From Methanoculleus formosensis (lineage in GTDB: Archaea; Halobacteriota; Methanomicrobia; Methanomicrobiales; Methanoculleaceae): a stretch of DNA of 64,000 nt. The stretch covers positions 434,001 through 498,000 of the forward strand of contig NZ_VHLL01000002.1 in the NCBI RefSeq assembly GCF_025384765.1, given 5' to 3'. Positions 1 to 64,000 of the stretch are shown here, piece after piece. Each line of letters begins with the position of its first letter. The first letter of the stretch is position 1. A model generated the notes under the pieces. That model saw nothing but the letters and a program-made list of their open reading frames with translations. It was not told the DNA's origin and ran no database searches. Both the position numbers and the translations under genes were made by a program.

Positions 1-1210
1 GCCGGTCCTCCATCAGCGCCGAGATCACCGCCTCTTTCATCATCATCCGCAGGTCAGAGCCAGAGAACCCCTCTGTCCGGGCGGCAAGGTCCGCGAAGTC
101 ACAGTCGCACTCGATCGTGGCGGCGACCTTCTCGAGGATCGCCTGCCGCATCGCCTGGTCGGGGAGCGGGAACTCGACGACCTCGTCGAACCGCCGCCAG
201 GCCGCCTCGTCGAGGATCCTCGGGTGGTTCGTCGCCCCGATGAGGAGGACGCCGTTCTTGACGAAACTGATCTGGTCGATGTTCTTGAGGAGCATGTTCA
301 CCGCACGCTTCATCGCGCCGTGATCGTCGCTGACCCGGGTCTTCGCGACGAAGTCGAACTCGTCGATGAAGAGGATGCAGGGGCTGAGTTTCTTCGCGAG
401 ATCGAAGATCCGGTCGATGTTCTTCGATGTCTCGCCGAGGTACTGGGAGGTGACCATCGCGAGACGGACCTCGAGCACCGGCATGTGGAGTTCCTGCGAC
501 ATCGCGAGCGCAAGCGAGGTCTTCCCGGTTCCGGGCGGGCCGACGAAGAGGAGCCTGCCGAACTCGTAGATGCCGTGCCGCTTCAGGTAGTCGCGGTGCT
601 CGAGGGCGACGGCGATCTTCTTGATCATCTCCTCCTGGCGTGGGGTGCAGACCAGCTTCGCAAGCGAGTACTCGACCTCGTCCGGCGCGCTGATGATGAT
701 GAGGTCGCGGGCCTCCCGCATCTCCTCGCTCTCGGCGATGATCCGCGAGACCCTCCCCTCCACGTACTCCCGTGAATCCTCGAACCGGCGGTTTCTCGCC
801 CGGGTTTCGCGGTAGCTGACCTCGAAACCGTCTTTCCCGTCGAAGAAGTACGCGAGAACGGGGTTCGCCCCGATCCTCTCCTTTCCGCCCTTCTTGAGGA
901 ACCACCCCGCTGCCGTATCGAGCGAGGGCAGACTCAGCCGCTGCCCGAACTCATCGTAGCCGACGAACGGGTTTGCGCGAACCGCCTGGCGGGCGGAGTC
1001 CGGGGTCTCGAACACCTTCCTGATCGCCCCCTCGCTCACAGTCAGGGGACGCTTCACCTCGCGGTTTCCGCCGCTCCCGGCACCGAAGAACTCCCGGCAG
1101 CGCGGGCTGAGGTCGTTGATGTCGAGTTCCTCGTTCCGGTTGAATATCTCCGCGGTGAGCAGGAGTTCCATGATAGCGAGGACGTCACGTGTACCTGTGT
1201 CGCCGGTCAT
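1..1210 (-). CDS. AAA-family ATPase, C-terminus beyond the window
   Basis: ATP-driven AAA protein of the kind that remodels or unfolds protein complexes; the substrate is unknown. Reading the minus strand from an ATG at 1210 gives about 403 residues with no stop before the window edge. Residues 1-200 match no domain I recognise. Walker A is GPPGTGKT (about 224-231), Walker B is CILFIDEFD (about 278-286), the second region of homology has GATNHPRILDEAAWRRFDE with the arginine finger, and sensor 2 begins at GFSGSDLR. All ATPase residues look intact. An in-frame ATG at 1225 is an alternative start. The promoter-like CTTATT near 1244 lies about 34 nt from the 1210 codon and about 19 nt from the 1225 codon, so a short-leader transcript favours 1210. 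It resembles stand-alone archaeal AAA proteins related to proteasome regulatory ATPases or ClpA-like proteins; the subfamily is not resolved. Confidence 0.9.
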   Translation of the reverse strand, partial: MTGDTGTRDVLAIMELLLTAEIFNRNEELDINDLSPRCREFFGAGSGGNREVKRPLTVSEGAIRKVFETPDSARQAVRANPFVGYDEFGQRLSLPSLDTAAGWFLKKGGKERIGANPVLAYFFDGKDGFEVSYRETRARNRRFEDSREYVEGRVSRIIAESEEMREARDLIIISAPDEVEYSLAKLVCTPRQEEMIKKIAVALEHRDYLKRHGIYEFGRLLFVGPPGTGKTSLALAMSQELHMPVLEVRLAMVTSQYLGETSKNIDRIFDLAKKLSPCILFIDEFDFVAKTRVSDDHGAMKRAVNMLLKNIDQISFVKNGVLLIGATNHPRILDEAAWRRFDEVVEFPLPDQAMRQAILEKVAATIECDCDFADLAARTEGFSGSDLRMMMKEAVISALMEDR

Positions 1211-1253
1211 ATTATGAGCAGACATATTTGCGCGCGGCCTCAATAAGCGTAGC

Positions 1254-2135
1254 TCACCGGGTGGTGACCTCGCACCCATCGGCGGTGACGATCATGGTGT
1301 GCTCCGCCTGCGAGACGAACGAGCCCGGCAGGTCGTGCAGCACGGGGAAGGGATGGAGCGTCCCGTTCCGCACGAGCGTGGAGAGCCCGATCTCGACCTT
1401 GTCGCCCGGAATCCAGCGGCGGGAGAACGGGAGCCCCCGGCGCGGCCGGGCGGTCTCAAGGATCCGTCTTGCCGACGGGAGGCGTGCGGGCCGGGCTGCG
1501 ATCTGTTTATAGATCTCCACCCGCGCCGCCTCAGCGACCTTCCCCGACCCCGTTGTGGCGAAGGGCTCGATTGCAAAGACCATCCCCTCCTCGAGGACGG
1601 TGCCGCCGTTCATCGCGACGTTCGGGATCATGGGCTTCCCGTGGAGGTCGTAGCGGTCAAGGCCGTGCCCGGTGAGGTTGCCGACCGGTTTGTAGCCGTG
1701 CTCCTCGATCACCGCCTGGATGGCCGCTCCGAGGTCTCCCGTGACGACTCCCGGCCGGACGGCGTTGATCGCCGCCTCGAGGGCAGCCCGGGACGCCTCG
1801 ACGAGCGGGCCGTGGTCGCCGAGGTCGACGGTCATGGCGGTGTCGGCGATGTAACCGTCGACGTGTATCCCGAGATCGACCTTGATGAGGTCGCCCCGGG
1901 CGAAGACCCGCTCGTCGCCGGGCATGGCGGTGTCGTGCGCCGCGGCCTCGTTCGAGGAGACATTCAGGGGGAAGGCGAGCAGCGCCCCCTCTTCGGCCAC
2001 CATATTCTCCGTCTCTTCGACCATATCGAGAAGGAACGCCCCCTCTTTCACGAGCCCCGCACCCCGGCGGAGCACTCTCCTTGCCAGCGCCCCTGCTTCC
2101 CGGTAGGCATCGTAGACACCGTCATCCATGATCAT
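1254..2135 (-). CDS. map: Type II methionine aminopeptidase
   Basis: Removes the initiator methionine from new proteins in the cytoplasm, using two metal ions. The 293-residue length is normal for archaeal type II enzymes. The M24 ligand set is complete: His in NEAAAHD, Asp in KVDLGIHVDGYIADTA (two aspartates), His in NLTGHGLDRYDLHG, Glu in FAIEPFA, and Glu in FVSQAEHTM. The roughly 60-residue insert between the last His and the C-terminus is typical of type II. The ATG at 2135 overlaps the stop of the upstream M24 gene (ATGA), so the two are very probably cotranscribed and translationally coupled. Confidence 0.95.
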   Translation of the reverse strand: MIMDDGVYDAYREAGALARRVLRRGAGLVKEGAFLLDMVEETENMVAEEGALLAFPLNVSSNEAAAHDTAMPGDERVFARGDLIKVDLGIHVDGYIADTAMTVDLGDHGPLVEASRAALEAAINAVRPGVVTGDLGAAIQAVIEEHGYKPVGNLTGHGLDRYDLHGKPMIPNVAMNGGTVLEEGMVFAIEPFATTGSGKVAEAARVEIYKQIAARPARLPSARRILETARPRRGLPFSRRWIPGDKVEIGLSTLVRNGTLHPFPVLHDLPGSFVSQAEHTMIVTADGCEVTTR

Positions 2136-3262
2136 AGTGTGAGCTCCTCTCTGTATTGGGTGAACCGGTCAAAGCCGGTCTCTGTCACCGCGCCCATATC
2201 CTCCAGGCGGACGCCGCCGGTCCCGGGGTAGTAGAGCCCCGGTTCGATCGTGACGACGTTTCCCGGGACGAGCGCCCCGCCCTGGGGGCCGAGCGACGGC
2301 TCTTCGTGCACCTCGAGCCCGACGCCGTGACCGAGGCTGTGGGTGAACCCCTGCGTGTTGCTCTCGTAGCCGCGGTCGCGGAAGAATTCGACCGTTGCGC
2401 GGTAGAGGTCGGCGCCGACGGCACCGGCACGGAGCATCGATGCGGCGTTGGCTTTTGCGTCCTTGACGGCCTCGTACATCTCCCGGATCGCGGGGGACGG
2501 TTCGCCCTTCACGAACGTCCGGGTCATGTCGGCGTGGTAGCCGGTCAGTTCGTCCTGCGGGTAGATGTCGATGACGATCGGTTCGTTCTCCCGGAGCGAT
2601 CCTGCGCCGGAACTGTGCGGAAGGGCGGTGTCGAGACCGCAGGAGACGATGGTCTCGGTCGCGCGGCAGCCGTGGGCGAGAAGGCAGGCGTGCATCTCGG
2701 CGCGGACGGCCTCAGAGGTGAGGGGCGCGCCGTCCCGGTAAAGGACGCCACCTTTCGGAGCAGAGCCCCGGATGAGCGCGGCCCCGCGCTTCATCGCGGC
2801 CTCGGTGGCCCGCTGGACCGAGCGTATCCGCTCGATCTCCTCCGGCGTCTTGACCGCCCGCATCGCGTCGACCGTTCCGCGCTCATCGAGCACGACCGGC
2901 TGGAACGATTCGAGTTCCCTCGCGAGGGCAAGCGGGAAGTTCGCGGGGACGAGGACGGGGCCGCCGGCGAGGTCGGCGATCATGTGGGCGGTCGCGCGCC
3001 AGCGCGGCTCTCCGGCCTTGACGTAATCGAGGTAGCCCGCGTGAGCGCGGGTGATGACCGCCGCCGTCGATTCGCGGACGGCACGTTCATGCTCCATCTG
3101 CGGCACGACGATCATCCCGCGCTCGCCCGGTCTCTGGACGTAGACCACGGGATCGGTGGTGCGGAACCGGGTCAGGTAGCGCACGCCGGCGTCCATAGAC
3201 GAGCCGTAGGCCGCGTATGCCGCTGCACCTGCATCCCGGATAGCCGAATCCAGTCCATTCAT
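2132..3262 (-). CDS. pepQ: Xaa-Pro aminopeptidase/dipeptidase (M24 family)
   Basis: Cytoplasmic M24 metallopeptidase expected to cleave Xaa-Pro bonds in peptides. The protein has 376 residues. An N-terminal creatinase-like domain (about 1-140) is followed by the pita-bread catalytic domain. Metal ligands are visible as Asp in IVIDIYPQ, Asp in HADMTRTF, His in SLGHGVGLEVHE, Glu in VTIEPGLYY and Glu in VRLEDMG. It is the first gene of a two-gene unit with methionine aminopeptidase, sharing a 4-nt overlap. Pairing Xaa-Pro peptidase with MetAP suggests a peptide or N-terminus processing operon. Whether it acts on dipeptides (prolidase) or longer peptides cannot be told from sequence. Confidence 0.92.
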   Translation of the reverse strand: MNGLDSAIRDAGAAAYAAYGSSMDAGVRYLTRFRTTDPVVYVQRPGERGMIVVPQMEHERAVRESTAAVITRAHAGYLDYVKAGEPRWRATAHMIADLAGGPVLVPANFPLALARELESFQPVVLDERGTVDAMRAVKTPEEIERIRSVQRATEAAMKRGAALIRGSAPKGGVLYRDGAPLTSEAVRAEMHACLLAHGCRATETIVSCGLDTALPHSSGAGSLRENEPIVIDIYPQDELTGYHADMTRTFVKGEPSPAIREMYEAVKDAKANAASMLRAGAVGADLYRATVEFFRDRGYESNTQGFTHSLGHGVGLEVHEEPSLGPQGGALVPGNVVTIEPGLYYPGTGGVRLEDMGAVTETGFDRFTQYREELTL

Positions 3263-3321
3263 CTTACCAACTCTTCCGTTGAAACCACAAGTACTTTTAC
3301 CCCCGCGTTCAAGTATGAATA

Positions 3322-3555
3322 ATGGATGAGGGAACCAAACAGGTCTTCAAGGCAAAGTTCATCATGCTGACGCTCATGCTCAACGTCATCGTCCTCTGCT
3401 TCGCCATGGGTGTCTTCGTCCTCTTCCGGTTCGCGCCCGAGGGGACCACCGGCCTTACGATCGGCCTTATCCTCCTTGCGGTAGGGGCGGTCCTCTCTCT
3501 ATCGTTCCGGAAGCACTATACCCGGACGAAGGTCTGGCTGCACGAACAACCATAA
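3322..3555 (+). CDS. Small membrane protein, two transmembrane helices
   Basis: A 77-residue protein of unknown function. Two hydrophobic helices (about 14-36 and 43-62) are separated by a short loop with FAPEGTTG, and the C-terminus is basic (RKHYTRTKVWLHEQP), predicted to face the cytoplasm. It diverges from the Xaa-Pro peptidase gene, with a 59-nt gap holding both promoters. TACTTTTAC and the following CAAGTATGAATAATG place the start close to the probable transcript end. It lies 2 nt upstream of the next winged-helix gene and probably shares its transcript. Confidence 0.75.
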   Translation: MDEGTKQVFKAKFIMLTLMLNVIVLCFAMGVFVLFRFAPEGTTGLTIGLILLAVGAVLSLSFRKHYTRTKVWLHEQP

Positions 3556-3587
3556 TAGTGCGCGTGGGCATCCACGCAGGCAAACCC

Positions 3588-3887
3588 ATGCTGACGAAGA
3601 TAAAGTCCGAGATTGAACTCGTCTCAAGGCACCTGGAAGTGATTCGGGCGGTCGTGGAGCACCAGCCAATCGGCATCATGAAACTTGCCGAGATCCTGGA
3701 TCTCCCCTACCACCGGGTTCGCTACTCCCTGCGGATCCTCGAACAGGAGGGCTATATCCGCGCCTCGCCGGCCGGCGCGGTGGCGACGCCGCTCGCGGCC
3801 GACCTTCTCGTCACCCTGGACACCGAGGTCGATGAACTGATCGGGCTTCTCCGGGTTATCCAGAAAGAGAATGCCCGTAACGTTTAA
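3588..3887 (+). CDS. Winged-helix transcriptional regulator, predicted
   Basis: A 99-residue protein. Residues about 20-70 form a helix-turn-helix: GIMKLAEILDLPYHRVRYSL followed by the wing-like segment LEQEGYIRASPAG. The C-terminal helix (VTLDTEVDELIGLLRVIQ) could mediate dimerisation. The ATG at 3588 starts the conserved-looking part; a GTG at 3558 in the same frame would add ten residues and abut the preceding gene. Target genes are unknown. Because it sits directly behind a small membrane protein it may be a membrane-linked or autoregulatory pair, but that is inference. Confidence 0.75.
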   Translation: MLTKIKSEIELVSRHLEVIRAVVEHQPIGIMKLAEILDLPYHRVRYSLRILEQEGYIRASPAGAVATPLAADLLVTLDTEVDELIGLLRVIQKENARNV

Positions 3888-3924
3888 TACGATTCAGTCG
3901 AGACATTATAGAGCACTATCCCGT

Positions 3925-3997
3925 GCCGCCATAACTCAGTTGGTAGAGTGGCTGGCTGTTAACCAGCATGTCACAGGTTCGAGTCCTGTTGGCGGCG
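3925..3997 (+). tRNA. tRNA-Asn(GTT)
   Basis: The 73-nt cloverleaf folds fully. The acceptor stem is GCCGCCA with TGGCGGC, the D arm is ACTC/GAGT, the anticodon stem is GCTGG/CCAGC with loop CTGTTAA, and the T arm is ACAGG-TTCGAGT-CCTGT. The discriminator is G. The anticodon GTT (3958-3960) reads AAC/AAU for asparagine. No intron is present and the CCA end is not encoded. Confidence 0.97.
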
Positions 3998-4148
3998 CTC
4001 TGTTATTCTCCTGCTATTTTCTCCCGTCTCCGTCCGCGAAGACGTTGAGGGATTACCACATGGGACACGCTGCTAAACTGAAATCCCCCTTTCGATGGCT
4101 AACGCTGCTCCAGCCCGCTTCATGGCGGGGCGACCATCTTCCAGAGGA

Positions 4149-4328
4149 TTACCTGCTCCAGGGCGACCGACCCGAGACCAGGACTCTCTCCGGGCGGGGC
4201 CCATCTTTAGCATCCTGCTTCGCCGCTTCCAGGCACTCAGCGCTGCAGTATGGCACGCTTCCGCCGGCGGCCCGCTCTTTCAGTAAGAACTCCCGTCCGC
4301 AGTACCCACAGTAAGCTGAACTTCTCAC
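4149..4328 (-). CDS. Zinc-binding miniprotein (CxxC...CxxxC)
   Basis: A 59-residue protein starting at GTG. It carries YCGYCGREF near residue 6 and VPYCSAECLEAA near residue 24, a C-x2-C ... C-x3-C arrangement typical of small zinc ribbons such as those grouped in DUF2116-like families. The remainder is charged. Support for a real gene: a Shine-Dalgarno GGGTGA ends 6 nt before the GTG, a TATA-like CTATATATC lies about 30 nt upstream, and the cysteine spacing would be unlikely by chance. Function is unknown; such proteins often bind nucleic acid or act as metallochaperones. Confidence 0.72.
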   Translation of the reverse strand: MRSSAYCGYCGREFLLKERAAGGSVPYCSAECLEAAKQDAKDGPRPERVLVSGRSPWSR

Positions 4329-4554
4329 TCTGACTCACCCGATGGTGGAGATGATATATAGGAGGATAAATCTTTCCTCAGGTTCCAGAGGACTGCCATC
4401 CGGCGATGGATTTGACTTGAACGTGGCGACCGTATCCTGCCGGGTTTATGCGCCCCGGCACAATAGATAACGGAGACATCACCAGAGGGCGATCCCAAAA
4501 GGAAACGTTCGTAATCCCCGGAGTCGAACTCCATGCACCGATGAGGAGCGCACG

Positions 4555-4701
4555 ATGCCAAGACTGGTACTGATCGATACGGCGACGGGAACGCGGGTCC
4601 GCCACCGTATCCGGAGCCTGAAGCAGGCCTTGAAGCAGCAGGAGTGGTACGAGACGAGACTCGGGCGGCGGGTGCGGATCGAGAAGGTGTTTGACCGGTA
4701 G
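4555..4701 (+). CDS. Basic 48-residue protein, unknown function
   Basis: An ATG at 4555 is preceded by GAGGAG at a good Shine-Dalgarno distance. The product begins MPRLVLIDTATG, continues with RVRHRIRSLKQALKQQEWYE and ends RIEKVFDR. It is strongly basic, with a predicted beta hairpin followed by an amphipathic helix. It belongs to no family I recognise. It lies between the zinc miniprotein and the CorA-type gene, on the opposite strand from both. The codon use is GC-rich like its neighbours. Confidence 0.6.
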   Translation: MPRLVLIDTATGTRVRHRIRSLKQALKQQEWYETRLGRRVRIEKVFDR

Positions 4702-4794
4702 CGGTTCTCGACGCCCCGACCTGCAGACACCGGTCTTTCGCCGTGGGTTCATCGGCCACGGTCGCCCCGGATCCGGCGGCGGGTGTTCCGGCGC

Positions 4795-6249
4795 TCACCT
4801 CAGCCATCCCAGCCGGTAGAAGATCCACCCGACCACGAGCATCGATATGACGGTCCAGGCGGTCACCTCCCAGAGGCTCAGGGCAAACGGCGTTCCAAGG
4901 ATGTTCATCCCGAGCGTCTGCCCGATCAGGGTCGGGATCAGCACCAGAGCCGAGAGGACGGCGATCACCCGCATCGCCCGGTTCATCTCGTAGGAGACGG
5001 TGTTGATGTGGACGTCGATGAGGGAAAGGAGCCCTTCCCGGAGATTCCCGGCGGTCTCGTGCAGGTACGCCGTCTCGTCGGCGAGGGCGTCAAAGACGCT
5101 CTTCTCCCCCGCCCACGACCCCTCTCCGGGGATGCTCCGCGCGATGTTCGCCGCCACCGCCTTCTGGTGGAAGAGGCTTGCGGCGAGGATGCTGCTCACC
5201 CGTTTGAACTGGAAGACCGTCTCGAGGAAGTTCTCCGGCATCTCGTTGCTCGGCGTGCTCTCGAGCCGGATCAGTTCTGCCTCCATCTCCGTGAGGATCC
5301 GCGCGTACTTCTCGTTGATCCCGTCAAGGGTCCCGTAGAGGACCCGGGCATCAAGAGGCGCTCCGACCGTTGCGTTCCCGCCGGGGCCGGCCCGGGCCGC
5401 CGCCTTTGAGACAGTGACGATCGTCTTTTCCCGGTGCACGATGACGAGCCCGGTGTTCGTCACGACCGGGACCCGCACTCCTCGCCGGGACTGGAACGTC
5501 CGCTCCGGCTCCTGCACGAAGATGAGCCGGGTCGTGCCGGCAAACGTGATCCCCGGGTGCGACGGCCGCATCAGCCGGCTCTCGAAGTAGGCGGCAGGCA
5601 GATCGAGGATATCGGAGAGCACGGGGAGATCCGGCCGGGATACGCCGGAGATATCGAACCAGGCCCCGGTCGAGGGGTCGCCGAGGCGCTCCTTCATCCC
5701 GGCCGGGGTGAACTCCCCTTCTCCGTCGCCCTCCACCATCCCCCGGATCCGCATCGTCGAGACCGCGGGCGGTGCCGGCCCGGCGGCGGAGACTGCCGGC
5801 TCGATCCGCCGCTCCACGGACCGCCCGCCGGCCGCCGCCACCCGGACAACCCGGAGGAGCCGAAGCGTGGGAGAGGACCGTGCAAGGGTCGAGCCGGCGA
5901 CCGGCAACACCTCAAGGAGCGGGAGCATGATGATGGCGAGGTCGAGGAGATGCCAGCGGTCCAGGAAGTGACTCACCGGGTCCTCGGCGAGGCCCAGTTT
6001 GAGGACGTATTCGAGGACGAAGATGACGATGATCGTCGTATCGACCATCGTGAAGAATTCAGCGACCGGTCCGGGGAGAGAAGGGACAAGAAGGGGTATG
6101 ATGACGATCGGGGCCATCACCAGGCCGAGGAAGATCATCAGGCCGTCCGGGAGGACGAGGTCGACGATCTCACGTGCCCTGGCTTTCGTCCCCTCCCGGG
6201 TCTCATCCGCGCCCTGCTCCATCCCCTCACCCGAATCCCGGACCCGCAT
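4795..6249 (-). CDS. Voltage-sensor-like domain fused to a CorA-family Mg2+ channel
   Basis: Predicted inner-membrane divalent-cation channel of 484 residues. Residues 36-140 look like a voltage-sensing domain. S1 is about 36-58. S2 contains F77-x2-E80-x3-K84, the charge-transfer-centre pattern. S3 contains HLLDLAIIM with Asp103. S4 is TLRLLRVVRV with Arg130, Arg133 and Arg136 every third residue. The rest matches CorA: a cytoplasmic alpha/beta domain, long stalk helices (about 320-420), TM1 ending in the GMN selectivity motif (447-449), and TM2 near the C-terminus. The start at 6249 is chosen because it begins the first recognisable domain; GGGTGA lies 8 nt upstream and TATATA at 6281-6286 fits a short leader. 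The open frame continues upstream to 7344, but that part is antisense to two clear genes. An alternative start is Met10 at 6222. Confidence 0.87.
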   Translation of the reverse strand: MRVRDSGEGMEQGADETREGTKARAREIVDLVLPDGLMIFLGLVMAPIVIIPLLVPSLPGPVAEFFTMVDTTIIVIFVLEYVLKLGLAEDPVSHFLDRWHLLDLAIIMLPLLEVLPVAGSTLARSSPTLRLLRVVRVAAAGGRSVERRIEPAVSAAGPAPPAVSTMRIRGMVEGDGEGEFTPAGMKERLGDPSTGAWFDISGVSRPDLPVLSDILDLPAAYFESRLMRPSHPGITFAGTTRLIFVQEPERTFQSRRGVRVPVVTNTGLVIVHREKTIVTVSKAAARAGPGGNATVGAPLDARVLYGTLDGINEKYARILTEMEAELIRLESTPSNEMPENFLETVFQFKRVSSILAASLFHQKAVAANIARSIPGEGSWAGEKSVFDALADETAYLHETAGNLREGLLSLIDVHINTVSYEMNRAMRVIAVLSALVLIPTLIGQTLGMNILGTPFALSLWEVTAWTVISMLVVGWIFYRLGWLR

Positions 6250-6280
6250 CTCCGGCGTCACCCGTATACGGTCCTGCCCG

Positions 6281-6287
6281 TATATAG
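6281..6287 (-). promoter_or_regulatory. TATA box of the CorA-fusion gene
   Basis: TATATAG/CTATATA lies about 35 nt upstream of the start at 6249. With the usual archaeal spacing of about 25 nt, transcription would begin near 6258 and give a leader of about 10 nt. Confidence 0.5.
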
Positions 6288-6399
6288 CAGGTTGCGATCC
6301 GCCTGCCGCGGCAGGACGGAACCTGGAGGCGGGATCGGTTGTACCCTCAGCCCTGAGGCCGGGAAAGACTGATACTCTCGCGGGGCCTACCTGACAATC

Positions 6400-6807
6400 A
6401 TGCACGGCGATTCGGCGGAACCGGTCTCGCTTGCGGACGCGATAGCGGCGGCGGATCTCTCCCGGCGGGAGAAGAAGAAGAACCCGGCGTTTGCGGCAGG
6501 ACTCTCGCTCCTCTTCAACGGCCTCGGCCAGGCCTACAACGGACAGTTCATGAGAGGTGTCCTGGTGCTGTTTGGGAGCCTCTTCGGCCTCTTCCTCCTG
6601 ATCGTTCCGGGCGTGGCGATCTGGGCCTGGGGCGTCTACGATGCCTGGGCCACGGCCCGACGGATGAACGAGGGGCTCGTCCCCTACCGGGAGACGAGTC
6701 CGCTCGCGATCGTCGGATTCGTGGTCGTCTGGGCGGTGACGATCTTCCTGCTCTCGGCGGCGTCGGCGATGCTCCTCGTCACGATGGGGATGCAGGGGAT
6801 GCTGTAG
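6400..6807 (+). CDS. Membrane protein, TM2/DUF5683-like
   Basis: A 135-residue integral membrane protein. A charged N-terminus with RREKKKNP is followed by a hydrophobic hairpin containing LLFNGLGQAYNGQFMRG, the glycine/tyrosine pattern of TM2-type and DUF5683-like small membrane proteins, then VYDAWATARRMN in a loop and a final helix (about 105-128). Function is unknown. It diverges from the CorA fusion and is followed after 3 nt by the flavin protein gene, so these two are probably cotranscribed. Confidence 0.8.
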   Translation: MHGDSAEPVSLADAIAAADLSRREKKKNPAFAAGLSLLFNGLGQAYNGQFMRGVLVLFGSLFGLFLLIVPGVAIWAWGVYDAWATARRMNEGLVPYRETSPLAIVGFVVVWAVTIFLLSAASAMLLVTMGMQGML

Positions 6808-6810
6808 GCG

Positions 6811-7320
6811 ATGAGGCGAAAGGATAAGGAGATCGCCGACCCGACCCTCCTCGCCGCGGTCCTCCGCGAGGTGTTCGTCTGCAGGATCGGGCTTGCCGGC
6901 GGCGAATGGCCCTACGTGGTGCCGATGAACTTCGTCTACGCCGAAGAATGCCTCTATCTCCACTCCGCAGGCGAGGGGAGGAAGATCGAGATCCTTTCGC
7001 GGAACAACAGGGTCTGCTTCGAGACCGAGACCGGCGTGGAACTCGTGCGCTCGGAGAGGGCGTGTGACTTCGGGGCCCGCTACATCTCCGTCATCGGCAC
7101 CGGCACCGCATCGTTCGTTACGGACGCTGCCGAGAAGAGCCGGATCTTCGACCTTTTCATGGAGAAATACGCCGGGTCCGGGGACTGGTCTTACCCCGAG
7201 GCGGCGCTCCGGGGAGTGACCGTGATCCGCGTCGACGTGGAGAGGCTGACCGGGAAAGCGTCCGGGTATACCGGGGAGGAGGTGCGCCGCCTTCTTGTTG
7301 GGGAGCCGGAGGGTTTGTGA
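6811..7320 (+). CDS. Pyridoxamine 5'-phosphate oxidase-like FMN-binding protein
   Basis: A 169-residue split-barrel flavin protein related to the NimA/PNPOx-like group. WPYVVPMNFVYAEECLYLHSAGEGRK fits the typical strand pair and FMN-phosphate loop (split here across residues about 32-57). NNRVCFETE and the later ARYISVIGTGTA are also characteristic. Members reduce or bind flavins or F420, or act as nitroimidazole reductases; the substrate here cannot be assigned. It is separated by 3 nt from the preceding membrane protein gene. The length is normal for the family. Confidence 0.85.
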   Translation: MRRKDKEIADPTLLAAVLREVFVCRIGLAGGEWPYVVPMNFVYAEECLYLHSAGEGRKIEILSRNNRVCFETETGVELVRSERACDFGARYISVIGTGTASFVTDAAEKSRIFDLFMEKYAGSGDWSYPEAALRGVTVIRVDVERLTGKASGYTGEEVRRLLVGEPEGL

Positions 7321-7440
7321 GCGGCAGGGCGTCATCCGTACCAACCGGAGAGCATCGCGATATCCTCTAAATCACCTCATCTTCAGACTTGTTAGCACAA
7401 TCAGAAACATTCATATTACCCGATCGACAAACGAAAACCC

Positions 7441-7956
7441 ATGATAGGCCTCCCGGAAAACCGCCTCCTCTGCCTTCTTCTCCTCGCTTTGCTCATCCCG
7501 GCCGTGGTCTGCGGCGCACCGGTCACCCGGACGCTCTCCACGGCCGAGCCGGGGGCCGGGGAGGTCATTACCGTCTCGCTCTCGATCGACGGCATCGACC
7601 TCGGCGGGGTGGTCGAGACGCTACCCGCCGGCTACGCCTTCGCGGGGACCGACCACCCGGCCGACCGGGTCGCCGTCCGGGAGCAGTCGATCGGGTTTGC
7701 CGTGATGAACGAGACCCGGATAACCTACCAGATCCAGGCCCCCGCCTCCGGGAGCGGAGATATCACCGGTGTGTGGGAGAACTTCCTCGGCGAAGCGGAC
7801 GGGGAGGTAGCCGCCTCGCACGTCGCGGTCGACGGCATCGAGACGGAACCGGAGAGCCGCGGGGAGAAGCCTCCCGCACAGGAGGCCGCATCGCCGTTCG
7901 CGGTTCTTGCAGCGGTTGCCGCCCTCCTCATCGCCGGGCGGGGTGGTCGACAGTGA
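7441..7956 (+). CDS. Exported surface-anchored protein upstream of an ABC importer
   Basis: A 171-residue protein with a signal peptide (residues about 9-25, LLCLLLLALLIPAVVCG), a beta-rich middle resembling an Ig-like or cohesin-like fold (EVITVSLSIDGIDLGG), a Glu/Pro-rich linker, and a C-terminal hydrophobic helix ending in Arg residues (SPFAVLAAVAALLIAGRGGR). That tail resembles archaeal PGF/PEF-CTERM anchors. Its stop overlaps the GTG of the solute-binding protein gene (GTGA), so it belongs to the same operon and probably works outside the membrane with the importer. A cohesin-like role would fit the dockerin-like module next door, but this is speculative. Confidence 0.8.
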   Translation: MIGLPENRLLCLLLLALLIPAVVCGAPVTRTLSTAEPGAGEVITVSLSIDGIDLGGVVETLPAGYAFAGTDHPADRVAVREQSIGFAVMNETRITYQIQAPASGSGDITGVWENFLGEADGEVAASHVAVDGIETEPESRGEKPPAQEAASPFAVLAAVAALLIAGRGGRQ

Positions 7957-9164
7957 AGCGGCTCCTACTCGTTCTCGCCCTTGTCCTGCTCCTCGCCGTC
8001 CCGGCATCGGCGGGCGAGGGGATCCCGGGGGACGGTGACGGCGACGGGGTGCTCGCCGCCGGAGAATACACCTCGGCAGCCCTCGCCTACCTCGACGCCG
8101 CCTATATGGGCGGTACGGGAGACCTCGACCGGGACGAGATCCGCGACGCCGCCTGGGTCTACGCCCGCTGGGACGGAAGACCCCGCGAGATCGTCGATTC
8201 CTCGGGGCAGACAGTGACGCTCTACCGGCCCCTGCGCCGGGTCGTGACCTTCAGCGGCGAGTCCCTGGAGACGCTCCGGTCGCTCGGGTTCGATATGGAG
8301 AAGATCGTCGCTGTCGACAAGTACAGCCACGAGAAGAGCACCTTCTTCCCCGAATGCCGGGATAAGGCGAACGTCGGGTCGATCTGGTCACCCGATATGG
8401 AGAAGGTCGTCTCCGTGCGGCCGGACGCGGTCTTCCTCTACGCGACGATCAGCACCGCGGCCTGCGACGATATCCAGAAGAGGCTCGAGGCGAGCAGCCC
8501 CGGTATCCGGATCTTCCGGTTCGACTGCTTCAAGCCCGCGACCTATGAGACCGAGATCCGCACGATCGCCTCGATCGTCGACGAGACCGAACGGGGAGAG
8601 GAGTTTGCCTCCTTCTACGCCTCGACGATGGACCGGATCCGGGACGGCACGGCAGGGATCCCGGACGATGAGAAGACCCGGGTCTACTTCGAGTACTGGT
8701 TCGACTACACGACCGTCGCCGCCACTGCGGGCTACAACGAGAAGACCGAACTCGCCGGAGGGCGAAACCCCTTCGCCATCGGGACCGCCGAGTACCCCGT
8801 CGTCGACCCCGAGGCGATCATCGTCGCGGACCCGGAGGTCGTCGTCAAACTGGCCGGGCAGGGCCTGGCCGCCGGAGGCTACGCGGGGCACGACCCCGAA
8901 GCACTCGATGCGATCCGGTCGTCGCTCGTCGAGCGGCCCGGGTGGACGAGGATCTCCGCGGTGAAGGACGACCGCGTCCACGTCATCCACTCCGATATCC
9001 TCGGCGGCGCCCAGCACTTCATCGGAACCGCCTACCTCGCGAAGTGGTTCTACCCCGACCGGTTCGCCGACCTCGACCCGCACGCTGTCCACCAGCGTTA
9101 CCTCACCGGGTTCCAGGGTATCGACTTCGACCTCGCGTCCGAGGGGACGTTCGTCTACCCGTGA
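7953..9164 (+). CDS. ABC importer solute-binding protein with N-terminal dockerin-like module
   Basis: A 403-residue exported protein. The signal peptide MKRLLLVLALVLLLAVPASAG is followed at about 25-72 by two EF-hand-like calcium loops, DGDGDGVLAAGE and GTGDLDRDEIRDA, the signature of a type I dockerin. From about residue 78 onward it is a BtuF/FepB-type binding protein: REIVDSSGQTVTLYRPLRRVV, then a two-lobed domain linked by a helix. It would deliver a metal-siderophore, cobalamin or metal chelate to the permease downstream. The start is the GTG at 7953, overlapping the previous stop. The reading frame is open further upstream, but that part is a shadow of the preceding gene. Confidence 0.9.
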   Translation: MKRLLLVLALVLLLAVPASAGEGIPGDGDGDGVLAAGEYTSAALAYLDAAYMGGTGDLDRDEIRDAAWVYARWDGRPREIVDSSGQTVTLYRPLRRVVTFSGESLETLRSLGFDMEKIVAVDKYSHEKSTFFPECRDKANVGSIWSPDMEKVVSVRPDAVFLYATISTAACDDIQKRLEASSPGIRIFRFDCFKPATYETEIRTIASIVDETERGEEFASFYASTMDRIRDGTAGIPDDEKTRVYFEYWFDYTTVAATAGYNEKTELAGGRNPFAIGTAEYPVVDPEAIIVADPEVVVKLAGQGLAAGGYAGHDPEALDAIRSSLVERPGWTRISAVKDDRVHVIHSDILGGAQHFIGTAYLAKWFYPDRFADLDPHAVHQRYLTGFQGIDFDLASEGTFVYP

Positions 9165-9175
9165 CCGGTGCAGAG

Positions 9176-10228
9176 ATGGAGCAGAGCATCACCATCCAGA
9201 CAGGGTATGCCCGGCTGAAGAAAAACCGGGCGCTCTTCATCGGCGGACTCCTCGCCGCCCTCGTCATCCTCATCGGCGTCGCGGTCACGCTCGGGTCGGC
9301 CGAGTTCACCGTGGCCGAGTCCTACCTCGCGATCCTTGCCGGGCTCTTCCCCGGCACATTCACCGCCCCGGATATGGCCGGGATCATCATCTGGGACTAC
9401 CGGCTCCACCGGGTGCTCTTCGCGGTCTGTGCCGGGTTCGGGCTCGCGGTGGCGGGGTCGGTCATGCAGGGGATCCTCCGAAACCCGCTCGCGAGCCCCT
9501 TCACCCTCGGGATCGCCTCGGCGGCCACCACCGGCGCCTCGATCGCGATCGTCCTCGGCGCCGGGGTCGTCGGCGGGGAGTACCTCGTCATCGGCAACGC
9601 CTTCCTCTTCGCCCTGCTTGCCGCGCTCGCCATCTACGGGATGGCCCGCTACCGGGGGATCGGGTCCGAGACGATGGTCCTCGCCGGTATCGCCATCATG
9701 TACCTCTTCTCCGCGGTGACGTCGCTGCTCCAGTATATCGGCAGCGCCGAACAACTCCGTGCGGTGGTCTTCTGGACGTTCGGCTCGGTCGACAAGTCCA
9801 CCTGGCCGAAACTCGCCATCGTCAGTATCGTCCTCGCCTGCACCATACCCTACCTCCTCTACCGCTCCTGGGACTTAAACGCCCTCGCGGAAGGGGACGA
9901 GGTGGCAGCCGGTCTCGGGGTGCCTGTCGAGCGCTCGATGATCGTCTTCATGGTGATCGCCTCCCTGATCACCGCGGTGATCATCTGCTTCACCGGGACG
10001 ATCGGGTTCATCGGGCTCGTCGCCCCGCATATCACCCGGATGGTCATCGGAGGAGACTTCCGCACGCTCCTCCCCGCCTCCGGCCTCGTCGGGGCTCTCC
10101 TCCTCCTTGGTGCCGACAGCATCGCGCGGAGCGTCCTTGCGCCGCAGGTCCTCCCCGTCGGGATCGTGACCGCGTTCCTCGGCGTGCCGTTCTTCATCTA
10201 CCTCTTCATGCGCCGGAGGGATACCTGA
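9176..10228 (+). CDS. ABC importer permease, BtuC/FecCD family
   Basis: A 350-residue polytopic membrane protein with about ten helices. Typical FecCD segments are RLHRVLFAVCAGFGLAVAGS with VMQGILRNPLASPFTLGI, and later TGTIGFIGLVAPHITRMVIG, the loop that contacts the ATPase. It forms the channel for the ligand brought by the preceding binding protein. An in-frame GTG at 9161 overlaps the previous stop and would add five residues; the ATG at 9176 is used here. The stop overlaps the ATG of the ATPase gene, as expected for a coupled operon. Confidence 0.93.
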   Translation: MEQSITIQTGYARLKKNRALFIGGLLAALVILIGVAVTLGSAEFTVAESYLAILAGLFPGTFTAPDMAGIIIWDYRLHRVLFAVCAGFGLAVAGSVMQGILRNPLASPFTLGIASAATTGASIAIVLGAGVVGGEYLVIGNAFLFALLAALAIYGMARYRGIGSETMVLAGIAIMYLFSAVTSLLQYIGSAEQLRAVVFWTFGSVDKSTWPKLAIVSIVLACTIPYLLYRSWDLNALAEGDEVAAGLGVPVERSMIVFMVIASLITAVIICFTGTIGFIGLVAPHITRMVIGGDFRTLLPASGLVGALLLLGADSIARSVLAPQVLPVGIVTAFLGVPFFIYLFMRRRDT

Positions 10229-11016
10229 TGCCCCGTCTCTCGGTCGAAGACCTCTCGTTTGCCTACCGTGACCGCCGGGTGCTCCACGGGATCACGTTCT
10301 CGGTCGGCGCGGGCGAGATACTCGGGCTCGTCGGGCCGAACGGATGCGGGAAGACGACGCTCATCCGGTGCATCGACGGGATGCTCACGCCCGGTGGGGG
10401 GAGGGTGAGGCTCGATGGACGCGAGATCCGCTCGATGCACCGCCGCGAGGTCGCGCAGGCGATGGCCTACGTGCCGCAGTCGGCCGGGAACCGAACCTCC
10501 GCGACGGTCTTTGAGACGGTCCTGATGGGGAGGCGGCCCTACCTGAACTGGACGGTATCCCGGGAGGACGAGGAGAAGGTGATCGCCGCGCTCGACCTCC
10601 TCGATCTCGGGGACCTCGCGCTCCGCAAGATTGCCGAACTCTCCGGCGGGGAACGGCAGCGGGTGATGATCGCCCGGGCGCTCGTGCAGGAGACCGGCGC
10701 AATCCTCCTCGACGAACCGACGAGCAACCTGGACATCTGCCACCAGATGGCCGCTATGGAGGTCCTTTCCGGGCTTGCCGGGGAGAAGGGGCTCTCGATC
10801 GTCGTCGCACTCCACGACCTGAACCTCGCCGCCACCTACTGCCACCGCCTCATGGTGATGAAGGCCGGGGCGATCTACGGCTACGGGACGCCGGACGAGG
10901 TGCTCACCGAGGAGATGCTCAGGTCGGTCTACGGCATCGAGGCGGTGGTGAAACGGGATCTTGAGGCGCCCTACATGATTCCGGTCCGGTCAGGAAGGCC
11001 GGGGGAGGGGGTGTAA
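10228..11016 (+). CDS. ABC importer ATP-binding protein, BtuD/FepC type
   Basis: A 262-residue ATPase powering the importer. Walker A is GPNGCGKT (36-43), the Q-loop region is AYVPQSAG, the signature is LSGGERQR, Walker B is AILLDEPTSNLD, and the H-loop is ALHDLN. All are intact. It is the last gene of the four-gene operon beginning at 7441. Iron-siderophore versus cobalamin specificity cannot be fixed from the ATPase. Confidence 0.95.
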   Translation: MPRLSVEDLSFAYRDRRVLHGITFSVGAGEILGLVGPNGCGKTTLIRCIDGMLTPGGGRVRLDGREIRSMHRREVAQAMAYVPQSAGNRTSATVFETVLMGRRPYLNWTVSREDEEKVIAALDLLDLGDLALRKIAELSGGERQRVMIARALVQETGAILLDEPTSNLDICHQMAAMEVLSGLAGEKGLSIVVALHDLNLAATYCHRLMVMKAGAIYGYGTPDEVLTEEMLRSVYGIEAVVKRDLEAPYMIPVRSGRPGEGV

Positions 11017-11025
11017 GGTCCCCTC

Positions 11026-11286
11026 TCATCCCTTCAGGATAGATAACGCTTCTTTTGCTTCCATGACCAGGTGCATCTCTTTGTAGCCGAGGTCGCTCCA
11101 CGGAAAACTGAGTTTCATGAGGGCGACAGGATCGTCCGTCTCGATCAGCCGGAAGACCGTGTTCCCCACAAGGTCGAGCCACTCGTTGATCACGGTCACC
11201 CCTTCCGGTACCTCCTCCCGGGCCCGCGCTTCCATGATCTCGGCCGTCTTCCCGGGTTCCCAGGTGAATATGTTTATGAACTGCAT
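11026..11286 (-). CDS. DUF3303-like small protein
   Basis: An 86-residue soluble protein beginning MQFINIFTWEPGKTAEIMEA. The alpha/beta pattern with a dimeric ferredoxin-like look matches DUF3303 or related barrel families. Function is unknown. The ATG at 11286 is favoured over the one at 11310 because a purine-rich GAGGGGGGAAGA lies at Shine-Dalgarno distance before it. It converges on the ABC operon with a 9-nt gap. Confidence 0.8.
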   Translation of the reverse strand: MQFINIFTWEPGKTAEIMEARAREEVPEGVTVINEWLDLVGNTVFRLIETDDPVALMKLSFPWSDLGYKEMHLVMEAKEALSILKG

Positions 11287-11378
11287 GCTCTTCCCCCCTC
11301 GTTGCCGCATCCCGGCACGCCGGGATGGACGGTCGGCGTCATGGGTTCAGAGGTATAAAAATCTGGTGCAGGGCGGAC

Positions 11379-12647
11379 CTACGCCGACCGCCCCTTCACC
11401 CGGGCACCGATGAGCATGGCGGTGACCGCGGAGAGCGCGAGGAGCACGATCGTATACTGGTCTGCCGTCCCCACGACCGCGACCAAGAGGATGGTGGTCA
11501 GGGGTGCGCCGAGAGCAAGGGCAAGGGCGGCGGTCTCGATGCAGAGGACCAGGATCACGACCGGCACACCCGGGAAGACGAGGCTCAGGGCGAGCCCGAC
11601 CAGCGTGGATGCGAAGATGATGGGGAAGAGAGGCCCTCCGATGTACCCGCTCTTGAACGAGAGCGCAAGCAGGAGGATCTTCAAGACCGCCATACCAAGG
11701 AGCATCACGACCCCGAACCGGGCCGGGTCGGCGATGATAGCGTGGATCTGGCCCTCCCCGGAGAAGAGCACCTCGGGGACGAAATAGCCGACGATTGCGA
11801 TCACCACCCCGGCGGTGAGGACCGGGGCGACGGTTGCCGCACCAAAAACCCGCTCCATGACCGTCCCGGCGGCCTGCATGGAGATCCCCGCAAAGATCGC
11901 GAGCAGTGATCCGATGATGCCGAGAGCGACCGCGTAGACGGTGTAGGCAGGCAGGAGTTCGCCTATCGGCTCAAACGGGATGCTCCGGGCAAACGACGGG
12001 AGGCCGAGTACCTGGTAGAAGACGAAGCCGATGGTGCCGGCGAGCAGGTTCCAGATCAGGAGCCGGAAGGCGTTCTTGTTGCCGCCGACCTGGAACTCGG
12101 TGGCAAAGACCCCGGTGAAGAGCACGCTCCCGATAATACCGTTGAACGCCGAGGCGAGGGCGGCGACGTCGAAGCCGAGCGCGGCCGTTGGGGAGCTGAT
12201 CCTGAGCCTCCCCCGGACAAAGGACGATATGTAGCCGACGAGGACGGTGATGGTCCCTTCCGGGCCGACGCTTGCCCCGGAGAGGAGCGAGAAGAGCGAT
12301 GAGAGGAGGGCGCCGGGGAAGGTCCGGAGGTTGGGGCTCTCTCCGCTCTTGAGCGAGTCTGCGAACCCACCGTGGATCACGTCGGGAGCGTGCAGGTACT
12401 TACGGGAGAGGCCGACAAGCAGCGAGAAGAGGACCACCCCGGCCGGGACTGCCCAGGGGTTGGCCGCTATGAAGTCGTTTTCGCCCCAGACGGCGTTATT
12501 GAGCAGCGCATAAACGCTCAGGTAAGCAACCGTGAAGGTGATGGCGATCACGGCGATGAGGACGACCTGCCATAGCCTGAGGGCACCGCTATCGGCCGGC
12601 GTTTCGCGCGGCGCCGAACCGCCGGTGGATGCGGATACGGGAGGCAC
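11379..12647 (-). CDS. ClC-family chloride channel or H+/Cl- antiporter
   Basis: A 422-residue integral membrane protein with the pseudo-two-fold ClC architecture. The selectivity-filter motif is SGASVGPEGTIT (GxEGP variant, with the gating-glutamate position retained). A second filter region is SGYIGGPLFPIIF, corresponding to GxFxP with Leu in the middle. The long hydrophobic helices and the absence of a CBS tail fit the short prokaryotic type. Whether it is a channel or an exchanger depends on the proton glutamate, which I could not place with confidence. It is monocistronic. Confidence 0.92.
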   Translation of the reverse strand: MPPVSASTGGSAPRETPADSGALRLWQVVLIAVIAITFTVAYLSVYALLNNAVWGENDFIAANPWAVPAGVVLFSLLVGLSRKYLHAPDVIHGGFADSLKSGESPNLRTFPGALLSSLFSLLSGASVGPEGTITVLVGYISSFVRGRLRISSPTAALGFDVAALASAFNGIIGSVLFTGVFATEFQVGGNKNAFRLLIWNLLAGTIGFVFYQVLGLPSFARSIPFEPIGELLPAYTVYAVALGIIGSLLAIFAGISMQAAGTVMERVFGAATVAPVLTAGVVIAIVGYFVPEVLFSGEGQIHAIIADPARFGVVMLLGMAVLKILLLALSFKSGYIGGPLFPIIFASTLVGLALSLVFPGVPVVILVLCIETAALALALGAPLTTILLVAVVGTADQYTIVLLALSAVTAMLIGARVKGRSA

Positions 12648-12769
12648 GATGCCGCCAGTTCATCCTTTTGAGTAATCATCCTTGCGGTTGCCCCCCTGGC
12701 GGCGAGGAGGCAGGCCGGGGAGCCTGCCGGGAAGAGATTTTGCCGCCCGGGAGACTCGCCGATTCCCGG

Positions 12770-13282
12770 CTATCTCCGCCTGGGCCGCGTCTCGACCCGC
12801 TCGGTCGTCACGACCTCGGGCGGCGGGGTTTCCGACCGCTTCATGGCTTCCGCCTCCTCGCGGGTCGGCGGGGTCATGCTCCCGGCCGACTGGATGAGGC
12901 TGTAGTCCGCTTCACGGGGCCAGTTGTCTTCGTCGAAGCCCGGCAGGTCGTCCAGCCGCTGCTTGTCGATGTTCACGACGAAGTTATCGTCGCCGGAGCG
13001 GTAGATCATGGCTTCCGGCGGGACGGCGAACCTCTTTGCCGCCATCCCGAGCACGCCGCCGTACCTGAGCACCAGGTACTGCACCTTGCCATCGGGAAAG
13101 GCGATCCGCATATCCGAGATCTTCCCGAGATCGTCTCCCTGCGGGTTGATCACGTTCTTCTTCAGGATGTCGTCTGCCGACATGGACCACTCCTCGCCGG
13201 CACTCCGCGTCCTGCGTTCGAGAATTACCTCCGATCTCTCCTGCATCTTCTTCAACTCCATCCCCGCATCCAGGGAAGACAC
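12770..13282 (-). CDS. PRC-barrel domain protein
   Basis: A 170-residue protein. Residues about 32-110 form a PRC-barrel: SADDILKKNVINPQGDDLGKI, then SDMRIAFPDGKVQYLVLRYGG and KRFAVPPEAMIYR. A charged, Pro-rich C-terminus follows (PPTREEAEAMKRSETPPPEV, then Arg-rich). PRC-barrels in archaea are often ribosome, RNA or cell-division associated; no specific role can be read here. The GTG at 13282 opens the frame; ATG at 13261 is an alternative with GGATGCGGGG upstream. An AT-rich TATA-like AAATTATTTTAA sits at about 13319-13330. Confidence 0.85.
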   Translation of the reverse strand: MSSLDAGMELKKMQERSEVILERRTRSAGEEWSMSADDILKKNVINPQGDDLGKISDMRIAFPDGKVQYLVLRYGGVLGMAAKRFAVPPEAMIYRSGDDNFVVNIDKQRLDDLPGFDEDNWPREADYSLIQSAGSMTPPTREEAEAMKRSETPPPEVVTTERVETRPRRR

Positions 13283-13443
13283 CCCACGAAGGGGGCGTGC
13301 ACTGAGTACCGGGAGTCCTTAAAATAATTTGCACACCGCCGTCGGGGGGTAGCCCGGTCTCTGGGGAGGGAGGCTATCCGCCAATATAAGCGCCATATGG
13401 CCGCAAGATCTCAGAAATCAGCCCCATATGATGCCTGATCGAA

Positions 13444-13776
13444 ATGGATGGAGTTATTACCGGATGCGCCAATCCCCTCTTCATGGGGCCTACTGTCAAA
13501 CTGGATCTCACCACGATCCTCCAGGCAACAGGCGAGTTGCAGCACTTTCTCGACCTGGGCGCTGTCCGCCTGCGTGCAGAAGGGCAGTTGCCGGAAGAGG
13601 CGTCCGAGGAGTTGATATTCTCCATGGCCGATGAACTCGAAGATCACCTGCGGATGATGCGCGACCGGCAGGGATCCGCGAGCATCGGCGACCTCCGGGT
13701 CTGGACCCGGGCCTGGATCGACGAGCGGCTGGAGGTGCTCGCCCGGAAGTCAGTGCAGGGTGGCGACCGGGGATAA
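13444..13776 (+). CDS. Small helical protein of unknown function
   Basis: A 110-residue protein, apart from its first 20 residues almost entirely predicted helix. It contains LTTILQATGELQHFLDLGAV, SEELIFSMADELEDHLRMM and a basic-acidic C-terminal helix. No family is recognised. Its end overlaps the next gene by 17 nt in another frame, so the two are likely translated from one transcript. It may be a partner or inhibitor of the HExxH protein downstream, but there is no direct evidence. Confidence 0.65.
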   Translation: MDGVITGCANPLFMGPTVKLDLTTILQATGELQHFLDLGAVRLRAEGQLPEEASEELIFSMADELEDHLRMMRDRQGSASIGDLRVWTRAWIDERLEVLARKSVQGGDRG

Positions 13777-14335
13777 CCTCCCGGTGAGTACCCCGGAAGA
13801 GATCCCATGGTTTATCAGCACGCGCATCCATGCGCACCCGATGCCTCACTTCGACCTCTTCTTCAAGACCGAAGATCTGCGGCGGAGGCTTGAGCCGCAC
13901 CTCGACCTCATCCCGCCGTACTTCCGGTTCACCGTCCGGACGGGCACCCCGGAGGTCCGCTTCTTCGACCAGAAGGACCCGATGTGGAAGGGTTTTCCCT
14001 TCCCGATTCCGGAAGGAACCATCTATGTCTTCGACGACGAGATCCCCGCCCGGGCGCTCGGGGGCGGGATGCAGAACCGGGCGAGCGTCCGGGTCACGCG
14101 CGCCGACACGGACGACGAAGCGCTCGTCCTCCGGATCTGGCACGAGGTCCTGCACGCGATCGGGCAGCCGGCGGACGATATGGCTAAACGGGCCGGCGAG
14201 TGGCAGAGTGTCTCTGAGCGGCTCATGTGGGCGGCCTGGCAGTCGCTCTCCCGGTCGCTCGACGTGCCGTTCTGGCACCGGAAGTTCTATGCCTGGCTGA
14301 CGGAGCGGGCAGAGAGCGGGGTGGGGGGAAGGTAG
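13760..14335 (+). CDS. Putative zinc metallopeptidase-like protein (HEVLH)
   Basis: A 191-residue cytoplasmic protein. The core motif is LRIWHEVLHAIGQP at about residue 130, a HExxH zinc-binding pattern followed by a small-residue helix, as in minimal gluzincin or metzincin-like proteins. It is preceded by strands (PEVRFFDQKD, GTIYVFDDE) like the edge strand of zincins. A third zinc ligand is not obvious, though Glu or His residues downstream (EWQSVSERL, PFWHRKFY) are candidates. The GTG at 13760 opens the frame; GTG at 13784 is an alternative. Peptidase activity is inferred only from the motif. Confidence 0.7.
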   Translation: MATGDNLPVSTPEEIPWFISTRIHAHPMPHFDLFFKTEDLRRRLEPHLDLIPPYFRFTVRTGTPEVRFFDQKDPMWKGFPFPIPEGTIYVFDDEIPARALGGGMQNRASVRVTRADTDDEALVLRIWHEVLHAIGQPADDMAKRAGEWQSVSERLMWAAWQSLSRSLDVPFWHRKFYAWLTERAESGVGGR

Positions 14336-14469
14336 GGCCCGGAGCACCGCTCTCTGGAGTCCCTCAGATAACGCAGAAGTCAGTATGCCGGGTTGAAACC
14401 GCCCGATACGGAGATTCAGCCCTCCGATTCCCGTAACGTATAACTATCGGGACGTTTCTATTTGATAGG

Positions 14470-15018
14470 ATGGAGAAAATCTCTATTTCGCTTCTGGTTC
14501 TTTTTGTTCTCGGTCTGGCTTTGATAACTCCAGGCTGCCTGCAAAGTGAGTCTGCTCTCAACACCTCGACGCCTGGAGGCGCCGATGCCGGAGAGCAGGG
14601 AAACTACACCTCAAACGAGACGCTTGTCGCCTTCGTCGAAAGTGCGGTTGCTTACGTGAATGAGAATGGTAAAGACGCCGCTCTTGCCGAGTTTAACGAC
14701 CCGAACGGCTCGTTCATCCAGGGTGAACTCTACATCTACGCGTATGACTTCAACGGCACCACGCTCGCCCACCCGGTCAACCCGGAGAAGGTCGGCGTCA
14801 ACCGCCTGAATGAGACCGAGGGGGGTGTAGGGACATTTCTTGTAGAGATGAATGCCGCTATCAGGAACGGGGAGAATTTCCACCGGATTGCATACATCAA
14901 CCCCGCACATGACCGGAGGACCGAGTCGAAGCTGGCGTATGCGGTGCAGATGGACGAGAACTGGTGGCTGGGGTCCGGGATCTATACCGGTCCGGCGGAC
15001 CCTGAGATCGCCGGGTGA
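14470..15018 (+). CDS. Lipoprotein with a single Cache domain
   Basis: A 182-residue exported protein. The lipobox-like ITPGCLQS (about 19-26) follows a hydrophobic signal segment. A Thr/Ser/Gly-rich linker leads into a Cache domain: AVAYVNENGKDAALAEFNDP, then GELYIYAYDFNGTTLAHP and KLAYAVQMDENWWLGSGIYT. These are the hallmarks of sCache_2 domains that bind small extracellular ligands such as carboxylates or amines. There is no attached transmitter, so it may act as a ligand-binding surface protein or partner of a sensor encoded elsewhere. It is monocistronic with a T-rich terminator downstream. Confidence 0.88.
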   Translation: MEKISISLLVLFVLGLALITPGCLQSESALNTSTPGGADAGEQGNYTSNETLVAFVESAVAYVNENGKDAALAEFNDPNGSFIQGELYIYAYDFNGTTLAHPVNPEKVGVNRLNETEGGVGTFLVEMNAAIRNGENFHRIAYINPAHDRRTESKLAYAVQMDENWWLGSGIYTGPADPEIAG

Positions 15019-15082
15019 GGCGGGGGAGACTCGTCCTCAACCGGGAGGCCGGGGAGAGGCCGGTCGCCCGGTGAGAAAACCC

Positions 15083-15089
15083 TTTTTTT
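15083..15089 (+). terminator. T-rich terminator after the Cache lipoprotein
   Basis: Seven consecutive T residues follow an A/C-rich stretch about 65 nt after the lipoprotein stop. Archaeal termination commonly uses such oligo-T tracts. It lies only 34 nt before the next start. Confidence 0.45.
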
Positions 15090-15116
15090 ATACGTAGCCC
15101 GGAGAAATTATGATCG

Positions 15117-16379
15117 ATGAAACTGCCGTACGGGGATCGGTTCGGGAGGAATAAAGCGGCGGGGAACCCGGCGATCTCGCCGGAAGAGTTCTCACGACAG
15201 GTTGCCCGGACCCGGACCGGGGCGGCGATGATCCTGAATACGGCGGAGGACGACCTCGCCACCCTTACCGGGACGAGATGGAGCCTTGACTACACATCGC
15301 CCATCCTCGCTGCGGCGGTACTGGTCAACATGGGCCTTCTGCTCGCATACACCCGGGAGTATTACCTCTACTGGATCATGGCGTCCTTCATATTCCTGAT
15401 GATAAACCCCTTCCTCCTCCTGCTCCCGACCGATACGGGCGATCTGAAGTCCTATGTCAGGTATCTCATCGACCTCAAAGATCGCGAGCGAAAGAGCCTC
15501 GAAGAGATCATATCGTGGGAGAGCCTCGAAAAAGGCGCCGCCGTCCCTGCCGAGATGATAGAGAGACTCAAACGCCTCACAGAGCAGAGGAACTCCCTCT
15601 ATGAGCTCGGCTGGAACCTCTTCTTCATCAACTGCCAGCCGCTCGCCCCGGGATTTCTCGTGCTCTTCTCCCTCTCATCGGTCTTTGCACTTCTCGGCTG
15701 GCTCGCAAACGGCGATTTCGCTCCGTACTCCGCCGTGATCGTCACCATCCAGTCCGTCGCAATCATCGTCTTCTACGGTGCTATCGTGTACGTCCAGCCG
15801 TATTCGCGGGGTTTCTTCGCGGGGATACTCGGGATGCAGTCCCGCATCAAGGAGCGGTACAACGAGGCCTGGACCCAGGGGCTCAAGTACGCGCTCACCG
15901 CTGCCGTCGTGACGACCGTCGCCGGCATCATCACCATCGCGGCGATCGTCCTCCCGGGGGTGACCTACAACAGCTTCATCTCCGCCGAGGCCGATATCGA
16001 GCTCGGGGCCGGCATGTTCGCCCTCATCTTTCTGACGCAGACGATCGTCGTGCGGCATCTCCAGGGAGGCTACAGCCGCACGCTCGTCCACTCCCTCCTG
16101 TCGTCCAGGATCGCGACGATCCGCGAAGAGGTGCTCCCGGCCATCGACGGCCTTGCTCAGGCGTCGCTTTGTGACGGAGTGACCCCGCGGATGACCGAAG
16201 ACCTTGAACGGATAACCCTCGACCTGACCCGGTACCGGGCGCTCAAGATCGGCTACGCATCGCTCTTCGGCTACTTCCCCGTCTGTATGGTGACGCCGGA
16301 CGTCGGCGCCGTCATGCGCGTTGCCGGGACGACGGACGGTGGTCGCAGGAGGGCACCGGTCGACGAGGCGGCGGCGTAA
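15117..16379 (+). CDS. Multi-pass membrane protein of unknown function
   Basis: A 420-residue protein. The basic N-terminus (about 1-60) precedes paired helices (about 60-80 and 84-105), a charged cytoplasmic helical hairpin (LIDLKDRERKSLEEIISWES through LKRLTEQRNSLYELGW) and four or five further helices to about residue 315. The C-terminal 90 residues are soluble and helical. No family is recognised. The alternation of membrane pairs with a long coiled hairpin is unusual for a transporter. It appears monocistronic. Confidence 0.75.
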   Translation: MKLPYGDRFGRNKAAGNPAISPEEFSRQVARTRTGAAMILNTAEDDLATLTGTRWSLDYTSPILAAAVLVNMGLLLAYTREYYLYWIMASFIFLMINPFLLLLPTDTGDLKSYVRYLIDLKDRERKSLEEIISWESLEKGAAVPAEMIERLKRLTEQRNSLYELGWNLFFINCQPLAPGFLVLFSLSSVFALLGWLANGDFAPYSAVIVTIQSVAIIVFYGAIVYVQPYSRGFFAGILGMQSRIKERYNEAWTQGLKYALTAAVVTTVAGIITIAAIVLPGVTYNSFISAEADIELGAGMFALIFLTQTIVVRHLQGGYSRTLVHSLLSSRIATIREEVLPAIDGLAQASLCDGVTPRMTEDLERITLDLTRYRALKIGYASLFGYFPVCMVTPDVGAVMRVAGTTDGGRRRAPVDEAAA

Positions 16380-16621
16380 TGGTGCGCGGCCGGGACGGGG
16401 GGGATTCGGGTGCAAGGCCGGTATATCCCCTGACCCTGTGATCTCCGGGAATGGCTGAAAGAAGGGAGTCTTGAGACTCCGGGGCCTCCACAGGGGCTGT
16501 ATCACCCGTCCGGTCGAGGGGTGGGGATATTCCTGGCGTAGCCTCTTTTGAGGGATACCCTCTGAGGCGGTGACAGGGGGTCCGATCACCGTATTCCCGG
16601 GGAAGAGATAAGCGATCCTGG

Positions 16622-17269
16622 ATGCAGATCTTCCATGCAGAAACCATGCCGACGGAGAGCAGATCCTCAGATCAGGAGATCGCAACAGGGGACGAAACGG
16701 GTGAAATCGTGCAGATGGCGCGGCGAATGGCGGCCACGACGACGAAGGGCGAGCTCGGGCTGGTCCTCGCCGCTGAGGTCGGCCGCTACACGCTCGGGGA
16801 TCTCCAGGTCCTCGGGGGAAGGTTGTACGCGGAGATGGTGCGGTTGCCCGAGCCTTACCGGAGCCGGGTCCGCCCCTACATCACCGAGCAGTTATTCGGC
16901 GCTCACCACCAGCTTCTTGCCATGCACCGATCGGGCGGGTTCCTCTCCATGACCAAGCCGATCACCGATCGTGAGACGTTCCTCAGGTTCTGCGATATGA
17001 TCCCCGACGGCTGCTTCCGGTATGATGAGACCCTAGAGCGGATCCCGTTCCATTTCACGCCCCGGCACCGGGCCTTCTACTACCTGATCTCGGCCTTTAC
17101 GATGTTTGTACTCGACCAGCCGGGTCATCCGGTGGGGATGCCGTTTCCGGGAGGGTTCCGGGTCGAAGAGCGCAACGGTTCGTTCTACTGCCTCATCCGC
17201 GACCGCGAGAAGGAGGTCCCGTTCTCGATCTGCAACTTCTGCCCCGCCCTGCAGACCGAAGACGGGTGA
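16622..17269 (+). CDS. DUF2115 (UPF0305) protein
   Basis: A 215-residue cytoplasmic protein of the methanogen-typical DUF2115 family. Features include the helical N-terminal half (RRMAATTTKGELGLVLAAEV) and the conserved C-terminal cysteine cluster ICNFCPALQT, preceded by YCLIRDREKEVPF and GMPFPGGFRVEE. The function of the family is unknown; the Cys pair and conserved Cys residues suggest metal binding. Met9 (16646) is an alternative start. The upstream 240 nt have no gene, only GC-rich sequence with short inverted repeats such as GGAGTCTTGAGACTCC near 16467. Confidence 0.85.
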   Translation: MQIFHAETMPTESRSSDQEIATGDETGEIVQMARRMAATTTKGELGLVLAAEVGRYTLGDLQVLGGRLYAEMVRLPEPYRSRVRPYITEQLFGAHHQLLAMHRSGGFLSMTKPITDRETFLRFCDMIPDGCFRYDETLERIPFHFTPRHRAFYYLISAFTMFVLDQPGHPVGMPFPGGFRVEERNGSFYCLIRDREKEVPFSICNFCPALQTEDG

Positions 17270-17418
17270 TCACGGCGATGGGGTCCGGCTCATCCCTCTT
17301 CGGGGAATGAAAGGACGGCGAACTTGGCATCCTTTTCTTGATCGGTGCAGCGCTACAGGGATATTTATACGAAAGAAGAAAGATATAGAACCAGCCAGAG
17401 ATGTGGCGAGGTACCTGT

Positions 17419-17556
17419 ATGCCGACGAGCAAGAAACAACTGGAGAAACTGAACAGGGTAAAGAAGGCCAAGGCAGAAGAACTCGCGCAGCAGGCGGCCG
17501 GGGGCAGCGAAGCCGCGAAGAAGAAACTCAAGAAACTCCAGAAGAAGATCAAGTGA
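17419..17556 (+). CDS. Lys/Ala-rich miniprotein
   Basis: A 45-residue, very basic protein beginning MPTSKKQLEKLNRVKKAKAE, continuing with ELAQQAAGGSEAAKKK and ending LKKLQKKIK. It is predicted as one long helix broken at GG, and it is likely a nucleic-acid or ribosome-associated protein. GAGGT ends 6 nt before the ATG, and a TATA-like ATATTTATACG lies about 55 nt upstream. An in-frame ATG at 17401 would add six residues but lacks a ribosome-binding site. The function is not known. Confidence 0.72.
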   Translation: MPTSKKQLEKLNRVKKAKAEELAQQAAGGSEAAKKKLKKLQKKIK

Positions 17557-17574
17557 TCTTCAGGGAATAGCCAC

Positions 17575-17580
17575 TTTTTT
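17575..17580 (+). terminator. T-tract after the Lys-rich miniprotein
   Basis: A run of six T residues begins 18 nt after the stop codon and is a likely transcription end for the short gene. Confidence 0.4.
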
Positions 17581-17794
17581 ATCGCTTCATATGGGTTAGT
17601 TGAGAGAATAGATTCCTCTCAGCCGCAGAACGCCCGGTCGAGACCGCCATCGCTCTCGAAGGGGGCCGAGGGAGTACTGCAGGAGACGGCCGGGAAGAAG
17701 CGCGGCGGGGCTGTGGCTTGATTGCCTGGAGTCCTGAACGACAGCCGTTGCGGCGGATCACAACCCTTATTCCCGCAAAAAGAACACCCTCCAT

Positions 17795-18680
17795 GTGAAA
17801 AACGCCCTTCTGACTGTTCTCCTGATCGCCGTTCTCGCAGTCACCCGAGAGCGAGTTCGCCCTCAATGAATCCGTCCATCCGGGCGACGACTTCTATGCA
17901 TACGTGAACGATGCATGGATGGCGGAGCATCCTATCCCGGCCGATAAGCAGTATTACGCGACGTTCACCGAGATGCAGGACCGGGTGGATAATGACCTCC
18001 ATGCCCTCTTCCTGAACGCTTCGGCCGTCCCGGCCGGGGATGCGGACCGGAACATCACCCTCATCGGTCGGTTCTACCTGTCGGGAATGGATAACGGGAC
18101 GATCGATCGGGAAGGGCTCGCCGGGATCTCCGATCTCCTTCTAGCGATCGATGGGATCGATTCCCGTGACGATCTGACCGGGACCACGATCGTTCTTCTG
18201 GAGCAGGGCTTTTCCCCGGCGTACTACTACTGGGCCGGGGTTAACCCCGAGGACAGCACCGAGGTTGTCCCGGCCCTTTACCAGGGCGGGCTCGGGCTGC
18301 CGGACCGGGACTACTACCTCCGAAACGACACCGGGAGCGTGGAACTCCAGGATGCCTACCGTGAACACATAGCCCGGGTGCTGATGCTGGCAGGAGAGAC
18401 CGCCGGGCAGGCCGCCACCGACGCGGAGACCGTCTATGCGATGGAAAAGGCCCTTGCGGCGGCCCATCTCGGTGCGGAGGAGAACCGCGACCCGCAGACG
18501 GTGAACGCCTACTACGACCCGACCGGAAACGAGATGGTCTTCCCCGCGGCGATCCTCCAGCCACCGTTCTTCGACCCCGATGCGGATCCCGCCTTCAACT
18601 ACGCGGCGCTCGGCTGGGTGATCGGGCACGAGATGACGCACGCCCAGAAAGCGCAATGGTATGCCCGGCGGCCGGATTAA
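17795..18680 (+). pseudogene. Decayed M13 (neprilysin-like) metallopeptidase
   Basis: Three defects are visible. First, the signal peptide (GTG at 17795, [16 protein letters not shown]) is in a different frame from the body, so a small indel near 17830-17850 has broken the gene. Second, the body has typical N-terminal M13 sequence ([19 protein letters not shown]), but at about 18490 ENRDPQTV runs straight into [15 protein letters not shown], which in intact M13 enzymes lies roughly 280 residues later. Third, after the zinc motif VIGHEMTHA the sequence diverges and stops at 18680, losing about 180 residues including the third zinc ligand. An internal ATG at 17904 could still make a 258-residue fragment, but not a working peptidase. 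Intact homologues are about 650-680 residues. Confidence 0.85.
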
Positions 18681-18719
18681 TCTTCTGAAACATATCCCGC
18701 GGCAGAACGGGGAGGCGCG

Positions 18720-18737
18720 CCCGGGTTCCGACCCGGG
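18720..18737. other. GC hairpin in an empty intergenic stretch
   Basis: CCCGGGT-TCCG-ACCCGGG forms a perfect 7-bp stem with a 4-nt loop. It lies just after the M13 remnant. It superficially resembles a tRNA T arm, but no acceptor or anticodon arm surrounds it. It may be a transcript-ending structure. Confidence 0.35.
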
Positions 18738-18915
18738 CAAGGTCTCCATCATCATCGCGCCCGACCGAAACGTTTAGGACATATTAAATAGGGTCACGGC
18801 GATGACATGATATTTATCTTTCAGAAATATCCCGGATTCTACCGCACCATGGAATCTGAAGGATACTAATTGGATAATCCCGGAACAGGCGGGTTTCCAG
18901 GAGTGTCGATTAATA

Positions 18916-19923
18916 ATGGCAGACAGTGACAAGGTGAACGATATTTTTGGCAGGGCCGGGGAGATTGCATCCGGCGCTGCCGATAAGGCAACCGTGATGA
19001 TCGACTCTGCAGCGGCCAGGGTCTCAGCGGGTGTCACGGAGATGCGCGAGGAGTCCAGAGCATCTCCCCGTATAGACGACGGCAACTATGCACGGGACGG
19101 CGACGCTCACGCAGCTGCGGAGGCGGGCGAGCACGTCCTCTCCGGTGAACTCTCCGTCTCCGACACGGCAGACGATGCAGCGGCGGAGATTGCGGTCAAC
19201 CATTCTGCAGGCGGGGTCGTGAAAGGATGCGTGCAGAAGAGGATCGACGGCTTCAAGAGCGGTCTAACGAATAAGAAACTCCTGATCACCGCGGGAGTCA
19301 TGGCCCTGGTCTGGTTTGCCCTGACCATCCTCCCGGCCCTGGGATTCAACCCGGCGGCGGTCCAGTCCCTCTCCTTCCTGACCTTCGCGCGGGGCGGGCT
19401 CTCCGGCGGGGTGCCCGGGTTCATCGGCGGCCTCATCGGGAAGGGCCTGATCGCCTACTTCGCGACGCTGCTCATCGTCGGCGGGATCTCCGGCGAGAGC
19501 ATCGTCGCAAGCATCCGGTCTTTTGCCGCACAGTTCTCCGGGAAACGATGGGATATCACATCGATCGCCCCTCTTCTCATCGGCGGCGGCGCGGCCCTCT
19601 TCGTCTACAATTTCCTTGCGGGAACATCGTCGATCATGAACTGCATGGTGGGGATCGTGGCGTTCCTCATCGCGGCCCGTGCTCTGGCGAACCGGGCGGG
19701 CTGCGTGCGGCAGGTCGTTGCCGCAGCCTTTGCAAAAGAGGGCAGGGCCGACTCCGGGCTGGTCACGAAGGTGATGATGGGGTGGGCAGGAGGGTTTGCT
19801 CTCGGCGTCGTCCTCTCCGTCTTTGGAGGGTATATCTGCTACATCGCGGGGTTCATCCTCCTCGTGGCCGGTGCCGTCCTGATGGTCACCGTGCAGAAGC
19901 AGGCAGGAGGTGTCCCGGCATGA
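18916..19923 (+). CDS. Membrane protein partnered with a giant exported protein
   Basis: A 335-residue protein. Residues 1-110 are soluble, Ala/Asp/Ser-rich and helical (GRAGEIASGAADKATVMIDS). From about 120 there are five or six hydrophobic segments with glycine-rich loops (FARGGLSGGVPGFIGGLIGK). The C-terminus is short and polar. The ATG at 18916 follows AATA at a short distance. Its stop overlaps the start of the next gene by 4 nt, so the two are translationally coupled. No family is recognised. It may anchor, export or regulate the large partner. Confidence 0.75.
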   Translation: MADSDKVNDIFGRAGEIASGAADKATVMIDSAAARVSAGVTEMREESRASPRIDDGNYARDGDAHAAAEAGEHVLSGELSVSDTADDAAAEIAVNHSAGGVVKGCVQKRIDGFKSGLTNKKLLITAGVMALVWFALTILPALGFNPAAVQSLSFLTFARGGLSGGVPGFIGGLIGKGLIAYFATLLIVGGISGESIVASIRSFAAQFSGKRWDITSIAPLLIGGGAALFVYNFLAGTSSIMNCMVGIVAFLIAARALANRAGCVRQVVAAAFAKEGRADSGLVTKVMMGWAGGFALGVVLSVFGGYICYIAGFILLVAGAVLMVTVQKQAGGVPA

Positions 19924-22900
19924 GGCCGATGACGAAACTGCTGCTCGTACTCCTTGCAGCCTCGATCCTCTGTGGAACCGCGGCTGCGAGTTATTCGCTC
20001 ACCGATACCAACAGTTACGACTACAAACTGGCGAGCAAGTACATCCACAGCATGGAAGACGAGGGGTTCGTCGTCGATATGCCGATCGGCGTCTACAAGA
20101 AAGGGACGAACGAACTTCTTGCGACCGAGAACACGCTGTTGATCATCGGCAACCTCGGGAAGGTAGACCCCGAGGCGGAACGGCTTGTCCTGACCGAGAT
20201 CCCGACGGATGTCTACAGTTACACCTACCAGGGCGACGCAGGCGGCGGCGAGATCAGGCAGATTACGGGAAAAGTCACTGCCGGCCGCTACATCTTCACC
20301 GAGTTCGGCCTCACCACGAAGTACAGGACGGTGGGCGAGTATGCCAGCTACTTGAAGACCGAACTCGAGAAATCGGTTGAGGGCTCCAGCGCAAAGATCG
20401 AGTACGTGGATACGACCGTAAACGGACACCGCGTCGTCGGCGTGCACGAGTATACGGACGACTCCAACTGGATGGCCGGCGGCGGCTCCATGGACAACCA
20501 CCTGGAGAACACGTTCACCTACTACGTGATCCGTGAGGACTTCTACCCGGCGGGCTCGGGGCTTGCTTACATCAGGATACGGGGCCATGTCGGCCTCGAG
20601 CATGACAATGGCCGGTCATTGACGTATGATCCGTATCCCTCGGAGAGCCAGGTGGCTACGGCACGCTCCGAGATGAGGAAGGCGTACGAGGATGCGAACA
20701 AGGTCGTGGACTCGGTCATCGCCGATGCGGCGAACGCAAAGGGAACGCTCATCGTCGGGAACTATGACGAGGTCTTCGGCGGCTACGGCGGCGGCGCCTT
20801 CTCTATAAACACCCCGGGCGGGGGCGCCGGCGAGAGCGATTACGGCATACCGCTCGCGGTTATAACCGGGATCGGTGCCGCGGGAGCCGCGGTTGCGGGC
20901 GCTGCAGCGGCGGCCGGCGGCGGAAGGGGCGGCAGCGAGACGGAGCGCACCAGCACCTACCGGATGAGGATCCGCAAAGACTTCGAGGATTACATCGTCT
21001 GCGGGAAGAGTCCCGAGACCATCTACGCCCAGATGATCGAGACCACCGCGGAGGGCGAGGAGATCGAGCGCGACGACCTCACCGCGACGCTCTCGATAAC
21101 CTCCGGCGGCGGCCTCCGGGTCGAAGATCCGACGTTCACCGGCGGCTACATGGGAGCGTTTGTCTCAGCGGATGAGCACGAGCAGGCCGAGGAAGGGATC
21201 GTCAGGGTGGCCTACACCGGAAAGGGCGGGTCGTTCACGAACAACATCCACTTCCGGATCATCGGCGAGCCGAGGATCCGGTTCCCCGAGCAGGGGAAGG
21301 CGATGGACCTGCGGCTGAACGTCCTCTACGGCGATGGGATGACCTACGACGTCGAGGTCGAACTCGTCGACTTCATCGAGCCGCCGAAGGAGGTCACGAT
21401 CACCCAACTCGACGAGGCGCCGTTCACGAGCTCCCTCGAGCAGATCGACGAGACGCACTACATTGCAAAGATCGTCAACACGAGCCCGCTGCCCGAGAAG
21501 GGAGCCCAGGTGACGAGATACGGCGCGAGGGTCATCGCCACCACCGAGGATGACGAGGCCGTCGAGGAGGCGTTCACGGTGATCTTCTACCCCGAGGGCA
21601 TCAGCGTCACCGACGTCGTCTACGACGACGAGGGGCACGCCCGGTTTGCGGCCTACGACGATCTCGACACGGAAGAGGACGACGTCCAGCCGACCGGCTT
21701 CATCGTGAACCTCGCCGTGAGGGTGACCGAGGGCGAGAAGGAAGTGGTGAAACTCCTGGACGGGACGGAGTACACGCCCGTGTTCGGCGAACTCAAGGGA
21801 ACCGACCCGAGGACGGAGGTCCTCGCATCGAGGTTCAAGTACACCATCGAGAAGAAGCCGGACAACACCAACAAGGCCTACAAGTTCACCCCCGCGCAGC
21901 AGATCGGTGAGGACGAGCAGAACCCCTACTTCCTGGAACTCCCGATCACCTGCGAGTACGGTGACGAGACCTACGAACTCGATCTCCCCATCCGCCTCAT
22001 CGGCGACAAACTCGGGGTGCGCAAGGACCGCGAGACCGAACTCGCCCTCTTAAAGAAGAGGATCCAGAAGTTCGGCATCAACCCGGACACCGCCCGGTTC
22101 CTGCGGGAGAACGTGCAGAACTTCACTGCCGCCGAGCTCCGCCTGATGAGCAAGAAGATCGTCTACGACTCGATCGTCTACTACACCCAGGAGTCGGCGG
22201 ACTTCATGGAGACCGCCGATACCATGGACGACTGGATAACCTTCCTCTCCGTCGTGAAGTGGTTCGGCGACCAGGCGTTCTCCTACCTCATGACCATTTA
22301 CACGGGGCCTGCGGGAGAGGCGATCCTCACCCCCACAAAGGAGCTTACGGTCGAGTTGATCGGCGAGCTCTCGGCCGACCTCTTCATGGGCAACGGGGTG
22401 AACTGGGACGAGATCAAGGTCGGTGTGCACATCTCCGAGATGATCGAGAACTACACCAAGTCGTGCTTCGAGGATATCGGGAAGGCGAACCCGAAGAAAC
22501 TCGCCCAGGTGATCGCGGGGCTCTGCGTCTTCAACCTGGTGCGCCACTACACCTTCGATCTCGACGAGAACGGGAAACGCAGCCTGTACAACGCGATCAT
22601 CTCGTCGTTCTCCGACATCTCGCTCGAGTTCTTCTCGAACAAGTTCGGCGATTTCCTCAAGGGCAAGGTCAACGACCCGAAGTCGGGCCTCTCCAAGCTC
22701 CTGAACTCGTCGGCGGCCAGGATGCTCGAGGATATGATGCCCGAGGGCAAACTCGCGGTTCCGGGCGTGAACACCCTCACGGAAGACGTAGCGGTAGGCC
22801 CCATCCTCCAGAAGTACGTGGAAGGGCTCTTCGGCTTTGGTGCGTCCTACGTGACGGAGGAGTTAGGAACGGCGGCTGCCGAAACCCTCTATGTGAAGGT

Positions 22901-23102
22901 GACAGTAGACGTGCCCGGCTCGGAGCGGGAGATCGACTGGTATGTCTTCATAGACCCGATCAAAGCGGCCGACAAACTCCTGGAGTACATCTTCACGTCG
23001 CTCTACGAGTCGTTCCCGTTCCCGACCGCGGAACTCGGGGAAGCCGCCGAGCGGCGCGATCCGCTCTACATGGATCCGAAGACCAACCAGCGGATCGGAT
23101 AA
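19920..23102 (+). CDS. Large exported protein of unknown function (1060 residues)
   Basis: The signal peptide is residues about 4-23 (MTKLLLVLLAASILCGTAAA). An N-terminal domain (25-290) contains YTYQGDAGGGEIRQITGKV. Then comes a glycine-rich linker and a Gly/Ala hydrophobic segment at about 308-333 that could span the membrane. The long C-terminal region starts with beta-rich repeats (340-680, Ig-like in character: ATLSITSGGGLRVEDPTF, MDLRLNVLYGDGMTYDVEVE) and ends with an alpha-helical part (710-1060, FGINPDTARFLRENVQNFT). It has no recognisable catalytic motif and ends without a cell-wall anchor. The ATG at 19920 overlaps the preceding stop. The frame is open further upstream, but that part is antisense-like sequence within the previous gene. 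The topology implies that domains lie on both sides of the membrane. Confidence 0.8.
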   Translation: MRPMTKLLLVLLAASILCGTAAASYSLTDTNSYDYKLASKYIHSMEDEGFVVDMPIGVYKKGTNELLATENTLLIIGNLGKVDPEAERLVLTEIPTDVYSYTYQGDAGGGEIRQITGKVTAGRYIFTEFGLTTKYRTVGEYASYLKTELEKSVEGSSAKIEYVDTTVNGHRVVGVHEYTDDSNWMAGGGSMDNHLENTFTYYVIREDFYPAGSGLAYIRIRGHVGLEHDNGRSLTYDPYPSESQVATARSEMRKAYEDANKVVDSVIADAANAKGTLIVGNYDEVFGGYGGGAFSINTPGGGAGESDYGIPLAVITGIGAAGAAVAGAAAAAGGGRGGSETERTSTYRMRIRKDFEDYIVCGKSPETIYAQMIETTAEGEEIERDDLTATLSITSGGGLRVEDPTFTGGYMGAFVSADEHEQAEEGIVRVAYTGKGGSFTNNIHFRIIGEPRIRFPEQGKAMDLRLNVLYGDGMTYDVEVELVDFIEPPKEVTITQLDEAPFTSSLEQIDETHYIAKIVNTSPLPEKGAQVTRYGARVIATTEDDEAVEEAFTVIFYPEGISVTDVVYDDEGHARFAAYDDLDTEEDDVQPTGFIVNLAVRVTEGEKEVVKLLDGTEYTPVFGELKGTDPRTEVLASRFKYTIEKKPDNTNKAYKFTPAQQIGEDEQNPYFLELPITCEYGDETYELDLPIRLIGDKLGVRKDRETELALLKKRIQKFGINPDTARFLRENVQNFTAAELRLMSKKIVYDSIVYYTQESADFMETADTMDDWITFLSVVKWFGDQAFSYLMTIYTGPAGEAILTPTKELTVELIGELSADLFMGNGVNWDEIKVGVHISEMIENYTKSCFEDIGKANPKKLAQVIAGLCVFNLVRHYTFDLDENGKRSLYNAIISSFSDISLEFFSNKFGDFLKGKVNDPKSGLSKLLNSSAARMLEDMMPEGKLAVPGVNTLTEDVAVGPILQKYVEGLFGFGASYVTEELGTAAAETLYVKVTVDVPGSEREIDWYVFIDPIKAADKLLEYIFTSLYESFPFPTAELGEAAERRDPLYMDPKTNQRIG

Positions 23103-23107
23103 TTCTC

Positions 23108-23115
23108 TTTTTTTT
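23108..23115 (+). terminator. T8 tract ending the two-gene unit
   Basis: Eight consecutive T residues start 6 nt after the stop of the 1060-residue protein, a strong archaeal-type termination signal. Confidence 0.6.
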
Positions 23116-23381
23116 GGCCGGGGTTGAACGTCCGGCGAATCGGCCGGGGACGAAGTTACGTATCGCGTTTGCAAGTGACGGACATCGCTGCCGCGAACTA
23201 CTAACTTCTCCCAGAATTGGTATTCTACGGAGCCCCGGAACAGGGTTGCCGTCGACGTGAAGCCCGAAGCGGAGTGAGATATTTTTTGCGGGGTTCTGTA
23301 TTTTCAGGTAGTGCTAAAAGCCGGGTCCGGTTGAGTGAGCGAGTGTTGTTATCACCCTCCGCCGGGAACCTCTCTTTGCGA
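23116..23381. other. Intergenic stretch, no gene seen
   Basis: About 265 nt between the T8 tract and the convergent HEPN gene. It holds no ORF with coding character. ATATTTTTTGCGG near 23279 could terminate transcripts. The base composition is lower in GC than the flanking core genes. Confidence 0.4.
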
Positions 23382-23834
23382 TCACGGGGAGGGAGTCTCA
23401 AACCCCTCTCCTGTAAGGTAACCCGAGACGATATCGAAGATCTGCTCTGCCTCGCGCACGGTTCCGTTGGCGGAGGCTTTACCGTAAGTCAGACCATAGT
23501 CGGCGGCCTCCCGCGCGGTCTTCACTCTGCGGAGGTCGGAGACAATTGCAGGAGGCAGCAAACCTCTGTCGACGAACAACTCTTCGATGGCGGCTATAAG
23601 GCACTCGTGACTCTTCTCGACGTAACCGGCGCTAAAGAGCAGCGATTTGCAGGCGTGGAACATTGAGTAGTATGCCTTGATGATCGTCCACTTGAAGTCC
23701 GAATCACAGAGGGAGTTCTTCGCCGAATCGAGATCTCGTTTCGCTTCGGCTAACTCCTTCTCGACCATCGCCCTGCTTACGGGCCGTTTGACCACACCCC
23801 GACGGCTCACGCAGTCCTGAAACCTGTACGACAT
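23382..23834 (-). CDS. HEPN-domain protein
   Basis: A 150-residue helical HEPN protein of the COG1895-like type, partner of the nucleotidyltransferase gene just upstream. Visible signatures are AKRDLDSAKNSLCDSDFKWT, KAYYSMFHACKSLLFSAGY, VEKSHECLIAAIEELFVDRG and REAADYGLTYG. The Rx4-6H RNase motif found in toxic HEPN proteins is not evident, so it may not be a ribonuclease; the related HepT-type toxins act on RNA or are modified by the MNT partner. It starts 3 nt after the upstream stop, in the same operon. An internal ATG (MVEKELAEAKRD) is a possible alternative start. Confidence 0.88.
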   Translation of the reverse strand: MSYRFQDCVSRRGVVKRPVSRAMVEKELAEAKRDLDSAKNSLCDSDFKWTIIKAYYSMFHACKSLLFSAGYVEKSHECLIAAIEELFVDRGLLPPAIVSDLRRVKTAREAADYGLTYGKASANGTVREAEQIFDIVSGYLTGEGFETPSP

Positions 23835-23837
23835 CCC

Positions 23838-24485
23838 TCACCCGCCTAGAACAATCCCCTGCCAGATGCTATCGAAGAATGGAGCATCTTCGGTCTTTAA
23901 TCGATAGGTTTCGTCCGGAGTATGGACGACCGGGGAGAGTTCCCGCGAGAGGGCGGCCCGGTGCCGTTGCAGCACCTCCCGGACGGCTTCTTTTTCGGCG
24001 GTCTCGATATAGAGGTCGATATCGCTCGCAGACGTGTCTTCCCCTCGTGCACAACTGCCGTAGAGGACGACGCTCGTCGTCACCTTCTGCAGGTCGCGGA
24101 CGAGGGGCTGCAGTTCCAGGAGCGTGAACCAGACCTTCGTCTGCCGGAGGAGGACGCTCTCCATCCTCGCCTGGTAAAAGGCAAGGTTTCCCACATCTTC
24201 GCGGGCGACCAGGCCCATTGCCTCCAGGTCTTTGAGGTTTTTGCTGACGAGCGAGACGTCGCGCCCCACCGTCCGCGAGAGTTCCCGGACGTGGAACTTT
24301 TTCGTGTATTCCCTTCCGAGGACGACGAGGAGGATCAACGACGACTTCCGGAGGAGCGAGCCGTAACCGTCCAGGAAATCCCAGGGGTGGAGGTTCCCGG
24401 CCGGGGTGGGCTCCGGGGTCTCGTCGTGCGGGTGTTGCTGGCCATTATGTTGTTTTACATTCAACATGTGTTGATCTACTCTCAT
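23838..24485 (-). CDS. Nucleotidyltransferase (MNT) with winged-helix domain
   Basis: A 215-residue protein. Residues about 48-110 form a winged helix (KFHVRELSRTVGRDVSLVSK, LKDLEAMGLVAREDVG). Residues about 135-165 hold the minimal nucleotidyltransferase core YGSCARGEDTSASDIDLYIE with GS...DxD metal ligands intact. MNT antitoxins adenylylate their HEPN partner. The HTH suggests it also represses its own operon. Met7 (24467) is an alternative start. The inverted repeat at 24461-24474 overlaps the first codons and is a candidate operator. Confidence 0.88.
   Translation of the reverse strand: MRVDQHMLNVKQHNGQQHPHDETPEPTPAGNLHPWDFLDGYGSLLRKSSLILLVVLGREYTKKFHVRELSRTVGRDVSLVSKNLKDLEAMGLVAREDVGNLAFYQARMESVLLRQTKVWFTLLELQPLVRDLQKVTTSVVLYGSCARGEDTSASDIDLYIETAEKEAVREVLQRHRAALSRELSPVVHTPDETYRLKTEDAPFFDSIWQGIVLGG
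24461..24474. promoter_or_regulatory. Inverted repeat TCAACA-TG-TGTTGA at the MNT/HEPN operon start
   Basis: TCAACA and TGTTGA form an exact inverted repeat with a 2-nt centre. A third copy of the half-site, GTTGAC, lies at about 24491-24496 just upstream of the start codon. Three half-sites across the 5' end of an operon whose first product has a winged helix fit an autoregulatory operator. Confidence 0.45.
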
Positions 24486-24656
24486 CGATTGTTGACTATA
24501 TGTCTAGTGTGCGGATAAAGATATCCAGGTGGGGTTTCTGTTTCAGGAGGGTGTGCCCAGGCAGGATATCTGGACGTCCCTGGCAACGGTGTTCCGGGAC
24601 AACCGTTCTGCCACCTCGTTTACAATATCTATCAGAATGTATCAAATTGATAGATA

Positions 24657-24962
24657 GTGGTAGCAAGGATCGAAGCAATTCTGGAATTCCAGAAATACAT
24701 CGAGAAGAAGCAGAAATAGAGCAAACAGGCGTTAACCATTCTTCAGAAGAACGAGGGGCTGAGCCTTCGCCAGGCAGAGATCATCAAATCCCTTATCAAA
24801 CACCCGGATAAACTGATCACGATCAAGGAGATCGTCGAGACATACCGTGTGGCCTATGGAACGGCGAGAAACGATCTCTTTCGCCTCGAAGAGTTGGGGT
24901 ATCTCGCGAAGCGGAAGTCGGGCAAGGAGTACATCTTCATATTCAGGGGTTGGAAAGAGTGA
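24657..24962 (+). pseudogene. Remnant of a Fic-family protein (C-terminal winged helix)
   Basis: The translation begins VARIEAILEFQKYIEKKQK, hits a TAG at about 24717, then continues in the same frame with SKQALTILQKNEGLSLRQAE and EIVETYRVAYGTARNDLFRL, ending KRKSGKEYIFIFRG. This matches the C-terminal winged helix of Fic/DOC-type AMP transferases (pattern LSxRQ...YxTARxDLxxLexxGLLxKRKxGK). The catalytic HPFxxGNGR domain is absent upstream, where another in-frame stop lies close by. It is therefore a truncated and interrupted relic, typical of an island with toxin genes. Confidence 0.75.
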
Positions 24963-24999
24963 ACTCCTGATGTCGTTCAGATATCTATGGTAATTGGAG

Positions 25000-25143
25000 T
25001 TACTCCTGCTCGGCCAGCCGAACCACTATCCGCATCATCTCACGCCCGCGTTGCGGCAGCTCTTCGTGGCCTTCCATGTACCGGTGAAAACGGAGCGCAT
25101 CTTCTCCGGTCAGTTCCAGCCCGGTTTGCAGCGGCTTCGCCAT
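25000..25143 (-). CDS. Small acidic/helical protein, possible antitoxin-like
   Basis: A 47-residue protein beginning MAKPLQTGLELTGEDALRFH and continuing with RYMEGHEELPQRGREMM. The pattern, a short strand (LELTGEDA) followed by two helices, recurs in small archaeal proteins of unknown role that sit near toxin genes. An upstream in-frame ATG at 25206 would add 21 residues without clear coding character, so 25143 is preferred. It lies between the Fic remnant and the AT-rich segment. Confidence 0.6.
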   Translation of the reverse strand: MAKPLQTGLELTGEDALRFHRYMEGHEELPQRGREMMRIVVRLAEQE

Positions 25144-25380
25144 GGTTTCACAATCGTCGTTCGGTGAAATATTATTATCGGGCCCAGTAGTTAGAATACT
25201 ATCCACGGTATGGAGTGCTCTCTCGTTGGGAGGAGGACTGAGCGTCCAGAAGAAGTAGGTTGAGGTGGCGACACACTATGATTCTGAGCTGAGTACTATT
25301 TCCAGTAAGGAGGGAGTTTTTATTGTGGGTCAAGAGGATTGGGTTATAATTAGTCATAGCAAAATCCTGATGAGGTGAGT

Positions 25381-25617
25381 ATGGTGGGACATAAAGTGTA
25401 CAAGAGTATTGTCGATGCAGTGGAGAGTGGAAGGCTCAAAGAGCCCTTTAACAGCGATGGTTTCAGATCTGCTTGCCCTAGTTTTGGAGAAGGCACTTAT
25501 ACCACTTTCTTGGGTAAACACCGTGTTGGGAATCCAGGAGGTAATTCCGAACTTTTTGTAAAGATATCTCGAGGGTTGTTTAAGTTAGCTAGGCCACTCA
25601 AATATGATCTGGCATAA
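25381..25617 (+). CDS. Small protein with conserved VYKSIVDAVESG / GNPGGNSELF core
   Basis: A 78-residue protein of unknown function beginning MVGHKVYKSIVDAVESGRL. Later segments are ACPSFGEGTYTTFLGKHRVG and NPGGNSELFVKISRGLFKL. The arrangement resembles short proteins found sporadically in bacteria and archaea, usually on accessory DNA. GAGGTGA lies just before the ATG and GGTTATAATTAG (about 25341-25352) is a good TATA region. An in-frame GTG at 25375 is an alternative start. The base composition is clearly lower in GC than the core genes. Confidence 0.68.
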   Translation: MVGHKVYKSIVDAVESGRLKEPFNSDGFRSACPSFGEGTYTTFLGKHRVGNPGGNSELFVKISRGLFKLARPLKYDLA

Positions 25618-25934
25618 AAACAATGTTACAGTTACTTAATTGCATCCCAAAAAATCCAATTTACCGATTAGCCTGTGGCGCTGAGTGCATTTCACATACG
25701 ACGAAAGCATGACCAAAACAGGCATGCTAGTTAGTGAAGTGTTGAGCATGAGGGGATCACCATCGAACTAATACCCCCTATTTGCCCTATGTCTTAATGA
25801 GCACATCAATATAGTCACTATTAAATGTTTGGACTGGGTGAAATCAAGTTAAACATTGAATTCGCAGAATGGCTTCTAGTAAAGTGTGATTAAAATGATA
25901 ACGTTTATGGCCTCTCCAATGTGAAACACCTCGC
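25618..25934. other. AT-rich intergenic stretch, no gene seen
   Basis: 317 nt of sequence clearly AT-richer than the genome around it. No coding frame or RNA gene was recognised. AACGTTTATGG near 25901 may be the promoter of the following lipoprotein gene. The composition supports acquisition by transfer. Confidence 0.5.
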
Positions 25935-26642
25935 ATGAGAATTAGTGTCGCTCTAACAGGCCTTCTGTTGGTGTTAAGTATCATCACGTGTGGGTGTATC
26001 AGTACGACTGATTACGCGTACTCTGGTGGTAACACACAAGATGCAACCCCTTCTTCACAAGCGGCCGCAGCTAGCATCTCAGGAGCAAAGTATATCCGCG
26101 GGGATATTGTTCAACCTGATCCATCTAATGATGCTTACAATTCTAATGTGGCTGCACTGATTACAGAAGTCAGTGATGGTTGGTATCGATTCAACGTTGT
26201 TGTGAGGGAGTCTGCTAGCAGCCCATGGAAGCATCTCTCAGGATACCAAGGAGGAACCAATACTATCCAGAACATTGAGATTATCTCTCCAAACAAGATT
26301 GGGCATGTCGATCCTAACTCCCTCGAAACGGTAATCCTCCCCACAGCAACTCCTACAAAGACAATTGAACCGGGCAAACTCCAGATCTTAACGCACAACC
26401 TCGAGTATGACATTTATGGGATAGTGGATGTAGTGGGAACTGCAAAGAATGTCGGTGGTAAACGCATATCGTGGGGGACGGTTGAGGTTAAATTTTACGA
26501 CCGCGACGGCAACATGGTCGGGAATGCAGTTGATTATGTCCAAAATCTCGATCCAGGGGAGACTTGGAAGTTCAAGGCTATGTATGTCGACATGGATGGA
26601 AGCATCCACTCCTACAAGGTAGGGGTGGGAACTGTCTGGTAG
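25935..26642 (+). CDS. Lipoprotein with FxLYD-like domain
   Basis: A 235-residue exported protein with a signal peptide and lipobox ITCGCIST (Cys at about 21), a Ser/Ala/Thr-rich linker, and a beta-sandwich (AKYIRGDIVQPDP, SDGWYRFNVVVRESA). After a TPTKT linker comes an FxLYD-like domain (DIYGIVDVVGTAKNVGG, VEVKFYDRDGNMVGNAVD, NLDPGETWKFKAMY), a fold found on archaeal and bacterial surface proteins. Function is unknown. The GC content is lower than that of the core genes. Confidence 0.85.
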   Translation: MRISVALTGLLLVLSIITCGCISTTDYAYSGGNTQDATPSSQAAAASISGAKYIRGDIVQPDPSNDAYNSNVAALITEVSDGWYRFNVVVRESASSPWKHLSGYQGGTNTIQNIEIISPNKIGHVDPNSLETVILPTATPTKTIEPGKLQILTHNLEYDIYGIVDVVGTAKNVGGKRISWGTVEVKFYDRDGNMVGNAVDYVQNLDPGETWKFKAMYVDMDGSIHSYKVGVGTVW

Positions 26643-26700
26643 TATAGTCTATCACCCCGCGCGCATGGTTCTCCGCCGCGCAACTGTTTCAGAACAGGAT

Positions 26701-26725
26701 CACCGCATCCCTGGGTGATGCGGTG
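26701..26725. terminator. Hairpin between the lipoprotein gene and tRNA-Leu
   Basis: CACCGCATC and GATGCGGTG form a perfect 9-bp stem with a 7-nt loop, 58 nt after the lipoprotein stop. No T-tract follows directly; one of seven T residues lies at about 26791. It probably insulates the island end from the tRNA gene. Confidence 0.4.
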
Positions 26726-26823
26726 TCACTATCAGATGGAGATGGCAGAACAGCGTGCCCCCACCACATGCCCTGGAGGTGGATGTCAAATTTTTTTCAG
26801 TTGTATATAACCCAGAATGATCA

Positions 26824-26906
26824 TGCGAGTGGCAGGATTCGAACCTGCGAACTCCTTCGAGAATCGATCTTGAGTCGATCACCTTTGGCCGCTCGGTAAC
26901 ACTCGC
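26824..26906 (-). tRNA. tRNA-Leu(CAA)
   Basis: An 83-nt class II tRNA. The acceptor stem is GCGAGTG/CACTCGC, the anticodon stem ATCGA/TCGAT has loop CTCAAGA, the variable arm is long, and the T arm is GCAGG-TTCGAAT-CCTGC. The discriminator is A. The anticodon CAA (complement of 26870-26872) reads UUG. There is no intron and CCA is not encoded. Its 3' end faces the accessory island at lower coordinates. Confidence 0.96.
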
Positions 26907-27006
26907 GCCTGTACCTCTTGAACCTCAAAAGTAATGAGCTTGATGGCGACCGGCCCCGCCGGACGAAGACCCGATCCCGGACGGCCTCCGGCGCCGGGCG
27001 GCTCCT

Positions 27007-30000
27007 CTACATAAAATCCGCGAGCCCGAGCTGCTTCTCCGGGGGCTCGCCGAAGGTCGACTCGATCTGCATGAAGAGCACCTCGACCCGCTGCTTCGTG
27101 TACTCCGTTATCGCGTAGGTCGCACAGATGTTGCGCGACATCTCCAGGTACTTCTTCACCGAGCCCTCGTGGACGGTCGGAATGACGTTGCTGCCGCAGC
27201 GGGTGCACTTCCCCGCAAGCGGCATCCGCCGGTACTTCGCGTTGCACTTCGTGCACCGGACCTTCTGCTTCGAGAACGCGTTCAGGTTCCCCTGGAGGTC
27301 GCGGATGAAGTGGGTGTTGAGGACCCGCTCCGCGACGTCGTCTTCGTCCACCGCCCGGATCCTCTTCGCGAGGTCGAGCTCCGCATCGAGTTTGTCGAGC
27401 ATCGACCCGAGTTTCGTGTAGGTCGACTCGAGCGGCCCCGCCGAGATGTTCGAGGTCGGGTGGGTGAAGGAGAACCCCTCGACCTGCGCCGGGGTCCCGA
27501 GCCGCCGCTCCACCCGGTCGACGTATTTGTCGAGATCCTTCGGGTGGGCGTAGGCAAGACAGCCGTTGTAGACCTCGATCGGGTAGTGGTCGCAGACATC
27601 GACGTTGTGGCTCTCCTTGTCGACCTCCGCCGGATCGATCCGGCTGGTCAGGACGAGCGGGGCGTCCATCGTCCCGCCCCGGGTCTCGGGGAGGTAAGCG
27701 CGGGAGAAGTTGATCAGACCATCGAGGAGGAGCATCACGCAGTCCTCGTCGCCGTCGCACTGCCCGCAGAAGATCCCGTTCGCGACGAGCGTATGGTTCT
27801 CGGCGACCGTCAGGCAGTAGACCCGGTCGTCGAGCGCCTGCACCGTCTCGCGGCTCGCGATCTCATCACTGACGACGAACCCGCCCTCCTCCACCGGGAC
27901 GCGGTCGCCGATCGCGACCTCAAGCGCCCGGATCTTACGGAGGTAATCGGTGTCCCAGACGAGCATCGCGTGGTCGGGAGTCACCGTGAGAACCTTCCCC
28001 CGCCGTGTTACGAACCGGACGAGGTGCGCCGGGGCGCGGTGGACGGAGACGGACGTCACCTTCTTCAGGCTGACCTTGCCCTGCGGGTCGATGCTCCGGA
28101 CGTAGAACGGCTGCCGGGGATCGGAGTAGAACGTCCCCACGTGGTCGATCCCCGGCTTCGAGAGATCGAAGTTCTCCGTCACGAACTGTCGGATGGGGAC
28201 GGTCGTCCACCCCCGCCCGTCGGAGACGGTGATCTCCGTATCGCCTGCAAAACAGTTCCGCCGTTTCGCCGCGTGGAAGAACGGGTGAGCGTAGCCGACC
28301 GGCGCCTTCGAGAACCCGATCAGCCGGACGAGAACCCCGGCGCTCGTGTGTGGGGCAAGCCCCATCAGGAGCTGCCCCACGAGGTCGAGCGGTTTCTCGG
28401 CCCGGTAGAAGGGTTCCAGCCCGTAGACCCGCACCAGGAGGTCGTCGACGAACTTCGCCACCCGGACGAGCCACTCGCCGCAGTCCTCCGAGACCAGGAT
28501 GTCCTGGTGGCGGAGTTCGAGCACCTGGTCGGCGCCGGCGAGTTCCCGGCCGTAGGTATCGTGGGTGTAGCCGAGTTCGCGGAGCCGCTCGACGGGGACG
28601 CCGACCTCGTCCGGCCGGAAATGAGTCAGGGGAAGGTCGATCATATCGTAGCGGACGGTGCCGTCCTTGAAGACATAAATGTTCTGCAGCGCCCGGAGAA
28701 TCCCCTTCTCGATCGGCTCCACCGGCCGTTCGCGGGATATCAGGCCCTTCACGCCCTTTAAGAGCGCGACCGAGGACTCGCGCACCCCGAGGTTATCCAG
28801 CGCCGCCAGGTACTCGCTTTTCACGTTGATCGTGACCTTCTGGAGGCAGACCGTCCCCACGTTGCACCGGGGGCAGACGTCCTGCCCGACGTCTTTGGTG
28901 CACTTCGGGCACCGGAAGACCGGGTTCGTGTGCGCCCCGCACTCGCAGAGGTTCTTGTAAGAGAAGGCGCCGCAGGCAGGGCACTGCCGCTCCCCGACCT
29001 CCGCCTCGATCACCCCGCCGTCGGTGTTCGACCGGGGTTTCGAGGCGCAGGCCGCCTGGAACGACCGGCGGGCGCCGCCCTCGTCGCCTATCGGAAAGAG
29101 GGAATGGGGCGGCGGTTTCATCTCGCGCTGTTTCGACTTTCCCGGCCGGCCCATCCTCCCGCCGATACGGGTTCCCGCCCGCGAGCGCACCGTAAAGCCC
29201 GAGAGGTGCATCACGAGATCGAGCGGGTCTTCCATCGGGGCATCCTCCCACGCCGGCCGCTTCTCAAGCTGCAGCGTCAGCCCGAGGCAGGCAAGGAGCA
29301 CCAGGTGCTCACTGATCGCGATCCGGTCCCCGAGAAGGCGGTGGGGAACCAGGAGTTCCTCGAGGATCGCCTTCGTCTCCGCGGCGTTCGGGAGCATCAG
29401 CACCCCGTCCTCGATTGTCCCGGCGGTGCCGACCGCGTCCGCAAGGCGGGCGATATCGGCCGGGGGGATGTCGTCCCACATGTAGGTATAATCGGGGTGG
29501 AGCGGGACCCCGTCGAGCGCGAACTCGATCGCCTCGAGCTCGTTCTCCGGGTGGCGGGGACCGCCCTCGAGCATCCACCACTCCTCGCAGTAACTCGGGG
29601 GCATCAGCGGGTGGTTGTTCTCCATGAACTCCCCGAAACTGACCAGCATCTCGCCGACGTCCAGGATCTCGTCCACCTGCCCGGCAAGCCGCCGGGCCTC
29701 CGCCGCGTCGTCCACCCGGCGAACCTCCCCGCTCCGGAGTTTGACCGTCGGCCCCTGGATCGAGTCCACCGGCACGATCCCCGCCGCCTTCCCCGGCCGC
29801 TCGACCTTCATCTGCGTCCCGACCGCGAGGAAATCCCCGAGGATGTGCATCGTCGCGGGGTTCAGGCCGGCGGCCGCAAAACCGGTGTTCCTCGCCCGGC
29901 CAAGGCGGAGCCGGAACCCCCCCTTCCGCATCGGGTATGAGAAGACCGGCCTCCCGCCGATCAGGTCGCGGATGTACTTGTCTTTCGGCTTGATCGCGGC

Positions 30001-30861
30001 GCTTGCATCGTCGTCGCTCTTCGGGCCGCCGCTGATCAACTCCTCGATCCAGTCCCAGCCCTGCATCTTCATCTTGCGGACGTTTTTAAGGACTTTCGGG
30101 GCCTTGAGGGCCATCCCCTCCGCGACGACCAGCGCCATCCCGCCCCGGACGGTGTTCGTCTCCACCCGCTCCAGGTTCCGGTAGCCGCTCACCTCCTGCT
30201 GCTCCGTCGGCTCGCCGTCGATGCAGACGGGGCAGTTCTCGATGATCATCCGGAGTTCCTTCTCGCTCGGGAGGTACTGGAGACTCATGATGTTGTTGTA
30301 CTGCCGGATCTCCTCGATGTAGCGTTCCACCTCCTCCGGGCGGGGGATGTAGCGGTTGATCCCGAGCGCCTGGCGGACGTAGTCGCCCACCAGCACCGAG
30401 AGAGCCTGCGCCGTCCCGCCCGCGCTCCGGATCGGCCCTGCGTAGTAGATCTTCAGGTAGTCCGTCCCGTCGTCGTTCTTCCCGAGACTGACCTTCCCGA
30501 TCCCCTCCGTCGGGGCGGCCACCACCCCCTCCGTCAGGAGCGCCATCGCTGCACGGATGGCGTGGTCGAGGACCTCCTCCGGCGTCGTCTCGCCGAACTT
30601 CCGTGCCACGAAATCGTCGCCTATCTTGAGCGCCGCCTCCTCGCGGGACATATTCTGCTCAAGTTCCCGTATCCGGGCCGCGATCCCTTTGTAGCCGAGG
30701 AGCGCCTCGACACGGTCGGCGAGGTCGCTTGCCACCGGGATCTCGATCTCCGTTCTCGGATCGAGCCCCCGGGCGCGTGCGGCGGCGGCGATCTGCATCG
30801 CGGCCAGAAGCCCGGCCTCGATCTCCTCAAAGTACCGGGCGACAGCAGGCGAGACCTCCAT
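27007..30861 (-). CDS. polC: DNA polymerase II (PolD) large subunit DP2, with intein
   Basis: Catalytic subunit of the archaeal replicative polymerase PolD. The precursor has 1284 residues; removing the 165-residue intein leaves 1119, normal for DP2. The N-terminus is typical ([20 protein letters not shown]). The catalytic motif after splicing is [17 protein letters not shown] with its aspartates. Zinc-binding clusters are [18 protein letters not shown] to CPRCNVGT (about 622-665) and [20 protein letters not shown] (about 1200-1222). It pairs with the exonuclease subunit DP1, encoded elsewhere. The ATG at 30861 is 61 nt from the CheB-like gene on the same strand. The C-terminus ends QLGLADFM, a possible PCNA-interacting tail. 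Confidence 0.97.
27760..28254 (-). mobile_element. Mini-intein in DP2
   Basis: Residues 870-1034 of the precursor. Block A is [10 protein letters not shown] with the nucleophile Cys. Block B contains [15 protein letters not shown] (TxxH). Block F is [18 protein letters not shown], and block G ends FCGQ followed by the +1 Cys. The terminal residue is Gln instead of the usual Asn, as reported for other PolII inteins. At 165 residues there is no room for a LAGLIDADG endonuclease, so this is a mini-intein that can splice but probably cannot home. It sits exactly in the catalytic motif RRN|CDGDED. Confidence 0.93.
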
Positions 30862-30922
30862 ACATGAAGTATGGACTCTTCACGCATTTAGAGGAGTCGT
30901 TCGCATTTGCCGACCCCGACCA

Positions 30923-31516
30923 TCAGAGGATCCCGGCGAACCGGATGAGATTCTCGCGGATCCCTTCCGGCGGGAGCATCTCGTCCACCCGCCCGGTCGC
31001 GAACGCGGCGCGGGGCATGTAGTGGATGGCGCACGTCCGGAGGGCCTGCGCATAGGTGGTTCCCCCGATGGACTTGATGTGGCGGATTCCTTCGGCGCCG
31101 TCGCTCCCCATCCCCGAGAGGATCACCCCGGCGAACCGGTCGCTCTCGCGCCGCTCAAGCGACGTCATGGCGACGTCGATCGAGGGCCTGACATACTGCA
31201 CCTTCGCGTCGTCAAAGAGGCTGATCGTCCGGTTTTTGATCAGTTTCAGGTGAAGGTCGCTCGGGGCCACGTAGATCCTGCCGTGCTCGATCTCTTCGCC
31301 GTCCTCTGCGATCCCGGCCTCCATGAACGAAATCTCTTCGATATGCCGGCAAAGCGCGCTGTTCATGGAATGCGGCATGTGCTGGACGAGGATGACGGCG
31401 GCATCGACAAGCGGGAACTGGGAAAAGACGATCTCCAGGGTTCGCGCTCCCCCGGTCGACGAACCAATGACGACGATCGTCCGTCCGTCGCGGGGCAGAG
31501 ATGAGGAATGCTCCAT
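30923..31516 (-). CDS. CheB-type protein-glutamate methylesterase domain, no receiver
   Basis: A 197-residue protein consisting only of the CheB catalytic domain. The triad is Ser20 in IGSSTGG, His46 in LVQHMPHS and Asp in SGMGSDGAEG. It would remove methyl groups from, or deamidate, receptor glutamates. Full CheB proteins carry an N-terminal receiver; here the receiver is a separate gene 13 nt upstream. No CheR, CheA or receptor gene lies nearby, so the substrate is uncertain. The ATG at 31516 follows a purine-rich GGGGGAGAAGG at Shine-Dalgarno distance. Confidence 0.9.
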   Translation of the reverse strand: MEHSSSLPRDGRTIVVIGSSTGGARTLEIVFSQFPLVDAAVILVQHMPHSMNSALCRHIEEISFMEAGIAEDGEEIEHGRIYVAPSDLHLKLIKNRTISLFDDAKVQYVRPSIDVAMTSLERRESDRFAGVILSGMGSDGAEGIRHIKSIGGTTYAQALRTCAIHYMPRAAFATGRVDEMLPPEGIRENLIRFAGIL

Positions 31517-31529
31517 ACCTTCTCCCCCC

Positions 31530-31916
31530 TTACGGCAGGTAATTGAGGTACCCCTTCACGAGGGCCACGATCTCGTCCGCCTCGAACGGTTTCGTGATGT
31601 AATCGATGACGTGCTCCTTGAGGTGCTCCAGTTCCGCGTCCGGGACGTCCTTTGCGGTGAGCATCGCGACGACGTTCCCCTCCATGAGATCGCGATCGAT
31701 CATCTCCTGGATCGTCTCCCATCCGTCCTTTCGCGGCATCATGATATCCATCAGGATGACGCCCCGGAACCCGCTCGCGAGCTCTGCGATGCACTCATCG
31801 CCGCTCTCCGCGGCGACGACCTCAATCCCCTCCGGTTCAAGGAGTTCCTCCATCACCGCGAGGATGAAGACGTCGTCGTCGACGACCATAATCCGCCCAA
31901 ACGATTCTTCCGTCAT
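31530..31916 (-). CDS. Single-domain response regulator
   Basis: A 128-residue receiver domain. The acidic pocket is VVDDD (about 12-15), the phosphoacceptor is Asp57 in ILMDIMMP, the conserved Thr lies in AMLTAKD, and the Lys is in TKPFEADE. There is no output domain, so it signals by protein contact, plausibly with the CheB-like protein encoded directly downstream. The histidine kinase gene 76 nt upstream is the likely phosphodonor. Confidence 0.93.
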   Translation of the reverse strand: MTEESFGRIMVVDDDVFILAVMEELLEPEGIEVVAAESGDECIAELASGFRGVILMDIMMPRKDGWETIQEMIDRDLMEGNVVAMLTAKDVPDAELEHLKEHVIDYITKPFEADEIVALVKGYLNYLP

Positions 31917-31992
31917 CTGCTCCCTCTCCGGACCCCGCCGGGTTGTTCAGTACCTTCTCTCGCACGGAACAGTATATAATCCTGCGGATCCT

Positions 31993-33834
31993 TCACGAAA
32001 CGTCTACAGCCTCAAGGGTGAAGATGATGACCGAACCCCTCCCCTCCCCGGTGCTCTCGGCCCATATCCGCCCCCCATGCCGTTCCACGATCCGCCGACA
32101 GATCGTGAGGCCGAGGCCCGGGGAGTCGAGGTCGTGCCGGGAGGCGTCGGCCTTGTAATACTCGACAAACGCCTTCTCGAGCTGCTCGCGGCTCATGCCG
32201 ATCCCGGTATCCCTGACCGAGACGACCACGACATCCTGTTCACGGACGGCGTCGATGGTGATCATCCCTTTCTCGCCCTCGATGTACTTGACGGCGTTCG
32301 CGATCAGGTTGTTGAAGACCTCACCGAGGAGGACGCGGTCGGCCCTGACGGTGATCCCGGGAGGGACGTTGTTCTTCGGGGCGATGCTCTTCGCTTTGAA
32401 GAGGACGGTGTAGTTCCGGAGCGCATTCTCTAGTTCCGTCTGCAGATCGAGGGGTTCGAGCTCGAGCTCGACGTAGAGGGAGTTCATCCGGGCGAGCTGC
32501 AGGGTCTTCTGAACCAGCTCTTTCATGTAGGTGACGTTGTGGCCGACGATCTCGAGGAGGCGCCGGAGATCCGGGTCATGCTCGCGCTCAATGATCCGCG
32601 GCATGAGGGCGACCAGCGGGGTCAAGGGCGTCTTGAGGTCGTGCCCGAGCTGCGATATGAACTCATCCTTCTGGGCGAGGAGTTTCTCCACGTCGGCGGT
32701 TCGCTCCCGGACCATCACGTCGAGTTCCTCGTTGACGAGAGAGAGCTGGCTCCGGAGCACCTCCAGCTCCCGGTTCTTTGTCTGGAGATTCCCGGCGAAC
32801 CCTTTGAGCGCCTCTTCCGCCTGAACCCGCTGGGTGATGTCGATCCCGAGCTGCAGCATCAGGGGCGCCCCGTCCATATCGGTGAACGGGTAGGCGTGAA
32901 CCTCGTAGGTCTTCCCGTTCATGTGGTCCCACTCCCACTGCTGCGGGCTCCTGAGGGTGAAGACCATCGCCCCCTTGCAGGGGTTGCAGGGCCGCCGGGA
33001 GCCGCGCTGCACCTCATAGCAGTGCCCGCCCTCAGGATCGCCGAAAGTCTCCCGGAACGCGCGGTTGGCGAACCGGATGGTATGATCCTCCCCCTGCAGG
33101 GTGACATACGCGGGGAGGGTGTCCAGGATCGCGAAGAGGCGGCGATTTTCGGCGTTCAGGGTCGCTTCCGCCTCCCTGTATCGGGTGATCTCCGAGACCC
33201 GGCAGGTGATGACGGTCTCTTCGAGAGAGCGCCCCCAGAGGACGAACCAGCGTGTTCTGCCGTCCCGGCCGAGGAACTGCGTCTCGACGACCACGTTGCC
33301 GGCGCCCGGTTGTGTCTGCGAGAAGAACCGCTCGCGGTCGTCGGCGTAGGGCCAGATCTTCGATACCGGCAGGTTCGCGAGGTCTCGCCTCACATAGCCG
33401 AGGAGTTCCGCGAAGTCGTGGTTCGCGTCCGCTATCGTCCCGTCCTCCCGGCTGAGAAGAAACGCACCACCGGGAGCCCGCTCCATGGCCTCCCGGTAGT
33501 GGATCTGCTCCCGGGTCGAGTAGCCGACGGTCGAGGCGAGCGACGCAAGAGCGACCATGGCGACGAAGGGGAGGAATATGCTCGGGCTCGGGGGGTAGGC
33601 GCGCCCTGCCGTGACGCCGAGATAGGCGAGTCCGAGCACGGTGGCGGCAACGATCCCCTTTTCGCGGTAGAAGTAGCCGACCGCCGCGGCGGGGACGAAG
33701 AGCAGCGCCCAGAGGATGAGGTTGGTGCCGGGCGGCTCCACGAGAAGGGCGGCAAGGATTGCCGTGCCGAAAGCACCGGCTACCAGGATGTTCCCGGGTT
33801 CACGGAGATCGTCTTTTGCCCTGCGAGATGCCAT
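31993..33834 (-). CDS. Membrane PAS-PAS sensor histidine kinase
   Basis: A 613-residue kinase. Residues 15-105 form four membrane helices. Two PAS domains follow (about 113-215 and 228-340). The second has a Cys-containing insert, GGHCYEVQRGSRRPCNPCKG, seen in many methanogen PAS proteins. A coiled coil (345-390) leads to the DHp helix with His398 in SQLGHDLKTPL. The N box (NLIANAVKYIEGE), G1 (DTGIGM) and G2 (DSPGLGLTICR) of the ATPase domain are intact. It should phosphorylate the downstream receiver. The signal is unknown. Confidence 0.95.
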   Translation of the reverse strand: MASRRAKDDLREPGNILVAGAFGTAILAALLVEPPGTNLILWALLFVPAAAVGYFYREKGIVAATVLGLAYLGVTAGRAYPPSPSIFLPFVAMVALASLASTVGYSTREQIHYREAMERAPGGAFLLSREDGTIADANHDFAELLGYVRRDLANLPVSKIWPYADDRERFFSQTQPGAGNVVVETQFLGRDGRTRWFVLWGRSLEETVITCRVSEITRYREAEATLNAENRRLFAILDTLPAYVTLQGEDHTIRFANRAFRETFGDPEGGHCYEVQRGSRRPCNPCKGAMVFTLRSPQQWEWDHMNGKTYEVHAYPFTDMDGAPLMLQLGIDITQRVQAEEALKGFAGNLQTKNRELEVLRSQLSLVNEELDVMVRERTADVEKLLAQKDEFISQLGHDLKTPLTPLVALMPRIIEREHDPDLRRLLEIVGHNVTYMKELVQKTLQLARMNSLYVELELEPLDLQTELENALRNYTVLFKAKSIAPKNNVPPGITVRADRVLLGEVFNNLIANAVKYIEGEKGMITIDAVREQDVVVVSVRDTGIGMSREQLEKAFVEYYKADASRHDLDSPGLGLTICRRIVERHGGRIWAESTGEGRGSVIIFTLEAVDVS

Positions 33835-33864
33835 TCAGACCTTAACGATCTGAAGGCGTCCCGA

Positions 33865-34407
33865 TCATTTATTGTGCGCGGATCGGCCTCTTGTTTCCAG
33901 CGCCTCGGTGAGCGGGACGCCGCCCGTCTCCCCCATCTTCCAGAGGAGGAGGACGGCGCGCTCCTGTGTCTTCGCATCAGGACTCTCCAGCAGGCGGAGG
34001 AGCCGCCCGACCGCCGGCTCACCGATCCTCGTGAGGGCCATCGCGGCGTACGGTTGGAGGTCGGTTTCGGCGTTCTCGATGATGCCGACAAGGGGTTCGA
34101 CAGCGGCGGCGCCGATCTCCGCAAGAGCCGCCGCGCCGTATCGCCGGAAGTCGCAGTCGCAGACCGCACGCATCGCCGCGAGGAGGGGGGCGATCGCCGG
34201 CTCACCGATCTGCACCAGCGCGCGGGCGGCATACCACCGGACGTCGTTGCCTTCAGCCTGCATCGCAGCAATGAGCGGCTCTACGGCCGCCTCTCCGCTC
34301 TCACCGAGCCCGGCGGTCGCTGCCCGGCGCGCCGCAAGAGGGCCGTCCCGGAGATCGGCGATCAGTTCCTCGATCCGGGTCTTATCAGTCATAGCGTTCA
34401 GGTGCAT
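33865..34407 (-). CDS. HEAT-repeat (PBS lyase-like) protein
   Basis: A 180-residue soluble solenoid built of about five HEAT repeats of roughly 31 residues. Examples are GDGPLAARRAATAGL-type openings and EPLIAAMQAEGNDVRWYAAR, EPAIAPLLAAMRAVCDCDFR, EPLVGIIENAETDLQPYAAM and EPAVGRLLRLLESPDAKTQE. Such repeats bind proteins. It lies between the membrane HEAT gene (11-nt gap) and the histidine kinase (30-nt gap) on one strand, so it is probably part of that signalling operon as an adaptor. Confidence 0.85.
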   Translation of the reverse strand: MHLNAMTDKTRIEELIADLRDGPLAARRAATAGLGESGEAAVEPLIAAMQAEGNDVRWYAARALVQIGEPAIAPLLAAMRAVCDCDFRRYGAAALAEIGAAAVEPLVGIIENAETDLQPYAAMALTRIGEPAVGRLLRLLESPDAKTQERAVLLLWKMGETGGVPLTEALETRGRSAHNK

Positions 34408-34418
34408 CTTTGCTGTTG

Positions 34419-35621
34419 TTATGTCTTCCTGATGCTGCCGAGCGCCTCCCGGGCAGCCTCGCGCACCTCCTCCCGCTCGTCTTCGAGCGCCCGGATCAGG
34501 ATATCGGCCGATATTCGACCGCCGATCTCCCCAAGGGCATGGGCGGCCCCCACACTCGCGCGCGGGTCGCCGCCGGGCCGGAGCGCCATGGCGAGCGCGG
34601 GGACGGCGGGCTTCCCGATGAGACCGAGAGAAGCGGCCGCAGAGCGCCGGAGGAGTTCATTCTCCGTCCCGAGCGCCTCGATCAGGGGCGGAACAGCGGC
34701 ATCACCGATATCCCCGAGCGCAGTGCAGGCCCGCTGCCGCACCTCCCCGTCCGGGTCGCGGAGCGCCTCGATGAGCGCCTCGACGGCCCTCTCCCCCCCG
34801 ATGATCCCGAGCGCAACCGCCGCTCCCCGCCTGACGTGCTCGTTCCCGCCGGAGAGACCGGCGACGACCTCCTCCCGGGCGGGCTCCCCGATAGCGCCGA
34901 GCGCGAGAGCCGCCCTGCTCCGGACGTAGGCGTCGGGGTCGTCAAGCGCACCCATCAGCGCCGGGATCGCCGCAGGATCGCCGATATCGCTGAGAGCGAC
35001 CGCGGCCATCCAGCGGACGTCAACGTTCTCGCTCTTGAGGCTCGCCGTGAGCGGCCCGACGGCGGGAGGCCCCATCCTTCCGAGCGACTCCGTTGCCTTC
35101 CAGCGGACGCCGACCTCCGGGTCGTCAAGGAGGGCGGCGAGCGGTTCGACCGCCGCGGGGTTGCCCGCGTCGCCGAGGCACCCGGCCGCCTGGTAGCGGG
35201 TCTCGGGGTCGCGGCTCGATAGCCGGGCGATCAGCCGTCTCGTGTCCCTGTCGCACGCGGCCCCGCCACCGTCGCCGATATGGAAGTGAAGACCGCCGGC
35301 ACGCCTGCCCGCTATCTCGAAGAGGTAGCCGAGGAGGTATGCGGCAACGACGAAGGCGGCCGCATTCACGAGGATGGCGGCGTCCGGGGTGCCGTAGAGG
35401 ATGCTCCCGACGGCGACGTGAGCCAGGGCGAGCAGGATCCCGACGATGACCGCACACCTCCGGTACCAGAACGCGGCGATGATGAGCACCAGGTAGAAGA
35501 GGGGGTTGTACGCGACCGTGCCGAAGGCGAGATCCAGGAGAACGACGAGGGCCGTGGCGAGGACGATGATCGCAGGCCTGCCCCATGCCTCTGCGCTCTT
35601 CGACGGACCTGCTGGACTCAT
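34419..35621 (-). CDS. Membrane-anchored HEAT-repeat protein
   Basis: A 400-residue protein. Residues about 15-105 contain four membrane helices (AIIVLATALVVLLDLAFG, FYLVLIIAAF, VIVGILLALAHVAVGSILYG, VNAAAFVVAAYLLGYLFEIA). The remainder is a cytoplasmic solenoid of nine HEAT repeats, each with a DxxVRxxAAxALGxIG core (DPEVGVRWKATESLGRMG, NVDVRWMAAVALSDIG, DPDAYVRSRAALALGAIG). It likely acts as a membrane scaffold. As first gene of the five-gene run to the CheB-like protein it may organise that pathway at the membrane. Confidence 0.87.
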   Translation of the reverse strand: MSPAGPSKSAEAWGRPAIIVLATALVVLLDLAFGTVAYNPLFYLVLIIAAFWYRRCAVIVGILLALAHVAVGSILYGTPDAAILVNAAAFVVAAYLLGYLFEIAGRRAGGLHFHIGDGGGAACDRDTRRLIARLSSRDPETRYQAAGCLGDAGNPAAVEPLAALLDDPEVGVRWKATESLGRMGPPAVGPLTASLKSENVDVRWMAAVALSDIGDPAAIPALMGALDDPDAYVRSRAALALGAIGEPAREEVVAGLSGGNEHVRRGAAVALGIIGGERAVEALIEALRDPDGEVRQRACTALGDIGDAAVPPLIEALGTENELLRRSAAASLGLIGKPAVPALAMALRPGGDPRASVGAAHALGEIGGRISADILIRALEDEREEVREAAREALGSIRKT

Positions 35622-35678
35622 CCTGAAGAGGGGGTGCGGGCCGCACCCATAAAGAGTTTGTGCGGGGCGGCTCCGCCC

Positions 35679-36233
35679 TCACCGCTGCCCTGCGGCCGCC
35701 GCCCGGGTCTCCCGGCCCGAAGCCTCCTCAAGTTTTGCGAGCGACGCCTCGATGAACGCGGGGATGTCACCCGGCTGCCGGCTCGAGACGATATTGCCGT
35801 CGACGACCACCTCCCGGTCGACGTACTCCGCGCCGGCGTTCCTGATATCCTGTGCGACGGACTTCCAGCCGGTGATCTTGCGGCCCGTGAGCACCTGCGC
35901 GTTGATCAAGAGTTGGGGCGCGTGGCATATCGAGAGAACCGGTTTGCCGCTCTCGACGAAGCGGCGCACGAACTCGACGGGCGCATCGTGGGCCCGGAGT
36001 TTGTCGGGTGAGTAGCCACCCGGGATGAAGAGCGCGTCAAAGTCGTCCACCGAGACGTCCGATGCGGCCCGGTCGATGGTGACCGGTGTTCGGTCCGCCT
36101 TTCCGTGCACGGTCTCTCCCGCAGTGAGGCCGACGTGGACGAGATCGTGGCCGGCGCCCCGGAAGGACTCCGCGGGCTTTGTGTACTCGACATCCTCAAA
36201 CATATCCGTGATCAGTACTGCTATTCTGCTCAT
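35679..36233 (-). CDS. DJ-1/PfpI family protein
   Basis: A 184-residue protein of the class I glutamine amidotransferase-like fold. The nucleophile elbow is SICHAPQLL with Cys followed by His. Conserved neighbours include ITDMFEDVEYTKPAESFR with the Glu of the catalytic site, and FDALFIPGGYSPDKLR. YraA/PfpI-type members act as glyoxalases, deglycases or stress chaperones; proteolysis is disputed. The second ATG (36233) is chosen because GGAGG lies 7 nt before it but only 1-2 nt before the ATG at 36239. Confidence 0.92.
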   Translation of the reverse strand: MSRIAVLITDMFEDVEYTKPAESFRGAGHDLVHVGLTAGETVHGKADRTPVTIDRAASDVSVDDFDALFIPGGYSPDKLRAHDAPVEFVRRFVESGKPVLSICHAPQLLINAQVLTGRKITGWKSVAQDIRNAGAEYVDREVVVDGNIVSSRQPGDIPAFIEASLAKLEEASGRETRAAAAGQR

Positions 36234-36382
36234 CGTCATTCCTCCCCGGGCCCGGAGGCCCGTCCCCGGTCAGGGGGTTTGAACGATATAATATTACCGG
36301 AAGAGACGGCAGGTCGGGCCCCATCCGCCCGTCCCGCCCCGGGCGGCGGCCTTCGCCCTTTCGATGGAGCGTTCGCGATAAT

Positions 36383-36390
36383 TTTTATAG
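36383..36390 (+). promoter_or_regulatory. TATA box of the P-type ATPase gene
   Basis: TTTTATAG is centred about 26 nt before the ATG at 36413, so the transcript probably starts at or next to the start codon (leaderless). No Shine-Dalgarno sequence is present, which agrees. Confidence 0.55.
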
Positions 36391-36412
36391 CCCCGCGCTG
36401 AACTGAATTTAT

Positions 36413-39133
36413 ATGGCCGTGCCGACCCGGAACCAGGAAAAGGCTCCGCTCACCGAAAGGACCTCTCCTCCCGACTGGTACACCCTCTCCACGGAGGATA
36501 TCCGGCAGAAACTCGGCACCGGCCCGTCCGGGCTCTCCACAGAAGAAGTCAAGGAGCGGCTGCAGCGCTACGGGGAGAACGTCCTCCGTGAAGAGGCCCG
36601 GGAGACCCGCCTTCAGGTCTTTCTACGGCAGTTCAAGAGCGTTCTCATCATCATCCTGATCATCGCGGCGACGGTCTCGTTCCTTGTCGGCGCACGCCTC
36701 GACGCCGCCGCCATCCTGATCATCGTCTTTTTGAACGCGCTCCTCGGGTTCTCGCAGGAGTGGCAGGCCGGCGAGGCGATCGAGGCGCTCAAGAAGATGC
36801 TCGTACAGCACGCCGTGGTCGTCCGCGACGGGAGGCAGGAGAAGATCGACGCGTCGGGGATCGTGCCGGGGGATATCGTCCTCCTCGATATGGGGGAGCG
36901 GGTGCCCGCCGACCTCGTCATCCTCGATGCGACCTCGCTCGAGGTGGACGAGGCGCCGCTGACGGGCGAGTCGTCGCCCGTGGAGAAGGATCCGGGGGTG
37001 CTCCCCCCCGAGACCGACCTTGCCGAACGGACCAACATGGCGTTCTCGGGCACGACGGTCGTCAACGGACACGGACGGGGTGTGGTCGTCGCCACCGGGA
37101 TGGAGACCGAGTTCGGCAGGATAGCCGGCCTCTCCCAGCGGGTCAAGGACGAACAGACGCCCCTTGCCCGGCAGATGGACCGCCTCGGCCGCGACCTCGG
37201 GGTGATCGCGATCGCCATCGCGGTGATTGCGGTCGCCGTCGGCCTCCTGCAGCAGCGGGAGTTCCTGGAGATGTTCCTCATCGGCGTCTCGCTCGCGGTG
37301 GCGGTGATCCCCGAGGGGCTCCCGGCGGTCGTGACGCTCACGCTCGCCCTCGGCATCAAGACCATGATGCGGAAGAACTGCCTGATCCGCAACCTTCCGG
37401 CATCGGAGACCCTCGGTGCGGTCTCGGTGGTCTGCACCGACAAGACCGGGACCCTCACCCGGAACGAGATGGCAGTCGTCCGGGTCAGGACGCCTGATGC
37501 CGAGGTCGCGGTGACCGGGACCGGGTATGCCCCGGAAGGGGAGTTCCTCGCAGGGGAGAAACCGATCGACCCGCTCGGGAACCCGGGGCTCCGGCAGTTC
37601 CTCCGCACCGTCCTCCTCTGCAACCACGCGACCCTCGCCCTCGAGGAGGGGGGGTGGCGGGTCTTCGGCACCCCGACCGAGGGGGCGCTCGTGGTCGCGG
37701 CGGAGAAGGCCGGCCTCTCTCGCGACGACGCCCCGGAGGCGGCAGAGGAGTTCTCGTTCAACTCCACCCGGAAACGGATGACGATCATCTACCCCGAAGA
37801 AGGAGGGTACGTCGCCCATGTAAAGGGGGCGCCGGAGGTTCTCCTCTCCCGTTCGTCCCGGGTGCTTCTTGAGGGAACGGAGGTGGCGCTCACGGAGGAC
37901 CTTCGCGCTGCCCTCCTCGCGGAGATCGACGGGTATGCCTCCAGCGGGCTCCGGGTGCTCGGGGCGGCATGCCGCCCGCTCCCGGACGGTATCGAGTGGA
38001 CCGAAGATGCGGTTGAGGAGGACCTTGTCTTCCTCGGGTTTGCCGGGATCGTCGATCCGCCGCGCCCCGAGGCAGCGGAGGCGATACGGCTCTGTAAGAG
38101 CGCCGGGATCGACGTCATCATGATCACGGGCGACAACCCGTTGACCGCCTACGCCATCGCTCAAAACCTCGGCCTGTCGAGCGAGGGGGCAATTACCGGG
38201 GCGGATCTCGAAGCGATGAGCGACGATGAACTCGAAGTCCGTCTAAAGAAGACAAAAGTCCTCTCCCGGGTCACGGCGGAGCACAAACTCCGTGTGATCG
38301 ATGTACTCTCGCGGGAGAGAGCGATCATTGCGATGACCGGCGACGGCGTCAACGATGCTCCGGCGTTGAAGAAGGCGAGCATCGGGATCGCCATGGGGAT
38401 CAAGGGGACGGATGTCGCAAAGGAGTCAAGCGACATGGTGCTCGTGGACGACAACTTCGCAAGCATCGTCGCCGGCGTCGCGGAGGGGAGGCGGGAGTAC
38501 GACAACATCGCCCGGTTCACCCGCTACCTCCTCTCCTCGAACGCCGGGGAACTCGTCGCGATCGTCGGCGCGCTCCTCCTCGGTCTGCCGCTGATCCTCA
38601 TCCCCATCCAGATCCTCTGGATCAACCTGGTCACCGACGGCCTCACCGCCATTGCGCTCGGCCTCGAACCCGCCGAGCGGGACGTCATGCAGAAGCGGCC
38701 GCGGGACCCGGACGAGTCCATCCTTACGCGGAACGCCTACGCCGTCGTCCTCATCCTCGGGGTCTGGCTCGGTCTCCTGACCATCTATGTCTTCTCCGGC
38801 CTCTATGAGGTCGATCTCGACCGGGCGCGGACGATGGTGTTCACCGGCCTCGTCATCTTCGAACTCTACAACGTGCTGAACTTCCGGTCGTTCCGGTTCC
38901 CCCTCCACCAGATCGGGTTCTTCACGAATCCCGCTCTGATCCTCGCGATCCTCGGGACCCTCGCCCTCCAGGTGCTGGTGGTCTACGTCCCCATCCTGCA
39001 GATCTTCCTCGGGACGGCACCACTGGCCCTCGCTGACTGGGGGCTGCTCGTCCTGCTCGGCCTGCCGATACTGATTGCAGGGGAGGCATACAAGATCATC
39101 CGGTTGAGGCTGGAGAAGACCGCGGCGGATTGA
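36413..39133 (+). CDS. P-type cation-transporting ATPase, Ca2+ (P2A) type
   Basis: A 906-residue pump with the full P2 layout. The N-terminal cation-ATPase domain is WYTLSTEDIRQKLGT. The actuator motif is LTGESSPVEKD. TM4 carries VAVIPEGLPAVVTLTLALG. The phosphorylation site is CTDKTGTLTRNEM, the nucleotide domain has VKGAPEVLLSRS, and the hinge is MTGDGVNDAPALKKA. TM6 has NLVTDGLTAIALGLEP with Asn and Asp ligands. PEGLP in TM4 plus N..D in TM6 fit Ca2+ or Mn2+ rather than Na+/K+ transport; direction is out of the cytoplasm. It is monocistronic. Confidence 0.93.
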   Translation: MAVPTRNQEKAPLTERTSPPDWYTLSTEDIRQKLGTGPSGLSTEEVKERLQRYGENVLREEARETRLQVFLRQFKSVLIIILIIAATVSFLVGARLDAAAILIIVFLNALLGFSQEWQAGEAIEALKKMLVQHAVVVRDGRQEKIDASGIVPGDIVLLDMGERVPADLVILDATSLEVDEAPLTGESSPVEKDPGVLPPETDLAERTNMAFSGTTVVNGHGRGVVVATGMETEFGRIAGLSQRVKDEQTPLARQMDRLGRDLGVIAIAIAVIAVAVGLLQQREFLEMFLIGVSLAVAVIPEGLPAVVTLTLALGIKTMMRKNCLIRNLPASETLGAVSVVCTDKTGTLTRNEMAVVRVRTPDAEVAVTGTGYAPEGEFLAGEKPIDPLGNPGLRQFLRTVLLCNHATLALEEGGWRVFGTPTEGALVVAAEKAGLSRDDAPEAAEEFSFNSTRKRMTIIYPEEGGYVAHVKGAPEVLLSRSSRVLLEGTEVALTEDLRAALLAEIDGYASSGLRVLGAACRPLPDGIEWTEDAVEEDLVFLGFAGIVDPPRPEAAEAIRLCKSAGIDVIMITGDNPLTAYAIAQNLGLSSEGAITGADLEAMSDDELEVRLKKTKVLSRVTAEHKLRVIDVLSRERAIIAMTGDGVNDAPALKKASIGIAMGIKGTDVAKESSDMVLVDDNFASIVAGVAEGRREYDNIARFTRYLLSSNAGELVAIVGALLLGLPLILIPIQILWINLVTDGLTAIALGLEPAERDVMQKRPRDPDESILTRNAYAVVLILGVWLGLLTIYVFSGLYEVDLDRARTMVFTGLVIFELYNVLNFRSFRFPLHQIGFFTNPALILAILGTLALQVLVVYVPILQIFLGTAPLALADWGLLVLLGLPILIAGEAYKIIRLRLEKTAAD

Positions 39134-39320
39134 ACCGCCGGTACACGGTTCTTCACCCCGGCTCCGTCTTTTCGGCGCCATGAATCGGCATGATTATAGG
39201 AAGTGCATGCGCACCTGAGTTCTACAATTCATCCTCTTCAGGGAGTTCTATGTTCGTCATTCTGTCTCCTGGGGCATATCCCGTTATCCGCACCCCCCTC
39301 TGCCGCCGGGGTGACGGTGC

Positions 39321-40604
39321 ATGATCGTCGGTCCGGAACTGATCGCCGTCCTGGTCTTCATCATCACCTACGCGCTCATCATCGACGAGCGGATTCACCG
39401 CGCGGTGGTCGCGATGGTCGGCGCATCGGTCGTCGTTCTCCTCCACATCGTCCCCTGGGAGATGATCCCGGAGTACATCGACCTCGGCACCATCTTCCTC
39501 CTGATCGGGATGATGATCATCGTCAACACCGCCCGGGGCAGCGGTCTTTTCGAGTATATCGCCATCAAGACGGCGAAACTTGCAAGAGGGAGCCCGATGC
39601 GGGTATTGTTGCTCTTCTCGCTCGTGACCGGCCTCACGAGCGCCTTCCTCGACAACGTCACGACGGTTCTCCTGATCACCCCGATGCTCCTCTACGTCGC
39701 GAGCGTCATGAAGGTCAACCCTATTCCCTTCCTCATCGCCGAGATCTTCGCCTCCAACATCGGCGGGGCGGCGACGCTCATCGGCGACCCCCCGAACATC
39801 ATGATCGGTTCGGCCGCCGGCCTGACGTTCAACGAGTTCATCGTCAACATGGCGCCGATGATGACCGTCAACCTCGTCGTCGTCCTGGGGATGCTCGCCC
39901 TGATCTACAGAAAGGAACTCCACGTCTCGCCCGACGAGCGGGAGGGGATCGAGAGGACGTTTGCAGACCTGAAGGAGCGGGAGGCGATCCGCGACTGGCC
40001 GCTCTTCAAGAAGTCGGTCATCGTCATCGCCCTCGTCATCGGGATGTTCTTCACCCACGACCTGCTCGGTCTCGAACCCGCCCTCGTCGCCCTGATCGGC
40101 GCGTCCATCCTCCTCTTCTGGAGCAGGCAGGCGCCCGAGGAGATCTTTGAGAAGATCGAGTGGCCGGCCCTCTTCTTCTTCGGCGGGCTCTTCGTCGTCG
40201 TCGGCGCTCTCGTCGAGACCGGGGTCATCGCGAGCGTCGCGGAGTTCGTGGTCGCGAACGTCCATTCAGAAGGCGAAGCCATCCTGATCATCGCCTGGTT
40301 CGCGGCGTTTGCTTCAGCCATCGTGGACAATATCCCCCTCACCGCCACCCTGATCCCCCTCATCCAGGGTATGAGCGGGTCGATGGATGTCTACCCGCTC
40401 TGGTGGGCGCTCTCGCTCGGTGCCTGTCTCGGCGGGAACGGCACGGTCATCGGGGCGTCGGCGAACGTCGTCGTCCTCGGGATAGCCGCACGGAACGGTT
40501 TCACCATCTCGTTCGTGGAGTTCTTAAAGATAGGAATGCTCGTGCTCCTCGTCACGGTCGCGATCGGAACGGGGTTCCTCTGGATGATGTACGTCGTCCT
40601 GTGA
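39321..40604 (+). CDS. ArsB/NhaD-family ion permease
   Basis: A 427-residue permease of the ion transporter superfamily. The two repeats each carry a conserved loop: TGLTSAFLDNVTTVLLITPM with GGAATLIGDPPNIMIGSAAG, and ASAIVDNIPLTATLIPLI with GGNGTVIGASANVVVLGIA. These re-entrant loops coordinate the substrate. About eleven or twelve helices are present. Related proteins transport arsenite, Na+/H+ or citrate; no ars operon genes are adjacent, so a Na+/H+ or carboxylate role is equally possible. The ATG at 39321 follows GACGGTG. It converges with the small HEAT gene. Confidence 0.9.
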   Translation: MIVGPELIAVLVFIITYALIIDERIHRAVVAMVGASVVVLLHIVPWEMIPEYIDLGTIFLLIGMMIIVNTARGSGLFEYIAIKTAKLARGSPMRVLLLFSLVTGLTSAFLDNVTTVLLITPMLLYVASVMKVNPIPFLIAEIFASNIGGAATLIGDPPNIMIGSAAGLTFNEFIVNMAPMMTVNLVVVLGMLALIYRKELHVSPDEREGIERTFADLKEREAIRDWPLFKKSVIVIALVIGMFFTHDLLGLEPALVALIGASILLFWSRQAPEEIFEKIEWPALFFFGGLFVVVGALVETGVIASVAEFVVANVHSEGEAILIIAWFAAFASAIVDNIPLTATLIPLIQGMSGSMDVYPLWWALSLGACLGGNGTVIGASANVVVLGIAARNGFTISFVEFLKIGMLVLLVTVAIGTGFLWMMYVVL

Positions 40605-40610
40605 GGATCA

Positions 40611-40865
40611 TCAACGGGCCGGCCCGGCCTCCCGGATCCGGCCCACCACCCATTTATACGCGGTCGCGGCCGCCTCCCGGGCCGAGGCGCTCGGGTCCTC
40701 CTTCTGCATCCGCATAAGCGGTTCGCTCGCCTTCGGGTCGGCGAGCGTCCCGAGGGAGAGGGCCGCCTGCGACCGGACGAACTCGTCCTCATCAGCGAGC
40801 GCCCGGATCAGCCCGTCGATATCGCGGGAGTCCCGCATGGTATCGACCTCATCGATTGTCGCCAT
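40611..40865 (-). CDS. Small HEAT-repeat protein
   Basis: An 84-residue protein with two HEAT repeats (DIDGLIRALADEDEFVRSQA and ALSLGTLADPKASEPLMRM). It is paralogous to the gene at 40927: MATIDEVDTMRDSRDIDGLI aligns with MTQRKDIDAMRRKREIDGLV over the whole N-terminus without gaps, which supports the start at 40865 although GAGGT stands before the internal ATG at 40838. Likely a protein-binding adaptor. Confidence 0.75.
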   Translation of the reverse strand: MATIDEVDTMRDSRDIDGLIRALADEDEFVRSQAALSLGTLADPKASEPLMRMQKEDPSASAREAAATAYKWVVGRIREAGPAR

Positions 40866-40926
40866 GGCAGTCTACCTGGTCGTCTTCCGCGTAGACGTCC
40901 CGGGGATATATGTCTTGGGTGCGGGC

Positions 40927-41199
40927 TTATGGTCCGCGGGAGATCCCCTCCGCCGCCTTCCTGTCCGCGAGCCTCCCGGCCACCCGGGCGTGGGCGACCG
41001 ATGCGGCCCGCCGGACGCCGGCATCCGGGTCCGAGAATTTCAGCCGTTCCAGCGGTCCGAGCGCCCGTTCATCCCCAACGGTGCCGAGGGCTTCTGCCGC
41101 GGCCAGTCGCACGCTCTCGGCCTGCTCCGAGAGCGCCCCGACCAGACCGTCGATCTCGCGCTTGCGCCGCATGGCGTCGATGTCTTTTCTCTGCGTCAT
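40927..41199 (-). CDS. Small HEAT-repeat protein, paralogue of its neighbour
   Basis: A 90-residue protein with two HEAT repeats (EIDGLVGALSEQAESVRLAA, EALGTVGDERALGPLERL). GGGAAGAG lies about 2-5 nt before the ATG at 41199, which is preferred over an upstream in-frame start at 41229. Transcribed in the same direction as the other small HEAT gene, 61 nt upstream of it. Tandem duplication is the simplest origin. Confidence 0.75.
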   Translation of the reverse strand: MTQRKDIDAMRRKREIDGLVGALSEQAESVRLAAAEALGTVGDERALGPLERLKFSDPDAGVRRAASVAHARVAGRLADRKAAEGISRGP

Positions 41200-41341
41200 A
41201 TCTCTTCCCTGTTCGGCCGATACGCGCATCTATGCGCCTTAGGGGATATGAACGTTCCTGCGGCGCTCCGGTCGGCCGCAGGATGGGGTTACGGCTTCAC
41301 GCGGGCCGGTTACGGACGAAGGTGGTGGGCGCTCCCCCCGC

Positions 41342-41349
41342 AAAAAAAA
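41342..41349 (-). terminator. Oligo-T terminator of glnA
   Basis: On the minus strand a run of eight T residues begins 4 nt after the glnA stop codon (TGA at 41356-41354). Confidence 0.6.
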
Positions 41350-41353
41350 GAGG

Positions 41354-42682
41354 TCAGTAGGTCGCCAGGTACCGGTCGAGTTCCCAGGGGTGGACCGCCG
41401 TCCGGTAGGCGTCCCACTCGGCGTTCGCAACATTCGTGAGCGCCTCGACGACGTGAGGGCCGAGCGCGTTGCAGATGAGGTCGTCGGCGAGCAGCGCCCG
41501 GTGGGCCTCGGCGAGATCCCCGGGCAGGGTCGCGATCCCGGTGTGGCCCCGCTCTGCGGCCGTCATGTGGTAGATGTTCTTCTGGGCATCGTTCGGCGGC
41601 TCGATCTCCTGCCGGACGCCCTCCATCCCGGCGGCGAGCATCGCCGTGAAGGCGAGGTAGGGGTTGCAGGTGGGATCAGGGCTGCGGAACTCGACCCGGG
41701 TGCTGTTGCCGCGGGGCGCCGGAACCCGGACGAGGGCCGAGCGGTTGCTCGCGCTCCAGCTGATGTAGCAGGGCGCCTCGTAGCCGGGGACGAGCCGCTT
41801 GTAGGAGTTGACCGTCGGGTTCGCGACCCGGGTGACGGCTTCTGCGTGGGAAAGCAGCCCGCCGATGAAGTGCATGCAGGTCTCCGAGAGCTGCCGCGGG
41901 GCATCCGGGTCGAAGAAGGCGTTCTTGCCGTCCTTTGCAAGGGAGCAGTTGACGTGCATCCCGCTCCCGCAGATGCCGTAGATCGGTTTCGCCATGAACG
42001 ATGCGTGCAGGCCGCGCATCAGCGCCATCGTCTTGACTGCGAACTTGAACGTGATGACGTTGTCGGAGGTGTGGAGCGCGTCGCTGTACTTGAAGTCGAT
42101 CTCGTGCTGACTCTCGGCGACCTCGTGGTGGGACGCCTCGATCTCGAACCCCATCTCGGTGAGCGCGAGGATGATCTCGCGCCGGAGATCCTCCGCGAGA
42201 TCGGTCGGCGCCAGGTCGAAGTAGCCGCCGGCGTCCTGAAACTGCGTGGTCGGTCGGCCGTCGAGCATCTTGAAGAGGAAGAACTCCAGTTCCGGCCCGG
42301 TGTTGAAGACATAGCCGTCTTTTGCCGCGTCCTCCATCGCCCGCCGGAGGACGTAGCGCGGGTCGCCCTCGAACGGCGTGCCGTCCGGCTTGCAGACGTC
42401 GCAGATGAACCGGGCGACGCTCTTCTCCCGCGGCCGCCAGGGCAGGAGGCTGTAGGTCGAGATATCGGGCTTGAGCACCATATCCGACTCCTCGATCCGG
42501 ACGAACCCCTCGATCGACGACCCGTCAAACCCGATACCGTCGGTCAGCGCCTTCCCGACCTGCTTCGCCGGGATGGAGACGTTCTTGGGCATACCCAGAA
42601 GATCGGTGAACTGCAGTCGGAGGAACCGGACGTTGTCCTGCTCGATGCGCTCGAGCATTGCCGAGATGTTGTCGCCAGACAT
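41354..42682 (-). CDS. glnA: Glutamine synthetase, type I
   Basis: Makes glutamine from glutamate, ammonia and ATP. The 442-residue length and the lack of an adenylylation-site Tyr region fit the archaeal GSI-alpha class. Visible signatures are IGFDGSSIEGFVRIEESDM near the N-terminus, GPELEFFLFK with metal ligands, SHHEVAESQHEIDF, GSGMHVNCSL (the glutamate/ATP loop) and SASNRSALVRVPAPRGNSTR. It diverges from the glutamate synthase genes, forming a GS-GOGAT unit. The start ATG at 42682 is preceded by the TATAAATA box at 42715-42708 with a GGAA-N6-TTCC operator between box and start. Confidence 0.97.
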   Translation of the reverse strand: MSGDNISAMLERIEQDNVRFLRLQFTDLLGMPKNVSIPAKQVGKALTDGIGFDGSSIEGFVRIEESDMVLKPDISTYSLLPWRPREKSVARFICDVCKPDGTPFEGDPRYVLRRAMEDAAKDGYVFNTGPELEFFLFKMLDGRPTTQFQDAGGYFDLAPTDLAEDLRREIILALTEMGFEIEASHHEVAESQHEIDFKYSDALHTSDNVITFKFAVKTMALMRGLHASFMAKPIYGICGSGMHVNCSLAKDGKNAFFDPDAPRQLSETCMHFIGGLLSHAEAVTRVANPTVNSYKRLVPGYEAPCYISWSASNRSALVRVPAPRGNSTRVEFRSPDPTCNPYLAFTAMLAAGMEGVRQEIEPPNDAQKNIYHMTAAERGHTGIATLPGDLAEAHRALLADDLICNALGPHVVEALTNVANAEWDAYRTAVHPWELDRYLATY

Positions 42683-42688
42683 GTAGAA

Positions 42689-42702
42689 GGAAACTTCCTT
42701 CC
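42689..42702. promoter_or_regulatory. GGAA-N6-TTCC operator (NrpR-type) at the glnA promoter
   Basis: GGAA-ACTTCC-TTCC matches the published methanogen NrpR consensus GGAA-N6-TTCC exactly. It lies between the glnA TATA box and the predicted transcription start near 42686, where a bound repressor would block polymerase. NrpR releases on 2-oxoglutarate binding, linking expression to nitrogen limitation. It is 88-101 nt from the glutamate synthase start on the other strand. Confidence 0.65.
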
Positions 42703-42707
42703 AATAT

Positions 42708-42715
42708 TATTTATA
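42708..42715 (-). promoter_or_regulatory. TATA box of glnA
   Basis: TATAAATA on the minus strand, about 29 nt upstream of the glnA ATG, predicting a start site near 42686 and a leader of only a few nucleotides. Confidence 0.6.
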
Positions 42716-42789
42716 CATTGTCCATATAGATCTACCAGAGCGTTCCCCGACCACCCGCGGTGGAGGGGGACGGGTCGACCGTGATGGTT

Positions 42790-43830
42790 ATGTGCGGCAT
42801 AATAGGCGTAATGGACAGATCTCGCCGGACGATGGACGGTTCCGGCATCCGGGAGGCCCTCTCCATGATGAACGAGCGCGGCAGCGGCGAAGGGGCGGGG
42901 TACGCAGCCTACGGCATCTACCCTGACTACCGGGACTGCTACGCCCTCCACGTCTTCTTCGACGGCATCCGCGAGAGCAAGCCGCTCCTCGATTCGACGC
43001 TCGCGCAGTGGGGAACGATCGAGCACGACGAGGCGATTCCGACACGCGATCGGCCAGGTCTCCGGGCGGCTCACACCCCCTGGCGCTACTTCTTCAAGCC
43101 CGATCCGTCCCTCGGAACACCGGAGGATGAGATCGTCAGCGCCCTCGTGATGCAGGTCAACGCCGCCCGCCGCGGCGCGCTCATCTTCTCCTCCGGCAAA
43201 GACCTCGGAGTCTTCAAGGCCGGCGGGTGGCCCGAGGACGTTGCGGACTTCTACCGGATCGAGGACTACGAGGGCTACATCTGGCTCGCGCACAACCGTT
43301 ACCCGACGAACACCCCCGGGTGGTGGGGCGGTGCGCACCCGTTCAACCTCCTCGACTGGAGCGTCGTGCACAACGGCGAGATCACCTCCTACGGGACGAA
43401 CCGGCGCTACATCGAGAGTTTCGGCTACACCTGCACGATGCACACCGACACCGAGGTCGTCGCCTACCTGATCGACCTTCTGGTGCGGCGGCACGGCCTT
43501 GACGTCGATATCGCGATCCGGGCGCTCGCTCCGCCCTTCTGGGAGGAGATCGACCGGATGCCCGAGGCCGAGCGGGAGTGGAACGGAGCCCTCCGGCTTG
43601 TCTACGCTTCCGCGATGATGAACGGGCCGTTCGCCATCGTGGCCGCAAACCGCGATATGATGGTCGGATTCACCGACCGGGGCAAGCTCCGCCCGATGGT
43701 CGTCGGCGAGTGCGGCGACCGGCTCTACATCTCGAGCGAAGAGGCCGCAATCCGGGCGATGGAACCACGGGTCGAGTCGATTCGGATGCCCGGCGCGGGC
43801 GAGCCGGTGATCGGGAGGATTGTCGCATGA
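42790..43830 (+). CDS. Glutamate synthase, glutamine amidotransferase subunit
   Basis: Class II (Ntn) glutaminase that releases ammonia from glutamine for the FMN subunit encoded next. 346 residues. The start is fixed by chemistry: Met is followed by Cys (MCGIIGVMD), and the Cys must be N-terminal after Met removal. Further motifs are IWLAHNRYPTNTPGWWGGAHPF with the conserved Arg, VVHNGEITSYGTNRRYIES and HTDTEVVAYLIDLL. Archaeal glutamate synthase is split into separate genes, as here. It overlaps the next gene by 4 nt (ATGA). Confidence 0.93.
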   Translation: MCGIIGVMDRSRRTMDGSGIREALSMMNERGSGEGAGYAAYGIYPDYRDCYALHVFFDGIRESKPLLDSTLAQWGTIEHDEAIPTRDRPGLRAAHTPWRYFFKPDPSLGTPEDEIVSALVMQVNAARRGALIFSSGKDLGVFKAGGWPEDVADFYRIEDYEGYIWLAHNRYPTNTPGWWGGAHPFNLLDWSVVHNGEITSYGTNRRYIESFGYTCTMHTDTEVVAYLIDLLVRRHGLDVDIAIRALAPPFWEEIDRMPEAEREWNGALRLVYASAMMNGPFAIVAANRDMMVGFTDRGKLRPMVVGECGDRLYISSEEAAIRAMEPRVESIRMPGAGEPVIGRIVA

Positions 43831-45335
43831 TCGGGAGCCTCCCTTCCCGCTACCGGATCGGTATCGACCCCGTCCGGTGCATGGAGTGCGGGCGGTGCAT
43901 CGAGAACTGCTCCTACGGTGTCTTCCGGTGGGATTACGACCGGATACAGGTCAACTCCCGGAACTGCACCGCATGCCACCGCTGCATCGCCTGCTGCCCC
44001 CGGGACGCCATAAGCCTCGAGGAGCACCCCTGCGACTACCGGAGCCACCCCCTCTGGACGCGGGAGGCCCGGGAGGCGATCTACAACCAGGCCCGGACGG
44101 GGAAGATCATCCTCGCGGGGATGGGCAACGCCCTCGATTACCCGGTCATCTTCGACCGCCTGGTGCTGGACGCCTGCCAGGTCACGAACCCGAGCCTCGA
44201 CCCGCTCCGCGAGCCGATCGAACTCGTGACCCATCTCGGGAAGAGGCCGGCGCGGCTCGATCTCCGGCGGCGGGAAGGCGGCGACGTTGAACTCAGGACA
44301 CGCCTCACCCCGAACCTCCGCATCGAAACCCCCGTGATGATAGGGCACATGAGTTACGGGGCGATCAGCCTCAACGCCCAGGTTGCCATGGCCCGGGCGG
44401 CAAAGGAGACCGGGACGTTCATGGGCACCGGGGAAGGCGGGCTGCACGCCGCACTCCACCCCTACCAGGACCGGATGATTGTCCAGGTCGCGTCCGGGCG
44501 GTTCGGCGTGAACATCGATTACCTGGAGCGGGGCGCGGCGATCGAGATCAAGATCGGCCAGGGAGCGAAGCCCGGCATCGGCGGCCACCTCCCGGGGGAG
44601 AAGGTCTGCGCCGAGATCTCCCGGACACGGATGATCCCGGAGGGAAGCGACGCGATCAGCCCCGCGCCGCACCACGACATCTACAGCATTGAGGATCTCG
44701 CCCAGCTCGTCCGCGGCCTCAAGGAGGCGACGGAGTGGAAGAAGCCGGTCTTCGTGAAGATCGCCGCCGTCCACAACGCCGCCGCCATTGCCGCCGGGAT
44801 CGCCCGCTCGCCGGCCGATGCGGTCGTCGTCGACGGGTTCCGCGGCGGCACCGGCGCGGCACCCATGGTCCTTCGCGACCACGTCGGCATCCCGATCGAG
44901 GCGGCGGTCGCGAGCGTGGACCAGAAACTCCGCGACCAGGGGATCAGAAACGAGATATCCGTCATCGCGAGCGGCGGTATTCGGGGGAGCGCCGACATCG
45001 CGAAGGCGATCGCCCTCGGGGCGGACGCGGTCTACATCGGCACCGCCGCGCTCGCCGCGATGGGCTGCCGGGTCTGCGGGAACTGCTACCGCGGCCTCTG
45101 CCCCTGGGGGATCGCCACCCAGCGGCCCGACCTCGTGGCGCGCCTGGACCCCGACGAGGCGTCGGGACTGGTGGCGAACCTGATCCGGGCGTGGACGCTC
45201 GAACTCGCCGAACTCCTTGGTGCCGCCGGGATCAACAGCATCGAGAGCCTGCGGGGCAACCGCGACCGGCTCCGGGGCTACATGCTCGACGAGGGCCTGA
45301 TGCAGGTGCTCGACGTGAAGCCGGTGGGGGCGTGA
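43827..45335 (+). CDS. gltB: Glutamate synthase, ferredoxin-type FMN-binding subunit
   Basis: A 502-residue protein. Residues about 15-65 hold two 4Fe-4S ferredoxin motifs, CMECGRCIENC and CTACHRCIACC. The remainder is the archaeal glutamate synthase FMN barrel: IGHMSYGAISLNAQ, MGTGEGGLHAAL, KIGQGAKPGIGGHLPGEKV, VVDGFRGGTGAAPM, IASGGIRGSADIAKAIALGA, and the 3Fe-4S cluster region CRVCGNCYRGLCPWGI. It reduces 2-oxoglutarate plus ammonia to glutamate, with electrons from ferredoxin. The GXGXK-type alpha C-terminal domain of bacterial GltB is a separate gene or absent. Confidence 0.93.
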   Translation: MIGSLPSRYRIGIDPVRCMECGRCIENCSYGVFRWDYDRIQVNSRNCTACHRCIACCPRDAISLEEHPCDYRSHPLWTREAREAIYNQARTGKIILAGMGNALDYPVIFDRLVLDACQVTNPSLDPLREPIELVTHLGKRPARLDLRRREGGDVELRTRLTPNLRIETPVMIGHMSYGAISLNAQVAMARAAKETGTFMGTGEGGLHAALHPYQDRMIVQVASGRFGVNIDYLERGAAIEIKIGQGAKPGIGGHLPGEKVCAEISRTRMIPEGSDAISPAPHHDIYSIEDLAQLVRGLKEATEWKKPVFVKIAAVHNAAAIAAGIARSPADAVVVDGFRGGTGAAPMVLRDHVGIPIEAAVASVDQKLRDQGIRNEISVIASGGIRGSADIAKAIALGADAVYIGTAALAAMGCRVCGNCYRGLCPWGIATQRPDLVARLDPDEASGLVANLIRAWTLELAELLGAAGINSIESLRGNRDRLRGYMLDEGLMQVLDVKPVGA

Positions 45336-45361
45336 GTTGGCCCGTCCGGACAACGGTAGGT

Positions 45362-45580
45362 TCGGGTGGAGGCGCGAAGGAAGTCGCCGGCACACGTATG
45401 CCGAACTTCGCGTCCTTCGCGACTTCGCGCGAGCTAACAGGTTATAAGCGATGATATGGCCTCACGCGAAGAGCGCGAAGCCGCGAAAGGGAGTTACAAG
45501 TAACTATACCGAACTTCGCGCCTTCGCGCCTTCGCTTGCGATATCGGTCGCTGATAGTGATTCGCGGCTTCGGGTGAGGG
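45362..45580. repeat. TTCGCG-rich tandem and inverted repeats
   Basis: The hexamer TTCGCG or its complement CGCGAA occurs at least nine times at 8-9-nt spacing. Two long blocks are alike: CCGAACTTCGCGTCCTTCG with following GCGACTTCGCGCGAG (about 45400-45432), and CCGAACTTCGCGCCTTCGCG with CCTTCGC (about 45510-45535). Between them runs an inverted version (GCGAAGAGCGCGAAGCCGCG). It lies between convergent genes. The arrangement resembles bacterial REP-type elements and could form cruciforms. Confidence 0.6.
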
Positions 45581-45604
45581 AATAAGTGAGGATAACTGAT
45601 GCCC

Positions 45605-46765
45605 TCACGACGTCGCGACCTCGACGCACTCCCTCCGCGTCCCGATCCGGGCGAGCGCACCGCACATTCCGGGGACATAGGCGAGGGCTTTCCCCGAGTC
45701 GACCATGATTGAGCCGAACTCGTCCATCCGGGGCGAGACGACCATGCAGGTATCCGGGATCACCCGGGCGCCGCTCCGCTCGATGACGCCTACGAGGTCA
45801 GGGTTCGCCGCTGCTACCCCCTTTGCAGCAAAGACGTAGAAGGGCTTCGTCGTCTTCTTCCCCCGGAGGAGTTCCGCGAGTTCCCGGAGCTCGTCGGCGG
45901 AGCAGTGGGGGCACCCGACCGCGACCGCCTCGACCTCGGTCTCTGCAAAGAGGGCCTCGACCTCGTCTTCCGTCACCGTTATGCGGTCGAGGTCGCCGGT
46001 GTCGAACGAGAAGACCCGGGTCTCCGGGGTGATCTTATCGACGTGGAAGAGGGCGACCGCCCCGGTCGCCGCCATCGCAGCGCCGAGCGCCTTCAACTGG
46101 TCGCGGTTCGGCCGGATGCCTGTGATCAGCGGGATCCGGTTCCCGACCTTCTTCCCCGCCACGTGGCCGATGCCGCCCCAGTGGTTCGCGTGCGGGCCGG
46201 TGCCGCTCTCGACCTCGACGACGACCTGCGGCCGCCGGTTCTCGACAAGATGGAGGCCATAGTAGGGGGTCTTTCCGATGATTGCCGCCGCAAGAGCGCT
46301 CGGCCCGCCCTCACGGTTCGTCCGGGCGCCGAGGACCGAGTTCGCGTAGGCGACCGCCGACGACTCCGACCAGGCCAGGTGCTCCCCGTACTCCGTGATC
46401 CGGAGGTAGTAGGGCGTGCAGGTGCACTCGACCCGGATCCCGAGTCTCCGGTAAGCCTCGACGACCTCTGCCTGGCGGGCCGCAAACTCCTCGCCGATCC
46501 CGAACTCCTGCCACCCTTCCCGTGGCATCCCGATGGGGTTCAAGACCGCCGGGACCGCCGCCCGGGCGTTGAGACTCTGGAGCCAGGAGAGTCCCCACTT
46601 CCCGATGGTCTTGTAGGACGCACCGCTCACCTGGGCGCTCGTGATCGGGACGAGTTTCTCCGCCCCGTAGACATCCCCGAGCGCGACCAGGATCTCCATC
46701 ATCTTCTGCCGGGTCTCACCGAACTCACCGGCGAGCACCTTCTCATCGCTTGCATCCAGGTACAT
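45605..46765 (-). CDS. Phosphomevalonate dehydratase large subunit (aconitase X)
   Basis: A 386-residue AcnX catalytic domain. In archaea this enzyme, with a small DUF126 subunit, dehydrates mevalonate 5-phosphate to trans-anhydromevalonate 5-phosphate for isoprenoid lipids. Cys residues likely to bind the Fe-S cluster are seen in GCPHCSADE, IPDTCMVVSPR and YVPGMCGAL. Other family signatures are TSAQVSGASYKTIG, ECTCTPYY and SGTGPHANHWGGIGHVAG. The ATG at 46765 overlaps the UbiD stop (TAATG); a GTG at 46774 is less likely. The small subunit gene is not in this window. The last gene of the UbiX-UbiD-AcnX operon. Confidence 0.92.
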   Translation of the reverse strand: MYLDASDEKVLAGEFGETRQKMMEILVALGDVYGAEKLVPITSAQVSGASYKTIGKWGLSWLQSLNARAAVPAVLNPIGMPREGWQEFGIGEEFAARQAEVVEAYRRLGIRVECTCTPYYLRITEYGEHLAWSESSAVAYANSVLGARTNREGGPSALAAAIIGKTPYYGLHLVENRRPQVVVEVESGTGPHANHWGGIGHVAGKKVGNRIPLITGIRPNRDQLKALGAAMAATGAVALFHVDKITPETRVFSFDTGDLDRITVTEDEVEALFAETEVEAVAVGCPHCSADELRELAELLRGKKTTKPFYVFAAKGVAAANPDLVGVIERSGARVIPDTCMVVSPRMDEFGSIMVDSGKALAYVPGMCGALARIGTRRECVEVATS

Positions 46766-48006
46766 TACACCCACTCCGCTCTCCTGAATTCGTCCTCTCT
46801 CCCCATAACTATGGTAGCATCGACCCCGACCTTCACGTTCGTCCCGTCACCTAGCCGCGTCGGGTCGAGCGACGAACCCCGGACGCCGGTGACGACCATG
46901 ATATCGGTGTCGCCCCGCACCCTCGTCGCGATCGCGTACTCGACGTCGTAGGGGTCGTGGATGTCGATATCCTCGTCCACCACCACGACGTGCTTTAGAG
47001 AGGTATGGGCCGCAAACGCCGCCATGATGGCGTTCTTCGCGTCGCCTTGCGTATTCTTCCGAATCTGCACCACCCCGTGGAGGTAGCCGGCACCGCCCTT
47101 CGTGAGGAGGACGTCACGCACCGTCGTCACCTCGCCCACGGCGCGGTAGATCTTCGGTTCATACGGTGCCCCCATCAGGAGTTTGTGCTCGGCGCCGGCC
47201 GGGAGGATGCCGTGGTAGATGGGATCGTCCTTGCAGTACATCCGGGTGAACTCGATCACGTGCTGCTGCCGCACGGGGTCGTAGGTCCCGGTGATATCGA
47301 CGAACGGCCCTTCCGCAACCTTCTCGGCGGTGATGTAGCCCTCGAGGACGATCTCGGCGTCGGGAACCCGGACACCGTTCTCGCACTCGCGGACCCCGAG
47401 TTCGCCGCCCATCAACTCCGCGGCGTAGGCGAGTTCTCTCCCCTCCGGGACGCGGGTGCAGGCAGCAAACGTCACCAACGGATGCGTCCCGACGGTGACC
47501 GCGACCGGGAGTTTCTCACCCCGGGCGAGCGCTGCCTTCAGCAGTGTATGGGTATGCCGACCCTCCACCAGGCGGGCGACGACCCTGTGATCGTCGAGGA
47601 CCATCATCCGGTGGATGGAGGCGTTCTCCACGCCGTCGTAGCGCGAGAAGACGATCCCGGAGGTGAAGTAGCGTCCGGCGTCGCCGGGGAAGTGCTTCAT
47701 GACCGGGAGCCGGGAGAGATCGGGCTTGACGCCGCCCTCGAGCCGGCCCGCATCCACCACGCGACCGCTGTAGGTCATCGCAGCCAGGTGCCCGACGAGG
47801 TTCTTCTCGTCGACACCGAGCGCCGCTGCAAGCGATCGGCGGTCGGAGAGGAGGTTCATCACTCCTCGGTGGCCGTCCAGGTCGTGGAAGAAGAGGATCT
47901 TGTTGGTCCGGCTCGCCATACGGGGAGCCTCGTAGACGGTCGAGCAGGGGCTCTCGATCTCCTCGACCCTGCCCTGCTCCCGCATCAGTTCGATAAATTC
48001 ACGCAT
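46765..48006 (-). CDS. UbiD-family decarboxylase, likely trans-anhydromevalonate 5-phosphate decarboxylase
   Basis: A 413-residue prenyl-FMN-dependent decarboxylase. UbiD signatures include FFHDLDGHRGVMNLLSDR, YFTSGIVFSRYDG, IHRMMVLDDHRVVARLVEG, EGPFVDITGTY and VVVDEDIDIHDPYDVEYAI. Between UbiX, which makes its prenyl-FMN cofactor, and AcnX, which makes trans-anhydromevalonate 5-phosphate, it is most likely the decarboxylase that converts that compound to isopentenyl phosphate. The start at 48006 overlaps the UbiX stop by 8 nt. A general aromatic-acid decarboxylase role is the alternative. Confidence 0.9.
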   Translation of the reverse strand: MREFIELMREQGRVEEIESPCSTVYEAPRMASRTNKILFFHDLDGHRGVMNLLSDRRSLAAALGVDEKNLVGHLAAMTYSGRVVDAGRLEGGVKPDLSRLPVMKHFPGDAGRYFTSGIVFSRYDGVENASIHRMMVLDDHRVVARLVEGRHTHTLLKAALARGEKLPVAVTVGTHPLVTFAACTRVPEGRELAYAAELMGGELGVRECENGVRVPDAEIVLEGYITAEKVAEGPFVDITGTYDPVRQQHVIEFTRMYCKDDPIYHGILPAGAEHKLLMGAPYEPKIYRAVGEVTTVRDVLLTKGGAGYLHGVVQIRKNTQGDAKNAIMAAFAAHTSLKHVVVVDEDIDIHDPYDVEYAIATRVRGDTDIMVVTGVRGSSLDPTRLGDGTNVKVGVDATIVMGREDEFRRAEWV

Positions 48007-48553
48007 CGTATCCGCTCCATCGGGTTCCGAGGTTGTGTTCGACCCCCATGTGGTCAAGCACCCGGGCCACCACCATATCGACGAGGTCGTCGATCGTCTC
48101 CGGGCGCTGGTAGAAGGGAGGGCTTGCGACCATCACGGTCGCGCCGGCATCGTCGGCGGCAAGCATATTCTTCAGGTGTATCCGGGAGAGCGGCATCTCC
48201 CGCAGCAGGAGGAGGAGGGGGCGCCTTTCCTTGAGGCAAACGTCCGCCGCCCGGCCGATCAGGTTCTCGGCGAGGCCGTTGCTGACGGCGGCAAGCGTCT
48301 TCATGCTGCAGGGGACGATCGCCATCCCGTCGTAGCGAAACGATCCGCTCGCGATATCGGCCGCGAGGTTGCTGTTCTCGGCGTATATGGCATCGAACCC
48401 CTCAAGGTCCACGCCTTCGATCCCGGCGATCTGCCGGGCGGTGTCGGATATGACGACGTGCACCGTTGCCTGATCACAGAGCACCTCGAGCAGGCGGCGG
48501 GCGTAGACGACCCCGCTTGCTCCGGTGACCCCGACGACGAACTCCTTTGTCAT
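47999..48553 (-). CDS. ubiX: Flavin prenyltransferase UbiX
   Basis: A 184-residue flavoprotein that transfers dimethylallyl to FMN, making the prenyl-FMN used by UbiD enzymes. Motifs: VVGVTGASGVVYARRLL (flavin-phosphate loop), VPCSMKTLAAVSNGLAENL, RRPLLLLLREMPLS (prenyl-phosphate site) and IHLKNMLAADDAGATVM. It is the first gene of the three-gene operon and serves the UbiD encoded next. The ATG at 48553 follows AGAGCGC. Confidence 0.95.
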   Translation of the reverse strand: MTKEFVVGVTGASGVVYARRLLEVLCDQATVHVVISDTARQIAGIEGVDLEGFDAIYAENSNLAADIASGSFRYDGMAIVPCSMKTLAAVSNGLAENLIGRAADVCLKERRPLLLLLREMPLSRIHLKNMLAADDAGATVMVASPPFYQRPETIDDLVDMVVARVLDHMGVEHNLGTRWSGYDA

Positions 48554-48567
48554 GCGCTCTCCATCTA

Positions 48568-49776
48568 TTATGTCACTACGAGTTTATCCTGTTTGGTTGC
48601 CCGCTTCACCCGGAGAACCTCCGTCGCCGCCTGTTCCACCGCGCTCCGGTGCTCTTTCGTGGTGTAGACGCCGAGACGCCACTGTTGCCGCCGGGTATCG
48701 TTCAAGGTGTTGATGAGGGGGGAGACCTCCTCGATATCGACCATATGGTGGCTGTTCCTGACCCGGACCTCCATCGAGAGAGCCCCGGGGAGCCGGGGGA
48801 TGTCGACGAGGACTTCATCCGGCGTGATACCGGCGGTCTCGGCGATCTCGCGGGCGATCTCCCGCTCCCGGGCGGGGCCGAGGTTCTGCTGGAGGGGTGC
48901 GGCGCTCACCCGGTCTTCGCCGATGTAGAGCGCCCGTTTGTAGAGATCCCGGGCGTAGACGCGACAGGCGAGGTCGCGGACGATCGCGCAGGAAGAGTGT
49001 TTCAGCCGCTCCATGCAGGCGGCATCGTCCATCCTGACGAGGTCGCGGGCGTCTGCGTCCGGGACGTTCAGCACCTCCTCGCGGAGGGCGTGGACGAACA
49101 TGCTCGTCGCGATCCGGCTCACGTGGTGGAAGTAGACCGCCGGGCGCATCAGCGTCCGGGCGATCAGGAGCGACTCGGCGGCGTTGATCCCGCCCTCAGA
49201 GAGGGCGACCCCGGACCGGGTGAGGATCGTCGACCGGATCAGCCGGTGGGCGTCGACCGTCCCATAGGGCACCCCGGTGTAGTGGGCGTCCCGCATCAGG
49301 TAGTCCATCCGGTCGACGTCCAGGCTCCCGTGGATGATGCTCGCGAGGGGGTGCTCGCCCGCGACGACGGCGCAGACCTCGACAGGGTCGATCCCCTCCG
49401 CCTCGAGGATGGTGGCGACCGTCCCCTCGCCGACCAGATGATCGATCTGGTGGTGGCTCCTCCCCACGAACTCCTCCATCACCGGTTCGGTGACGTGGGA
49501 GAAGGGGCCGTGGCCGATGTCGTGGAGGAGGGCAGCCGTCGCAACAAGCCTCGCCTCGCCGTCGTCGAGGTCGAGTATCCTCGCCATCAGGCCCGATAGA
49601 TGCATCGTCCCGAGCGAGTGCTCGAACCGGGTGTGGTTCGCCCCGGGGTAGACAAGGTTGGCAAACCCAAGCTGGGTGACGTGGCGGAGCCGCTGGACGA
49701 CCTCGGAGTCGAGCAGCCGGAGCGCGAGCGGTTCCACCTCGACGTAGCCGTGCACCGGATCTTTGATGATCTTCAT
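48568..49776 (-). CDS. HD-domain phosphohydrolase, SAMHD1/dNTPase-like
   Basis: A 402-residue cytoplasmic HD protein of the COG1078 type. It begins MKIIKDPVHGYVEVEPL, the usual N-terminus. Metal ligands are His in ANHTRFEHSLGTMHLSG, His-Asp in LLHDIGHGPFSH and Asp in SLDVDRMDYLMRD. Related enzymes hydrolyse dNTPs to nucleoside plus triphosphate. The ATG at 49776 fits; the reading frame is open upstream, but that is shadow sequence. Adjacent to UbiX with a 14-nt gap, though a functional link is unlikely. Confidence 0.92.
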   Translation of the reverse strand: MKIIKDPVHGYVEVEPLALRLLDSEVVQRLRHVTQLGFANLVYPGANHTRFEHSLGTMHLSGLMARILDLDDGEARLVATAALLHDIGHGPFSHVTEPVMEEFVGRSHHQIDHLVGEGTVATILEAEGIDPVEVCAVVAGEHPLASIIHGSLDVDRMDYLMRDAHYTGVPYGTVDAHRLIRSTILTRSGVALSEGGINAAESLLIARTLMRPAVYFHHVSRIATSMFVHALREEVLNVPDADARDLVRMDDAACMERLKHSSCAIVRDLACRVYARDLYKRALYIGEDRVSAAPLQQNLGPAREREIAREIAETAGITPDEVLVDIPRLPGALSMEVRVRNSHHMVDIEEVSPLINTLNDTRRQQWRLGVYTTKEHRSAVEQAATEVLRVKRATKQDKLVVT

Positions 49777-49909
49777 CGGTTCAGTTAAGAGTCTCTGGAG
49801 AAGGGTGATAAAGGTATTCAAGAACGCGCGGATTGTGAGATTGCTCTCCTCGCACGGATCTCCGGCCCGGCCGGAGTCCAAAAAGGGAGTTGGGCCGGCC
49901 CGATCATGC

Positions 49910-51214
49910 CTACAGCCCTCCCGGCACCTCCCACATATAGATCTCCCACTGCCCGGTGTTGTTGCCCATCCAGACGACCACCCCTTCAGAGATGTCCGGG
50001 AGGGACTGGGCGTACGGGTCCTCGGTGATCGGCGTCTCCACCCCCGTGCTGATATTGTAGAGGTAGATGTCGAGGTTTCCGTTCCGCCAGTCCGAGTAGA
50101 CCACGTGATCCCCGTCGACCGCGACCGCATCGGGTTGTGCGGACTCACCGGTCACCTGCGTGATGTTCTCGGTCGAGAGGTCGTAGAGGTAGACGGCGGT
50201 CCGGTTCTCGTTGGCGTTGATCCAGGCGAGGCGGTTGCCGTCACTCGAGAGATCGGGATAACTGTCGTCGCCTGCATCCCCGAGCAACCGCACCCCCGAC
50301 TCATTCAGGGAGGCCACCGCGATGTCGAGGTCCCCTCCCTCGGTCTCGTTGTCCGCCCAGACGAATGTGCCTCCACTGACGTCGGCCAGGATCTGCTCGT
50401 AGGGATCGTCCGTCACCTGCGTGCTGTTCCCGCTCGCAATCTCGTAGAGATAGAGATCGCCCAGTTCGTCCCCGTCTATCCAGACGACGAACTCCTCCGA
50501 GACACCCGGGTATCCGGGGAGCCCCGAGCCGTTCGTCACCGGCTGCAGCCTGCCTGACGCGATGTCATAGAGGTATACGGCAACCCCTCCTGTCCGCGGG
50601 TCTCCTCCCGTCCAGACGACGTTCATCCCGTCGATGGCCAGTTCGTGCGGCAGGTCGAGAGGAATCGATGTTGTCGTGGATATGGTCGACAGGTTCCCCG
50701 ATGGGATCTCGTAGAGCTGGATCGAGGCTGAATCGTTGTCGTACCAGACGATGTTGTCCCCGGATATCGCCGGGAAGAGGTTATCCCCCGGGCTGCTTGA
50801 GATCTGCGTCCCGGCGCCAATCAGAGTGCTCTCAGGGGCCCGGGTGGGCTGCACCGCCGGCGGCAGCGTCGACGTGACCGTCGGCACCGGTGTGGGCATC
50901 GTGGTCGTCGGGGCGGTCGGCAGTTCCGGTATCGTACCTGTCGGCGCGGCTGTCGGCGTAGCGGTCGGGATCGTCGGCGGTTGCATGGGCGTGGCCGTTG
51001 GAACGATCGGCGGCTGGACAACCGGGTCCAGGGGTCCGACTACCGGCGGTCGGATGGGCGTCGGCGTCGGGGTTGGCGGTTCCGGGGGTGCGATCACCAG
51101 CGTTCGATCCGGCTGCACGGGACTGATGATCTGTGCAGAAACGAGCCCTGTGGCACAAATTACGGCGATGACGACGATAGCGGCGGTCATCACCCGGAGA
51201 AATGCATCTCTCAT
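49910..51214 (-). CDS. Exported beta-propeller (TolB-like) surface protein
   Basis: A 434-residue secreted protein. After the signal peptide (about 7-28, MTAAIVVIAVICATGLVSA) comes a Pro/Thr-rich stalk (30-130, PTPTPTPIRPPVVGP and similar). Residues about 140-434 form a six- or seven-bladed propeller whose repeats read LYLYEIASGNSTQVTDDPYEQ, VYLYDLSTENITQVTGES, IYLYNISTGVETPITEDPYAQ. The YLYDxxTGxxxxIT pattern is common on methanogen surface proteins. The start is at 51214 with GGTGAG 4 nt before it. A TATA box (GTATATATATCC, about 51352-51363) predicts a leader over 100 nt long. Confidence 0.88.
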   Translation of the reverse strand: MRDAFLRVMTAAIVVIAVICATGLVSAQIISPVQPDRTLVIAPPEPPTPTPTPIRPPVVGPLDPVVQPPIVPTATPMQPPTIPTATPTAAPTGTIPELPTAPTTTMPTPVPTVTSTLPPAVQPTRAPESTLIGAGTQISSSPGDNLFPAISGDNIVWYDNDSASIQLYEIPSGNLSTISTTTSIPLDLPHELAIDGMNVVWTGGDPRTGGVAVYLYDIASGRLQPVTNGSGLPGYPGVSEEFVVWIDGDELGDLYLYEIASGNSTQVTDDPYEQILADVSGGTFVWADNETEGGDLDIAVASLNESGVRLLGDAGDDSYPDLSSDGNRLAWINANENRTAVYLYDLSTENITQVTGESAQPDAVAVDGDHVVYSDWRNGNLDIYLYNISTGVETPITEDPYAQSLPDISEGVVVWMGNNTGQWEIYMWEVPGGL

Positions 51215-51349
51215 CGGTCTCACCTTCTTCCTTGCAGGCTCCCGTCTTGAGTGAGGGGAGAGCCCGTTGCATGCGATCACGATCCCGCGGGCGGTCTCTG
51301 GTGAAGCGCCGCTGGATCGATGATCGCACGTCGCGGCGTGATGGGGAAG

Positions 51350-51363
51350 AGGATATATATACG
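51350..51363 (-). promoter_or_regulatory. TATA box of the propeller gene
   Basis: A strong TATATATAT run on the minus strand, about 140 nt upstream of the start codon, implying a leader of about 110 nt. The long leader contrasts with the leaderless promoters elsewhere in the window and might carry regulation. Confidence 0.45.
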
Positions 51364-51455
51364 TGACTGCACCGGGAGCCCGCATGATCGGGCAGGAGAG
51401 GCCGGGCTCCGGGTAGTACCGGATGATTCTTTGGAGGATAACGAAATATCGCGGC

Positions 51456-51998
51456 TCAAAAGATCAGCCTGACGAACCCCAGGGCCGCGAGCAGGAGGAA
51501 GCCGGTGACGAGGACCCATCCGAGCGTGACGAAGAAGACCGACGGAACCCTGCCCCAGCGCAGAAGCCACCCGATGACGACACTGGAGTAGAGGCCAATC
51601 ACCGGGAGCATGGGGAGGACGATGAGCGTGGCCGCCCCGTACCTGTGCAGGATCGGGTATTTCTTCATCTTCTCTTCCGTACTCTTCGTGAACCGCTGGA
51701 CCCGCTCCGACTGCTCGGCAAACGTGTCCAGGATCTCGTAGATAGCGAGGACGATCCCGACCTCCACGAGCGTCATGACGACCAGGATGAAGACAGGGTG
51801 CAGGCCGAACCCCACGCCGACGAAGACGGCGTTCGCCTGGAGGAGGAGGGTGGAGACGATCAGGGAAAAGACTCTCGCGGTCGGGACAGAGAAGAGGAGG
51901 CCGAGGAGCAGGGGTATCAGGGTGACGATGACGAACGCGATGGCTATTGCCCGAAAACCTCTCCGGACTGCGTTGATTGTATTGGAGGCGTCCATCAT
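51456..51998 (-). CDS. Small multidrug-export family membrane protein (COG2426-like)
   Basis: A 180-residue membrane protein with about five helices. Segments such as GFGLHPVFILVVMTLVEVG, YEILDTFAEQSERVQRFTKS, KKYPILHRYGAATLIVLPML and GLYSSVVIGWLLRWGRVPSV match the PF06695-type group. The transport role is only presumed from the family name. The two consecutive ATGs at 51998 and 51995 begin the coding part; GGGTAGA just upstream favours the second by spacing. The open frame upstream to 52160 is not coding. Confidence 0.8.
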   Translation of the reverse strand: MMDASNTINAVRRGFRAIAIAFVIVTLIPLLLGLLFSVPTARVFSLIVSTLLLQANAVFVGVGFGLHPVFILVVMTLVEVGIVLAIYEILDTFAEQSERVQRFTKSTEEKMKKYPILHRYGAATLIVLPMLPVIGLYSSVVIGWLLRWGRVPSVFFVTLGWVLVTGFLLLAALGFVRLIF

Positions 51999-52191
51999 TC
52001 TACCCGGATGCCGGTATGCATCCCGGTATGTCACGGGATACGCACTTTGGTATATGAAGCCTTGCCCCGGGATCTCATCGCCGCATCTCTCCAGGCACCC
52101 CTCTTTGTCAGGTGAAGCCGGGAGGATGCCGCGAATAAGATTCTGCGACGTTTCCGGCATTTATTTGTGCGGTCTGCATGATACTGTATGC

Positions 52192-52290
52192 ATGCGCCGC
52201 TTCGTGGAGGCGTTTGAGCGTTTCGCCTACATCGCGCTCATCGTATTCCTGGTTGTGCTGCTCTCCTTCTCGCTCCTCGAACTGCCTTAT
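52192..52290 (+). pseudogene. N-terminal remnant of a small membrane protein, PsiE-like
   Basis: MRRFVEAFERFAYIALIVFL followed by VVLLSFSLLEL looks like the amphipathic N-terminus and first helix of PsiE-like or DUF1622-like proteins. After LPYWARI the frame becomes antisense to the SHOCT gene, so only the first 33 or so residues are original. It was probably cut when the downstream cluster was rearranged. Confidence 0.4.
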
Positions 52291-52577
52291 TGGGCAAGGA
52301 TCTTCTGCTTCTCCTGCTGGAACTCCTCCTCCGTCAGGGCTCCCATCTGCTTCAACTCCGCGAGTTCCCTGAGTTGAGCCATCTTCTCCTCCTGGGTTAT
52401 CCCTGTCGGGGCAGGCGCCTGCTCCTCGTATGGTGCTGTCTGCTGCGCTTGCGCCGCCTTCTTCATCTCCCTCTCCCGCATCCTCTTATCGACAGCGCGG
52501 GTAGTCACGGTGGCTGTCCCCGCGACCACCGCGGTACGGGCCACAGTGCCGATAAGGCCCGGCCGGCCGCCTCTCAT
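52287..52577 (-). CDS. SHOCT-domain small protein
   Basis: A 96-residue protein. A Gly/Ala-rich hydrophobic N-terminus (GLIGTVARTAVVAGTATVTT) may insert into the membrane, followed by a charged linker. The C-terminal SHOCT domain reads EEKMAQLRELAELKQMGALT, then EEEFQQEKQKILAQ. SHOCT domains mediate oligomerisation. GGAGGTGA precedes the ATG at good distance. The start overlaps the stop of the DUF6325-like gene (ATGA), and this pair is recurrent in prokaryotes. Confidence 0.88.
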   Translation of the reverse strand: MRGGRPGLIGTVARTAVVAGTATVTTRAVDKRMREREMKKAAQAQQTAPYEEQAPAPTGITQEEKMAQLRELAELKQMGALTEEEFQQEKQKILAQ

Positions 52578-53023
52578 GGTGTCACCTCCAGGGCTTCCTG
52601 CTCTTCGGGCTTCCAGGCCACCGCGGCGTCCACCACCTCTCTCGGGATGCGTTCGCCCGCGATCAACCTTCCATTGGCGGCAAGAACAGCGTTGCGGAAC
52701 CTCGTTGCCCATACGTGCTCGAAGAGGAGCAGCGCCACGGAACTGTTCATCTCCATGACCTCGCTGATTTTTCCTATATCCTCCTCAGCGAAGAGTGTGC
52801 TCGCCTCCCGTGCGAGGGGGGCGAACGCGTCCGCCGCATCCTTCTGAAGATCGGCGAGTTCCATCACATTGACGTTGCCCTGCTCGTCTTTCCTCACGAA
52901 GACGAGATCGATGATGCGGATGACGCCTTTATCGACCACCTCGCGCAACGCCGGGACGATCTCGCCTTTGAACTGGTTTCCCGGGAACTCAATGACCATA
53001 TACTCAACCGGACCAAGGGACAT
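52574..53023 (-). CDS. DUF6325/DUF1269-like protein
   Basis: A 149-residue protein starting MSLGPVEYMVIEFPGNQFKG. This opening, with GEIVPALREVVDKGVIRIID and FVRKDEQGNV, is characteristic of the DUF6325-type family, which nearly always sits next to a SHOCT gene. C-terminal AGERIPREVVDAAV is also typical. Function is unknown; a membrane-associated stress role is sometimes suspected. The reading frame is open further upstream to 53077, but conserved sequence begins here. Confidence 0.88.
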   Translation of the reverse strand: MSLGPVEYMVIEFPGNQFKGEIVPALREVVDKGVIRIIDLVFVRKDEQGNVNVMELADLQKDAADAFAPLAREASTLFAEEDIGKISEVMEMNSSVALLLFEHVWATRFRNAVLAANGRLIAGERIPREVVDAAVAWKPEEQEALEVTP

Positions 53024-53190
53024 AGCACGCCTCCGGAGCAGGGTGCCGGTTCGACTATATAACTCGATCTGTTGCACGGTATCCGGGCCTCCCGAAACCG
53101 CCCGCCGCTCCGCTCCGGCAACCCCGCCGTACGATTCCTCTGCAGACCGCCATCAGGCGGGCATGGGCTCCGGCTCCGGTAACCGGGGCA

Positions 53191-53560
53191 CTGGATCCGT
53201 GACAGCATGAACGCGGCTGCAAGGCCGATCAGAGCAAACACCACCAGGACGACCAGCGCAAGGGCGTAGCCCATGTTCCCCTCAACAAGGCTGGAGACGA
53301 CCCGGCGCCGCTGCCGCTACCAGTGCTCCCACGCCGTAGACGAGCAGGCCTCGCCGGAAGAGGTACGTGCGGCCCAGGATATCCGTCAACTTGCTGCCGG
53401 GGATCATCAGGGCCGCCATGGTCGGCGTAAAGACGGCGATGGTCGTCTGGACGCCGCTGACGGTCGTCCCCAGGTCGGTGGCGATGTTGCTGATGGCCAC
53501 GTTCATGTTCGAGGCAGCGTAACTGCAGATGAACTGGGCCAGCGCAAGCGGCAGGAGCAC
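53191..53560 (-). pseudogene. Internally deleted MFS drug transporter
   Basis: The first part (53560-53290) encodes the start of a DHA2-type MFS transporter: LALAQFICSYAASNMNVAIS, GTTVSGVQTTIAVFTPT and GSKLTDILGRTYLFRRGLLV. The frame then shifts at about 53285 into SSLVEGNMGYALALVVLVVF with ALIGLAAAFMLSRIQ, which is the last helix of such proteins. About 350 residues between are gone, along with the frame. The remnant ends near 53191. Intact members have 12-14 helices and 450-500 residues. Confidence 0.8.
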
Positions 53561-53906
53561 ACCCTGCGGGGCTGCCGCCGGTGCCGGAGGAGCCGGATCT
53601 GCGGAGTCGGTATGCGGTGCAGGGGTTTTCCGGTACGAGGGGATACAAGAGTGTCTTTACAGAACACCCGGTTCACCGCAATGCGTTGAAATAATTATAT
53701 ATAACCCCGGTTGCTATCCGGCCCCAGAGGGTCATTCTGCCCGGAAGGAGTGCCGGGAAGTGCCTTGAAGGAGCGGTGAATGCCTGAGCGGTTCGGGATA
53801 TGAAGAGGATTCATTCTTTCGGCGAAGCAAGGTCGGTTGCACCGGAAGCAGGCTCATTTCTGGCCTTAAACGCCTCCGGCCGGTGCAGAGAGAACGGGGT
53901 CGAGCG
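53561..53906. other. Intergenic stretch with a palindromic TATA region
   Basis: 346 nt. AATTATATATAACC at 53693-53706 is a strong TATA-like element usable in either direction. No ORF with coding character was seen. Confidence 0.4.
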
Positions 53907-54338
53907 ATGAGCGGATCCGGTAAGAGGGCACCCCCAGCCTTCCACGTCATGGCAAAGCCGACCGGCGCACGGTGCAATCTCGACTGCGCCTACTGCTTCT
54001 TCTTAAAGAAGGAAGGGCTGTACCCGGAGAGCAACTTCCGGATGACCGATACGGTGATGGGGGAGTACCTCCGCCAGACCATCGAGGGGCATCACGTGCC
54101 CCATGTGACGATCGCCTGGCAGGGGGGAGAGCCGACCCTGATGGGGCTGGAGTTCTTCCGGCGGGCAGTGGAGGTGCAGAAGAAGTACGCACGGCCCAAA
54201 ACCCGTATCGAGAACACCTTCCAGACAAACGGCATCCTCCTCGACGACGAGTGGTGCCGGTTCTTCCACGACAACAACTTCCTCGTCGGCCTCTCCATGG
54301 ACGGGCCGGGGGAACTTCACGATACCTACCGGAGGTGA
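53907..54338 (+). pseudogene. Truncated anaerobic sulfatase-maturating-type radical SAM protein
   Basis: A 143-residue remnant. The radical SAM cluster motif CNLDCAYC is intact in FHVMAKPTGARCNLDCAYCF, followed by WQGGEPTLMGLEFF and ENTFQTNGILLDDEWCRFF. The sequence stops right after GLSMDGPGELHDTYRR, where intact anSMEs continue for about 230 residues with the SPASM domain and its two further Fe-S clusters. A TGATG junction joins it to a fragment of another family. The product could still fold its cluster-binding half, but catalysis on sulfatases would not be expected. Confidence 0.78.
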
Positions 54339-54709
54339 TGAATCAGGCAAGCAACCTGGCGCTGCTCACGCTGATTGTTGCACTCGTCATCGTCTACTTC
54401 CCTGAACTCGCAAGGATCTTCAGCACCGCTGCAATCCTCGCGGTGGTCACCTTCGTGACGATATCACTCGTCGTTGGCTACGTTCTCGGCGGTCCGGGTC
54501 GCGGCACGAAACGGACGCTCGCCCTCGGGACGGCACAACGCAACATCGCGGCGGCGCTGGCGGTTGCCACCTTCAACTTCACCGATCCGGATGTGATGAT
54601 CATGATCATCGTCGTAGGAGTAATCGGCCTCATACTGTTGATATTCCTCGCCGCGGAGATGGGCAAACTGGGGATGGCGGCAGCGATCGACCAGATGACA
54701 CACGATTAG
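54338..54709 (+). pseudogene. C-terminal fragment of a BASS-type Na+-dependent transporter
   Basis: 123 residues with four hydrophobic segments. ALGTAQRNIAAALAVATFNF resembles the crossover helix of bile acid:Na+ symporter (BASS) proteins, which are about 300 residues with ten helices. The first half is missing. The ATG at 54338 lies inside the stop of the radical SAM fragment, GGAGG being only 2 nt before it. A small stand-alone membrane protein cannot be excluded, but fusion of two truncated genes is the simpler reading. Confidence 0.6.
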
Positions 54710-55027
54710 GGGGGCGGACGATCGATGGGCCGGGCGGAAGCCGGTAGACCCGGTCTGCCTGCCGCCGAGGGGCCTGGGAGGTGAGGGTGCGGCCTTGCAC
54801 GCTCATCGAAAGATACATCAGCCTTCTTTCCGTCTACCCGCCGCATATGATTTGCAGATGTTGCCACTGCCACAAAGGAGGGTGAGCGGGTTCGGGAGAC
54901 CCACATGCTGGACGTGCCCTGGCGCCGGTGCATCAAGAAAGGCTCCCAATCCCGGAATATAACCGATCAGCCACCGGCAAAATGAAACCGTTAACCCGAC
55001 AGACGGCACATACAATGACATTCACCC
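54710..55027. other. Intergenic stretch, no gene seen
   Basis: 318 nt between the transporter fragment and the first cofD paralogue. It is less GC-rich toward 54950-55020. No coding frame or RNA gene was recognised. Probable promoter sequence for the cofD genes lies in the last 60 nt. Confidence 0.4.
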
Positions 55028-55936
55028 ATGATCACCTTCCTCTCGGCCGGGCCCGGGACCCTCCCGCTCATCCACGGCGCCCGGCAGGTCCTCTACGATC
55101 ACGAGATCACGGTGGTTGCGTCCACCGCCGGGAACTGCTGGGTCTCGGGGAGCCATGCCGCCCCGGAGATCGACACTGCCGTCTTCCTCTTTGCGGGCAT
55201 CCTTGACACCGGCAGGTGGTGGGGGATCAAGGGGGACACCTACGCCACCCACAACTACCTCCCGAAGGTGGCGGGCGGTGAACCCTTCGCGGTCGGCGAC
55301 CGCGCCCGGGCGGTCCAGATCGCCCGGGCAGCGCTCCTCAACGAGGGGCTGACCCTGACGGAAGCGGTCGATCTCCAGTGCCGCTCACTCAAGATCGGGG
55401 CGACCGTCCTCCCGGCGACGGACGGCGACGCCGCCCTCTTCGTCGATACCGGCACCGAACGTATCCCGCTCCTCACCTACCGGATGGCCGCCGATCCCGG
55501 GACGGAGGTGCGCGAACTCGTCCGGCCCGTCCCGCCCGCGGTCACGGACAGGGTGCGGGCGGCGATCGAGGCGAGCGACGCCGTGGTGATCGGCCCCGCG
55601 AACCCGGCGGCGAGCATCCTCCCCACCCTCGACTGCACAGGGATGCGCGACCTCCTCCGCGATACGTTCGTCGTCGCGGTCTCACCGTTCTCGGGCAGCG
55701 TCGCGCCCGGCCCAAAGGAGACCGCGCTCATGCACGCCGTCGGCGAACCCCCGACTGCGCCCGCGGTCGCCCGGTTGTATGGGGATACCGTCGACGTCTT
55801 CGTCCAGGAGATCCACGACCCCGACGACGTCCCGGGCTCGCTCCGCCTGGAGACGCGCCTTCTGCACGAGCGACAGGCGGAATCACTCGCCTGGGATATC
55901 ATGGCGGTCATACGTCACGCAGTTTCGTTAAAATAG
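55028..55936 (+). CDS. Divergent CofD paralogue
   Basis: A 302-residue protein aligned end to end with the canonical CofD encoded next. The fold is conserved ([58 protein letters not shown]). Several motif residues differ: SAGPGTLPL replaces [20 protein letters not shown] replaces [26 protein letters not shown] replaces [15 protein letters not shown], and PATDGDAALFV replaces [11 protein letters not shown]. These lie where CofD binds nucleotide and phospholactate, so the protein may use another substrate, regulate the canonical one or be inactive. The gene is intact and uses normal codons. Confidence 0.85.
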   Translation: MITFLSAGPGTLPLIHGARQVLYDHEITVVASTAGNCWVSGSHAAPEIDTAVFLFAGILDTGRWWGIKGDTYATHNYLPKVAGGEPFAVGDRARAVQIARAALLNEGLTLTEAVDLQCRSLKIGATVLPATDGDAALFVDTGTERIPLLTYRMAADPGTEVRELVRPVPPAVTDRVRAAIEASDAVVIGPANPAASILPTLDCTGMRDLLRDTFVVAVSPFSGSVAPGPKETALMHAVGEPPTAPAVARLYGDTVDVFVQEIHDPDDVPGSLRLETRLLHERQAESLAWDIMAVIRHAVSLK

Positions 55937-56002
55937 GGCGCTCGCCCCCGGCGCGTTTTGGGAAAATTCATATATCGATGCGCTTGATACGCTAACTATC
56001 CA

Positions 56003-56905
56003 ATGATAACCTTCCTCTCGGGCGGAACCGGAACCCCGAAACTCCTCCGCGGGATGCGGGAACTGCTGGACGAGCGGGAGATCGCGGTCGTCGTCAACAC
56101 GGCCGAGGACACCTGGCTCTCCGGCAACCACCTCTCGCCCGACATCGACACGGTCATGTACCTCTTTGCAGGCATCCTCGACACCAACCGGTGGTGGGGG
56201 ATCAAGGGGGACACCTACATCACCCATGACCTCCTCGCACGGCTCGGCGTCGACGAGTACATCGCCGTCGGCGATCAGGACAGGGCGATCCATGCAGCAC
56301 GGGGAGAGATGCTCAGGAACGGCATGCGGCTGACGGAGATAACCCGGACACTCTGCAACAGGCTGGGCATCCAGGCGACCGTCCTTCCGATGACCGACTC
56401 CGTCATGACGACCTATGTCAGGACGCCCCGGGGAGAGATGCACTTCCAGGAGTACTGGGTGAAGCACCGCGGAGACGTGGCGATCGACGGCGTCGTTCGG
56501 AGGTTCGACGAGCCGCCGGCCGCGACCGACGAAGTCATCAAGGCGATCGAGGGAAGCGACGCCGTGGTGATCGGGCCGAGCAACCCGGTCACGAGCATAT
56601 CCCCGATCCTGGAATGCGCCGGGGTGCGGGAGGCGCTCCGTCGGCAATGTGTCATCGCGGTCAGCCCGTTCATCGGGGATGCGCCGGTCAGCGGCCCGGC
56701 GGCGGCCTTGATGCGGGCGTTCGGAAAAGAGGCCTCGTCCGCCGGAACCTACGGTCTCTACGAGGAGTTCGTAGACGTCTTCATCCAGGACATCCGCGAC
56801 CCGGTCGGGCTTCCCGGGGCACTACGCCTCGACACCCTGATGGTCAACCGGGGCAAGAGCCTCGACCTCGCAAAGAGCATCCAGACCCTGGTCTACGGGT
56901 GCTGA
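56003..56905 (+). CDS. cofD: 2-phospho-L-lactate transferase (coenzyme F420 synthesis)
   Basis: Joins the lactyl-phosphate moiety to Fo, giving F420-0, the precursor of the methanogen hydride carrier. 300 residues, normal length. Motifs are [71 protein letters not shown] and [16 protein letters not shown], all intact. It lies 66 nt behind the divergent paralogue with its own AT-rich promoter (CATATATCGATGC near 55968-55982), so it can be expressed separately. Confidence 0.95.
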
Positions 56906-56912
56906 AACCCCA

Positions 56913-57302
56913 TCATTCCTTCTTTTGTTTCCCCCGGTAGTCCTCTATCGCCGCATGGAGCGCGTCCGCCGCCAGGTTCGAGCAGTGCATCTTCTTCGGC
57001 GGCAGCCCATCGAGCTCGGTCGCGACATCGTCGCGGGTGATCGCCATGGCCTCCTCAAGCGTCTTTCCCCGGGCCATGTCGGTCACCATGCTGCTCGTTG
57101 CGATCGCCGACCCGCACCCGAACGTCCGGAATCTGACATCCTCGATGACGTCGTCCTTGACCTTGATGAAGATCTCCATGATGTCCCCGCAGACGGGGTT
57201 GCCGACCTTGCCGTAACCGTCCGGGTTCTCGATCGCCCCGACGTTGTGCGGGTTCATGAAGTGCTCCATCACCTTCTGGCTGTATCCGACCTGTTCTGCC
57301 AT
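56913..57302 (-). CDS. IscU/NifU-type Fe-S scaffold protein
   Basis: A 129-residue Fe-S cluster assembly scaffold. The three cluster-binding Cys are in VGNPVCGDIME, RTFGCGSAIATSS and KKMHCSNLAADAL. The start is MAEQVGYSQKVMEHFMNPHN at 57302; the frame is open upstream but without coding character. The usual IscS/NifS desulfurase gene is not adjacent; a TusA-like sulfur carrier lies 115 nt upstream on the same strand, a possible sulfur source. Confidence 0.94.
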   Translation of the reverse strand: MAEQVGYSQKVMEHFMNPHNVGAIENPDGYGKVGNPVCGDIMEIFIKVKDDVIEDVRFRTFGCGSAIATSSMVTDMARGKTLEEAMAITRDDVATELDGLPPKKMHCSNLAADALHAAIEDYRGKQKKE

Positions 57303-57417
57303 GATGCTACCGTCCTCTAGCGGTATAATAGCCCGCAGGCGTTTAACTGTTTCTCTGCGGCGCCGCTCGTCCGGGGTTCCACTACCCATGCCGTGCAGGA
57401 GCCCGCTCTCCGGCCGG

Positions 57418-57696
57418 TCACGTCGCTTTTGCCGCCGGAGCCGTTCCCTTACGCACGATGAAGGTCGTCACGCCGCTTGCGAGATGCTCTTCCTCGATAT
57501 TATGCCCGTTCTCAGCGGCCCACGACCTGACCGATTCGACAAGGTCGGGCCTGTCGGCCGTCACCTGCAGGACCTGACCTTTCTCGAGCACCTCCATTCC
57601 CTCCTCGATCATGAGCATGGGCGACTGGCACATGCCGATACAACTTACCGTCTTATCCGCGTACATCCGTCTCACCTCATCTTCGGAGAACCTCAT
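57418..57696 (-). CDS. TusA-like sulfur-carrier protein
   Basis: A 92-residue protein starting MRFSEDEVRRMYADKTVSCI. The CIGMCQSPMLMIEEGMEVLE segment corresponds to the CPxP-type active loop of TusA, with Cys-Gln-Ser-Pro replacing Cys-Pro-x-Pro. The second half fits the family's beta-alpha-beta fold (GQVLQVTADRPDLVESVRSW, NGHNIEEEHLASGVTTFIV). It could carry persulfide sulfur to the IscU-type protein encoded next or to tRNA modification. Without the exact CPxP motif the assignment is moderate. Confidence 0.72.
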   Translation of the reverse strand: MRFSEDEVRRMYADKTVSCIGMCQSPMLMIEEGMEVLEKGQVLQVTADRPDLVESVRSWAAENGHNIEEEHLASGVTTFIVRKGTAPAAKAT

Positions 57697-57970
57697 GGCC
57701 CCGTCATCCTTCCCGGTCACGTCCCCGACATGGGGTTGCTCCTCCCGATGCAGGGCGCGCGTGGGAATCCGGTGCCGCGACCCGGGAAAACATGCCGCTC
57801 CCGGGAGCACGGGATGCTGTCCCATCCCATATAAGCGTTCCTCCAGGGATGCGGGCGGGAGAGCGCGACAACGCTGGGTTTCCCGGGCTTCGGGAGAAGA
57901 TCAGAAGGGTTATCCGCCATCCCCCGCCACCTACCATCATTGGAGAAGGCCGATCATACGGAGGATACCG

Positions 57971-59143
57971 ATGGGATTGTGGAACCGGCTCAGAAGCAGG
58001 AAGGGGGAAGAAACGGACGCATCTGCCGATGCGGAGGAGGAAGCCCGGGTGGCGGGACTCGCTCTCTCGCTTGAGAGCGAGGATATCGTGGCCCGGTGGA
58101 GAGCGGTGCGGGCGCTCGGGGAGATCGGCGATGCCGCGGTGCTCCCGCTGATGAAAGGGCTCGGCGACGAGGACTGGTGTGTCCGGCGGGAGGCCGCCGC
58201 CGCCCTCGGCCGGGTGGGGCCGGCGGCAATCCCGCACCTCATCGGGACATTTTCGGACGCAGATGACGCCATGCGCCAGGACGCCGCTCTGGCGCTCCGG
58301 TCGATCGGGAGCCCGGCAGCGGACGCCCTGAAGGAGGCGGCACACCATGAAGATGCGGCCGTCCGTTACGGGGCGCTGGAGGCGCTCGCGGGGTTCCCGG
58401 CCACGGACGCCTATCTGGAGGCGCTCGGCGACAACGATCCCCGGGTCAGGCGGTCTGCGATCGCCGGGGTGAGGCGTACCCGGGACGGGCGCGGCATCGA
58501 GGGGCTTGCCGCCCTCCTTCGCGACCCGGACGAGCAGGTCAGGTCTCTCGCCGCCGACGCGCTTGCCGCCTTCGGCGAGGCAGCGGTCTCCTCCTGCATC
58601 GGGGCGCTCGGCGACGATGATGAGGACTTCCGGCGGCGAAGCGCAGCGGTTATCACCCGTATCGGCCTTCCGGCAACCGGCCCCCTCTTGGCCGCTCTCC
58701 GGGACGAACGGCCGCACGGCCGCCGGTGGGCTGCCCGGGTGCTCGGCGAGATCCGGTCGGAAGAGGCAATTATACCGCTCATCGAGGCGCTTGCCGACCC
58801 CGACCGCGAGGTGAGATGGCACGCCGGCGGTGCGCTCGCGGGCATCGGTACGCCGGCCGTCGGCCCGCTCGTCGAGGCTCTCGGGAACGGCGACGAAACC
58901 GCACGGCACCAGGCGATGGAGGCGCTCTGGCGGGTCGGCGAGGCGGCGGCACCTGCCCTGATCGGTCTCACCGGCGCCGGCGATGCCGGGACCCGGCGCA
59001 GGTCGGCCATCGTTCTCGGCGAGATCGGCGTTCCCGGCGCGTCCGAAGCGCTGCAACCACTTCTCCAGGACTCCGACAGGGATGTCCGGCGTGAGGCGTT
59101 CGAGGCGCTTGAGGTGATCAAGGCGCGGGGAGACCTCGCCTGA
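57971..59143 (+). CDS. HEAT-repeat (PBS lyase-like) protein, cytoplasmic
   Basis: A 390-residue protein. A charged N-terminal stretch (RLRSRKGEETDASADAEEEA) precedes eleven or twelve HEAT repeats, e.g. DIVARWRAVRALGEIGDAAV, DEDWCVRREAAAALGRVGPA, DPDEQVRSLAADALAAFGEA and DPDREVRWHAGGALAGIGTP. GGAGG lies 6-7 nt before the ATG. No membrane segment is present, unlike the HEAT protein at 34.4-35.6 kb. A protein-binding scaffold is expected; no catalytic motif is visible. Confidence 0.88.
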   Translation: MGLWNRLRSRKGEETDASADAEEEARVAGLALSLESEDIVARWRAVRALGEIGDAAVLPLMKGLGDEDWCVRREAAAALGRVGPAAIPHLIGTFSDADDAMRQDAALALRSIGSPAADALKEAAHHEDAAVRYGALEALAGFPATDAYLEALGDNDPRVRRSAIAGVRRTRDGRGIEGLAALLRDPDEQVRSLAADALAAFGEAAVSSCIGALGDDDEDFRRRSAAVITRIGLPATGPLLAALRDERPHGRRWAARVLGEIRSEEAIIPLIEALADPDREVRWHAGGALAGIGTPAVGPLVEALGNGDETARHQAMEALWRVGEAAAPALIGLTGAGDAGTRRRSAIVLGEIGVPGASEALQPLLQDSDRDVRREAFEALEVIKARGDLA

Positions 59144-59381
59144 CAGATGCGCTCTCCCCTCTTCCCGGTGACCTCCAGGAGGCTCCCGGGTTGCCGCTGG
59201 ATATGCGGCAGTCCTGGATTTCAGGGGTGGATAGACGGGATCGGGCGTAGCCGCAGTCGCCCGGAGGGCAATAAATTACCCGCGTTTTTCCGCGTAATTT
59301 CATATTTTCCAGCATCCTATCCGCCTAATGCTAAATTGGTGCGAAATTTTGCCCCTTTTTAAATTTGTGGCGGTTATAACC

Positions 59382-59398
59382 GAAAATATTAAAAAAAA
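59382..59398 (+). promoter_or_regulatory. AT-rich promoter of the arginine decarboxylase gene
   Basis: CGAAAATATTAAAAAAAAC at about 59381-59399 is a TATA/BRE-like tract. Its centre is about 28 nt before the ATG at 59420, predicting a leader of only a few nucleotides. The preceding 200 nt are unusually AT-rich and hold no gene. Confidence 0.45.
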
Positions 59399-59419
59399 CA
59401 AGCGATAAGAAGATCCCTA

Positions 59420-59962
59420 ATGTTCGTTCCGACCAAGTGTTTCTTTACGAAAGGTGTGGGGATCCACAAAGACAAGCTGGCATCGTTTGAACTGGCCCTC
59501 AGGGAGGCGGGTATCGAGAAGTACAATCTGGTCTACGTATCGAGTATCTTCCCCCCGAACTGCCAGCTGGTCTCGCCGGAGGAAGGCTTGAAGGAACTCT
59601 CCCCGGGCAGCATCGTCTACGTCGTCATGGCCCGCGCCGAGACCAATGAACCAAGCAGGCTCGCCTCCGCCGCCATCGGTCACGCGATGCCGAAGGAGAG
59701 CAACACCTACGGCTACCTCTCCGAGCACCACGCTTTCGGGGAGACGGCGGAAGTCTCGGGCGAATACGCCGAAGACCTTGCGGCGACCATGCTTGCGACG
59801 ACGCTCGGGATCGAGTTCGACCCCGACAGAGCGTGGCAGGAGCGGGAGCAGATCTACAAGGCAAGCGGCCGGATCATCAGCACGACCCATACCTGCCAGG
59901 CGGCGGAAGGGGTCATGGACGGCCGCTGGACGACGGTCATCGCCGCGGCGGTCTTCCTCTAA
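59420..59962 (+). CDS. pdaD: Pyruvoyl-dependent arginine decarboxylase
   Basis: Decarboxylates arginine to agmatine, the start of archaeal polyamine synthesis. 180 residues, normal. The proenzyme cleaves itself at the serine of [10 protein letters not shown] to form the pyruvoyl cofactor. Other conserved parts are [53 protein letters not shown] and [14 protein letters not shown]. It uses no PLP. It is monocistronic with an AT-rich promoter. Confidence 0.95.
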
Positions 59963-60083
59963 GATCCGCACCTTCCGGGGCGGCCGATCTCTTTTTCTGC
60001 GGCTGCCCCGCCGAACTCTTTACGGGAGCGGGAGCGCAAAGCAAAATACCTTCCGGGGCCCACACTGTATCCAGGTTTTTCAC

Positions 60084-61373
60084 ATGCGTCTACCAATACA
60101 GGCCGTAACCCCGGAGACGGAGTCTGCCGAGATCGTCGGCTGGGTACACGAGGTTCGCGACCTCGGAGGGCTCTCGTTCTTCCTGATCCGCGACCGGACC
60201 GGCATCATCCAGGTGACCATCCCGAAGAAGAAAGTCACGGCAGAGGTCCTTGATGTCGCCCGGAACGTTTCGAGAGAGTCGGTTATCAGGGTCCGGGGCA
60301 GGGTAAAGGCGATCGAGAAAGCACCCGGCGGGCGCGAGCTTGTTCCCGAAGAACTCGAGGTCATCAGCACCGCAGAGAGCCCGCTCCCGCTCGACGTCGC
60401 CGAGAAAGTTCCCGCCGAGATGGATACCCGGCTCGACTCCCGGTTCCTGGACGCAAGGAAACCGCGTGTCCGCGCCATCTTCTTCATCCGGTCGGCGGTG
60501 ACCTCTTCCGCGACCGCGTTCCTCGCCTCCCGGGGCTGCATCAACATCACCACCCCCAAGATCGTCGCCGCTGCTACCGAGGGCGGCACAGAACTCTTCC
60601 CGATCGCCTACTTCGAGAAGGAGGCGTTCCTGAACCAGAGCCCGCAACTCTACAAGCAGATGATGATGGCCGCCGGGTTCGAGAGCGTCTTCGAGCTCGG
60701 GCCCATCTTCCGCGCCGAGGAGCACAACACCGTCCGGCATCTCAACGAGGCGACGAGCCTCGACGTCGAGGTCTCGTTCGCCGACCATAACGACGTCATG
60801 GAACTCCTCGAAGATCTGATCGTCCACGTCTACGAGTATGTCCGGGAGAATTGCGCCGGAGAGCTCGCGGAACTCGGGGTCGACCTCAAGGTCCCCGCAA
60901 AGCCGTTCCCCCGCATCCCCTACGCGGAGGCGATCGAGGTCGCGAACCGCACCATCGAGGAGAAACTCACCTTCGGCGCCGACCTCTCCCCGGCGGCCGA
61001 GCGGGCGATCGGGGATACCGTCGGGCAGCACTACTTCATCGTCGACTGGCCGACCGACATCAGGCCCTACTACGCGATGCCGTATCCCGACCGGCCCGAG
61101 TTCTGCAAGGCGTTCGACATGATGCACCCCCGGATGGAACTCTCCTCCGGCGCCCAGCGTATCCACGACCACGACCTCCTGGTGGAGCGGATCCGTGCGA
61201 AAGGCCTCTCTCCGGAGAGTTTCGAGTTCTACCTGAAACCGTTCCGCTACGGCATGCCGCCACACGCCGGATGGGGACTCGGCATTGAGCGGCTGGTGAT
61301 GACGATGCTCGACCTTGGAAACATCCGCGAAGCGGTGCTCTTCCCGCGCGACCGGCACAGACTGACTCCATGA
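60084..61373 (+). CDS. aspS: Aspartyl-tRNA synthetase, archaeal type
   Basis: A 429-residue class II synthetase. The N-terminal OB-fold (about 1-110) contains [20 protein letters not shown]. Motif 2 is [20 protein letters not shown] and motif 3 [14 protein letters not shown]. There is no bacterial GAD insert, so it is archaeal/eukaryal type. Such enzymes in methanogens may be nondiscriminating and also charge tRNA-Asn, which an amidotransferase then converts; tRNA-Asn in this window would be its substrate in that case. The ATG at 60084 was chosen because the conserved domain begins there. Confidence 0.96.
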
Positions 61374-61410
61374 ATTTAATTACACCGACAGCCCACGGAT
61401 CGATGTTCCC

Positions 61411-62313
61411 ATGACCCTGACAGGCATGCCCCTCCCGACCACGGTGGTCGGGAGCTATCCCGTGGTGAAAGGCTCAGGGCTCTTCGCCCTCATGGACCCG
61501 CTGAAACATGCGGTGGAGACAGCGGTCGCCGACCAGATCGGCGCCGGGATCGAGATCATCTCCGACGGTCAGGTCCGGGGCGACATGATCCGGGCCTTCA
61601 CCTCCCACCTCCCCGGCATCCGGGGATCGTCGGTCGTCGGGAGGGTCCAGCCGGCCCGGCAGGCCATCACCCTCGCAGATACCCGGTACGCCCTCACCCG
61701 GCACCCGAAGGTGAAAGGCATCCTCACCGGCCCGAGCACGCTCGCGCACGGCCTCATGCTCGATACCACGTTCTACCGGAACAAAGACGAACTGGTTCTC
61801 GACCTCGCGCAGGCGCTCGCGGTCGAGGCGAACTGCCTCCAGGACGCCGGCGTTCGCCTCATCCAGATAGACGAACCGATCTTCTCGACGGGGGCGGCGA
61901 ACATCGCCGTCGGCCGCGAGGCGGTGAACGCGATCGCCGGGAGGCTCCGGGTGCCGGTCTGCCTCCACGTCTGCGGTAGCCTCGAAGACGTCATCGACGA
62001 AGTTCTCAGGACAGACGTTGCCATATTCGATTTTGAGTTCGCGAATAATCCCCAAAACCTCGAAGTGCTCTCGGCAAAAGACCTGCGTGGCCGGATGATC
62101 GGTTACGGCTGCGTGGACTCGGCCGATCCCGCCGTCGAGAGTGTCGAGGTTATCGAGAAACGTATCGAGGCCGGGATCGACGTCTTCTCCCCCGAGCTCA
62201 TGCTCATCGACCCCGACTGCGGTCTCCGGATGCAGACGCGCGATGCGGCGCTCGGAAAACTGAAAAATATGGTTATTGCGGCGGGGCGTGTCCGGGCCGA
62301 GTATACCGGCTAG
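61411..62313 (+). CDS. Core methionine synthase, MetE-like archaeal type
   Basis: A 300-residue protein corresponding to the C-terminal catalytic barrel of cobalamin-independent methionine synthase, lacking the N-terminal half of bacterial MetE. Archaeal proteins of this kind transfer methyl from a corrinoid protein or methylcobalamin to homocysteine. Zinc ligands are in CLHVCGSLEDV (His and Cys), in FDFEFANNPQ (Glu), and in IDPDCGLRMQTRDAA (Cys). The opening TTVVGSYP is typical. It converges with the KaiC-like gene, overlapping its end by 4 nt. Confidence 0.92.
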   Translation: MTLTGMPLPTTVVGSYPVVKGSGLFALMDPLKHAVETAVADQIGAGIEIISDGQVRGDMIRAFTSHLPGIRGSSVVGRVQPARQAITLADTRYALTRHPKVKGILTGPSTLAHGLMLDTTFYRNKDELVLDLAQALAVEANCLQDAGVRLIQIDEPIFSTGAANIAVGREAVNAIAGRLRVPVCLHVCGSLEDVIDEVLRTDVAIFDFEFANNPQNLEVLSAKDLRGRMIGYGCVDSADPAVESVEVIEKRIEAGIDVFSPELMLIDPDCGLRMQTRDAALGKLKNMVIAAGRVRAEYTG

Positions 62314-62894
62314 ACCACCCTGCTCGTCGTCGAGAGTTCGAGGCCTTCTGCGACGATATGGTAGGGGACGACACGCTGCGGCACGTCTGAGCCTTTGAGT
62401 TTCTCGATGGCGAGCGTCCGCTCGAACTCGTTGCCGTGAACCTGCTGCCGGAGGGTGATGAAGACGTCGGCCGCCCGCATGATCCGCGCCTCTTCAGAGG
62501 GGCTGTGGACTCCCGCATAGAGGAGATAGACGATGTTTGCGCCCCCTTCGACGATCGGGCGCGTATCCTCAAGGACGAACCTGACGGCCGTATCGATCCC
62601 CCAGGCGGCGACCAGCGTGGAGAGCGAGTCCACGACGACCTTATCGCCCGTCATCGCCGCTGCCATCGCCGCGGGGTCCATACCCCGTGCGTCGATCATA
62701 CCCTCTCCCGGCACGGTATCGAGCATCAGGTAGGCTCCCGCCCCTTCCCCTTCCTGCCAGAACTGCTGTGCCAGGAGTTCAAGACCGCTCAGCGGGGATC
62801 CGGAGATGACGATACGGGTGCCCGGTGAGAATCCCCCGTCAAGCGCCAGGTCCAGGCCTGCGATTCCTGTCGAACGTCTGGTGGTGTGTGCCAC
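62310..62894 (-). CDS. KaiC/RadA-like protein with degenerate P-loop
   Basis: A 194-residue RecA-fold protein. It begins RRSTGIAGLDLALDGGFSPGTRIVI, as KaiC-like ATPases do, but the P-loop reads GSPLSGLE where GxxGxGKT/S is expected. Lys and Ser/Thr are missing, so ATP binding is doubtful. The Walker B-like segment is KVVVDSLSTLVAAW and the end has EKLKGSDVPQRVVPYHIVAEG, conserved in archaeal KaiC-like families. Related single-domain proteins are common in methanogens, often as regulators of signalling or motility. A non-catalytic partner subunit is likely. Confidence 0.82.
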   Translation of the reverse strand: MAHTTRRSTGIAGLDLALDGGFSPGTRIVISGSPLSGLELLAQQFWQEGEGAGAYLMLDTVPGEGMIDARGMDPAAMAAAMTGDKVVVDSLSTLVAAWGIDTAVRFVLEDTRPIVEGGANIVYLLYAGVHSPSEEARIMRAADVFITLRQQVHGNEFERTLAIEKLKGSDVPQRVVPYHIVAEGLELSTTSRVV

Positions 62895-62946
62895 GTCTCT
62901 ACCTCGGGTATCTTTCGCAGGATCTTCGCCGCCCGCTCCTAAATAA

Positions 62947-64000
62947 CTACCCGGTCGGTTCTGCTCCGGCGGTGCAGTACTCTTCCCGGAGCCGCTTCCT
63001 GAGAAGTTTCCACCCGTTCACCCGGGGGATCTCGCCGGCGATGATGACCCGACGGGGGACTTTGTAGCCTGCGAGGCGTTCGCGGGCGAAGGCGACGATC
63101 TCGTCGGGCGAGACGTCGTCTCCGGCAGGAACCACCACGGCCACCGGGACCTCGCCCCGGCGTTCGTCAATGCACCCGAAGACCGCCGCGTCGCGAACGC
63201 CCGGGTGCTGGACGAGGACGTCCTCGACCTCGGTCGGGTAGACCTTCCAGCCCGACATCACGATCATGTCCTTCTTCCTGTCGGTGATATACAGCATCCC
63301 GTCCTCGTCCAGGTGGCCGACGTCGCCGGTCAGGAACCAGCCGTCGGGGAGGAAGACGGCGGCGGTCTCTTCGGGCATCTGCCAGTAGCCGAGCGCCACC
63401 CCCGGCCCCCGGAGGGCGATCTCGCCGTCGTCGCCGGGCGGGAGTTCCCGTGCGGGATCGTTCGCATCGACGATCTTCACCTCCGAGAACCCGACCGGGG
63501 TGCCGACGCTGCTGAACTCGTCGGCGGTCGCGTAGTGCTCGGGCCGGATGGCGGTCCCGGTCCCGACGACGACCGTCTCGGAGAGGCCGTAGGCGTTGAC
63601 GATGGGGATGCCGAACCGCTCGTGGAAGGGTTTCCAGACGCCGGGCGTCAGGGGGCCGCCGCCGCTGATCATCGCCCGGGCGGTGGCAAGCGCCGTCTCG
63701 GTCCCCGGCGGGGTCTGGATGAGGGAGTGGATCACCGGAGGCATCCCGGCGACGATCGTCGCCCGGTATTCACGGGCAAGGTCGAGGTAGCGGTCGAGAT
63801 CGAACCGCTCCATGACGACGTAGGTTCCCCCGGCCCGGAGGGTGGCGATCCCCCAGCTCACCCCGACGTGCCCCATGGGGTAGATCCCGAGGTAGACGTC
63901 GGCGTCGGTTATTCGGAGGACGTCGCGCTCGGCGTCCATCGCCGCGATCCAGTTCCCGTGGGTGAGCATGGCGCCCTTCGGCTTTCCGGTGGTACCGCTC
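62947..64000 (-). CDS. Acyl-CoA/AMP-forming synthetase, N-terminus beyond the window
   Basis: About 351 residues of an adenylating enzyme (ANL superfamily). At the window edge is SGTTGKPKGAMLTHGNW, the P-loop-like A3 motif. Further motifs are YGLSETVVVGTGTA (A5), DGWFLTGDVGHLDEDGMLYI (A7), TDRKKDMIVMSGWKVYPTEV (A8) and the C-terminal Lys region PRVNGWKLLRKRLREEY (A10). It activates a carboxylic acid, probably a fatty or acyl acid, to acyl-AMP then acyl-CoA. The missing part is about 150-170 residues at the N-terminus. Confidence 0.93.
   Translation of the reverse strand, partial: SGTTGKPKGAMLTHGNWIAAMDAERDVLRITDADVYLGIYPMGHVGVSWGIATLRAGGTYVVMERFDLDRYLDLAREYRATIVAGMPPVIHSLIQTPPGTETALATARAMISGGGPLTPGVWKPFHERFGIPIVNAYGLSETVVVGTGTAIRPEHYATADEFSSVGTPVGFSEVKIVDANDPARELPPGDDGEIALRGPGVALGYWQMPEETAAVFLPDGWFLTGDVGHLDEDGMLYITDRKKDMIVMSGWKVYPTEVEDVLVQHPGVRDAAVFGCIDERRGEVPVAVVVPAGDDVSPDEIVAFARERLAGYKVPRRVIIAGEIPRVNGWKLLRKRLREEYCTAGAEPTG

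Follow-up and report, generated by a model that had tools for sequence, protein, structure and literature searches.

A voltage-sensor-like domain joined to a CorA-type protein without its Mg2+-sensing acids in Methanoculleus and related archaea

Does a gene of Methanoculleus formosensis encode a CorA channel that is gated or tuned by membrane potential? The question was raised by a first-pass annotation of a 64,000-nucleotide stretch of contig NZ_VHLL01000002.1 (positions 434,001 to 498,000; hereafter the window, whose own coordinates we use), in which the open reading frame at 4795-6249 was read as a voltage-sensing domain (VSD) fused to a CorA Mg2+ channel. This 484-residue frame is real, lies on the minus strand and had been numbered correctly, and its translation confirmed that VSD and CorA are encoded together; its start, however, probably lies 27 nt inside, so that the fusion gene would span 4795..6222 on the minus strand (475 codons plus stop). 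The ATG at 6222 (codon 10 of the longer frame) has a GGTGA motif just 5' of it, and because an ATG is found at the equivalent position in the relatives L001, L003, L004, L005, L007 and L008, in most cases with the motif, we consider this conserved GGTGA-ATG of Methanoculleus the likelier start. Residue numbers are counted from it unless otherwise indicated; adding 9 gives the numbering of the 484-residue frame. All features of the protein described below are encoded on the minus strand.

A CTATATA sequence at 6281..6287 (minus strand), which precedes the start codon by about 60 nt, was read as a candidate TATA box that may serve as promoter element, and a similar sequence lies upstream in L009. 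On the plus strand, 6400-6807 encodes a small membrane protein with weak likeness to DUF5683, divergent from the fusion gene and adjoining it in almost every Methanoculleus locus where the fusion is present; a winged-helix gene and a tRNA-Asn gene are found near. The operon context of the fusion gene in the Methanoculleus loci offered no functional clue.

The window protein consists of a complete S1-S4 VSD, followed by a linker of about 24 residues and a complete CorA with two transmembrane (TM) helices and a GMN motif. The two Pfam families that the annotation had set side by side both exceeded their curated cut-offs: Ion_trans (PF00520) scored 35.7 bits against 25, over model positions 6-108 of 241, which correspond to S1-S4 without the pore, and CorA (PF01544) scored 107.6 bits against 27, over positions 5-292 of 292. 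The NCBIfam CorA equivalog TIGR00383 gave 62.1 bits, well under its cut-off of 200.75, and the protein is therefore a divergent CorA. A single-sequence search of the PDB with phmmer retrieved CorA structures (best E-value 7e-11) as well as the VSDs of T-type calcium channels (9e-7). When an N-terminal profile built from 11 fusions was compared to the PDB, it matched voltage sensors of Nav, Cav3 and Kv4 channels with E-values down to 3.5e-25, and among the Nav and Cav chains shown, each of the four VSDs was matched. The S5-P-S6 pore domain of 6TM channels is absent from the window protein, in which the Ion_trans match stops at position 108 of 241 and about 24 residues lead from S4 to CorA.

This linker (5755..5826, residues 133-156) is Ala/Pro-rich and varies in length between subfamilies. 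It is followed by the CorA cytoplasmic alpha/beta domain and stalk helix (4993..5754, residues 157-410), recognized by PF01544 and by the phmmer matches to CorA structures, and then by TM1, the pore helix (4912..4992). The first-pass annotation had described the CorA domain as ending in GMN. The motif is present, at residues 438-440 (4903..4911), but it does not close the domain, as TM2 comes after it (4810..4878, residues 449-471), and PF01544 was matched to its last position.

Within the VSD, S1 occupies residues 27-48 (6079..6144; boundaries approximate, from alignments, and helical in both AlphaFold2 models), S2 residues 54-78 (5989..6063, aligned to S2 of Nav and Cav channels and including D61), S3 residues 90-108 (5899..5955, including W90) and S4 residues 112-132 (5827..5889). 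The residues expected of a voltage sensor were found where they had been announced. The F-x2-E-x3-K motif of S2 is formed by F68, E71 and K75 (F77, E80 and K84 in the 484-residue numbering), the Asp of S3 is D94 (D103), and the S4 arginines spaced at every third position, given earlier as R130, R133 and R136, are R121, R124 and R127. The earlier list lacked one further in-phase S4 arginine, R115 (R124 of the longer numbering), with P118 (P127) filling the place between.

We counted the conservation of these residues in an alignment of 31 non-redundant full-length fusions. The S2 signature is invariant, with F68, E71 and a Lys or Arg at position 75 in 31/31 sequences, and D94 of S3 is kept in 27, the other four having Asn or Tyr. 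In S4, R121 is present in 31/31 fusions, R115 in 27/31, R124 in 24/31 and R127 in 22/31, the exceptions being mostly Gln; besides R121, 82 of the 84 basic residues of the S4 core share its i+3 phase, a count taken over related, hence not independent, sequences. The annotation had made its reading depend on these S2 and S4 charges being conserved among homologues, and they are. In these sequences the charge-transfer centre is thus intact and is accompanied by S4 charges, the number of in-phase arginines ranging from two (L028, L069, L087) to five (L065). A lineage that we tentatively take to be Methanoregula has two to three S4 arginines, the outer positions being Arg and the two inner ones Gln, and L001 has lost one. 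In L069 and L087 the S4 region is longer and contains RLLRLLPRLLPRVLL-type repeats, making for an irregular voltage-sensor helix. For the pairs compared, dN/dS (NG86) was 0.21-0.35 in the VSD and 0.29-0.44 in the CorA part, indicating that the VSD is under purifying selection no weaker than that on CorA.

Structure prediction was less decisive. The full-length AlphaFold2 model, calculated with nine close relatives, had a pLDDT of 51.8, and the Foldseek matches listed for it were all CorA. The VSD modelled alone, with nine or ten close relatives, reached a pLDDT of 66.6, S1-S2 being fair and S3-S4 below 50. The expectation that this region models as an S1-S4 bundle found weak support: all 50 matches listed by Foldseek for this low-confidence model are voltage-gated channels (NavMs, NavAb, Kv4 and others; best E-value 9e-3), with the low pLDDT values, above all those of S3-S4, standing against it.

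The fusion extends beyond the genus. A scan for close relatives yielded nine loci, 72-79% identical, from Methanoculleus or methanogen MAGs; eight of them span the fusion. Whole-genome searches extended the full-length fusions to a second family of the same order (27-33% identity), to one more family within the phylum and to several genera of that class, the most distant being 26-33% identical. The survey covered one phylum in depth, and genome contigs were scanned once, with one close query. The distribution within Methanoculleus is patchy, about a dozen of approximately 35 genomes searched having a full-length fusion and a few more having truncated or remnant copies. In L009 (5001-5500; also L024), from Methanoculleus, the fused gene is cut off within S4 and continues into unrelated sequence; given this truncation and the remnants in G142 and G151, the gene decays in some strains. 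L033 (G032:C173), located in a fragmented genome, is a relative of the fusion in which a frame change and an internal TAG split the gene.

In a tree of CorA domains, calculated by a quick method and including some long branches, a branch with 100% SH-aLRT separates the fused proteins from the others, a topology consistent with one fusion event. Carriage by plasmids or viruses, considered as a means of spread, found no backing: neither a tblastn search in plasmids nor a scan of viral contigs with two alignments returned a relative. Since the genome of the window also carries unfused CorAs, one of them with an intact Mg2+ site, the fusion looks accessory. We note that the best-scoring canonical CorA of this genome (L041, G000:C7:84872-85735) is broken by one in-frame TAG, which may reflect a pseudogene, recoding or a sequencing error. 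The intact CorA adjoining it (C7:86298-87161) keeps the Mg2+ site, but its pore position N288 is Ala and M291 is Thr.

The CorA partner itself is altered. In the reference numbering of TmCorA, D89 and D253 form the M1 Mg2+-sensing regulatory site, and in ordinary CorA the Mg2+ bound between subunits at these residues keeps the funnel symmetric and closed. When the fusions were aligned with TmCorA and 63 unfused CorA sequences, both M1 acids were found to be gone in every fusion (31/31), a result that is new in this analysis, was missed by the first-pass annotation and has a direct bearing on its proposal. In the window protein D89 is replaced by Ser215 (5578..5580) and D253 by Ala379 (5086..5088), the latter assignment being given both by the alignments and by a gapless count back from D277. 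The D89 position is never Asp in the 31 fusions (Ser in 20, Val in four, Ile in two, and single occurrences of others, including one Glu), and the D253 position is Ala in 17, Ile in seven, Ser in four, Asn in two and Val in one. By comparison, Asp occupies the D253 position in 62/62 unfused GxN-type CorAs and the D89 position in 48/50 canonical CorAs; in a second unfused clade, D89 is lost in 11/12 sequences and D253 is kept. A D253K variant of CorA is described as constitutively open (PMC9276622), and the fused proteins would therefore need another gate.

Features of the pore are better preserved. N414, M417 and I420 of TM1 correspond to N288, M291 and L294 of TmCorA, and in the fusions N288 is found in 28/31, M291 in 31/31, Ile or Leu at L294 and Asp or Glu at D277 of the stalk; because these positions are largely kept, a working pore is likely. 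Selectivity elements are more variable. The tyrosine of YGMN (Y311) is Leu or Phe, giving LGMN in the window protein; the middle residue of GxN is Met in 13, Thr in eight, Glu in five, Val in four and Ser in one (GTN, GEN, GVN and GSN in relatives), the terminal Asn is kept in 30/31 with one GMK, and the acidic residue of the extracellular loop, E320, falls in a gap in 31/31. In view of this variation and of the missing loop residue, the description as a CorA Mg2+ channel stands for CorA, whose homology is full length, and is too firm for Mg2+. Two CorA-related Methanomicrobiales clades (L118-L125) lack GxN, having GSG or no motif, and also lack the pore Asn and Met and both Mg2+-site acids; judging from their sequences, they may not be channels.

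These features suggest a mechanism. The protein would assemble as a homopentameric CorA-type cation channel, each subunit carrying an N-terminal S1-S4 voltage sensor, and as both ends of the VSD should be cytoplasmic, S4 would run through the linker of about 24 residues straight into the CorA funnel. As the D89 and D253 acids are gone, the Mg2+ gate should be absent. Movement of S4 in the membrane field would act on the N-terminal alpha/beta domain via the linker, or S4 might touch TM1/TM2 directly; its motion would shift the funnel between closed and open states, and voltage, rather than cytoplasmic Mg2+, would be the controlling input. The polarity of gating is not predictable.

With the usual gate removed and a voltage sensor added, voltage control is the most likely reading, and we regard it as an evenly balanced proposition that this CorA-type cation channel has lost its Mg2+ gate and had it replaced by a voltage sensor. 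Some observations speak against voltage gating: S4 charges are reduced in some lineages, D89 is also lost in an unfused clade, and the gene is patchy. Moreover, as the fused CorAs form one clade, gate loss and sensor gain amount to one joint observation, not many, and the Mg2+ site may have been lost once, in coincidence with the fusion and not as a result of it. With a linker rich in Ala and Pro and of low conservation, rigid coupling from S4 to the funnel is not evident. Flux through ordinary CorA already increases with inside-negative potential (PMC6972854), so that driving force must be told apart from gating.

Several other explanations were weighed against voltage gating. The open reading frame sits among long open frames, rich in GC and present on both strands, as might be expected of an assembly or gene-calling artefact, yet the same fusion occurs in many independent genomes, some of them single-contig, with dN/dS well below 1 in both domains; many genomes and purifying selection together refute an artefact or chance fusion, whose probability we put at practically nil. 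A VSD without an S5-S6 pore of its own also recalls Hv1, and the protein could be a proton channel working through the VSD, with the CorA tail unrelated. The selectivity Asp of Hv1, however, sits in the middle of S1, where an acid is found in 0/31 fusions, and we rejected this candidate as most improbable. A CorA part that no longer conducts and serves instead as a scaffold or signalling domain driven by voltage would fit the loss of the regulatory acids, of the loop residue and of the YGMN tyrosine; we consider it quite improbable, since conservation extends to the pore-lining positions and to the GxN Asn (30/31), in contrast to the GSG and GxN-less Methanomicrobiales clades.

In TRP or CNG channels, the S1-S4 domains sense voltage poorly, and the S1-S4 unit of the fusions could likewise be a voltage-sensor relative by descent that is now an anchor, assembly or lipid-contact module, leaving the CorA pore constitutively open or otherwise gated. 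The flexible, variable linker and the fewer S4 charges of some lineages are in keeping with such a role. We find it unlikely nonetheless, as F68, E71 and Lys/Arg75 are invariant and the S4 phase is strict at 26-33% identity, a relative with five in-phase arginines exists (L065), and the profile is matched best by voltage-gated channels rather than by TRP channels; a TRP/CNG-like S1-S4 was set aside on the same profile matches. Credible, if still doubtful, is that the VSD senses voltage and the CorA part passes a cation other than Mg2+ (Zn2+, Co2+, Ni2+, or with less selectivity), which is compatible with voltage gating. The varying middle residue of GxN, the one GMK and the E320 missing in 31/31 favour this possibility, as do reports that GxN selectivity is loose and that both CorA and ZntB carry several divalent cations (PMC6972854); against it, the window protein retains GMN and the pore positions N288 and M291. 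The fuller version of the voltage-gating proposal, a pentameric CorA-type divalent-cation channel whose Mg2+ gate is swapped for five S1-S4 sensors and which would be the first VSD-gated pore that is non-tetrameric and non-VGIC, we advance tentatively, as somewhat short of an even chance.

The open-access papers searched describe no VSD-CorA fusion, "voltage-gated CorA" or "voltage-gated magnesium channel", in agreement with the earlier statement that the combination was not known as described. A 2024 voltage-sensor review covering SLC9C1, Hv1 and VSPs makes no mention of CorA, a text search matching "corals" alone. Both domains are known; what is new, relative to those papers, is their combination, together with the distinctive change in the CorA partner. 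The effectors known to be driven by VSDs are tetrameric channel pores, phosphatases and one exchanger. If the proposal is true, voltage control can be grafted, in Archaea, onto a channel fold that is unrelated and probably pentameric. That this clade has also lost its Mg2+ sensor would amount to a sensor swap made by nature, through which the coupling of CorA funnel to pore becomes directly testable, and it suggests that these archaea adjust divalent-cation uptake to membrane potential.

When compared to canonical CorA (TmCorA, PDB 2iub and 3jcf; MjCorA, PDB 4ev6; PF01544), the window protein shares the full alpha/beta domain, the stalk, the two TM helices, GMN, N288/M291 and D277, and differs in its N-terminal VSD, the loss of D89/D253, LGMN for YGMN, the lack of the acidic loop residue and the variability of GxN in relatives. 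With the VSDs of voltage-gated channels (Nav, Cav3, Kv4, NavMs/NavAb; PF00520) it has in common S1-S4, F-x2-E-x3-K, the S3 Asp and S4 arginines at every third residue, whereas it has no S5-pore-S6, a CorA partner and an expected pentameric, not tetrameric, assembly. Hv1, reported to be absent from archaea (PMC13095418), is likewise a VSD without its own pore domain, but has no effector domain and needs the S1 Asp that the fusions lack. In VSP, as here, a VSD is followed through a short linker by a C-terminal cytoplasmic domain, although that effector is a PTEN-like enzyme and not a channel. SLC9C1, the voltage-gated Na+/H+ exchanger described as the sole transporter known to be under VSD control (PMC10620092), also joins a VSD to a non-VGIC transport module, and its VSD is without direct contact with the transporter (PMC10620092); it differs from the fusion in its NHE-fold effector, in having the VSD C-terminal to it and a CNBD, and in being eukaryotic and dimeric.
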